From contig CAJWYM010000037.1 in the NCBI GenBank assembly GCA_913049555.1, positions 1-36,200 on the forward strand: a stretch of 36,200 nt of DNA, read 5' to 3'. Shown in pieces: positions 1-36,200 of the stretch. Within the stretch, counting starts at the first letter, position 1. Every line of letters starts with the position of its first letter. A model generated the notes under the pieces. That model was given only the letters and a program-made list of their open reading frames with translations. It was not told where the DNA came from and made no database searches. The DNA comes from an uncultured Opitutia bacterium. GTDB lineage: Bacteria > Verrucomicrobiota > Verrucomicrobiia > Opitutales > CAJWYM01. Made by a program: the position numbers and the translations under genes.

Positions 1-135
1 TATCCTAAATTGCCCATCTTCGCACTTTCGTGCTACGTCACCATTCCATGTGTAAATAAATTTACTGTCTTCGGTGAGGTTCCCGTCGTCATCAAAAACT
101 TGGCTCATAGCAGAATTTGCATCAGTAACTGAAAC
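1..135 (-). pseudogene. RHS/YD-repeat protein fragment (runs off the window edge)
   Basis: Reading the minus strand from 135 to base 1 gives an open frame of 45 codons after a TAG at 136-138. It contains DDDGNLTEDSKFIYTWNGD, which is the classic RHS/YD-repeat pattern (YDxDGNLTxDxxxxYTWNGEN). RHS proteins are very large secreted or surface proteins, often polymorphic toxins. Here the reading frame is closed directly upstream, so the preceding repeats are missing. No RHS-like sequence was recognised between 139 and 208 in the other minus-strand frames. The piece is therefore most likely a decayed remnant, or the 3' part of an interrupted gene continuing left of the window. The motif is convincing; whether anything is expressed is unknown. 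Confidence 0.6.
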
Positions 136-208
136 CTAGCATATAGATAACCTGCTCCTATTTTTTCTCTTTTAACAATTGTGTCCTTTTTAAAGTATAG
201 CACTCATG

Positions 209-766
209 CTAATCAAGTTCCAAAGAGCCATGCCCTTTATTTGGAAGCCTGTCTACAGTTCCACTTTTCCCATCAATATCTAAAATAAAATAAATTTGAG
301 AGTAATCTTTCATGTCTATACTGCTAAAATCTACAAATACTAAATTATCTTTTACTTTAACTTTCTTGATTTTAAGTCTGACATCCTCTCCCACTCATGA
401 TTTAGGATAACTTCTGCCTTTTAGCCCATTCTTATCATCTCTGTTTATCTTAAATCTGATATCAGCTCCTATACTTCCAAACTTATAGCCAGTCCCTTTT
501 TTTTGATCAATATCTATGTAAAAATCTATATCAAAATGAGTTCCCTTGTCTTTTAATGCTTTTTCAACATCTGCTGCAAAATCAAAGACTAATTCATATT
601 TATTTGAACTCTTTTGAGTAAAATCAAACTTCACAATATCTAAATGTTTCAACTTATAATCTTTATAAACAAAGTCATTCTTCAAATCAGTAAAAGTTTG
701 TACTTCTCCACCTAATAATAGTCCTGTAATTAGTAAGCTGAATAATAAGCTAGATGTCTGTTTCAT
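209..766 (-). pseudogene. Small exported beta-rich protein split by an in-frame TGA
   Basis: An ATG at 766 opens a 123-codon frame with a signal peptide (residues 1 to about 22, hydrophobic LLFSLLITGLLLGG). It stops at TGA (395-397). The very next codon, in the same frame, continues for another 61 codons to a TAG at 209-211. The two halves look like one protein of about 185 residues. The first half has an acidic beta pattern (DIDFYIDIDQKKGTGYKFG), and the second carries a related YFILDIDGKSGT segment. Changing TGA to TGG would restore the whole frame. Other genes here use TGA as a true stop (for example resB), so a recoded genetic code is unlikely. The second half could only be made alone from the GTG at 394, without a signal peptide. 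I do not recognise a function. A recent nonsense mutation or a base-call error are the likely explanations. Confidence 0.6.
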
Positions 767-1072
767 TGGATTTTAATTTTGGTTGTTTATAGTTAAATGT
801 CAGTCGTATTTCTTCCCTAATAGGAATGAAGGATTTCAACATAGTCTGATGAGATTTAGTAATTAGTTAAAGGGTTTACGGTGTGGTTATTGTTGGAATG
901 TTCTGTTTGATGTAGAGAGTCTTTGCCTGATAAAAAGTCTTTGATAGTTTGAACAGCAGAATAATTATGCTCTTGGACAGTTAGAAAAAATAGAATAAAT
1001 TTAACTCTTATTTTGCGAATGTCATATCGTCACAAAAAGCATTTATTAGTTTTGTGAAGCCTATTTTAACTC
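767..1072. other. Intergenic region, no supported gene
   Basis: No supported gene. On the minus strand a frame of about 45 codons (roughly 868-1020, ending in the segment SGKDSLHQTEHSNNNHTVNPL) reads like protein but has no start codon after its upstream TGA. It could be another decayed remnant or chance. A hairpin at the right end is listed separately. Confidence 0.5.
1030..1057 (-). terminator. Weak hairpin after the esterase gene
   Basis: TCACAAAA (1030-1037) and TTTTGTGA (1050-1057) form an 8-bp perfect stem with a 12-base loop, beginning 15 bases past the esterase stop. There is no T-run after it on the minus strand. It may mark the 3' end of the operon but is not a convincing intrinsic terminator. 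Confidence 0.25.
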
Positions 1073-2053
1073 TTAATTTTCAAACTTTGCATTAGAGTTA
1101 ATCTTATGCGATTGGTTGACCTCGGAATTTGACTTTCTATTAGATTGGTTGCGTTGGGCAAACAACCACGACCAGATTTCTCCAGTTTTGTCCACTCGAT
1201 CACTTGCAATTTCCGTCTTGTGTGATTCAGTCTTTGAATCTTCATTGTAAGTAAAAGTTTTCTGGCTGGAACCGTGCCCTGTGTTTACTAACTCAGTGTA
1301 TTTTGCATTTGCTTTTATGGCTTTTAATTGACCAAAGGTTTGTCTTGAAAACTCAACGGGCACGACTTTGTCTTTATCACCGTGAAAAAACCAAATCGGC
1401 ACATGAGCAAATTTGCTTAAATCATTTTTAAGAAAGCAGGGTCCTGCAGAGGGAACTGCTGCTGCAATTTTGTCTGGTGCGGCTGCTAATACATTCCAAC
1501 TTCCTGCTCCTCCCATCGAGTGCCCCAACACATATATTCTTGTACGATCTATTGGATAATTTTCGCATATCGTATCCAGAAGCTCTAAAATTTCATCCAA
1601 TCTTCCTTTGTAATTGCTGGATCGTTTCATCAACTTGGCATGGAATTTTTGCCAGAGTGGACTTGCATTCTGAAGTTCTTCAGGACTAAATACTGATTCT
1701 GGTCCAGGCATTCTCCAAGGTCCTAATGATTGTGGAGCAAGCACGAAACAGGGGTACTTTTTTCTCAGTGTCTCTTTTGCCAGTTGAAAGTTGTAGGCTT
1801 TTAATTGTTTTTTGTTGTCATCTCCTTTACCCCCAGCTCCGTGAAGTGTCAGAATAATAGGATAATTATAAGATGCTTTTTCCGTTTCTTGAAAATCAAT
1901 GGGTTTTAACAATCTATAAGGGATCTCTTTGTAATGATGAGCCTCGTAAAGGTCATTCCAATTTTTTGAACTCGATTTATTTGACTGAGCTAAAGAGGAA
2001 TTAGCGAGCACAATGAGAATGAAGAATGAATGAATATACTTGAGGCAATTCAT
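1073..2053 (-). CDS. Secreted alpha/beta-hydrolase esterase
   Basis: A 326-residue protein with a signal peptide (about 1-22, ending in LAQS). It has the full layout of an alpha/beta-hydrolase of the esterase/PHB-depolymerase-like type. An oxyanion-loop segment LTLHGAGGKGDD lies at 69-79. The nucleophile elbow GHSMGG has Ser179. The acid is probably Asp228 in HGDKDKVVP, and His260 sits in NTGHGSSQ. Family knowledge supports hydrolysis of a carboxylic ester outside the cytoplasm. In this setting removal of acetyl or aryl ester groups from a sulfated polysaccharide is a fair inference, but the substrate is not shown. The ATG follows the TAG of the upstream sulfatase with no gap (TAGATG) and has no Shine-Dalgarno sequence, so translational coupling is likely. 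It is the last gene of a four-gene operon. After the catalytic His there is a polar Lys/Asn/Ser-rich C-terminus. Confidence 0.85.
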   Translation of the reverse strand: MNCLKYIHSFFILIVLANSSLAQSNKSSSKNWNDLYEAHHYKEIPYRLLKPIDFQETEKASYNYPIILTLHGAGGKGDDNKKQLKAYNFQLAKETLRKKYPCFVLAPQSLGPWRMPGPESVFSPEELQNASPLWQKFHAKLMKRSSNYKGRLDEILELLDTICENYPIDRTRIYVLGHSMGGAGSWNVLAAAPDKIAAAVPSAGPCFLKNDLSKFAHVPIWFFHGDKDKVVPVEFSRQTFGQLKAIKANAKYTELVNTGHGSSQKTFTYNEDSKTESHKTEIASDRVDKTGEIWSWLFAQRNQSNRKSNSEVNQSHKINSNAKFEN

Positions 2054-3454
2054 CTATTGTGAATCTAAGTGCCAATCTGGACCCTCTGCCATTACACTGG
2101 CATTGATTTTCAGTAATTTATTTTTAAGGGTTAACAGCAATTCCGGTCTCTGTTTTGCCAAATCGTCCTCTTGCATAGGGTCGTTGGCCAGATCATACAG
2201 TTCAAAGTCACGATATCCTCCCTCTTTAATAGTTGGAATCCAAGCCTCATTGAAATTTTTACTTTTTGAAAGCTCATAATCCGGATAGGCCAATAGGCTA
2301 TAATTCCCGTCCCTTATCCCAACAATTTGCTTGGACTGTTCCAAATGCCAAAAAAAGGGTTGAAGACGTTTAAATTTTTGAGGGTCTCCTGTAAGCAGAG
2401 GTTGTAAACTGCTTCCATCCAAATGAATTTCTTCTGGCATTTTGTATCCCACAAAATCGCAAATAGTAGCCGTAAGATCTACCAGACCCGCAGGCTCCTC
2501 AATTTGGATTCCTGGTTTGATTTTGGCTGGCCAACAAAAGATTCCTGGAACTCTCAATCCACCTTCATAATTAGAACCTTTCTTACCTTTTAGAACTCCC
2601 ACTCGATCCAACCTAAAACTTCCATTGTCAGAAGAATAAACAATCAAGGTATCCTCCATGAGATTCTGTTTTTCTAAATAGAGGAGCAATTTTTTGATCG
2701 CACGGTCTGTATTGTCAATTGTCCCTGAATAGAGAGCTGCACTGTCTTTGCCAACTCCAGTGTCTCCATCTGTTAAATATGGGGAAATACATTCATCAGG
2801 AGCGGCCATTTTTTTGTGAGGTTCATGAAACCAAATATTTAAAAAGAAAGGAGGTTCATGATTCTCTATTTGCTTTTTTTGAAGCCAGTCGAGCGCTTCA
2901 TCAATAACGATGTGACAGGAGTAATCTTTCGTTTTTCCTATTGGAGTGCCATTCCTGATAAAATTAGTTGGATTTTTATGATTTGGGGATGCATTGTTCT
3001 CCGTGAGGAACCAGTAATCAAAGCCGTGTTTGTCTGGGGTTGGTTTATTTTTATATTTTCCATATGGCAACCCTAAGTGCCATTTGCCAAAATGAGCCGT
3101 GGAGTATCCTTGTTCTTTTAAAACTTCCGGGATAGTGATTTCTCTTTCGAGCAGATGACTTTTTTGACTGGGTTCATGCACCCAACTGTAAATACCTGTC
3201 CTTATATGATGCCTACCGGTCAACATAGTGGCTCTGGAGGGGGAACAAACTGCAGATCCGGAATAAAAAGTCGTAAATCTTGTACCTTTTTCCGCTAATG
3301 AATCAATCGCTGGTGTATGAATGGGACCGTCATAACAGCCAACATCTCTGAAGCCAAGATCATCCGCTAGTAGAAAAATAATATTGGGATTCTTCGCGAA
3401 CATAGTTGTGGTCAGAAGCAAAGCTCCGTATAAAAAATAGTTTTTCAAAAACAT
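2054..3454 (-). CDS. Secreted sulfatase, family S1 (sulfatase 1)
   Basis: A 466-residue formylglycine-dependent sulfatase. I start it at the ATG at 3454; a TTG two codons upstream is also in frame but less likely. The signal peptide spans about 1-20 (ending in MFA). Metal-site Asp-Asp occurs in LLADDLG near residue 31. The formylglycine Cys is Cys70 in CSPSR, followed by TMLTGR. GKWHLG, FHEPH and SSDNGS supply the remaining expected active-site Lys, His and Asp/Asn. Family S1 enzymes hydrolyse sulfate esters after the Cys is oxidised to formylglycine. The length is normal for a single-domain enzyme. It lies 47 bases after sulfatase 2 and abuts the esterase gene. The exact substrate position cannot be assigned. 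General assignment is firm. Confidence 0.93.
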   Translation of the reverse strand: MFLKNYFLYGALLLTTTMFAKNPNIIFLLADDLGFRDVGCYDGPIHTPAIDSLAEKGTRFTTFYSGSAVCSPSRATMLTGRHHIRTGIYSWVHEPSQKSHLLEREITIPEVLKEQGYSTAHFGKWHLGLPYGKYKNKPTPDKHGFDYWFLTENNASPNHKNPTNFIRNGTPIGKTKDYSCHIVIDEALDWLQKKQIENHEPPFFLNIWFHEPHKKMAAPDECISPYLTDGDTGVGKDSAALYSGTIDNTDRAIKKLLLYLEKQNLMEDTLIVYSSDNGSFRLDRVGVLKGKKGSNYEGGLRVPGIFCWPAKIKPGIQIEEPAGLVDLTATICDFVGYKMPEEIHLDGSSLQPLLTGDPQKFKRLQPFFWHLEQSKQIVGIRDGNYSLLAYPDYELSKSKNFNEAWIPTIKEGGYRDFELYDLANDPMQEDDLAKQRPELLLTLKNKLLKINASVMAEGPDWHLDSQ

Positions 3455-3501
3455 CTTCAATTCCTTATTTTATAGTAATTTTAACAGATGAATCTCTTTA
3501 T

Positions 3502-5133
3502 TCATCCATCTTTGGAGGGAGTGGATGAAACTTGTGAAGTTTCAATTGCTGTGTCGTTTTTCTTTTTGGGAGTTTTCTTTTGAGATCCTTTAATTAGATA
3601 GTCCGTCCAGCGTTTGTTAAAATAATTGTCATGAGAAAAATTATTTTTGACTTTGAAAGCAGAGGGCTTTCCAAAAGATTCTGTTGCAATTTGGTCCCAT
3701 TGTTGACTCATTTTCTGAACAATTTCAGGGTGAGACCCTATTAAGTTGTTCGTTTCAGTGCGATCTAAATCCATATTGTAAAGTTCCCAAGGAGAGTCAG
3801 CGATACTCACCAGTTTCCATTTACCATGCCTCAGAGCCCGGTTGTATGCATATTGAAAGTGAATCGGATTCTCTCTTTCAAAATCTTTGCCTTCCAGAAT
3901 GGGAAGTAACGAGGTGCCTGACATTTGGTTTAATTTTCGCTCCGGCCACTCTTGGGGTGTTTCTGCACCACTCATCTCAATCATAGTGGGTAAAACATCC
4001 ACAAGATGAGCCGGTTCATGTTCAATACTTCCACTTTTCATTTTCAAACCGGCAGGCCAATGTAAAATTGCTGGGGTGCTGATTCCTCCTTCATGCTGAT
4101 TTTGTTTGTAGAATTTAAAGGGAGCATTTCGCATCCACGCGGTGCCAGTAGAGTCTCGCCACTTTACATTTTCATTATAGGGCTCTTGGGTTACCTTCAG
4201 AGGATTTTTACCAAAGGGAGAAGCTCCGTTGTCAGATACAAATAGAATCATGGTGTTGTCTAAATCCCCTGCTTGTTCTACCTCATGGATAAGGCGGCCA
4301 ATTTCGCGGTCAATGCGATCGATGATTGCTGAAACCGCAGATAAACGGCGAGACTCAGAGACGCGCCATTCTGGATCTAATTCTTCCCAAGAGGGAACAT
4401 GATTGGGTCTATTGGCTGGCTTGACTGGATTTTTGAAAATCCCCAGTTCGGCTTGTTTTTTGAGCCTTTGATTGCGAATCACATCCCATCCGGCGTCGTA
4501 TTTACCAAGATACTTTTTATAGTCTTCTTCTAAAGGCTGTAAAGGGGCATGAGGGGCATTTAGTGAAAGGTATAAAAACCAAGGTTTTTCAATGGATTGA
4601 GATTCTTTCAAAAAGTCGATGGCGAAGTCCACTTTCGTCCTAGTCGTATAAAATCCTTCTTGAGGCACCTCCCAAGGTTTTCCATTGAGCCTAAAAGTGT
4701 CGTCTCCTGAATAGTAATTGGTGGCACCACTTAAATGTCCAAAATATCGCTCAAACCCAAAGTCTGTAGGTTCTTTATCCAAATGCCATTTACCAGACAT
4801 CATTGTATGGTAACCAGCGTTGGAGAGAATTTCTGCTGAGGTCACTGCATTTTTCAAACTGTCATTCCCAGCTTGTAGGTAATATTGACCTGTTAAAAGA
4901 CAAATTCTTGAGGCATGGCATTTTGCTGTGTTGTAGAACTGTGAAAATCGCAATCCATTGTCAGCCAATTTGTCTAAGTTTGGGGTATCAATTTCACTCC
5001 CGTAACAGCCAATATCTGAGAAGCCCAAATCATCGACTAAAATGATTAAGAAGTTGGGTCGCTGATCCAACTCTGTCCCAAACAATGCTTGGAACAGTAA
5101 AAAGAAAATTAAGAGATTAGTGGTTTTTTTCAT
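3502..5133 (-). CDS. Secreted sulfatase, S1_4-like, with CxAxR motif and basic tail (sulfatase 2)
   Basis: A 543-residue sulfatase with a signal peptide (about 1-20). The Asp pair is in ILVDDLGFSD. The modification site is CHASR (Cys72), with Ala in place of the usual Pro; CxAxR is an accepted variant for formylglycine conversion. GKWHLD, NAPHAPL and SDNGAS complete the active site. A long insertion around residues 215-265 (GWDVIRNQRLKKQAELGI, then VPSWEELDPEW) matches the insertion that, from memory, marks subfamily S1_4. Sulfatase 8 (20369-22051) has the same insertion, so the two are paralogues. The C-terminus (515-543) is a low-complexity Lys-rich tail absent from the catalytic fold. It is the second gene of the four-gene operon, 98 bases after the DUF1080 gene. 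Confidence 0.93.
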   Translation of the reverse strand: MKKTTNLLIFFLLFQALFGTELDQRPNFLIILVDDLGFSDIGCYGSEIDTPNLDKLADNGLRFSQFYNTAKCHASRICLLTGQYYLQAGNDSLKNAVTSAEILSNAGYHTMMSGKWHLDKEPTDFGFERYFGHLSGATNYYSGDDTFRLNGKPWEVPQEGFYTTRTKVDFAIDFLKESQSIEKPWFLYLSLNAPHAPLQPLEEDYKKYLGKYDAGWDVIRNQRLKKQAELGIFKNPVKPANRPNHVPSWEELDPEWRVSESRRLSAVSAIIDRIDREIGRLIHEVEQAGDLDNTMILFVSDNGASPFGKNPLKVTQEPYNENVKWRDSTGTAWMRNAPFKFYKQNQHEGGISTPAILHWPAGLKMKSGSIEHEPAHLVDVLPTMIEMSGAETPQEWPERKLNQMSGTSLLPILEGKDFERENPIHFQYAYNRALRHGKWKLVSIADSPWELYNMDLDRTETNNLIGSHPEIVQKMSQQWDQIATESFGKPSAFKVKNNFSHDNYFNKRWTDYLIKGSQKKTPKKKNDTAIETSQVSSTPSKDG

Positions 5134-5231
5134 AAATCGTTGTGACTTCGGTTTCGCCTTTGGAACAGAATACTTAGATGCTTATTCATGTATAAAAAAT
5201 TGTTTGGAAGATAAAATGGATAAAAAACTAA

Positions 5232-6263
5232 TTACAATTCTCGGATCCAGAAGTTCCGATATTGAACTGCATGTCCATGATCCTGAAGTTGGATAAATCC
5301 TGGCTCGTTCGAGGGTGAACGTGCACTCATTGTCTTCTTGGTAGCATTCTCATCAAACAAGACTTGCTGATTGTGGATGAGAACTCCGTTGTGCTTGACA
5401 GTCATTTTCGGTTTAGATATCAGCAAACCAGATTCTTCAAATTGAGCGGCTTGGTAGACGATATCATAAGTTTGCCACTGCTCTGGGGGGGCACACATAT
5501 TTACTTTGGGGGGGGATAATTTGTAAAGGGCCCCGCATTGTCTCCAATCTCCCTCAAGACCATAACTATCTAGGATTTGAACTTCATATTTTGAATGAAT
5601 AAATAAACCGGAGTTTCCTCGGTTTTGACCTGTGTTACCTGGGAGATAGGGCATTTTAAACTCTAAATGGAGCTCGCAGGACTTGAAATTTTTTTTTGTT
5701 CGAATGCTGCCTCCATTTTTGTTGCCCTTCTTTTTGGAAAAACATTCTATCACTCCAGCATCTAAAACTTTCCATGTAGCTGGCTTGCTCTTTTCATGTT
5801 CCCATAATTCCAATGAGTTGTCAGGAAAAAGGTCGATTCCCCCTTCAGGCTTTTTTCTTCCAAGAGTTGGAGACAATCGAACGATCTTGTTCATAGAATA
5901 GTTGTAGGAAACTGTTTTGCCTTTTTCTCTCAAAAAAAAAGTTCCAGTCATGCCTGAATCATCGACTTTAAAGTGATGGTCTGTTCCTTTGAACTGGAGG
6001 GATCCATCTTTCAAGGATACTTCTTGTTTGATCTCATAATGGGCTCGGAGGTCAAATTCCATAAAAATCTGAACTTCAAAGATACTGTCTTTTATAGGGA
6101 CCACTTTTCCGGCAAGATAGGGATTTTTAGCCTGCTTGCTGTTAGCGGGTGCCTCGACGTAAGCTCCTTCATAATCTCCGACAAATGAAGGTGGAAGACT
6201 TGCAAAAGTTAGGGGACTAAAAATGGCCAGTAAAAATAAGTATTTTAATTTCATAAGCTCCAT
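5232..6263 (-). CDS. Exported DUF1080 (3-keto-disaccharide hydrolase-like) protein
   Basis: A 343-residue exported protein. The signal peptide covers about 1-22 (FLLAIFSPLTFA). An N-terminal beta domain (about 23-130) is followed by a linker LGRKKPEGGIDLF and a DUF1080 domain (about 140-343). The DUF1080 domain shows GNSGLFIHSKYEVQILDSYG, a PP-x-VN-x(3)-PP-x(2)-WQTYDI segment and the closing IQLQDHGHAVQYRNFWIREL. DUF1080 has a concanavalin-like fold; some members hydrolyse 3-keto-glucosides and others probably bind glycans. It opens the operon with two sulfatases and the esterase, consistent with glycan processing in the periplasm. ATGs at 6263 and 6254 are both possible; neither has a clear ribosome site. 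The gene carries unusually long homopolymers (see the repeat entry) but is intact as read. Confidence 0.85.
   Translation of the reverse strand: MELMKLKYLFLLAIFSPLTFASLPPSFVGDYEGAYVEAPANSKQAKNPYLAGKVVPIKDSIFEVQIFMEFDLRAHYEIKQEVSLKDGSLQFKGTDHHFKVDDSGMTGTFFLREKGKTVSYNYSMNKIVRLSPTLGRKKPEGGIDLFPDNSLELWEHEKSKPATWKVLDAGVIECFSKKKGNKNGGSIRTKKNFKSCELHLEFKMPYLPGNTGQNRGNSGLFIHSKYEVQILDSYGLEGDWRQCGALYKLSPPKVNMCAPPEQWQTYDIVYQAAQFEESGLLISKPKMTVKHNGVLIHNQQVLFDENATKKTMSARSPSNEPGFIQLQDHGHAVQYRNFWIREL
5485..5515 (-). repeat. Two poly-C tracts (C7 and C8) inside the DUF1080 gene
   Basis: On the coding strand C8 (5508-5515) and C7 (5485-5491) lie 16 bases apart. They encode the two Pro-Pro pairs of the DUF1080 core. 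The same gene also has an A9 run (5689-5697) and a T9 run (5932-5940 on the plus strand as A9). Such tracts are slippage-prone and stand out in AT-rich DNA. The frame is open in this copy. Confidence 0.7.
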
Positions 6264-6742
6264 GAAAGTAATTTCAAAATTGCTTGAGAAATAGAAACAT
6301 GGTTTCTGTTGAAAAAGGTAAAATGTAATTTGGAATGAATCATGGATGGGTTTTATTGTGGTTCTTTTTATTAGGACTTTCAGTATTTAACAATCATTTT
6401 GAACAGTGTGAATTCTTTCTTTAGGTAAACTATAACGGAGCCAATATCAAACTTCGAACAGACAAAGAAAAAATCTCTTATAAATGACTTTATTAAAGTC
6501 TGTTTCATTAATAATGATCACAATCAAAAATTACCCCAAATTTTTTAAAATTTAACTCAGAGCGTTCCTCTTTTTGATTTTTAAATGGGCAAAATCCTAA
6601 TTTTTTGGATAACTAGCTCTATGACAATTCGAATCGAACAAAAACATTGGATAGGTCGAACGGTAAATAGTCGGACAATTCTAAGTTGAGAAATGTAAGG
6701 TTGCTCGGTCTGAATGAATCCTTACACAATTCTAATTCGTAT
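6264..6742. other. Intergenic region between two minus-strand units
   Basis: No gene is supported. The region should hold the promoter of the DUF1080-sulfatase-esterase operon at its left side and the 3' end of the large beta-helix gene at its right side. A short palindrome (GACTTTATTAAAGTC, near 6486-6500) and a direct repeat acaattctaa (6675-6684 and 6726-6735) are visible. I see no strong promoter match. Confidence 0.5.
6694..6726 (-). terminator. Possible terminator after the large beta-helix gene
   Basis: TGTAAGG (6694-6700) pairs with CCTTACA (6720-6726) around a 19-base loop, 17 bases beyond the stop codon of the upstream minus-strand gene. On that strand it is followed only by TTTCTC. 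The stem is short and the loop long, so this is weak evidence. Confidence 0.3.
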
Positions 6743-9700
6743 CTATCGAATTTTTACATTCAGATTCCTACCCTCATTGCCTATGATTGAAAAGTCCTCA
6801 AGACGCTTCATTTTTTCGCCGTTTATTGAAAGGTTTCTAATGTTAATATTCCTCATGAAATCATCGGGTGCTTTGGGGCGAGTACCAAAAATACTCGTCC
6901 TGTTTTGCTTTCCATATACACTAAAATCATCAAAGGTGAAGTGATCCGCACTGAGCATTTTAGTCTCTTTTGTCTGAGCAATTGCAGTAAACATAAAAGT
7001 GGAATTTATGTTTGTCTCAAAATAAATGTCCTTCATCACGATGTCTGTAATGTATGCGTAAGGAAAGCGATCGTGATTGAAACCAAACCAAACTCCTCCT
7101 CCTGCAGGACTGTAATGAGTTTCCCTCAAATTTTTAACCTGTCCTCCTCCGTATCGCCCATCAATAGCAGTCACATTTCGAATCACAACATGACCGAGTG
7201 TTCCCCCATTGGGAACTGCTTTGCGTTGAATACAAAATAAATTGGCATTGTTTTGCTGCCAAGCCAACCACCCATCAATATCCAGACCTGTTTGAAAATA
7301 GGTTCCATCGTCTGCTTGAGTGGTGAAAATATTTCGGCGTTTGTAACCCCAACCACAGGCATCTGTATTGCCATGAAAACCATGTATAATTTTAATATTT
7401 TCGCAAGCGGCTGTGGTATTGCTAGACATCATTTTAGGACCATGGTGGTGTCTTCCCATCAAAACCAAACCCTCCAAAATTCCATTGTTAGACTCTTTGC
7501 TTATTTTAATTATTTTTATGCTTTCGCAATACTTGAACCAATCCATCTGTTCGGCAGAGAGAATGCCCCGACCTCGGATCGTTATATTGCTACTGGCTCC
7601 AATGTTTTCTTTCATCTCATCAGAGTCTTTAAAGAGAATAAAATCCTCCGGATTGTTGTAAGCTTGAAAGCTATGACTGTCATAAATTTTTTTATTAAAA
7701 AATCCTCTTTTTACTCCAAAGTTTGAAAGTTTTTCCCACTTTTTAGTCATGGAAGAAATGGTTCCTGCTACATAAGATCCGCCTGCTAAGTAGATTGTCT
7801 GATTGCTGTAAATTGGAAAATAAAACCCAATATCATGATAACCAGGTGCAAAGCGAATCACTCGATAATCTTTTAATCTTGAACGGTTTACAGCCTTTCG
7901 ATAATCCTCATTGGGTAAAATCGTTAATACGGCTGGATCCGATGGGTCTGGAACCGACTTCTCTGGTGGATTGCCAAATAAAAATAAAGGACGACACCAA
8001 TCATTGTTAACAATCACAATGAGATATCTTGGCTGATCCACTGAGAATGAAATTTTTCTATTTCCTTCGCTTAAAATCGGTTTAATTCCATAGCGTCTGG
8101 GTATGATCACAACGTCTTCTGCTGCTGGAGCCGCCTCTTTCATTTTAATTGAGATTTCTACAGGTCCCTTGTGCGTATAATTGCTAAAGTGCTCTGTCAT
8201 GGCTGGTGGAGGATTCATCAACCTGTCGTTGCCGCCTGTCATGAAGATTCCTACATTCTCATATACATAGGACTCTTTAGGAAGGGATCCACTGGATTTT
8301 TGAGCGACGCTCACTTCATAGTCTGAGGAAGCGTTGGCATAAGTTCTGGGATCGTCAATCCCTGAGTACACATCCAAAAAATCTTTGTCCATGTCCGGCA
8401 ATGTTTCGATTCCCTCTATACTGGCACCTGTTGCTTCCATTTTAAGTAATCTTGAAATGGATTCAGATTTATTCTTATAGACCACATCGTGGGCAAATCT
8501 TGAACCGTATTCGTCTCCATACTGATCTTTACGAGGATAGCTTTTTAGACCTCCCACAAATGGAATCTCTTTGCGTTTGGGCATTTTGATTTTTTTATCT
8601 TTCCCTTTAGCAATCCTATTTCCTTCAACAGAAAAATTGTATACATAGTCTTGAATACTGTCACCGAACTTAACAGCTCTTCCATTGCAGGTAATGTTGC
8701 TTATGCTTACATTCCTGACTGATGCCTCTTCACTAAACCCAAAGGCCTCCAAGCCTAAAAAAAAGGTTTTATTACTGGGATTGTCTGCAACAATAGCCAC
8801 ATTATCAATAGTCACATTTTTGATACTTCCTTGATATTTCCCTCTTCGATAAGGAGAGTAACCCATACCCATGTAAACTAATTTTGGACTATCTGTGGTT
8901 CCGGGAGGCATGATATACTTGATGCCAGAAAAATTGAAATTACTCAAATTCCCATGACTGGCATTGGTAATTCTGATTAGATTTTTACAATTCCCAACGA
9001 TCAAATTATCAATCACCTGAATGTCATCTACATCATGTTGAATTCGATCTCCAAAGACTAAGGGTTGTGCTTTCTCTTTCCGTCCATGCAGAAAATTATT
9101 TCTTATCAAACCATTAGACCCGAGGACTCTTATGAGACGAGTATCACTGGAACAATAATTATTTTGAACCGTAGCATTTTTTCCAACACAGATGGTTCCA
9201 AATTTACTAAAATGGTTCATGATTTTAACGTTCTCTATGGTTGTATTGCTACTCATTCCGTAAATGGAAGCATCAGGGGAATAGATAATCGTTATTCCTC
9301 GAACGGTTTGTTTGTCAGCCTGTTCTCTGTTAGCCCCACCAAGATAGATTGCATTGTTGTAAAAATTGGTGGGTCGAGGAAGATATTTAGTGTTCGGTGA
9401 ACTGCCCATGTAAAAGACTTCCCCTGACAAAATTCCTCGACCAATCACTTTTGCGCCATTAGCCCCCTCTCTTTTGCAAGAGAGGGTTCCCTTGAGATAA
9501 GCGCCTGCCTCTAAATATAATGTTTGTCCTGATTTGAGTGGAAATTGGGCCCCAATCTCATGAATTCCAGCAGTAAAATAGAGGACTTTCTTGTCGCTGT
9601 TCTCATAACTATACCGACTCATCCCCTCATGAATAATGAATGTATCCGATGCCAGAGGATTGGGTTTGATTTCTTCTGGCTTTTCGGCAAATACCAAAAA

Positions 9701-10480
9701 TCTCGAATCATATTGTTGATTCACGGAAAGATAATATTTCTCTCCTGCTGTAACCTTGAAGGAGATTGCATCTTTAGCATCGTTGATACTATGACTGATT
9801 GGATCCCCACTTTGATTGATTAAAAAGACTTCTTTAATTTTCTTTTTATTTTTCAGAGGCTTTACTGTCAATTCAGGGTTTTCGATTGTTTCCAAGGAAA
9901 CCCATGAGTCTCGAATGGTGAATACATCATTTTCACCATTTGCTGCACCGGGAACAAAATCCTCTCGAAAGTCATTGGGAGCTGCATAAAAAACATAAGC
10001 TTCTTCTCCATTCACTTTCGCTGAAAAATCTTTACTAGATTGAATGCCTTCCGGTGCTCTATAAGTAATAGTCTTTTGATCTTCACTAATAGAAGGAATT
10101 GGAACGTAGGAAGCAAAATCAGAATTGTCTTGATTGGATGAGACACTTTTTACTAGAGGAACTGAAGATTTTGATGGATTGGGCTCCTCCGGTTGTGAAT
10201 CAAGAGAAATATTTTCTTCAAGAAGCTTGGGTTTTGATTCTACTTTAGGATCTGATTGAACCGATTGATAAGAAAAATCACTGGAATACCTATTTTTTAG
10301 AAAAAATAAAAGACCACCACAACAAATAGCAAAAGTTAAAAAAATGAAAAATACACCCAATAATGGAACGCTCTTTTCCTGTTTAGAAGTGACTGGCTTC
10401 ACTGGTTTTTTGTTACCAAGGGGAATTTTTCTTGGGATGACTCTTTTGTTGGCCAAAGTAATTTTCTTCTTTTGATTCAT
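6743..10480 (-). CDS. Membrane-anchored tandem beta-helix protein, GH28/GH49-like second module
   Basis: A 1245-residue protein from the ATG at 10480; a TTG at 10531 would add 17 residues. A K/R-rich N-terminus (about 1-38) precedes one membrane segment (about 39-61, FFIFLTFAICCGGLLFFL). This gives a type II anchor with the rest outside. A polar linker follows. Then a beta-sandwich-like domain plus parallel beta-helix occurs twice, with helices at about 283-620 and 848-1245. Each helix opens with matching blocks: YFTAGIHEIG / RFAPGYHDIG, QTLYLEAGAYLKGT / QTIYLAGGSYVAGT and GRGILSGE / GRGILSAE. The second module has HGNTDACG (NTD at 1038-1040) and QADDGTYF (Asp1057-Asp1058), followed by WQQNNANLF. 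This resembles the catalytic Asp arrangement of GH28/GH49 glycosidases. The first module lacks these residues (SSDTRLIRV instead). I infer a backbone-cleaving glycosidase with one active and one binding or degenerate half. Transcribed alone. The exact GH family is uncertain. Confidence 0.75.
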   Translation of the reverse strand: MNQKKKITLANKRVIPRKIPLGNKKPVKPVTSKQEKSVPLLGVFFIFLTFAICCGGLLFFLKNRYSSDFSYQSVQSDPKVESKPKLLEENISLDSQPEEPNPSKSSVPLVKSVSSNQDNSDFASYVPIPSISEDQKTITYRAPEGIQSSKDFSAKVNGEEAYVFYAAPNDFREDFVPGAANGENDVFTIRDSWVSLETIENPELTVKPLKNKKKIKEVFLINQSGDPISHSINDAKDAISFKVTAGEKYYLSVNQQYDSRFLVFAEKPEEIKPNPLASDTFIIHEGMSRYSYENSDKKVLYFTAGIHEIGAQFPLKSGQTLYLEAGAYLKGTLSCKREGANGAKVIGRGILSGEVFYMGSSPNTKYLPRPTNFYNNAIYLGGANREQADKQTVRGITIIYSPDASIYGMSSNTTIENVKIMNHFSKFGTICVGKNATVQNNYCSSDTRLIRVLGSNGLIRNNFLHGRKEKAQPLVFGDRIQHDVDDIQVIDNLIVGNCKNLIRITNASHGNLSNFNFSGIKYIMPPGTTDSPKLVYMGMGYSPYRRGKYQGSIKNVTIDNVAIVADNPSNKTFFLGLEAFGFSEEASVRNVSISNITCNGRAVKFGDSIQDYVYNFSVEGNRIAKGKDKKIKMPKRKEIPFVGGLKSYPRKDQYGDEYGSRFAHDVVYKNKSESISRLLKMEATGASIEGIETLPDMDKDFLDVYSGIDDPRTYANASSDYEVSVAQKSSGSLPKESYVYENVGIFMTGGNDRLMNPPPAMTEHFSNYTHKGPVEISIKMKEAAPAAEDVVIIPRRYGIKPILSEGNRKISFSVDQPRYLIVIVNNDWCRPLFLFGNPPEKSVPDPSDPAVLTILPNEDYRKAVNRSRLKDYRVIRFAPGYHDIGFYFPIYSNQTIYLAGGSYVAGTISSMTKKWEKLSNFGVKRGFFNKKIYDSHSFQAYNNPEDFILFKDSDEMKENIGASSNITIRGRGILSAEQMDWFKYCESIKIIKISKESNNGILEGLVLMGRHHHGPKMMSSNTTAACENIKIIHGFHGNTDACGWGYKRRNIFTTQADDGTYFQTGLDIDGWLAWQQNNANLFCIQRKAVPNGGTLGHVVIRNVTAIDGRYGGGQVKNLRETHYSPAGGGVWFGFNHDRFPYAYITDIVMKDIYFETNINSTFMFTAIAQTKETKMLSADHFTFDDFSVYGKQNRTSIFGTRPKAPDDFMRNINIRNLSINGEKMKRLEDFSIIGNEGRNLNVKIR

Positions 10481-11172
10481 ATTAAGGAGATTAGGAACGA
10501 TTTCGAGCAAAAGGAATTTTTGAAAATTCAAGGAATAGAATTTTTTCAGTCACAGAATTTTCATTCAATCGAAGAGGAGCATCGTAAGAAAAAGATAAAG
10601 AACTAATTGGATAGAATAAAGGCATTGAAGAAAACGCCGATACAATCCTTTTTATACATTTATTCTCTATTTTTAACCTATTCCTTTTCATACATCAGCA
10701 ATTCATCTCAATCCGTTAGATCCTGTACTTTTTTGTTTTATTTTAGGAAATAAGAGTTGTTTAAACTAATTATTTACTACAATCGTAACTCAATTCAGAT
10801 TGCGAACAGACGCATGAAAAAAAATTGGTTCAAAAAATATTTTTGAACCAATCACAACCCTCTTTAGTCAATGGATGAAACTGAGATAGAGATCAGGTGG
10901 AGTCCAATTTTAAGAAAAAGTGCTTTTCAGAACCTAAAAAATCTAACCATATAGATTTCAATAAATCCGTATTATATAGTTTCAAAAAATTGAATCCAAT
11001 TCTTGAAAAACAAACCTTCAATCAAGCCGTTGTCTCTAATTTTGAATTCATCTATAAATAACAGGCAATTTAACAGGTTAAAAAGTTTTAAACCATGGGT
11101 ATGAAAACTTATAGGGAAAAAGCTGAAAAATATTTAGTAGAATTTCAGACATCGCCAGGTTCTTTTATGATC
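10481..11172. other. Long intergenic region between the beta-helix gene and the sulfatase array
   Basis: A 692-base gap holding a perfect hairpin (listed separately) and no supported gene. A 66-codon minus-strand frame at 10491-10691 has no protein-like features or start signal. The left part should contain the promoter of the beta-helix gene. Just upstream of the ATG at 10480 the minus strand reads TCTCCTTAAT, so there is no Shine-Dalgarno sequence. Confidence 0.5.
10817..10852 (-). terminator. Strong hairpin with T8 tail ending the sulfatase array
   Basis: ATTGGTTCAAAAA (10824-10836) and TTTTTGAACCAAT (10840-10852) form a perfect 13-bp stem with a 3-base loop. On the minus strand it runs directly into eight Ts (10824-10817, the last shared with the stem). 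This is an intrinsic-terminator layout for transcripts coming from sulfatase 3, about 320 bases downstream of its stop. The stem is AT-rich. Confidence 0.6.
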
Positions 11173-12639
11173 CTAGAGACTTTTTTTGCTAGACTTCTTT
11201 TTAAACTTATTATTTGGACCTCTTTCTTCGTTGTTCTTGGGAAGTAGAGATTTAAAATGTGCCTTGATTTTGGCAAATTCAGGATTGTTTGCCAAATTTT
11301 TATACTCCATCGGGTCTGATTCATGATCATACAATTCCTCAGCTCCCTTGCCACCTCCATACCAAATGTATCGATATCTACCATCTGTTAAAGAGTGATT
11401 CTTGAAACCGATGGTTGTCAAGGTAGGCTCATTCCATTTCATTTGTGGATTCTCAATGAGCTTTACAAAACTTCTTCCATCGTTTTTTGGATTTGCAGGT
11501 AGACCACAAAGTTCCAATAAAGTTGGATACATATCCAGAAGATTTATGACCCCGTCACTTTTAGCGCCTTCACTGACCCCAGGGACACGAACCATAAAGG
11601 GAACTCGAGCCGCTTCCTCCCACAATCCTGTTTTTCTGTATTTTAATTTTTCTCCCAAATACCATCCATGATCTCCCCACAACATGACAATGGTGTTGTC
11701 TGCATATTGACTGTTTGCTAAAACCTCAAAAAGCATTCCTAAACAATCATCCGCATAGGTCACACTAGCCATGTAGGCTCGATTGAGAGCTAAGTGGGCA
11801 TTGCTCTTCTCTACCGCCATCCAAGTAACATTCGGGCCTTTGAAAGCAGGCTTACCGTCTGGATTGAGTATGTCATCGTAATCATCTAATTTAAAAGGGG
11901 CAATCTTCACATTTTCCTCAGGGTACATATCAAAATATTTTTGAGGAACAAAAAACGGAAGGTGAGGCCTTGAAATTCCAAGTGCCATGAAGAAAGGTTT
12001 GCCATCAAAATCTCTCTCAAGCTGGTCGGCTGCCCATTTGGCATTCACATAATCTTTTGTTTTTTCTAAAGGAGCCTTGGTTGCTCCCCATTGCAGGGGA
12101 CTACCCCCGTATTTGTGATCTGGATGCACTGCCATTTTCTTCCATAACATTCCTCCAGATCCAGGTTCCGTTTTGGGTTTGGCAAATTCGTGAAAGGCCC
12201 ATTGTCCCTCATCGAGCCCTTCTGCTGTTTGGTGTTTGTGGAAAATCTTTCCGGCTGAAAGAGTGTGATAACCACGATTCCCAAAATACTCTGGTAATGT
12301 TTCTAAATCTTTAGCCTTGGGAGCCATTTTGAGATTGGTTTCGTTTCCATACACTCCTGTGTTGTGACAATATTTACCTGTCAATAATGCAGAACGAGAA
12401 GGACCGCAAACTGTGGATCCACAGTAAGCCTTACTCATTACGATAGACTTTTTTGCAAATCGATCCAAATGAGGGGTTTTTACTTGTGGATTACCACCCA
12501 TGGGCCCAATCCAGTCATTGAGATCGTCGATGGCAATGAAAAGCACATTCAACTTTTCATTGGACTCTTTGGCTGTGCCTTCAAGATAGAGTGCTATCAG
12601 ACCACCAATTAAAAAGAGGTTTAAAAGAATTTTTTTCAT
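11173..12639 (-). CDS. Secreted sulfatase, iduronate-2-sulfatase-like (sulfatase 3)
   Basis: A 488-residue sulfatase, signal peptide about 1-23. The Asp pair sits in FIAIDDLNDW, typical of the iduronate-2-sulfatase-like subgroup (S1_7 in my recollection). So do CGPSRSALLTGKYCHNTGVY (Cys78), the GKIFH motif in place of GKWH, SRPHLPF, and WGDHGWYLGEKLKYRK. Family S1 activity needs Cys78 converted to formylglycine. The C-terminal 20 residues (469-488) are rich in Lys and Ser and look like an added basic tail. It lies 44 bases downstream of the redoxin-like gene, so the two probably share a transcript. It is the last gene of the array and is followed by a good terminator hairpin. Naturally occurring substrate unknown; sequence resemblance alone does not show that it acts on iduronate. 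Confidence 0.93.
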   Translation of the reverse strand: MKKILLNLFLIGGLIALYLEGTAKESNEKLNVLFIAIDDLNDWIGPMGGNPQVKTPHLDRFAKKSIVMSKAYCGSTVCGPSRSALLTGKYCHNTGVYGNETNLKMAPKAKDLETLPEYFGNRGYHTLSAGKIFHKHQTAEGLDEGQWAFHEFAKPKTEPGSGGMLWKKMAVHPDHKYGGSPLQWGATKAPLEKTKDYVNAKWAADQLERDFDGKPFFMALGISRPHLPFFVPQKYFDMYPEENVKIAPFKLDDYDDILNPDGKPAFKGPNVTWMAVEKSNAHLALNRAYMASVTYADDCLGMLFEVLANSQYADNTIVMLWGDHGWYLGEKLKYRKTGLWEEAARVPFMVRVPGVSEGAKSDGVINLLDMYPTLLELCGLPANPKNDGRSFVKLIENPQMKWNEPTLTTIGFKNHSLTDGRYRYIWYGGGKGAEELYDHESDPMEYKNLANNPEFAKIKAHFKSLLPKNNEERGPNNKFKKKSSKKSL

Positions 12640-12683
12640 AAAAAGATCATCCAGTTAATTGATAGAATTTAGCACCCTTGAGG

Positions 12684-13274
12684 TTACTTGGCGTATTTTA
12701 CACTACAACCGTAAGGTCTTGTCTTTGGCTCACTGACTGCCTTGCCAGCAAGAAGTTCATCCAATGCTTTTGAAACATAGTTGGTAGCGCCTGCAATATC
12801 AGAAGATTTGGTGGAGTTCACACTGTCGATCGCACCTCTGTAAGCTAAAGATCCCTCTTTATCTACAATAAACATGTGAGGGGTTGTTTTAGCACCGTAA
12901 GATTTACCCATACTTCCATCGGAATCAACGAGGTAAGCCGTAGACCCTAGTCCACTATCCAACAGGGCTTTGTTTATTTGATCATCTGTCATATATCCCT
13001 GTTTGCCCTCAGCAGAGGAGCAAACGGTCAACCAAATCACTCCTTCAGAAGTGTATTTCTTCTGTAAGTTTTGCATATTATTGGATTTGTAATGTTTCTT
13101 AACAAATGGGCATTTAAAATTAACAAATTCGATGGCTACAATTTTTCCCTTGTAAGCTTCCAAAGACTGCTCTTGTCCCATACTGTCAATTTCATTGAAG
13201 CCTTTGGCCTTTTCAGACGCACTTAAAATCCCAACAAAAAGACTAGCTAACAGGAATGTAATTATTTTTTTCAT
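12684..13274 (-). CDS. Secreted redoxin/thioredoxin-fold protein
   Basis: A 196-residue protein with a signal peptide (about 1-20, FLLASLFVGILSAS). A thioredoxin fold of the redoxin/AhpC-TSA type follows. The active-site strand is FVNFKCPFVKKHY with Cys55. The motif is CPFV, so the second Cys of a classic CxxC is missing. A cis-Pro is expected at Pro132 (KTTPHMF). Other Cys residues are Cys85 and Cys190, the latter in the conserved C-terminal TRPYGCSVKY. The family is widespread in exported form, and its partners are poorly known. It sits between two sulfatases, 44 bases before sulfatase 3. A role in thiol/peroxide chemistry near exported enzymes is possible. Any link to formylglycine formation is speculation, because that normally happens before export. 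No Shine-Dalgarno sequence precedes the ATG. Confidence 0.85.
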   Translation of the reverse strand: MKKIITFLLASLFVGILSASEKAKGFNEIDSMGQEQSLEAYKGKIVAIEFVNFKCPFVKKHYKSNNMQNLQKKYTSEGVIWLTVCSSAEGKQGYMTDDQINKALLDSGLGSTAYLVDSDGSMGKSYGAKTTPHMFIVDKEGSLAYRGAIDSVNSTKSSDIAGATNYVSKALDELLAGKAVSEPKTRPYGCSVKYAK

Positions 13275-13523
13275 AACACTTAATTAATATTTAATTTGAT
13301 TTAATATTTCTATAATTGAACTAAAAGTTCGTGTTTTTATTATTTAGGGAGGCAATGTCTAGGGAAAAAGTCATTTTTAGTAGCAGAATCATCTTCATTT
13401 TGCATAAACTACTTTCCCTTTTGAAACAATCACACAAACTTTGATCGAGCACAATTTTTTTGCGAATTCTGTCTGTAAGATTGTCTTTTTTGCCTCCATA
13501 AATCATTTCACATAAACTTATAC

Positions 13524-15440
13524 CTATAATAAGATGTCCATTTTGGATTTAAATTCCTCTAATTTTTTAGTAAATGTTGATTGGAGCTTCATTCCTTGCA
13601 TTGCTTTTTCGATTTCAATCCCTTCTTTACCAATCATACGTAAATTCGCCCAAACTCTTAATGAAGTGATTGGTTTGCCTTTAGCGTTTAAAACCTCCGC
13701 CATAGACTGAAAGGCTGCCTCTTTATCTACATTGATTCTGTAGAGGAAAAAAGCTGCCATCGCTCTGGCATCATGGCTAGCTTTGTCTTCGATATCACTT
13801 TTGATCAACCCTTTCATGGATTCTACAATCTCTGGAGTATTTGCTTTTTGATCCAACTGAATGCAACCAAGCACCCCCCAATAACGGAACACTTCGTCTT
13901 TGGATTGGAGGAGTTCCATCAGCTTTGCGAGGTCTTCGACTGTTGCAAAATTTGCTAAATCGGCAGCCTCCATGTACGCAGCTTGGTCATAAAGCTGAGG
14001 GTTTCTGATCATTTCATAGATCGTAGTTTTATTGCTTGATGCTCGATGAGCCAAAGTGGCTTCTGGTGCAAATCCGCAGTCGTGTAGTTTTAAAATATAT
14101 TCTTTTAGGGAATTGCGCATTCGTTTGAGTGTTTTCGAATGAGCGGAATCATACGCTAAATTATGAACGTTGTCAGGATCTGAAAGGGTGTCAAAAAGTT
14201 GTTCTACTGGCTTTGGACGAAAAAAAGCACCCGTTATTTCATCGGTTTTTCCTTGCTGATGGTGTCTAGCCCAAGCGGACATCGAAGGTGCCTTCCAGAG
14301 GTAATCTAAGTGCTGCCCATTTGGACGAAAAGATTCGTAATTCCTAATATATAAATATCGCTTGTCTCGAATTGCTCTTTGCATATCTGGAACTTCATCC
14401 ATTCTTTGCCTAGCCATGTGAACATACTCTCTGGGAGTTTCTTTTTGTTCTCCAAGAAAGCTATTTCCTTGCATGGTGTCTGGGATTTCAGAACCCGTCA
14501 TGGAGAGCCAAGTTTTAGGCATATCAATAAAACTTACCAAACGTTCCATAACAGCTCCCGGATTTTCTGCAGGCCAAAGATGTTTGAATTTTTCAGGGAT
14601 ACGCACAATTAAAGAAGAATGCGTTCCGGAATCGTAGAGAAATCTTTTACTTCTCCCAAGAACCCCACCATGATCTGAACCGTAGATCACAATTGTATCC
14701 TCAGACAAGCCATCTTTTTCAAGCTCTTTCAAAACTTTTCCAAAGGTAGCATCCGCTTTCATAACTCCGTTTGTGTAACGCGCATAATCGATGCGCATTT
14801 CAGGAATGTCAGGATGGTAAGCAGCAAGCTTCATATCCTCAGGTTTTACATCCCCAATCTTTCCTCTACCTTCCTGCAAGTATCCTTCATGGCATCCTGC
14901 ATTGTTCATGATTACAAAAAAAGGCTGATCTGACTTGCGATCCGAATTGCGCCATCCGTATTGTTCATAGGAATCCCAGGTCTTTATGAAGTGACCGCAA
15001 TTGCCCTCATTGGGTCCTCCTCCTTTTCCTGTTCTTCGTGTAGAGGTGTTGTAATCCGTCTTGCGAAAATTAACAGTGTAATAACCATTGGATCTCAAAG
15101 AATCTGGATACCAAGCTAAATCTGGGGTCTCGTAAGTGCTTCTCATGTAAACGGTGCCAAGTGATGTGGGATGAATACCTGTGATCCAACCACTCCGAGC
15201 TGGAGCGCAGACTGGGGATTGGGCGAAACAATTTTTATATAAAAAACCTTCTTTGGCAAAGCCATCGATATTCGGAGTTTTAATCCGTTCGTTGCCATAG
15301 CATCCAAGCCACTTAGCGCTCATGTCCTCTCCAGTGATCCATAAGACATTGGGCTTTTTAATTTCATCTGCGATCAATAAAATCGAAGACAACAAAAATA
15401 AAAAGAGGTAAAAGAATTGTTTAAAAATTTGGTAAATCAT
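13524..15440 (-). CDS. Secreted sulfatase with C-terminal helical-repeat (HEAT-like) tail (sulfatase 4)
   Basis: 638 residues from the ATG at 15440; another ATG two codons earlier (15446) is possible. I prefer 15440 because it aligns exactly with the start of sulfatase 5 in a shared leader. The signal peptide is about 1-24 (LFLFLLSSILLIADE). The metal site reads ITGEDMS (Glu-Asp, not Asp-Asp). The modification site is CAPAR (Cys78). KTDYN replaces the usual GKWH, a subgroup trait, and YGSDHGG supplies the later metal ligands. After about residue 455 comes a helical region with AADLANFATVEDLAKLMELL and FRYWGVLGCIQL, resembling HEAT-type repeats as found in heparan N-sulfatase-like PVC proteins. 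The family could act on sulfate esters or sulfamates; which is not decidable here. It lies 174 bases after sulfatase 5. Confidence 0.9.
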   Translation of the reverse strand: MIYQIFKQFFYLFLFLLSSILLIADEIKKPNVLWITGEDMSAKWLGCYGNERIKTPNIDGFAKEGFLYKNCFAQSPVCAPARSGWITGIHPTSLGTVYMRSTYETPDLAWYPDSLRSNGYYTVNFRKTDYNTSTRRTGKGGGPNEGNCGHFIKTWDSYEQYGWRNSDRKSDQPFFVIMNNAGCHEGYLQEGRGKIGDVKPEDMKLAAYHPDIPEMRIDYARYTNGVMKADATFGKVLKELEKDGLSEDTIVIYGSDHGGVLGRSKRFLYDSGTHSSLIVRIPEKFKHLWPAENPGAVMERLVSFIDMPKTWLSMTGSEIPDTMQGNSFLGEQKETPREYVHMARQRMDEVPDMQRAIRDKRYLYIRNYESFRPNGQHLDYLWKAPSMSAWARHHQQGKTDEITGAFFRPKPVEQLFDTLSDPDNVHNLAYDSAHSKTLKRMRNSLKEYILKLHDCGFAPEATLAHRASSNKTTIYEMIRNPQLYDQAAYMEAADLANFATVEDLAKLMELLQSKDEVFRYWGVLGCIQLDQKANTPEIVESMKGLIKSDIEDKASHDARAMAAFFLYRINVDKEAAFQSMAEVLNAKGKPITSLRVWANLRMIGKEGIEIEKAMQGMKLQSTFTKKLEEFKSKMDILL

Positions 15441-15460
15441 AATCATTTTATTTAGATGCT
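15371..15460 (-). repeat. Leader segment shared with sulfatase 5 (copy 1)
   Basis: The 90 bases covering the signal-peptide codons, start and near-upstream region of sulfatase 4 align without gaps to 16991-17080 at sulfatase 5. By hand about 66 of 90 positions match. The block cgaagacaacaaaa and the signal-peptide end LSS(I/V)LLIAD are nearly identical. The mature enzymes belong to clearly different subgroups. Confidence 0.6.
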
Positions 15461-15614
15461 CATTGAATTCATTTAGGAATTATCTATGGATAAGATTGAA
15501 GTCTAATAATCGCAACAGAATCTAAAATAAGAACAGTAGTAGATAAAAAATGACTTTTTTTAAGAAATATTGTTTCCATTTAAAACAGTGGCCTTGAAAT
15601 TTGTGAGTTTGATT

Positions 15615-17060
15615 TCATTTGGAGTTTTGATTACTTTTTTTGGAAATCTTCTTATTAGGATTGTTCATCAAAGCCTGACTCAAGCGACTCGCGATTTCCG
15701 GATAGGACTCGATTAGGTTTGTGCTTTCTCCAAGATCCTTTTCCAAGTTGTACAAGGTGGGTCCTTTCGCTAGACGAGCGGTGGATTTTACTTTATAAAC
15801 CTCTTTATGATGATACTTCCAAGGACCACTACGAACTGCATATTTCCCAAAGAAAAAGAATTCGTGAGGAGACTTTTCCCCTTCCACGGTCCATAAGTTC
15901 AAAATATTTTTACCGTCTCGAATCATATCCGTTGGCATATCGGCTCCGACGATATGGGCTAGAGTGGGAAAAATGTCCATAGAAAGGGCAACCTCTCGAC
16001 ATACGGAGTTGGCTGGAATTCTTTTGGGCCAACGAATGATTGCCGGAACACGATGTCCTCCCTCAAAATGAGTCGTTTTTCCCTCAAATAAAGGCAATGC
16101 AGATCCCCCATTTTTTCCTTTAATCAGCCAAGGACCATTGTCGGATGTGAATATTACAATGGTGTTGTCGGCGATCTTTAAATCATCCAAATGATCCAAA
16201 ATACGCCCAGTATTGTAGTCGATTTCTTCAATCACATCCCCATACAGTCCTCGCTTGCTTTTACCTAAAAATTCCGAAGATGCAAAGAGAGGAGTATGAG
16301 GCATTGAGTTGGCAAGGTATAGAAAAAATGGTTTTTCCTCTTTCACGCTTTCTGTAATAAAGTGGATCCCTTCGGTTGCAAACCTTTGAGTAATGGTTTT
16401 CTGATCCACAGGAAACTCAATGCATTCTTCATTGTACATAAGCGGAACCTTATCCTTCATTACCTTAGATGCTTTGCCTTTTTTTTCTTTTGCCAGAGCG
16501 AAGGCCTGCTCTAATTTCTCAATGGTGATTTCCTCCCGAAACAAACAATCATCGGCATATTTCATATTTTCAGCAGGAGTCATATCATTGCTGTAGGGAA
16601 TCCCGTAATAAGAATCAAAACCTTGATTGGTAGGAAGATATTTGGGATGGTCCCCTAAATGCCACTTTCCTACTGCCTTTGTATTGTATCCTGCCGTTTT
16701 TAGGATTTCTGCAATTGTAATATGTTCTGGATCGAGCCCTTGGTCCCCTCGGTTTGGGAAAAAAACTCCAGGAACTCCCACTCTGAGTGGATAACAACCG
16801 GTTAACAATGCGGCTCGAGAGGCGGAACAAACCGATGAAGCCATGTAAAAATCGGTAAACTTCATCCCCTCAGTAGCAAGATTATCCACTCTTGGGGTAT
16901 GGATTGCAGTTGCCCCATAACACCCTAAATCTCCGTATCCCATATCATCATTGAATACAATAACAACATTTGGCATTTGATTGCCATCAGCGATCAGTAA
17001 AACCGAAGACAACAAAATTAGATAAAAAGAAAAAAATCGTTTGAGAAATAGATCGATCAT
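15615..17060 (-). CDS. Secreted arylsulfatase-like sulfatase with CSASR motif and basic tail (sulfatase 5)
   Basis: A 481-residue sulfatase; signal peptide about 1-25 (FYLILLSSVLLIAD). It has VFNDDMGYGDLGCYG for the metal site. The modification motif is CSASR (Cys78), again with Ala at the Pro position, followed by ALLTGCYPLRVGVPG. GKWHLGDH, NSMPHTPLF and TSDNGPW complete the catalytic set. The overall pattern matches the arylsulfatase A / N-acetylgalactosamine-6-sulfatase-like branch of family S1. Residues 466-481 form a Lys/Asn/Ser tail. The gene is preceded by a 19-bp tandem repeat within 15-52 bases of the start and is 279 bases from sulfatase 6, so it may have its own promoter. No Shine-Dalgarno sequence. 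Confidence 0.93.
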   Translation of the reverse strand: MIDLFLKRFFSFYLILLSSVLLIADGNQMPNVVIVFNDDMGYGDLGCYGATAIHTPRVDNLATEGMKFTDFYMASSVCSASRAALLTGCYPLRVGVPGVFFPNRGDQGLDPEHITIAEILKTAGYNTKAVGKWHLGDHPKYLPTNQGFDSYYGIPYSNDMTPAENMKYADDCLFREEITIEKLEQAFALAKEKKGKASKVMKDKVPLMYNEECIEFPVDQKTITQRFATEGIHFITESVKEEKPFFLYLANSMPHTPLFASSEFLGKSKRGLYGDVIEEIDYNTGRILDHLDDLKIADNTIVIFTSDNGPWLIKGKNGGSALPLFEGKTTHFEGGHRVPAIIRWPKRIPANSVCREVALSMDIFPTLAHIVGADMPTDMIRDGKNILNLWTVEGEKSPHEFFFFGKYAVRSGPWKYHHKEVYKVKSTARLAKGPTLYNLEKDLGESTNLIESYPEIASRLSQALMNNPNKKISKKSNQNSK

Positions 17061-17080
17061 AATGAGTGAATTTAGAAGCC
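16991..17080 (-). repeat. Leader segment shared with sulfatase 4 (copy 2)
   Basis: Counterpart of 15371-15460, offset by exactly 1620 bases with no gaps. The two ATGs (15440 and 17060) coincide in the alignment. Similarity fades upstream of about 17080 and again inside the mature domain, apart from residues conserved in all sulfatases. Confidence 0.6.
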
Positions 17081-17112
17081 TATTAGTGATTTCGAAGCCT
17101 TTTAGTGATTTC
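17075..17112. repeat. Tandem 19-bp direct repeat upstream of sulfatase 5
   Basis: Two adjacent copies of gaagcc(t)(a/t)ttagtgatttc at 17075-17093 and 17094-17112 differ by one base. A third copy starts with gaa. They lie 15-52 bases upstream of the sulfatase 5 ATG, where promoter or operator elements are expected. On the minus strand each unit carries TTCGAA or its edge, and TAAATT lies 8 bases before the ATG. Confidence 0.7.
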
Positions 17113-17339
17113 GAATCGAAACAGTCTTTGGGATAAGAAAAGGGAGGTAGAAATATTTTATTACGTTTGTTTTTTAGGATGATTATTCTCTATCTTAAAT
17201 GGCTAAAGTCTGTTTTAGATACTTTAGTTTTTAATTTTATTTGTTAGGAATGTTGCCTTGGTTTTAACTCAACCATATGAATAGTTCCACAGAGCAGTTT
17301 GTTAAGATTGAGCTTTTAAGTTCAGGTATTTTTTAATAG

Positions 17340-18806
17340 TTACTGTTTTATAATCTCTTTACCCTCAAAATCCACTTTTGATGAAAGTTTAAGATGGATT
17401 TTTTCTGGATCAAAATTTGGGTTTTTAGCGGGTAGTTTAGCACCAGTCTCTTTCAACCAAGCACTCAACATTGAATTCATCTCTTGCACTTTTTCGGGCA
17501 TTTCTTGAGAAAGGTCCTTTTTTTCAGGAAGATCTTCTCTAACATTATAGAGTTCTAACCTCTCTCCGAAAAGCATTTCTTTTGAACCATAACTGACCAC
17601 TTTATCTCCGAAAAAACGAATCAATTTATAATCCCCCATCCGCATCCAACAACTGGGAGTTTTGCTGTAGTGAGGAATATACAATGGTAAATTCTGGTAA
17701 ATTGCTTCGCGATCTAATTTTTCTGCACCCTCAAAGATTGGCACCAGACTTTTGCCATCTAAGAGGTAGTCCTCAGGAATCTTTGCTCCTGCTAACTCAA
17801 CGAAAGTTGGGAATAGATCGACAATGTGAACGGGTTCTTTGACTATTCGGTGCTCCTTTATTTTTTCTGGCCAATATACTAGCAAGGGGACTCGAACTCC
17901 TCCTTCATATTCAGAACCCTTTCCACGACGTAAAGGATCCATTTCCCAAACACGCAGTAAACCCCCATTGTCTGACATAAAAATAATCATGGTCTCTCGA
18001 TCCAAATCTAACTTCTCGATGCCATCTACCAAAACTCCAATGCTTTGATCCAAGTAATCTATCATTGCGAGGTAATCGGCGATCGGTCTTTCTTCCATTT
18101 TCCCGCTTTTGCTTTTCATTTTATTATAACCTCGATCGACGTGCTTCTGAATCAATGCTTCAGGAGCTGACACCGCAGTATGAACCGTCATATGAGCAAG
18201 ATAAGCAAGCGTGGGATGACCACGGTTTTTATCCAGATAATTCAAAGTTGCATGGGTCATACCCATCACATTTTTTGGATCATCAGAAATCACTTTCTCG
18301 GTATTCATACCCTCCCACCCATATGTTTTTAAGTAATCAGGTCTACCCATTTGCTCCTTCAGTTTTTTTTCCTTCAAATCGACATGCCATTTACCCACAT
18401 GACCGACTCGATAACCTGCGTTTGTTAAAGTACGACCAATATTGACAGCCTCAGGGGGTAGAACCCGAGTAGACTCGGGCTGTAACATAGCGGCATAGGG
18501 AAGAACATGTTTTTCAAAGATCACTGCGTTCATATTCGTCCGAGCACAGTATTGTCCCGTCATAAAAGCAAAACGAGTTGGAGAACACTGAGGCATTGCG
18601 TAGGCATCGGTAAAAATAAGCCCATTTTCTCCCAAGCGGTCTATGTTTGGAGTTTCCATCAAATGATTGCCGTAAGAAGACAATGCGTTGTAACCCATGT
18701 CATCGATCAATACAAAAACCACATTGGGTCGCTTTCCTTGTAAAAAGCTTCCTAATACAAGCATTGATATAAAAAGACCTACCTTTTTCAATTTTTTACT
18801 ATCCAT
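17340..18806 (-). CDS. Secreted sulfatase, family S1 (sulfatase 6)
   Basis: A 488-residue sulfatase with a signal peptide of about 24 residues (GLFISMLVLGSFLQG). The metal site is in VLIDDMGYN, the formylglycine Cys is Cys74 in CSPTR, then FMTGQYCARTN. GKWHVD, HMTVHTAVSAP and FMSDNGGL give the other active-site residues, and KGSEYEGGVRVPLLVYWP is the usual sulfatase segment after the Asp-Asn. The length is that of a single catalytic domain plus the C-terminal subdomain. It follows sulfatase 7 after 53 bases, probably in the same transcript, and precedes sulfatase 5 after 279 bases. Subfamily not recognised; substrate unknown. Confidence 0.92.
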   Translation of the reverse strand: MDSKKLKKVGLFISMLVLGSFLQGKRPNVVFVLIDDMGYNALSSYGNHLMETPNIDRLGENGLIFTDAYAMPQCSPTRFAFMTGQYCARTNMNAVIFEKHVLPYAAMLQPESTRVLPPEAVNIGRTLTNAGYRVGHVGKWHVDLKEKKLKEQMGRPDYLKTYGWEGMNTEKVISDDPKNVMGMTHATLNYLDKNRGHPTLAYLAHMTVHTAVSAPEALIQKHVDRGYNKMKSKSGKMEERPIADYLAMIDYLDQSIGVLVDGIEKLDLDRETMIIFMSDNGGLLRVWEMDPLRRGKGSEYEGGVRVPLLVYWPEKIKEHRIVKEPVHIVDLFPTFVELAGAKIPEDYLLDGKSLVPIFEGAEKLDREAIYQNLPLYIPHYSKTPSCWMRMGDYKLIRFFGDKVVSYGSKEMLFGERLELYNVREDLPEKKDLSQEMPEKVQEMNSMLSAWLKETGAKLPAKNPNFDPEKIHLKLSSKVDFEGKEIIKQ

Positions 18807-18859
18807 AATTTTTCTGAACTTTCACTATTGATCTTAGCACTGATTTTTTAATGAGAATC

Positions 18860-20338
18860 TTATTTTTTACGCTTTACCATCACCACTTCCTCATCGGGCA
18901 CTTCATAATAATCGCGCAATTTTTGTAACTCTAAATGCATTTTTTTAAGATTGGTTGAATATTCTGGTTTGCTATAAATGTTATTCAACTCCGAGGGATC
19001 TTTTTTAAGATTGAACAATTCCCAATTGTCAATTCCTTTAGTTTTACTTCCATAAAAACGGATCAGTTTAAAATTGCCATCGCTGACTCCCTCGTGTCGA
19101 GTTACCCCATGACCTCCATCCATATAATAGTGGTAGTACAAACTGGATCGCCAATCCTCAGGAGTTTCCGACTTCATAAGAGGAACTAGACTTTCACCCT
19201 GCATTTCATTGGGAATTTCTACCCCGGCTAGGTCTAAAAAAGTAGGAGCAAAATCTATATTTTGACCTAAATCTGTATTCACACTCCCAGCCTTTACAAT
19301 TCCTGGCCATTTAACAATCAATGGAGTTCGAAATGATTCCTCATACATCCATCTTTTGTCAAACCAACCATGCTCTCCCAAGTAGAACCCTTGGTCCGAA
19401 GAAAACATCACAACGGTGTTTTTTGTGAGTCCTTGTTCCTCTATTTCATCCAGCAAACGACCTACATTTTCATCGACTCCAGCCACACATCCAAAATAAT
19501 CTTGCATGTAGGCTTGGTACTTCAATCTAGCTAAAGTATTTTTATCTATATTTTTATCTAATAGTTTAGAACGATGAGCCCATTTGTCAGCTTTCAGGTC
19601 TCCGATGTTTTTCATGTGTTCTTTTATTCCCATATTGTGGAGCTTTGCCATCTCACGAGTTTGATAGGTATCCATAAAGGAATTTGGTTCTGGGAAGGAG
19701 GTATCCTTAAATTTATCAACAAATCGTTGTGCGGGTGTCCAATTTCTGTGGGGGGCTTTGTAATGAACCATCAAAATAAAAGGAGATTCCTTATTTCTTT
19801 TATTCAGCAACCAATCCATTGCATGATTCGTAATCACATCCGTAGAATGTCCCTCTGTATTTATTAGGCCCTTTGCGGTTTTGAATTTAGGATTTATATA
19901 TTTGCCGTGTCCGGGCAGTGTTTCCCAATAATCAAATCCCTGCAATTCTCCTTTAAGATGGGTTTTACCAATGAGCGCAGATTGATACCCTCCCTCTTTG
20001 AGCAACTTCTGGAATTGCATTTGATCGTGATTGAAATCTTCAATATTGCCATATTTCCCATTTTTATGACTATGTTTACCAGTCAACAAAGTGGCACGAC
20101 TTGGAGCGCAAATAGAATTTCCTACATAAAACTTATCAAAGCGCATTCCTTTTTCAGCAATTTGATCTATGTTTGGAGTTAAATTCATGGGTGAGAAATG
20201 ACTTTGATAGGCTCCCAAAGCATTCACCGCCATATCGTCACAAAAAATCCACAATATATTAGGACTTTTTGAAGCTTCAAGGACGGAAAAAAACCCAAAA
20301 AATACAGCGAATATAAAGGGTATTATCTTGGATTTCAT
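18860..20338 (-). CDS. Secreted sulfatase, N-acetylglucosamine-6-sulfatase-like (S1_11-like) (sulfatase 7)
   Basis: A 492-residue sulfatase; signal peptide about 1-23 (FIFAVFFGFFSVLEAS). It carries IFCDDMAVNALGAY, CAPSRATLLTGKHSHKNG (Cys78), GKTHLKG, HYKAPHRNW and SSDQGFYLGEHGW. The run FDKRWMYEESFRTPLIVKWP is characteristic of the S1_11 group, whose studied members include glucosamine-6-O-sulfatases. Such resemblance suggests a 6-O-sulfated hexosamine-like site, but the group is broad and the real substrate is not shown. The protein ends in a short basic VKRKK. It lies 30 bases after sulfatase 8 and 53 before sulfatase 6, so the three are probably co-transcribed. Confidence 0.93.
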   Translation of the reverse strand: MKSKIIPFIFAVFFGFFSVLEASKSPNILWIFCDDMAVNALGAYQSHFSPMNLTPNIDQIAEKGMRFDKFYVGNSICAPSRATLLTGKHSHKNGKYGNIEDFNHDQMQFQKLLKEGGYQSALIGKTHLKGELQGFDYWETLPGHGKYINPKFKTAKGLINTEGHSTDVITNHAMDWLLNKRNKESPFILMVHYKAPHRNWTPAQRFVDKFKDTSFPEPNSFMDTYQTREMAKLHNMGIKEHMKNIGDLKADKWAHRSKLLDKNIDKNTLARLKYQAYMQDYFGCVAGVDENVGRLLDEIEEQGLTKNTVVMFSSDQGFYLGEHGWFDKRWMYEESFRTPLIVKWPGIVKAGSVNTDLGQNIDFAPTFLDLAGVEIPNEMQGESLVPLMKSETPEDWRSSLYYHYYMDGGHGVTRHEGVSDGNFKLIRFYGSKTKGIDNWELFNLKKDPSELNNIYSKPEYSTNLKKMHLELQKLRDYYEVPDEEVVMVKRKK

Positions 20339-20368
20339 AAAATGATTCTTTTTAGAAAATTGTTAGAT

Positions 20369-22051
20369 CTAGAGATTCTTTTTAACATTTTTAGTCTTTG
20401 TTTTGTTCTCCTTTTTGGAATTCTTCCTTGATTTTTGCTCTTTATAGCTTTTATAGCCCATAGTAATGTTTGCGTATTTATCAAAACGATCCCACTCAGA
20501 AATTAATTCCTGAGCTTTTTCTGGAAATTGTTGGATTACATTTTCTATTTCACTCTGGTCTTTATTAATATTGAACAAAGACCAGGAGACTTGCTTCAAA
20601 CCATTGGATCCAAGGAGTTTGAAATTTTTATCCCGAATGGCTCTAAAGCCTTGATAAGCAAATCGTATATATCGATTGTCAATCGGTTTTCCCTCAAGGA
20701 TTGGCAAAATACTGACACCATCCATTTTATTGAGGCTTCGACCGTTCATTTGGTTTGGATAAGAAGTTCCTGTTGCATCATATATAGTGGGAGCCAAATC
20801 ATATATACAAACCGGGGCTCTCTGGAAACCCTGAGTCGCCTTATTTTTTGTAAAGGCCGGCCAATGAACGATCATCGAAGTTCGCATTCCTCCTTCCCAT
20901 AAGGAGGACTTGTCCTCCCTGAATGGAGTGTTTTGAACATTGGCAACAATGGGCCCGCTGTTATTACGTCCCCGAATTCCTTCGCGAGTTCCTAACTGGT
21001 CGATTTCTTTATCTGTCATATTATCCAGATCACATCCCCCATAGATTCCAGTCTCTGCAGAAGCGCCATTGTCTGAGAGAAAAATAAATACCGTGTTTTC
21101 CAGTTGGTTTTTGTTTTCGAGGAATGAGACCAATTTGCCGATTTGTTGATCTACGACATCGACCATTGCAGCCACTAATTGCAACTTTCGCTTGAACAAT
21201 CTTTTCTCCTTGGGCGAAAATTGTTCCCAAGTTGGCGTTTTCTTTTTGTAAGAATTCATTACTGGAAGTTTAAGAAAGGTTGGATCTATGATACCAAGAT
21301 CTACCATGCGTTTGTACCTCTTTTCTCTTATATAATCAATTCCACCGTCGTAGACCCCCTCATATTTATCCACAACCTCCTTGGGAGCTGAAAGTGGAAA
21401 GTGAGGTGCATTCAATGCGAGGTATAAAAAGAAGGGCTTTTCTTTGGAAATCGCTTTCTCCTCTATTTTTTCGATTGCATAATCTGTGTAAGCGATGGTT
21501 GAGAACCAATCATCTGGCAAGGAATGACCATCGACTTCGACCCCTTCTCGTTTTAAAGTCTTTGGATTGGAAAGCACATCTTTTTTAAAGTAAAGCGGCC
21601 CCAAGCTCATTCCAAAATCATATTGAAACCCAACTTCCAAGGGCGATGGCTCAATATGCCACTTTCCAGATTTGATCGTTACATACCCATCCTGTCCTAA
21701 AACTTCTGCAATCGTGGTCGCATTGTTTTTTTCAATATTGCCTGCAGACTGAAAAGCTTTGACTCGCTGACAAGTCATTCCAGTCATTAAGGCAGCTCGA
21801 GACGGAGCGCACTTGGCATTATTAAAGCAGTTCAAAAAATGAACTCCATTTTTGGCAAGATTCTTTAAATGGGGGGTTTTGGATTCGCCCCCCATAAATC
21901 CAGGATCGGAGTAACCCATATCGTCCACCAATACAACAATAACATTTGGAACCTCATTTGCCTTCAAAGCATTCACAAATAAAGAAACCAGTAATAACAG
22001 GGTCGCTTTTTTTAATTTTTGAGGAGCGAATAGAAAATTAGATAAATACAT
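20369..22051 (-). CDS. Secreted sulfatase, S1_4-like, with long basic tail (sulfatase 8)
   Basis: 560 residues from the ATG at 22051; the TTG two codons upstream is less likely. The N-terminus is long for a signal peptide (MYLSNFLFAPQKLKKATLLL, cleavage near residue 32). Key motifs are VLVDDMGYSD, CAPSRAALMTG (Cys81), GKWHIEPS, NAPHFPLSAP and SDNGAS. It shares with sulfatase 2 the insertion ending in a PTWEQFSP-type segment (PSWEELDP in sulfatase 2) followed by Arg/Lys-rich helix and AAMVDVVDQQIG, so the two are paralogues, S1_4-like from memory. The last 28 residues (533-560) are a strongly Lys-rich low-complexity tail. It begins a three-gene unit (8, 7, 6) with gaps of 30 and 53 bases, after a 441-base upstream gap that should hold the promoter. 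Confidence 0.93.
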   Translation of the reverse strand: MYLSNFLFAPQKLKKATLLLLVSLFVNALKANEVPNVIVVLVDDMGYSDPGFMGGESKTPHLKNLAKNGVHFLNCFNNAKCAPSRAALMTGMTCQRVKAFQSAGNIEKNNATTIAEVLGQDGYVTIKSGKWHIEPSPLEVGFQYDFGMSLGPLYFKKDVLSNPKTLKREGVEVDGHSLPDDWFSTIAYTDYAIEKIEEKAISKEKPFFLYLALNAPHFPLSAPKEVVDKYEGVYDGGIDYIREKRYKRMVDLGIIDPTFLKLPVMNSYKKKTPTWEQFSPKEKRLFKRKLQLVAAMVDVVDQQIGKLVSFLENKNQLENTVFIFLSDNGASAETGIYGGCDLDNMTDKEIDQLGTREGIRGRNNSGPIVANVQNTPFREDKSSLWEGGMRTSMIVHWPAFTKNKATQGFQRAPVCIYDLAPTIYDATGTSYPNQMNGRSLNKMDGVSILPILEGKPIDNRYIRFAYQGFRAIRDKNFKLLGSNGLKQVSWSLFNINKDQSEIENVIQQFPEKAQELISEWDRFDKYANITMGYKSYKEQKSRKNSKKENKTKTKNVKKNL

Positions 22052-22492
22052 ACACAAAGAATTGTATTCACAAATTTAATTTCCCCTTTTTTTTTGACAA
22101 ATTTCATCTTTCAAAGTTTTTGTCTCTTTTAAACTGTGGAAAACAAATTAAGAATCCATTGTGAATGTCAATGAAACCTTTTATGTTATGAGGAATTTGA
22201 CTTATGAGATCAGGATCGCTCCACTCATTTTAAAAGGGACCTTGTTATTAATTTTTAGCTCCATTCACTCAAAGAATTTATAAAAATATCGAACCATTTT
22301 TTTTAAATCCTTTTATCCATTCGAAAAAATAAGCATGCGATTTTTATTCCGTCATAAATTCATTGGGGAGCCCCTTAAATTTCCTGATTGATTTTCAAGA
22401 AAAATAGAACAATTTCTCTAACATCAAATAAATCCTGTTGATAATTGATTGCAGGAGACAATCATACAATTGGTTTTTATTAAAAAATATCT
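22052..22492. other. Intergenic region upstream of sulfatase 8
   Basis: No gene is visible. On the minus strand TACAAT lies 9 bases before the sulfatase 8 ATG, with no matching -35. A six-bp hairpin TGATTG/CAATCA (22446-22464) lies about 30 bases after the sulfatase 9 stop and lacks a T-run. A T-rich stretch at 22085-22095 has no obvious role. Confidence 0.5.
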
Positions 22493-24139
22493 TTAATACT
22501 GAGTGGGCGTAGATCTCTGCTCATTTTTCGTAAACTCTAAATATTGAGTCCAAACCGCATGCAAATCTTGGTTTTTATTTTGAAATTCCGGGGATTTAAC
22601 TAGATTTTTCTCCTCTAAGGGATCTGTTTTTAGATGAAACAATCCCTCAGGGAAATAATCCGCTTTTAAAAATTGATTCCTCATATTTCCACCGCTTCTT
22701 TTCTTCTCACCTAGAATGAGTTTAAAGTCCTTCTTTCTAACGACTCTTGCTCTCCAGTGACCAGCAAACAAACCTTGGGAAAGTAAGTATTCCCGTGACA
22801 ATGCCTCTTTTTGTCCAATTAGATGAGGCCAAAAACTAAAACTATCCAAAGCCTGATCTTCGGGAATATTTCGACCATCCATGTGATAGAGGGTGGCCAT
22901 GAGGTCCGTAGTGGACAACAAAACGTCAGAATCAGTATCAGGTTGGATTGCCCTCGGCCAATGAGCAGCAAATGGAACATGAAATCCACCTTCAGTTGCT
23001 GTGCATTTAGCTCCTCTTTCCCCATTGTTTCCATGATGGCCTAAATCCATAGCTCCCTTGACTTTTAACCCACCATTGTCAGATGTGAAGACGAACAAAG
23101 TATCTTCGTAGAGTCCCTCCGTTTTTAACTTTTCAATCAACTCCCCAACTTGAAGGTCCAATTCTTTTACCATATCTAAAAAAAGGTGAGGAGTCGTTCC
23201 AGCTAAGGGTTCTCCTCTCCATGTATTAGGTGGAGTGAATGGTAAGTGAACGGCCAATGCACAATAATACATAAAAAAGGGCTGCGATTTATTTCTGTCT
23301 ATAAAAGAAAGTGCTTTATCCAAAGTTTGAACCCCAATATTTCTAGAATCCCAATGAGAATCTCCCAATCCATGATTTTCTGGACCAGGTCCGCCTTTTT
23401 TTGTGCCTCGATCCCCAAGCATCGATCCACTAGGAACCAGGACGTTTTTGTCTCGAGTACTGTTGTAAGCTGGATCCACAACTAAATTTACAATTTCCGA
23501 ATTTGAATGAATTTTACTCCATTGCCCATTTTCGAAAAAAGCATGGGGAGGGGCTTGATGACCAGATGGAACAATAAATGAATAATCGAACCCTTTTTCT
23601 GCTGGTAAATCTGATTTGAAACCTCGCGTTATATCAGGCCTTTGTTCAGGGGTGCAAGTAAATCCAGTATAATAATCGCCTCCAGTGTAAGTTTGCTCAC
23701 TATTGATCTGATAAAAAGTGCCCCCCAAACTGTATTTACCAAAGACTGCCGTTTTATAACCCGCTTCCTGGGCGACATGTCCAATTGTTTTTGTAGTAGA
23801 ATCGATACTAGATTTCTTGGTAAATGTCCAATCCCCCATAGTTGTTATGGATCGAGTTGGATATCTACCTGTAGCAACTGCATATCGTGTGGGTGCACAG
23901 AGTGCGGAGGCAGTGTATGCCTGAGAAAAACGAACTCCTCTCTCAAACAAAGCATCGATGTTAGGAGTTTCCACAATTGGATCTTCGCCGGTTCTTATCC
24001 TGTGATAATAACTCAAATCTCCCATTCCAACATCATCCGCCATGAAGAAAATGATATTTTTTGGTTTCTCAATTCCTTTGAGCGGCACCAAAATTGATAG
24101 GATAGAGATTATGTAGCCTAGATTTTTGAAAAAGTTCAT
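22493..24139 (-). CDS. Secreted sulfatase with GKYSLGG in place of GKWH (sulfatase 9)
   Basis: A 548-residue sulfatase; signal peptide about 1-23 (YIISILSILVPLKG). The metal site is FFMADDVGMGDLSYY and the modification site CAPTR (Cys81). The segment that usually reads GKWHLG is GKYSLGGTF, so the Lys is kept but the His is not. A related sulfatase subgroup shows this pattern, so it is probably not damage. ALAVHLPFTPP and TSDNGGLKVKG follow, then a His/Gly-rich LGHHGNNGERGAK and a normal GGFHVPFAAHWP. It is divergent from the beta-helix gene at 24301, sharing a 161-base intergenic region with TTGACA boxes on both strands. No Shine-Dalgarno sequence. Confidence 0.9.
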   Translation of the reverse strand: MNFFKNLGYIISILSILVPLKGIEKPKNIIFFMADDVGMGDLSYYHRIRTGEDPIVETPNIDALFERGVRFSQAYTASALCAPTRYAVATGRYPTRSITTMGDWTFTKKSSIDSTTKTIGHVAQEAGYKTAVFGKYSLGGTFYQINSEQTYTGGDYYTGFTCTPEQRPDITRGFKSDLPAEKGFDYSFIVPSGHQAPPHAFFENGQWSKIHSNSEIVNLVVDPAYNSTRDKNVLVPSGSMLGDRGTKKGGPGPENHGLGDSHWDSRNIGVQTLDKALSFIDRNKSQPFFMYYCALAVHLPFTPPNTWRGEPLAGTTPHLFLDMVKELDLQVGELIEKLKTEGLYEDTLFVFTSDNGGLKVKGAMDLGHHGNNGERGAKCTATEGGFHVPFAAHWPRAIQPDTDSDVLLSTTDLMATLYHMDGRNIPEDQALDSFSFWPHLIGQKEALSREYLLSQGLFAGHWRARVVRKKDFKLILGEKKRSGGNMRNQFLKADYFPEGLFHLKTDPLEEKNLVKSPEFQNKNQDLHAVWTQYLEFTKNEQRSTPTQY

Positions 24140-24145
24140 AGATAA

Positions 24146-24173
24146 CTTGTATTACTGTATTACTTTTTGTCAA
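24146..24173 (-). promoter_or_regulatory. Candidate promoter of sulfatase 9
   Basis: On the minus strand a perfect TTGACA (24173-24168), a 16-base spacer and TACAAG (24151-24146). The -10 box ends 6 bases before the ATG at 24139, so transcription from it would start at or near the start codon (leaderless). The -10 match is only four of six. Confidence 0.35.
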
Positions 24174-24244
24174 CTTAGAGATTTAAGTTTTTGTAGATTA
24201 ATAAAGTGATTAAAAATATCTATTGGCAATCACATAGAAACAAT

Positions 24245-24273
24245 TTGACAGATAAATCATTAAGTACTACTTA
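24245..24273 (+). promoter_or_regulatory. Candidate promoter of the beta-helix gene
   Basis: A perfect TTGACA (24245-24250) with 17 bases to TACTTA (24268-24273), about 27 bases before the ATG at 24301. The -35 is exact but the -10 is poor. Confidence 0.3.
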
Positions 24274-24300
24274 TTCTAAATTTTAAATCCTTCACTATTT

Positions 24301-25866
24301 ATGAACCCAAGATTTCTAAAACAAATTTATTTCATGAAATTAGCACGATTTCTAGTCTGCTTTTTATTTCTATCTTATTCAGCACTCAAGGCAGAAAGTT
24401 ATTATTTCGATTCTTCCATTGGTAAGGATTCAAACCATGGATTGAGCCCTGAATCCCCGTTCAAAACATTAAAAAAGTTGAATCAACTGATTTTTAAACC
24501 GGGCGATCAAATTTTACTACGCTCAGGATCCGTCTTTTATGGACAAATAAAACCCAAAGGATCTGGTTCTTTGAAGAATCCCATTTTACTAAGTTCTTAC
24601 CATGCAGGAAACAAACCGATTATTGATGCACAAGGGAAATTTGAATCCACTCTTTTTATTGAGAATATATCCCACTGGATTGTGGAAAATCTTGAAATTG
24701 TAAATTTTGGCGAAAAACCAGAACCTGGAAGAATGGGAATCTATCTACTCGCAAATCAAGGAGAGGTCCAAGGGTTAGTAATTAGAGAGTTATTGGTGAG
24801 AGATGTAAATGGGGTCCTTTCTCGAACAAGAGGAAATGGATTTGGTCTTCGGTGGTCCACACAAAGTCATAAAATCCCTTCACGTTTCAATGGTCTCATT
24901 ATTGAAAATTGCCACTTTCTTCGATGCGATCGAAATGCAATTGAAGGAACTCTATGGCCTATTAAAGGACTTAAAAATCTGAGCGTCCATGTGGTTATTA
25001 GAAATAATCTGATAGAAGATGTAGGTGGTGATGCTATTGTTGTCATTGGTTGTGACGGAGCATTGGTAGAGAAAAACAGAGTTTATGGCGCCAGAAAAAG
25101 ATTTGATACCCAAAATCAAAGCGTGGTAGAAGATGCAGGACCCTCAATTGGTATTTGGCCTTGGAGCAGTATCAATACCCGAGTTCAATTCAATGAAGTT
25201 TGGGGATATAAAGGCATTTATGACGGACAAGGTTTTGACTCAGACTTTAACTGTGACGGTTCTTTATTTGAATACAATTTCAGTGGTGAGAACGAAGGGG
25301 GATTTTTCTTGATTTGCAACAACGAAAAATGGAAAGCAGATGGAAGATCTATAGGGAATAAGAATACGGTAGTTCGTCATAACATAAGCTTCAATGATAG
25401 AAAACGAGGGTTTGTCATAGACGGAAGTGTAAAAAATGTCATGGTCCGAGAGAATATTATTTATAACAATATTGATGAGGTCTTCTCAGCAGTGATTGAA
25501 ACGTCAAAAAATCAAAGCAAAGAAAGTATTCAAGTGCTAGGAAATTATTTTTATACTACTGGAAAAAGCAAAATACATAAAGGAAAGTGGGCAGGAAAGC
25601 ATTCTGTAGGCGAATGGTTGGACAATGGACCCATCAATAGTGAGTTGTTTTTATTTAAGGAAAATTCTTACACTTATAAAAACGAAACCGAAGAGTTGGG
25701 TGTAAAAACTCTTAAAAATGAAGAGACAATTCTGAGCCTAATCCATCGATTCAAAAAAGATAAAGAGGTTTATGAGGGGTTTTTTAAGTTGATTGATTTT
25801 ATGAAAGATTCTAAAAAATGGCACAAATTAGATGCCCAATTCCCGTTGAATAAGGATCCCTTATAA
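24301..25866 (+). CDS. Secreted right-handed parallel beta-helix protein (lyase or glycosidase-like)
   Basis: 521 residues from ATG 24301. An ATG at 24334 gives a cleaner signal peptide (KLARFLVCFLFLSYSALKA), and I cannot decide between them. The mature start, YYFDSSIGKDSNHGLSPESPF, is the opening of many beta-helix polysaccharide lyases and glycosidases. It is followed by KPGDQILLRSGSVFYGQI and many beta-helix rungs with N-rich turns (IENCHFLRCDRNAIEG, VIRNNLIEDVGGDAI, VQFNEVWGYKGIYDGQGFDSD). The Pfam beta_helix fold is clear; a catalytic family is not. A conserved acidic cluster lies around DGQGFDSDFNCDGS. Its place beside ten sulfatases suggests work on the glycan backbone. It is divergent from sulfatase 9. 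Confidence 0.8.
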   Translation: MNPRFLKQIYFMKLARFLVCFLFLSYSALKAESYYFDSSIGKDSNHGLSPESPFKTLKKLNQLIFKPGDQILLRSGSVFYGQIKPKGSGSLKNPILLSSYHAGNKPIIDAQGKFESTLFIENISHWIVENLEIVNFGEKPEPGRMGIYLLANQGEVQGLVIRELLVRDVNGVLSRTRGNGFGLRWSTQSHKIPSRFNGLIIENCHFLRCDRNAIEGTLWPIKGLKNLSVHVVIRNNLIEDVGGDAIVVIGCDGALVEKNRVYGARKRFDTQNQSVVEDAGPSIGIWPWSSINTRVQFNEVWGYKGIYDGQGFDSDFNCDGSLFEYNFSGENEGGFFLICNNEKWKADGRSIGNKNTVVRHNISFNDRKRGFVIDGSVKNVMVRENIIYNNIDEVFSAVIETSKNQSKESIQVLGNYFYTTGKSKIHKGKWAGKHSVGEWLDNGPINSELFLFKENSYTYKNETEELGVKTLKNEETILSLIHRFKKDKEVYEGFFKLIDFMKDSKKWHKLDAQFPLNKDPL

Positions 25867-26259
25867 AGTTTAAAATCAGAGCATCTCCTAAAATAGAATA
25901 AAATAAAAAGACCTTTTTTATCTAGAAATCTGAATGGATTGATCTCTATTTCTATTCAAATCTGGGAAGTGTTTTAGATTCGTTTAAATCATTAGAACAC
26001 GATATATCCATTCCAAAGGAAAGGAAAACTCTACACCTAATAACCCCAAGGAGGTTTTAAAGTTTCCCATCAAGAGTTGGAAACTCATTCAATTCCATTA
26101 TGGGCTATAATATCCTCTAAACAGAACTATTTTAAAATATAATAACAATTGTAATCCATACTGCCATAGGTATTTAAGGGAATTAACGACCCTGCCTAAT
26201 CTCATAGGATTGTTAGAATGTCTTTGCTTTGAGAAAATTTGTTTTATTATAGTGTATTT
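25867..26259. other. Intergenic region before the cytochrome c operon
   Basis: No gene. An AAGGAGGTTTT run near 26049 looks like a Shine-Dalgarno sequence but has no start codon after it. TATAAT occurs at about 26106 without a usable -35. AGTTTCC/GGAAACT forms a 7-bp stem with an 11-base loop. The likely operon promoter is at the right end. Confidence 0.5.
26224..26253 (+). promoter_or_regulatory. Candidate promoter of the lipoprotein-resB-ccsA operon
   Basis: TTGCTT (26224-26229), an 18-base spacer and TATAGT (26248-26253), ending 6 bases before the ATG at 26260. A similar string, gttttattata(ta)gtatt, precedes the sulfatase at 30470. There is no Shine-Dalgarno sequence between this box and the ATG. 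Confidence 0.4.
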
Positions 26260-26871
26260 ATGTTGTGTTCAAAAATTCGTGTTTTTTTATTGAAGCCCTT
26301 AGTTGCGGTTTCTTGTTTATTAGTTGCTTGTGGAAAAAACGAGCAGACTAACTATAAGATCCCAAAAGAGGAAATTCAATTCACGGTTCCTTCCATTCAG
26401 GCTTCAAGTCCCGGTGGTGAAATGGCAAAGGGCAAGGTTCCCGTAGCCACTGACAGCGATTTGCCTGATTGGAACCCACCTAGCCATTGGGTGGCTGGAA
26501 AAACCAGCAACATTCGTAAGGGTTCTTTTTCCTATCAAGAGAATTCAGGCAGCAAGCTAGAGGTTTCCGTGACTGTTTTCCCAGGGGATGTAGGAGGTCT
26601 ATTAGCCAATATCAATCGTTGGGCAGGTCAAATTAGTTTACCCCCATACACTGAAAGTGATTTAAAGAACATCACCGTAACCAAAACTGTTCATTCTACT
26701 CTCGCAACGATTGTTCGGCTGAACAACCCAAGTCAACAAAAGAGTATCATAGCCGCTATTTTTAAGAACAATGGGAACAGCTGGTTTGTAAAAGCAAGCG
26801 GAGATCAATCGGCCATTTTTTCTCAAAACACTTCTATACAATCTTTCATAGATTCAATCCAATTTAATTAG
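26260..26871 (+). CDS. Lipoprotein encoded upstream of resB
   Basis: 203 residues from the ATG at 26260; a TTG at 26239 is also in frame but would spoil the signal peptide. The lipobox LVAC puts the lipidated Cys at residue 24. The mature part begins GKNEQTNYKIPKEE and includes a conserved-looking WNPPSHWVAGKTSNIRKGSF and a C-terminal segment on NGNSWFVKASGD. Similar lipoproteins precede ResB/CcsA genes in PVC bacteria as far as I recall. The function is unknown; a helper in cytochrome c assembly or haem/apocytochrome handling is inferred only from position. The stop lies two bases before the resB GTG. Confidence 0.75.
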   Translation: MLCSKIRVFLLKPLVAVSCLLVACGKNEQTNYKIPKEEIQFTVPSIQASSPGGEMAKGKVPVATDSDLPDWNPPSHWVAGKTSNIRKGSFSYQENSGSKLEVSVTVFPGDVGGLLANINRWAGQISLPPYTESDLKNITVTKTVHSTLATIVRLNNPSQQKSIIAAIFKNNGNSWFVKASGDQSAIFSQNTSIQSFIDSIQFN

Positions 26872-26873
26872 TA

Positions 26874-28058
26874 GTGAAGAAAATACTTAAATTATTTTCA
26901 TCGCTAAGGTTGACTGTTACTCTCTTGTCACTCTCCATGGTTGTGATCTTTTTTGGCACATTAGACCAAGTAGAGTATGGGATTCACCATACCCAAAAAA
27001 GGTATTTTGAGAGTTATTTTGTAATCTGGCAGTATCCGGAACAATGGATCTATTCAAATATTCTAGGTTTTGTTGCAATCCCAATGCCTGGGGGTCACTT
27101 ACTTGGATATTTACTACTAATAAATCTATTAACAGCCCATTTATCCCGTTTCAAACTTACAGCAAAAAAACTGGGCATCAATGTTCTGCATGCAGGATTG
27201 ATTCTTCTAGTGATTTCTGAGTTTATGACAGACTATCTAGCGATTGAATCTCAAATGAGCGTCAACGAAGGAGGCAGCTCCAATTACACTTTCTCAATCA
27301 CTGAAAAAGAAATGGTCCTGATTGATCACTCAGACCCTGATTCAGACACCGTCTATTCAGTGCCTTCCGATCAACTCAAGAAGGATAAAAGTTTAAATAT
27401 AAATGGCACTCCATTTCAAATCAACACACACGAGTACTATGAAAATTCTAAACTGAGTATCGCACCCCCAAATGCTCCTTCAATGCGAATACCTATTACT
27501 GCTGGATGGGGAGAGAATATGAATCTACGTGTGGCTGAGAAAGATTATGATTATTCTGACAATGCCTCCAATATTTCCTCTGCAATCGTGACGATTGCTT
27601 CAGGCACCCAACCTCTCGGAACGTGGGTTCTTTCAAACATCATAAACAACCAATTACCCACCCAAAAGTTTGAACATGAAGGGAAGGAATATTCCATAGC
27701 TCTCAGATTTACTCGGTATTATTTACCGTATAAAATTGAACTGATTGACTTCACCCATGATAAATATCCGGGGACCGAAATCCCCAGAAATTTTTCAAGT
27801 AAAATTCGAGTACAAAATGAATCTCAAAATGACGAGGATCGTGAAGTTCTCATTTACATGAACAATCCTTTGAGGTACGAGGGACTTACTTTCTATCAAC
27901 AATCTTTCGACAATGATGAGACCACATCTATCTTTCAAGTAGTCAAAAACCCAAGTTGGTGGATGCCTTATTTATCAGTAAGTATGGTTGGATTGGGACT
28001 TTTGATTCAATTTCTCTATCACTTTACAAAATTTATAAAGAAGAGCGCAAAATCATGA
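26874..28058 (+). CDS. resB: Cytochrome c biogenesis protein ResB (Ccs1)
   Basis: A 394-residue membrane protein starting with GTG two bases after the lipoprotein stop. It opens with LRLTVTLLSLSMVVIFFGTL (first membrane segment, 11-30) and DQVEYGIHHTQKRYFESYF, typical of ResB. Membrane segments follow at about 70-90 and 101-122, the latter containing His106 in LHAGLIL. A large periplasmic domain comes next, then the NNPLRYEGLTFYQQSF motif and a last segment at about 362-386. With CcsA it forms the system II complex, which exports haem and joins it to CxxCH of apocytochromes c. The stop overlaps the ccsA start (ATGA), so translation is coupled. The assignment is firm. Confidence 0.92.
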   Translation: MKKILKLFSSLRLTVTLLSLSMVVIFFGTLDQVEYGIHHTQKRYFESYFVIWQYPEQWIYSNILGFVAIPMPGGHLLGYLLLINLLTAHLSRFKLTAKKLGINVLHAGLILLVISEFMTDYLAIESQMSVNEGGSSNYTFSITEKEMVLIDHSDPDSDTVYSVPSDQLKKDKSLNINGTPFQINTHEYYENSKLSIAPPNAPSMRIPITAGWGENMNLRVAEKDYDYSDNASNISSAIVTIASGTQPLGTWVLSNIINNQLPTQKFEHEGKEYSIALRFTRYYLPYKIELIDFTHDKYPGTEIPRNFSSKIRVQNESQNDEDREVLIYMNNPLRYEGLTFYQQSFDNDETTSIFQVVKNPSWWMPYLSVSMVGLGLLIQFLYHFTKFIKKSAKS

Positions 28059-29956
28059 AAAAGTTTTTACAAATATCTTTGCCCGCCTTTTTTTTAGTCT
28101 TGCTAATTTTTTATATCTTTAAAGGTCTTGGTCCAAAAAATTACAAACATCTGAATGAAAGACAGGCGTCCGAAAACAAAGAATCCTTTGATGTTGCAAC
28201 CTTTGCAAGCTTACCGGTTTTAGATGGAGGTCGACTCAAACCATGGGATTCTATTGCGAGGAACTCGCTTCTAATTATCCGCGGTAAAGAAAGTATCCGT
28301 ATAGAAAAAAACACCATTACAGCCACAGAATGGTTGATGGATGTTCTGATGAATCCGGAAAAAGCAGACAATTATCCAATATTTCGAATTGATCATACGG
28401 ATGTTCTAGGCTTATTTGGCTGGAAACAAACCGATCAAAAGTATTTTTCAATCAAGGAACTTCAGGAACATTTCCCTAAAATTGATGAGCAATTTAAAAA
28501 AGTAAATCCTAAATCTCAACTTCGCAATACCTACGAAAAAGCGATCGTTAAATTGTTTCAATCCATCAATATTTATCATTCTCTTGTTCATTCAATTCAC
28601 TCCATGATAAGTCCGGGAGCTTTGACTAAGGAATATGAAGCTTTTGAAAAAGGGATCGTTGAAGGAGTGGTTGCAATCGATCTCCAACAAAAAGGAGAGA
28701 AGTTTGATAAAGATGCCATCAACCGCTTTATGCTTTTTGCAGATCATTACTTGGAGCTTTCTAAATTCGCGACTATATTGACCGTTCCAATTCAAGCCGG
28801 CAAAAGCATTCAAGAACCTGGTGAATGGTTGAATATGGGCCAAGCTTTGATGGAACGCATTAAGAAGGATCGTTTCCACCCCGCAGTGCTTCTTTATGGA
28901 AAACTCACTGAATCTTTTAGGATTGGAGATGCTGCCACATTCAACGCCTCTGTCAAAGATTTAAAATATGAATTAGAACAATATCTCCCCGCGCGTGCTA
29001 AAATTGATTTGGAATATCAATTCAACAAATTTGCGGCATTTTATTTGTCTAAGATTTATTACATAGTAATTTTTGTATTAAGTTTTTTAGCGATTTTATT
29101 TCGATCAAAAGAAATGGGTAAATGGATTTATTACTTACTCTTAATGACTGCTTTGATCCATTCCGTAGGTCTAATTGTAAGGATGTACATTCAAGCTAGG
29201 CCTCCTGTAACAAATCTTTATTCATCGGCTATTTTCATAGGATGGATCGCTGTATTATTAGGGGTATTGTTAGAAAAATATTTCAGGAACTGCGTAGGAG
29301 CAATTACCGCGGCCAGTGTTGGTTTTGTAACTCTTCTAGTCGCTAAACATTTGGAAATGAGTGGAGACCAGATGGAGATGATGCGGGCAGTTTTGGATGA
29401 TAACTTTTGGCTAGCTACTCACGTTCCTACAGTTACAATTGGATATGCTGCCACTTATTTAGCGGGTTTTATAGGGATCGTTTACATTTTCATGGGAACG
29501 CTTTCGGATCGCTTGAACAAACAGATGTCTAAAAATCTCTATGCAATGGTCTATGGCATCACTTGCTTCGCAGTCTTGTTTAGTTTCATTGGAACTATGC
29601 TAGGTGGAATTTGGGCCGATGATTCATGGGGTCGTTTTTGGGGTTGGGATCCAAAGGAAAATGGGGCTTTACTCATTGTGATATGGAATGCGGTGATGCT
29701 GCACGCTCGATGGGGAGGATTTGCAAAAGAGCGCGGTATTATGGTGATGGCGGTTTTTGGAAATATTGTAACTACTTGGTCTTACTTCGGAACCAACATG
29801 CTGGGAGTTGGGTTGCATTCCTATGGTTTTATGGACAGCGCTTTTTTCTGGTTGATGGTTTTCAATGCCGTTATGATTGGGATCATGATTTTAGGTAGTT
29901 TTCCCTTCGAAAAATGGAAGAGCTACTCATCGATCCGTGGCATTAAAAGCCACTGA
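28055..29956 (+). CDS. ccsA: Cytochrome c biogenesis protein CcsA with large N-terminal domain
   Basis: 633 residues from the ATG at 28055, overlapping the resB stop by four bases; an in-frame TTG further upstream would lie inside resB. A signal-anchor (about 7-24) is followed by a soluble domain of about 300 residues with the conserved FASLPVLDGGRLKPWDSIARN. The CcsA membrane domain begins near 330 and has seven or eight hydrophobic segments. The haem-handling WWD motif is WGRFWGWDPKE (about 525-535), and PPVTNLYSSAIFIGW and LATHVPTVTIGYA are further CcsA landmarks. It partners ResB in system II haem delivery. The long N-terminal domain is common in PVC and related bacteria and absent from short chloroplast-type CcsA. 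Confidence 0.93.
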   Translation: MKKFLQISLPAFFLVLLIFYIFKGLGPKNYKHLNERQASENKESFDVATFASLPVLDGGRLKPWDSIARNSLLIIRGKESIRIEKNTITATEWLMDVLMNPEKADNYPIFRIDHTDVLGLFGWKQTDQKYFSIKELQEHFPKIDEQFKKVNPKSQLRNTYEKAIVKLFQSINIYHSLVHSIHSMISPGALTKEYEAFEKGIVEGVVAIDLQQKGEKFDKDAINRFMLFADHYLELSKFATILTVPIQAGKSIQEPGEWLNMGQALMERIKKDRFHPAVLLYGKLTESFRIGDAATFNASVKDLKYELEQYLPARAKIDLEYQFNKFAAFYLSKIYYIVIFVLSFLAILFRSKEMGKWIYYLLLMTALIHSVGLIVRMYIQARPPVTNLYSSAIFIGWIAVLLGVLLEKYFRNCVGAITAASVGFVTLLVAKHLEMSGDQMEMMRAVLDDNFWLATHVPTVTIGYAATYLAGFIGIVYIFMGTLSDRLNKQMSKNLYAMVYGITCFAVLFSFIGTMLGGIWADDSWGRFWGWDPKENGALLIVIWNAVMLHARWGGFAKERGIMVMAVFGNIVTTWSYFGTNMLGVGLHSYGFMDSAFFWLMVFNAVMIGIMILGSFPFEKWKSYSSIRGIKSH

Positions 29957-30469
29957 CTCAATATTATTTAAATCATTGCAAACTCAGAGTTCTTGGAAAC
30001 TTAATATTCTGATGATCACAACGGTCGCTTTGGTGCCGTATATTAAACTGAGTTTTATAACAAATCCGCATCACTCATTAGGACTTTGAAAAAGCTTCAC
30101 AAATTTGGCTGCAATAGTGGATAAAAACCCTCATGTAATTTATAGGATCTATTTTAGAGCTTATGAATTCATTTCGCTCTAGTATCTTTTGTTCAAATCT
30201 CATTTCCAATTGCATCATCCGGTTTGAATGCCTTGTTTAACTAAAGGGTGGTTCATCCACTTTATGAGCTTATAAAATTTGAAAGTCATTGAGATCAATC
30301 CCCAATACAAACAATAGAAACTTATCCAGTGATTCATAGATCAACTCAAAAGGTAGATTTTAATTAAATTTCAAGCATCCAATATTTTTGCTAAAACAGA
30401 TTTCCACTCGAATCCAATACTTATAGATTTAAAAATTGAAAAATTCGTTTTATTATATAGTATTATAAT
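29957..30469. other. Intergenic region between ccsA and sulfatase 10
   Basis: No gene seen on either strand. At its right end lie a TATAGT (30456-30461) and a TATAAT (30464-30469, directly before the ATG), after TTGAAA (30436-30441) at a non-ideal distance. I see no clear terminator after ccsA. Confidence 0.5.
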
Positions 30470-32482
30470 ATGCTTATTAGGATCGTTTTTTTATTTTGTT
30501 TTTTACTTTTTAATTTTATCTGGGGCCAACAAAAGCCGAATGTGCTCATGATTATAGTGGATGACTTGAATGATTTGCCACTTCATCCAGAGTTTAAACC
30601 TCAAGCCAAAACGCCAAATATAGATCGCATTTCGAAACAGGGAGTTAATTTTACAAATGCCCATTGTAACAATCCAGTATGTGAACCTTCAAGAAATAGT
30701 CTTTTCTTTGGTCTCTATCCACAAACCACCGGTTTACACTGGTTTGAGCATTCTGAAAAAAATGAAATACTAAAAAATAGCACTCCATTGCAAGAACATC
30801 TACAATCGAATGGCTATCAAGCATTTGGAACGGGTAAAATTTTCCATTCCACTCGCAGGAATAAATCTTTTGATGAATGGGGGCATGACCTCAATTATGG
30901 TCCATGGCCTTGGGATGGAAGACAAAAAAGCCGTTATGGTTTTTTACCGCATCCCTCCCAAAGCGATTTTTTAAAGGCCTCAGCTGACGTTCCCTTTGCT
31001 TGGGAACACTGCTTTGGAACTTTTGAAAAGGTTCCTCATTGGGCCCCAGACCCCAAAAACAATATCCCCGGCTACAAAGGATGGACTCTATATACAGAGC
31101 CTTGGGAGTTCGATTCTAATGGCAAGAGAGATTTAGTTGCTGATGAACTCTCAGCACAATGGGCAGCGAATAAGCTCCGGAGAAAATCAAAGCAACCCTT
31201 TGCTCTTTTTGTCGGATTGACAAAAACGCATACGCCTCTTTACGCTCCAAAATCCTACTTTGATCGCTATCCTCTCGACGAGATAAAAATCCCAAAAAAT
31301 TGGAATTATATAGAGCAAAATCTAGGAAAATTAGAGGACAAAAAATTGTATGGATTTAGACGTTATGAAATGCTAATGAAGTATGGAGGTGAGCTTTATT
31401 TAAAAAAATGGATACAAGCTTATCTAGCGTGTTTATCCTTTGTAGATGATCAAGTGGGAATCCTTTTAGATGCGTTAGAAAGTTCACCCCATAAGGACAA
31501 TACAGTTGTGATATTTACAAGTGATCACGGCTTCCATATGGGTGATAAAGATTTTCTTTACAAAGGAAGTTTATGGGAATCGTCCACTAAAATCCCTCTT
31601 CTCATATCTGGAGTTCATGGTATGGATAAGGGGGTCATTTGCCAAAAACCCGTTTCATTGATTGATTTATATCCAACCTTTGTAGATTTGTGTCAATTGC
31701 CCCAAAATCCAAATTCTAAAAAGAGTGGTTACGATCTAGATGGGCACAGCCTAGTTCCTCTTCTAAATAAAAAAACCAAAGAAAATTGGTCAGGTCCTGA
31801 GGTTGCGATTACCTCCTTAGCTGGTGAGGATCATATGCATTTAACAAACAGAATTGGGATTCCTTATCCAAGTTTTAGTGTAAAATCAAAAGCATGGAGA
31901 TTGATTTTAAGCTCATCTGGAGAAGAAGCCCTTTACCATACTGCCAAGGATCATTACGAACAGATAGATCTGTCTAAAGACCCCATGTTTTATGAAAAGA
32001 AACTGGAGCTCAAATCCAAACTTATCAGACTGAAAGATGGAAAAAAATGGAACTCTTTAATGCCAAAGAGTGAGTGGAAACTTAAAATTGAGCCTTATAA
32101 AGAAAATTGGAGAAGGGACTTATTAGAATTTAAAACCCAGGGCTCATTTGAGTTAGAATCCAAATTGAACTACAAAAGCTTTGAAATTGAATTTGAGTTG
32201 AAATCGAAACAAGTGCTTCACTTTCAAAAAGCAGATGAAAGCTTTATGCTTCAGAATAAAAGCTTTTCTGGAATATGGTCTGATGTAACTGTAAATAGAA
32301 ACAATTGGAACCACTTCAAAATAAATGTATTGGGGGATCGCTATCAACTTTGGATCAATCACCACTTATTTTTAGATAAAAGATCCGAGTCAATAAAAAG
32401 AGAAGATTCTATTAAGATTTTTACAGATTCAACAGAAGTTGAAACCCTATCATTTAGAGGAATGAGGCTAAAAAAGCTCTGA
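30470..32482 (+). CDS. Secreted iduronate-2-sulfatase-like sulfatase fused to a DUF1080-like domain (sulfatase 10)
   Basis: A 670-residue protein with a signal peptide (about 1-19, FLFCFLLFNFIWG). The catalytic domain (about 20-540) resembles sulfatase 3: IIVDDLNDLP, CEPSRNSLFFGLYPQTTG (Cys71), GKIFHSTRR, LTKTHTPLYAP and TSDHGFHMGDKDFLYKG. These are traits of the iduronate-2-sulfatase-like branch. The extra 128 residues (543-670) are beta-rich and contain NNWNHFKINVLGDRYQLWIN and end in VETLSFRGMRLKKL. This is the C-terminal half-pattern of DUF1080/concanavalin-like domains, so a glycan-binding role is plausible. It stands apart from the main array, on the opposite strand, behind the cytochrome c operon. 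Confidence 0.88.
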   Translation: MLIRIVFLFCFLLFNFIWGQQKPNVLMIIVDDLNDLPLHPEFKPQAKTPNIDRISKQGVNFTNAHCNNPVCEPSRNSLFFGLYPQTTGLHWFEHSEKNEILKNSTPLQEHLQSNGYQAFGTGKIFHSTRRNKSFDEWGHDLNYGPWPWDGRQKSRYGFLPHPSQSDFLKASADVPFAWEHCFGTFEKVPHWAPDPKNNIPGYKGWTLYTEPWEFDSNGKRDLVADELSAQWAANKLRRKSKQPFALFVGLTKTHTPLYAPKSYFDRYPLDEIKIPKNWNYIEQNLGKLEDKKLYGFRRYEMLMKYGGELYLKKWIQAYLACLSFVDDQVGILLDALESSPHKDNTVVIFTSDHGFHMGDKDFLYKGSLWESSTKIPLLISGVHGMDKGVICQKPVSLIDLYPTFVDLCQLPQNPNSKKSGYDLDGHSLVPLLNKKTKENWSGPEVAITSLAGEDHMHLTNRIGIPYPSFSVKSKAWRLILSSSGEEALYHTAKDHYEQIDLSKDPMFYEKKLELKSKLIRLKDGKKWNSLMPKSEWKLKIEPYKENWRRDLLEFKTQGSFELESKLNYKSFEIEFELKSKQVLHFQKADESFMLQNKSFSGIWSDVTVNRNNWNHFKINVLGDRYQLWINHHLFLDKRSESIKREDSIKIFTDSTEVETLSFRGMRLKKL

Positions 32483-32685
32483 TTTTTTAGAAACATCCAT
32501 ACACATTTTTTAGATCTATACTATGCGAAAATAGATCGAACAGCTTGTAGTTAAGCCTTTATTTAGGATAATAAAATTGAGGTTTCTGAAAGTAAAAGTA
32601 ATAAATTTGTATTCTTTTTTAATTTTAACTAAATTTTGAAAGTGCTCATTCATTTATTAAGACAAATCAACGATATTTATTGCGG

Positions 32686-33636
32686 ATGATTCGGGAAAAA
32701 TATGAGCATTTAAAAGACCGATTCGGTCTATTTGCTTGGGAAGAAAGAATCAGAGTTGAAACTGAAGTAATCCCGAATAAGAAATTTCGCACTTTTACCC
32801 ACAACATTCTTCATTTCCACTTCTTTATTCGTTTGGCATTGAAAATTCTAGGTTTTTATAAGAGTGCGAATCAAAACTACAAAGACATAAAAGTCTTTTC
32901 AAATGTTGTAAAAATTCCCAATCTTCCGAATTCTTTTGATGGTTATAAAATTCTTCAATTGACAGACTTGCATGTCGATCTTGAGGCGGGCTCCATGATA
33001 CAAGCATTGAGGAAAATAATTCCATCATTGAATTATGATCTCTGTGTCTTAACAGGGGACTATAGAAATGGAGTAAAAGAAGACAATTCTCTTTGCATAA
33101 TGGAAATGCAGGAAATTATTAAACTCATAAAAAAGCCCATTTTTGGAACTCTCGGAAATCATGATAGCATCCAAATGGTAGATGAACTAGAGAAGATAGG
33201 ATTGCCTTTGCTTCTAAATGAAAGTCACGCAGTTAAGAAAGCAGGGGATTCAATACAAATCATTGGGATCGACGATCCAGAATTTTTTAAATCGGACGAT
33301 TTAGAAAAAGCTTTCCATGAGATCGACGACTCAACATTCAACATTTTATTGTCTCACAGTCCATGTTCCTACGATCGAGCCATCAAATATCCGGTAAATT
33401 TAATGCTCTGTGGGCACACTCACGGAGGCCAAGTATGTTTTTTCGATGGCTCCCCTATTTTAACAAGCAGTTCCACTCCTAGGATTTTCTGCCAAGGGGC
33501 TTGGCGATTTAAAAAAATGATGGGCTATACCTCTAGAGGAACTGGAGCTTGTAAAATCCCTATTCGAATTAATTGTCCTGCAGAAGTTACAATTCATAAA
33601 TTAGTAAAAGGAGGCATAGAATGGAAAGAAAATTAA
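32686..33636 (+). CDS. Metallophosphoesterase (YkuE/LpxG-like)
   Basis: 316 residues from the ATG at 32686; a TTG six bases upstream is also in frame. The calcineurin-type set is complete: Asp94/His96 in LTDLHVD, Asp125 in LTGDYRNG, Asn158-His159 in LGNHD, His224 in LLSHSP, and His244/His246 in GHTHGG. A hydrophobic patch (about 41-58, ILHFHFFIRLALKILGFY) may tether it to the membrane. Relatives include YkuE-type phosphoesterases and LpxG/LpxI-replacing UDP-diacylglucosamine hydrolases, so a role in envelope lipid metabolism is possible but unproved. Its 3' end overlaps the next gene by 16 bases. Confidence 0.88.
   Translation: MIREKYEHLKDRFGLFAWEERIRVETEVIPNKKFRTFTHNILHFHFFIRLALKILGFYKSANQNYKDIKVFSNVVKIPNLPNSFDGYKILQLTDLHVDLEAGSMIQALRKIIPSLNYDLCVLTGDYRNGVKEDNSLCIMEMQEIIKLIKKPIFGTLGNHDSIQMVDELEKIGLPLLLNESHAVKKAGDSIQIIGIDDPEFFKSDDLEKAFHEIDDSTFNILLSHSPCSYDRAIKYPVNLMLCGHTHGGQVCFFDGSPILTSSSTPRIFCQGAWRFKKMMGYTSRGTGACKIPIRINCPAEVTIHKLVKGGIEWKEN
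33609..33614 (+). promoter_or_regulatory. Strong Shine-Dalgarno site of the DUF721 gene
   Basis: A perfect AGGAGG six bases before the ATG at 33621, inside the end of the metallophosphoesterase gene. It is the only strong ribosome binding site I can see at a convincing start in this window. Confidence 0.8.
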
Positions 33637-33995
33637 CAGATCCTTTTATAGCAAAACACATATCCACTTTTCAAAACCTTCCAAAAAATGCTCTTGCTTT
33701 CACCCCGAAACCGGTGCCAAAAATTGATTCAACCCTCTCTCATCTATTAGAAAAACTCAAAATAGAAGAACCCAAATTAGATCATATTATCATGAAAAAT
33801 TGGCAAAAGATAATGGGATCTCAATTTGCCCATAGATCTTCCCCAGAAAAAATAACTTCTGAAGGTACGCTACTCATTCGAGTGGGCAGTTCTACCCTGA
33901 AATCAGAACTAAAATTCCAGAAAAAAGGAATTTTAACAAAATTGCAATCCATTGTTGGAAAGAAACAAATTAAAGATCTTCGCTTTTATTTTTAG
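33621..33995 (+). CDS. DUF721 (DciA-like) protein
   Basis: A 124-residue cytoplasmic protein with no signal peptide. The C-terminal two-thirds show the DUF721 pattern: a leading helix (LSHLLEKLKI), NWQKIMGSQFAHRSSPEKI, then LLIRVGSSTLKSELKFQKKGIL and the closing KQIKDLRFYF. DUF721 proteins include DciA, which loads or assists the replicative helicase in many bacteria that lack DnaC. It overlaps the metallophosphoesterase by 16 bases and has a strong Shine-Dalgarno site, so both are probably translated from one message. I leave the symbol blank because DUF721 is broader than proven DciA. Confidence 0.8.
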   Translation: MERKLTDPFIAKHISTFQNLPKNALAFTPKPVPKIDSTLSHLLEKLKIEEPKLDHIIMKNWQKIMGSQFAHRSSPEKITSEGTLLIRVGSSTLKSELKFQKKGILTKLQSIVGKKQIKDLRFYF

Positions 33996-34016
33996 CTTTA
34001 TCGTGTATATTCATTT

Positions 34017-34823
34017 ATGAACACTGAAAATCGCCCCCACCCCGACAAGGCCTACAAAAACCTTGATTTTTTAAACAGTCCAACTGCAAGAAGTATTCGC
34101 GTTCAATGTGAGTTTACTGAACCCGGAGAAAGGTTCCGCAAACTTGGAATCAAACACTCCGTTGTTTTTTTTGGTTCCGCTCGTCCGATCCCAATGGAAC
34201 AAGCGGAGAAGGAGCTCGAAGCCTTAAAAAAAGACAGTGCAGATCCATCCACTTTGATTCGAGCAAAAAATGTGGTTCGTCTAGCCAAGTACTATGAGGC
34301 TACTCGGCAATTAGCCTTTGAACTCACTGAATGGGAAATGAAAAGAACCAATGGAAATCCCAAGATATTTGTTTGCACAGGAGGAGGTCCTGGAATTATG
34401 GAAGCCGGCAACCGTGGTGCACACGAAGCAAATGGAAAATCAATTGGTCTCGGAATCAGTTTGCCTTTTGAACAAACAAACAACGAATACATTCCTTATG
34501 ACTACAGTTTTGAATTTCATTATTTCTTTGTTCGTAAGTATTGGTTCCACTATATATCCAAAGCAATGGTTGCTTTTCCAGGTGGATTTGGGACTATGGA
34601 TGAGTTGTTTGAAGTCCTTACCCTGATTCAAACGAGGAAAAGCACGAAGCACCTACCGATTCTCTTATATGGGAAAGAATATTGGGATGATGTTCTTAAT
34701 TTTGAAAAATATGTTGAGTGGGGAGTTATTTCACCAGAAGATTTAAAATTATTCCGCTTTGTTGATGAGGTTCAAGAAGCAAAAGAAATCATCATTAAAG
34801 AACTTTTAGAACATTATTTATGA
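34017..34823 (+). CDS. LOG-family (TIGR00730) Rossmann-fold protein
   Basis: A 268-residue cytoplasmic protein. VFFGSARP opens the Rossmann fold (about 50-57). GGGPGIMEA (122-130) and PGGFGTMDE (188-196) are the two signature loops of the lysine-decarboxylase-like / LOG family. Characterised LOG members are nucleoside 5'-monophosphate phosphoribohydrolases (cytokinin-activating in plants); in bacteria the role is often general nucleotide turnover. The N-terminal 45 residues and the spacer around 65-95 match the longer bacterial subgroup. It starts 21 bases after the DUF721 stop. There is no Shine-Dalgarno sequence; TATATT lies five bases before the ATG, so it may have its own start site. Confidence 0.9.
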   Translation: MNTENRPHPDKAYKNLDFLNSPTARSIRVQCEFTEPGERFRKLGIKHSVVFFGSARPIPMEQAEKELEALKKDSADPSTLIRAKNVVRLAKYYEATRQLAFELTEWEMKRTNGNPKIFVCTGGGPGIMEAGNRGAHEANGKSIGLGISLPFEQTNNEYIPYDYSFEFHYFFVRKYWFHYISKAMVAFPGGFGTMDELFEVLTLIQTRKSTKHLPILLYGKEYWDDVLNFEKYVEWGVISPEDLKLFRFVDEVQEAKEIIIKELLEHYL

Positions 34824-35185
34824 TTCATACTTAATCCTAAATTCCTCAATTAAGAATTAAATTTTCACTCCATTCCCTTTGCTAAAACTGCGGACCCATC
34901 AAAACAAATTAGAATTTTTAAATACTCCAATCCATTTCAATTAAAATAATTACCTTCCATTATTAAGCCATTCAATGGACTTATTTATGATTGTTCGTCG
35001 AACACAATCATTGGAATTAGTGGTTTTAGTTGAAGTGAAAATATACTGTTTAATTGTATCATATAATCTATTCAATGACTCTTTTATAATCAAATATTCC
35101 ATTTTTTGTATCATATAATCTATGTTTTATGTTCTAAACTTAAGTTAATCTTTTCTATTACTTACTTTAATTAAATCTAAAAACA
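34824..35185. other. Intergenic region with paired 18-bp repeats
   Basis: No gene on either strand. Its right third holds two identical 18-base repeats (listed separately) upstream of the small exported protein. The rest is AT-rich with no clear terminator after the LOG gene. Confidence 0.5.
35054..35123 (+). repeat. Two direct 18-bp repeats, each containing TATAAT
   Basis: ttgtatcatataatctat occurs at 35054-35071 and 35106-35123, 52 bases apart start to start (about five helical turns). Both lie upstream of the ATG at 35186. Each holds an exact TATAAT -10 box. Tandem promoters or a paired regulator site are possible; I see no good -35 at the right spacing. Confidence 0.65.
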
Positions 35186-35617
35186 ATGAAAAATCAGTGC
35201 TCCTCTATTGCCTTAAAATTTCTCCAAACTTTGATATTTGTAACCCTTGCTTCGTTTTCTTTGAATGCAAAGAAGAGTAGTATGCCCATCGAACTTTCAG
35301 AATACTATGAATTTAAAGGCACATTGAAGCAAAATTCACAGAAATCTCGTTATACAATCAAAGTAGATCCTGAAAACAGTAAATCCTACGATCTTCTAGT
35401 TGAACGTGAAATTTTTATTAAAGGATTGCCCGCTCAAATTGCTTTTGAAAGATCAATGATTGAAGTTTGGGGTGAAGATAAGTTTGAATTATTAGCCAAT
35501 AAAAATGTAACAGTTAAATTGATTGGCAAAGTGACCTTTCATAAACTAGGAACCAATAAAGCTTCTATGCGACTCAAAACAGTGGATATAGAGTTTCTAG
35601 AGTTGGATGAGATTTGA
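35186..35617 (+). CDS. Small exported protein of unknown function
   Basis: 143 residues with a signal peptide (about 1-28, FLQTLIFVTLASFSLNA). The mature part is beta-rich and mixed in charge. It includes YYEFKGTLKQNSQKSRYTIK, a segment LVEREIFIKGLPAQIAFERS and the ending MRLKTVDIEFLELDEI. The layout is that of a small single-domain periplasmic beta-barrel or OB-like protein, which is only an impression. No Cys in the mature part, no lipobox and no known motif. It is a single gene preceded by the paired 18-bp repeats, without a Shine-Dalgarno sequence. Its link to the sulfatase genes is unknown. Confidence 0.7.
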   Translation: MKNQCSSIALKFLQTLIFVTLASFSLNAKKSSMPIELSEYYEFKGTLKQNSQKSRYTIKVDPENSKSYDLLVEREIFIKGLPAQIAFERSMIEVWGEDKFELLANKNVTVKLIGKVTFHKLGTNKASMRLKTVDIEFLELDEI

Positions 35618-36171
35618 CCCAATTTTGAAGTTCTTTTCATCCTTTATATCTTAAATTCTTAGTAAATGAACGAATCACTGTTCTGATTTGTATTCACACA
35701 AACCATTGATTCATTCTTTCGATTTAAGATTCTGATTCACAAATATTCGCTTTGATGTATGCAAGACCCTTACTGGCTTGGCATATAATTGGGTTCTCCT
35801 TTTTCAAAAAGATTTCAAAATATACGGCTGTTTCAATTTCGTATATTTACCTCCCAACTTTGCATGAGATTGAATCTTTCAGCTCTGTATTTCATAACCA
35901 AGTAAATCAAATTGGATGTTTGCCTGATCCTTGATTCATTTGCATGACTTCGCTTTTAAGGTTCATTCCAACCCGGAGGATGTAACAGGAATTGAGATTT
36001 AAACAAAAGATATTGGTGTGAGATGAGTGGATAAATCCTTAAATGAAAACTTTTAATTCCGTAAAAGTTATCAAAAATCATTGCAGTCGACTCTGTGTAG
36101 CTTGAAAGCAATGTTCAAATGAAGAATCCGTCTTTTTTTTGAAAGGGTTTGTGAGATGAGTTCAAAAAAGA
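35618..36171. other. Intergenic region at the right end
   Basis: No supported gene. A 60-codon plus-strand frame (35752-35934) has no protein-like features. A 12-base direct repeat tgtgagatgagt (36017-36028 and 36150-36161) is probably chance. The region ends at a strong hairpin. Confidence 0.5.
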
Positions 36172-36200
36172 AGCCCTTAGTTCTTTAGGAACTAAGGGCT
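36172..36200. terminator. Strong hairpin at the window end, likely bidirectional terminator
   Basis: AGCCCTTAGTTC (36172-36183) and GAACTAAGGGCT (36189-36200) make a perfect 12-bp stem with a 5-base loop. It is preceded by a CAAAAAAGA run, which gives a T-run for minus-strand transcripts coming from beyond the window. Whether a T-run follows on the plus strand cannot be seen. Confidence 0.65.

Follow-up and report, generated by a model that had tools for sequence, protein, structure and literature searches.

A gene on the minus strand of the window (the whole stretch of DNA analysed here, 36,200 nucleotides from an uncultured Opitutia bacterium) encodes a protein of two modules, both of which belong to the lineage of glycoside hydrolase family 49 (GH49; dextranase and isopullulanase, clan GH-N), the C module being placed there via profiles only. 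The C module retains the three catalytic Asp residues of this lineage and the N module has lost all of them, and the gene lies among S1 sulfatases. We consider it probable that the product is an exported, inverting hydrolase of GH49 descent that acts on a sulfated algal polysaccharide, with an active C module and an inactive N module that serves in binding or scaffolding.

In the study of marine carbon turnover, the enzymes able to open up sulfated algal polysaccharides form a bottleneck; at loci rich in sulfatases, annotation often fails to reveal which enzyme cuts the backbone. The family described here is conserved between Verrucomicrobiota and Bacteroidota and was missed by the library models that we tried. 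It offers a clear natural example of a glycosidase fold that selection has preserved after the entire catalytic triad was lost, and its three mutable residues and two separable modules make it testable.

RESULTS

A single open frame encodes two similar modules

The open reading frame specifies 1262 aa when read from a TTG codon; a start at the ATG that begins at position 10480 gives 1245 aa. Residues are counted here from the TTG; the initial annotation counted from the ATG, and its numbers equal ours minus 17. The features of the gene are as follows.

6743 to 10531, minus strand: two-module GH49-like gene; single open frame, with seven orthologs of matching layout
10298 to 10354, minus strand: single hydrophobic segment (residues 60 to 78) after a K/R-rich N terminus, from hydropathy; probable signal anchor
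8327 to 10078, minus strand: N module (residues 152 to 735), sandwich and GH49-like beta-helix without all three catalytic Asp residues, from profile, model, and alignment
9124 to 9195, minus strand: former active-site region of the N module (approximately residues 446 to 469), with G, T, and R in the catalytic columns
6746 to 8341, minus strand: C module (residues 731 to 1262), sandwich and GH49-like beta-helix with intact Asp triad, from profile alignments
7307 to 7363, minus strand: catalytic triad of the C module, D1057 (of NTD) and D1074 and D1075 (DD), from profile alignments; conserved in 8/8 proteins

The repeat blocks from which a duplicated architecture had been proposed were all found in place (FTAGIHEIG at residue 319 and FAPGYHDIG at 894, GAYLKGT at 343 and GSYVAGT at 918, GRGILS at 364 and 987), as were the motifs assigned to the second half only: NTD occurs once in the protein, at residues 1055 to 1057, and DD is at 1074 to 1075. 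Compared as single sequences, the halves align over 109 residues at 29% identity (blastp E value, 1e-11; phmmer E value, 2e-14), and on this alignment their similarity is not due to chance; their family profiles align with an hhalign E value of 9e-15. The proposed order of sandwich followed by beta-helix in both halves also held.

The hydrophobic segment has a mean hydropathy of 2.66 and is followed by a linker of ~70 residues before the first module. In the orthologs, the first module begins after ~35 to 70 residues, and the N termini resemble, by eye, ordinary signal peptides; on this ground we rejected a membrane anchor as a trait of the family. The tether to the inner membrane that had been suggested thus keeps its sequence features, a K/R-rich N terminus and one hydrophobic segment, but not as a family trait. 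Export would be common to the family, and anchoring in the membrane would be peculiar to the window protein.

The N module resembles GH49 enzymes in structure, and the C module is linked to them by profiles

A profile of the N module matched the dextranase 6nzs (E value, 7e-17) and isopullulanase (5e-7) in the PDB and, weakly, Dex49A. A structure predicted from an alignment of seven N modules was of fair quality (pLDDT 72, pTM 0.75), apart from the C-terminal ~90 residues (approximately residues 645 to 735), where model confidence is low and the model unreliable. The best Foldseek matches were isopullulanase and two dextranases, all of them GH49 (E values, 3e-12 to 1e-10). Superposition on the GH49 structures 1wmr, 6nzs, and 1ogm gave Z scores of 29.2, 27.7, and 27.3 over 435 to 443 residues, sandwich included, the aligned part being residues 1 to 486 of the model; the highest of these scores is that of isopullulanase, over 436 residues. 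Sequence identity in these alignments is 13 to 17%. GH28 structures reached Z scores of up to 25 on the helix part alone and left the sandwich unmatched, and no structure of GH82 (iota-carrageenase) stood among the fold matches listed for the N module.

Prediction of the C module was poor (pLDDT 44), and the fold matches therefore concern the N module only. By itself, the C-module family profile had no match in the PDB. Single-module GH49-like relatives, however, align with the C module over nearly its whole length (hhalign E value, 1e-51; 5e-48 for the N module), and when a profile was built from the C modules together with four of these relatives, its significant PDB matches were all GH49 (E values, 6e-41 to 7e-28). 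Isopullulanase was matched at 6e-41 over nearly the full length, with the triad columns aligned. The link between the C module and GH49 thus runs through intermediate relatives, the weak second domain of one profile match, and one subthreshold Pfam match. The superposition proposed in the initial annotation could in consequence be made for the N module, which was GH49-like, and not for the C module, where the triad rests on profile alignments; these alignments do bear out that NTD and DD of the second half are positioned as in GH49. The sandwich and right-handed parallel beta-helix of GH49 are accordingly present in the N module by model and in the C module by profile alignment.

Pfam and NCBIfam yielded no match to the whole window protein. 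With the curated Pfam GH49 cutoffs at 27 bits (PF03718) and 21.3 bits (PF17433), ortholog L016 matched PF03718 weakly, at 18.7 bits; two module-level GH49 matches had E values of only 0.07 to 0.1; and one single-module relative (L021) exceeded the cutoff of the GH49 N-terminal model. Because it falls below these cutoffs, the protein is classed by sequence as GH49-like and not as a member of GH49. The GH28 model PF00295 did not match the protein at E values up to 1, its sole match in this genome being C51.

The C module retains, and the N module has lost, the catalytic triad

HMMER places the triad columns of the C module on Asp residues of 6nzs and isopullulanase that we take to be the GH49 catalytic residues. 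We aligned 28 single modules, 7 N modules, and 8 C modules and read the N module of one truncated ortholog separately. The catalytic columns hold D-D-D in 8/8 C modules and in 26 of the 28 single-module relatives. In the N modules, all three Asp residues are lost in 8/8 cases: the columns read G-[T/V/I]-[R/K] in the seven aligned modules (G, T, and R in the window protein) and G-A-R in the truncated ortholog, in agreement with the proposal that the first half had lost its catalytic residues. The triad of the C module and its flanks (GFHGNTDA, DDGTY, and AWQQNNAN) are invariant in all eight proteins, across two phyla. The triad spacing is 17/18 residues in the C module versus 19/20 in the aligned GH49 sequences, and the DD neighborhood is DDGTY versus DDGLK or DDVLK. 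PMC7939477 likewise gives these GH49 Asp residues as catalytic.

For ortholog pairs with unsaturated synonymous sites, dN/dS was ~0.10 to 0.17 in the N module and 0.05 to 0.13 in the C module; the values are rough, as they come from a simple counting method and dS exceeded 1 in most pairs. Judged by its dN/dS, the inactive N module is maintained by purifying selection and is not decaying.

In two single-module relatives (L029 and L030), the catalytic columns read D-D-T; here the triad may have been partly lost a second time, independently.

Both modules occur together in distantly related bacteria

When 384 genomes of the class were searched, 39 gave matches: the genome of origin, one with a full-length ortholog (45% identity; G177, which is the L043 gene of IMCC26134), and others with single-module relatives, most of them ~450 to 600 aa long. 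Scanning 84,980 species genomes recovered seven orthologs, with both modules in 7/7: in two Kiritimatiellales metagenome-assembled genomes (MAGs), Pontiella sulfatireligans F21 (L041), Flavobacterium luteum, Polaribacter sp. BAL334, Verrucomicrobia IMCC26134 (L043), and a Puniceicoccales MAG, the last cut by a contig end. Scans with the C-module profile at an E value of 1e-30 (346 genomes of the class of the Pontiella carrier and 388 of the phylum of the window) returned the same genes. All 8 C modules found share a frame with an N module; across the ~1,100 genomes covered by scans with the C profile or the full-length protein, none stood alone. The viral contigs scanned held no relative of the two-module protein.

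The six complete orthologs are 69 to 82% identical to one another over their full length, across Flavobacteriia, Kiritimatiellales, and Opitutales, and the window protein is 44 to 46% identical to each of them. Since such identity extends across phyla, the sequences suggest that horizontal transfer lies behind the spread of the family.

In the tree, N modules and C modules form separate, fully supported clades. The free tree keeps them apart, although a joint clade of N and C modules was not rejected (AU P value, 0.24; long branches). Each module is closer to single-module proteins of other Verrucomicrobiota than to its partner, so a recent internal duplication is not supported. The sequences fit either a duplication of great age or the joining of two GH49-like paralogues by fusion.

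The gene and its orthologs lie among sulfatases

The window contains ten Pfam-supported S1 sulfatases in 36 kb (positions 2054 to 24139, minus strand, and 30470 to 32482, plus strand). Several neighbors of the two-module gene have counterparts at the orthologous loci, as follows.

11173 to 12639, minus strand: S1 sulfatase upstream, same strand; 60 to 62% identical to sulfatases of the Pontiella (L041) and IMCC26134 (L043) loci
5232 to 6263, minus strand: protein of 3-keto-disaccharide hydrolase fold; a homologue adjoins the ortholog in L041
3502 to 5133, minus strand: S1 sulfatase; shares 74% identity with the sulfatase adjoining the ortholog in L045
2054 to 3460, minus strand: S1 sulfatase; shares 58% identity with the gene that immediately follows the ortholog in L041
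1073 to 2053, minus strand: alpha/beta-hydrolase (esterase-like); homologues in 4/7 orthologous loci

The sulfatase at 18860 is also related, at 46 to 64%, to genes of the ortholog loci. Sulfatases are present in all eight loci, the seven orthologs all lying near S1 sulfatases. GH36-like proteins occur in the Pontiella, Flavobacterium, and Polaribacter loci; the Flavobacteriia loci have SusC/SusD-like pairs (assigned by resemblance), and the Polaribacter locus has a GH2 protein. A search of the window's own genome, run without a positive control, found no GH36-like partner. Among solved sulfatases, the best PDB matches are labelled arylsulfatases, and they leave the substrate ambiguous. Carrageenans of the kappa and iota types, fucoidan, and chondroitin sulfate all support growth of P. 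sulfatireligans F21 (PMC7356697).

A clear C-x-P/A-S/T-R signature is found in 8 of the 10 window sulfatases; those at 13524 and 30470 were missed by our simple pattern. Between the upstream sulfatase and the two-module gene, a hairpin of 14 pairs followed by a T run (10853 to 10823, minus strand) is a possible terminator; such sites are no commoner in this region than in shuffled sequence.

DISCUSSION

Proposed function and alternatives

The bond that the C module would cleave is an axial glycosidic one, most likely of alpha type, and hydrolysis would be inverting. On the model of GH49 and GH110, the role of general acid would fall to D1074, and D1057 and D1075 would activate water. According to PMC7939477, the fold and catalytic machinery are common to GH28, GH49, GH87, and GH110, and inversion has been shown for GH110. 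All three Asp residues are gone from the N module, yet its fold and sequence remain under selection, and it is for this reason most likely a built-in carbohydrate-binding or scaffolding domain, in line with the earlier suggestion that the first half may bind substrate. The protein would act together with the neighboring S1 sulfatases and the esterase-like hydrolase on a sulfated algal polysaccharide. The GH36-like and GH2 neighbors at ortholog loci incline us, with low confidence, toward a substrate that is perhaps a sulfated galactan; gene context argues against an alpha-glucan such as dextran or pullulan. Somewhat short of an even chance, in our estimate, is the fuller reading that this is an undescribed GH49-related family that cuts a sulfated algal backbone, perhaps that of a galactan. 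In this reading, an obligate pseudoenzyme copy of the catalytic fold, with Gly, a small or aliphatic residue, and a basic residue at its catalytic Asp positions, would hold the sulfated chain for its active partner.

One might suppose that the N module is alive with another catalytic apparatus, built from the R/K and the neighboring Asp, as a lyase or a different hydrolase: its changed columns show good conservation of their own (G, T/V/I/A, and R/K after an invariant D), its dN/dS is low, and in fold it comes near to beta-helix lyases and epimerases. We regard this reading as unlikely: no known active-site motif of beta-helix lyases or epimerases was recognised in the N module, and a binding or scaffolding role explains its conservation equally well. 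Less likely again is that neither module hydrolyses anything and that the protein is a binding or adhesive beta-helix protein whose C-module triad is a remnant. Adhesins such as PfbA do appear among the lower fold matches of the N-module model, and the C module is very divergent, down to its altered DD neighborhood. Yet the triad and flanks of the C module are invariant while the N modules of the same proteins have lost theirs, which indicates selective retention, and the genes sit in degradative loci.

A GH28 polygalacturonase-like enzyme acting on pectin, unconnected with the sulfatases, can be given hardly any credence. GH28 belongs to the same clan and fold, and NTD and DD are also GH28 motifs; the likeness in helix fold was seen on the N module, and the motifs are in the C module only, whose model is poor. 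Against this reading, the significant sequence-profile matches are to GH49 structures only, and the sandwich, which GH49 matches, was left unmatched by GH28; sulfatases, moreover, accompany every one of the eight genes.

Comparison with known systems

With the GH49 dextranases and isopullulanase (6nzs, 1ogm, and 1wmr/3wwg), the protein shares the beta-sandwich and right-handed beta-helix and, in its C module, the Asp plus Asp-Asp triad; it differs in having two modules per chain, the first without a triad, in its sub-cutoff Pfam GH49 scores, and in its setting among sulfatases. GH28 polygalacturonases belong to clan GH-N; their helix fold is similar to that of the N-module model, and their NTD and DD motifs recur in the C module. 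They differ in the absence of a sandwich match and of a profile match and in gene context. The GH110 alpha-1,3-galactosidase PdGH110B of carrageenan degraders is similar in its parallel beta-helix, three-Asp inverting center, and marine sulfated-galactan context, yet it belongs to another family and is exo-acting, and the available text of PMC7939477 reports no inactive second module; GH110 gave no match in our sequence searches with the two-module protein. We found no description of the two-module architecture in the openly accessible literature on GH49 with polysaccharide utilization loci and sulfatases or with carrageenan. What had been put forward as an undescribed glycosidase type is new in part: the predicted chemistry follows GH49 and clan GH-N, and the family branch, with no NCBIfam match and sub-cutoff Pfam scores, and the architecture are new. 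What is novel is thus a branch with two modules that is related to GH49; its catalytic type is not new. The single-module Verrucomicrobiota proteins (e.g., L017, L003, and L021), for which the literature covered describes no function, share the sandwich and helix (full-length hhalign E values of ~1e-47 or better) but have one module and lie outside the N- and C-module clades.

Other genes of the window and the orthologous loci

A 521-aa protein (24301 to 25866, plus strand) with a Pfam right-handed beta-helix match lies divergent from the sulfatase run and is possibly polysaccharide active. ResB-like and cytochrome c assembly proteins are adjacent at 26874 to 29956 (plus strand), beside the sulfatase cluster. 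A protein family with YGxWDRGG near its N terminus recurs beside the orthologs (L039:809-2569, L044:20410-23393, L042:21508-23367, L060, and L062). Most members scanned have no Pfam match and one has a weak match to GH42 (PF02449; E value, 6e-4); this may be an undescribed glycosidase family.
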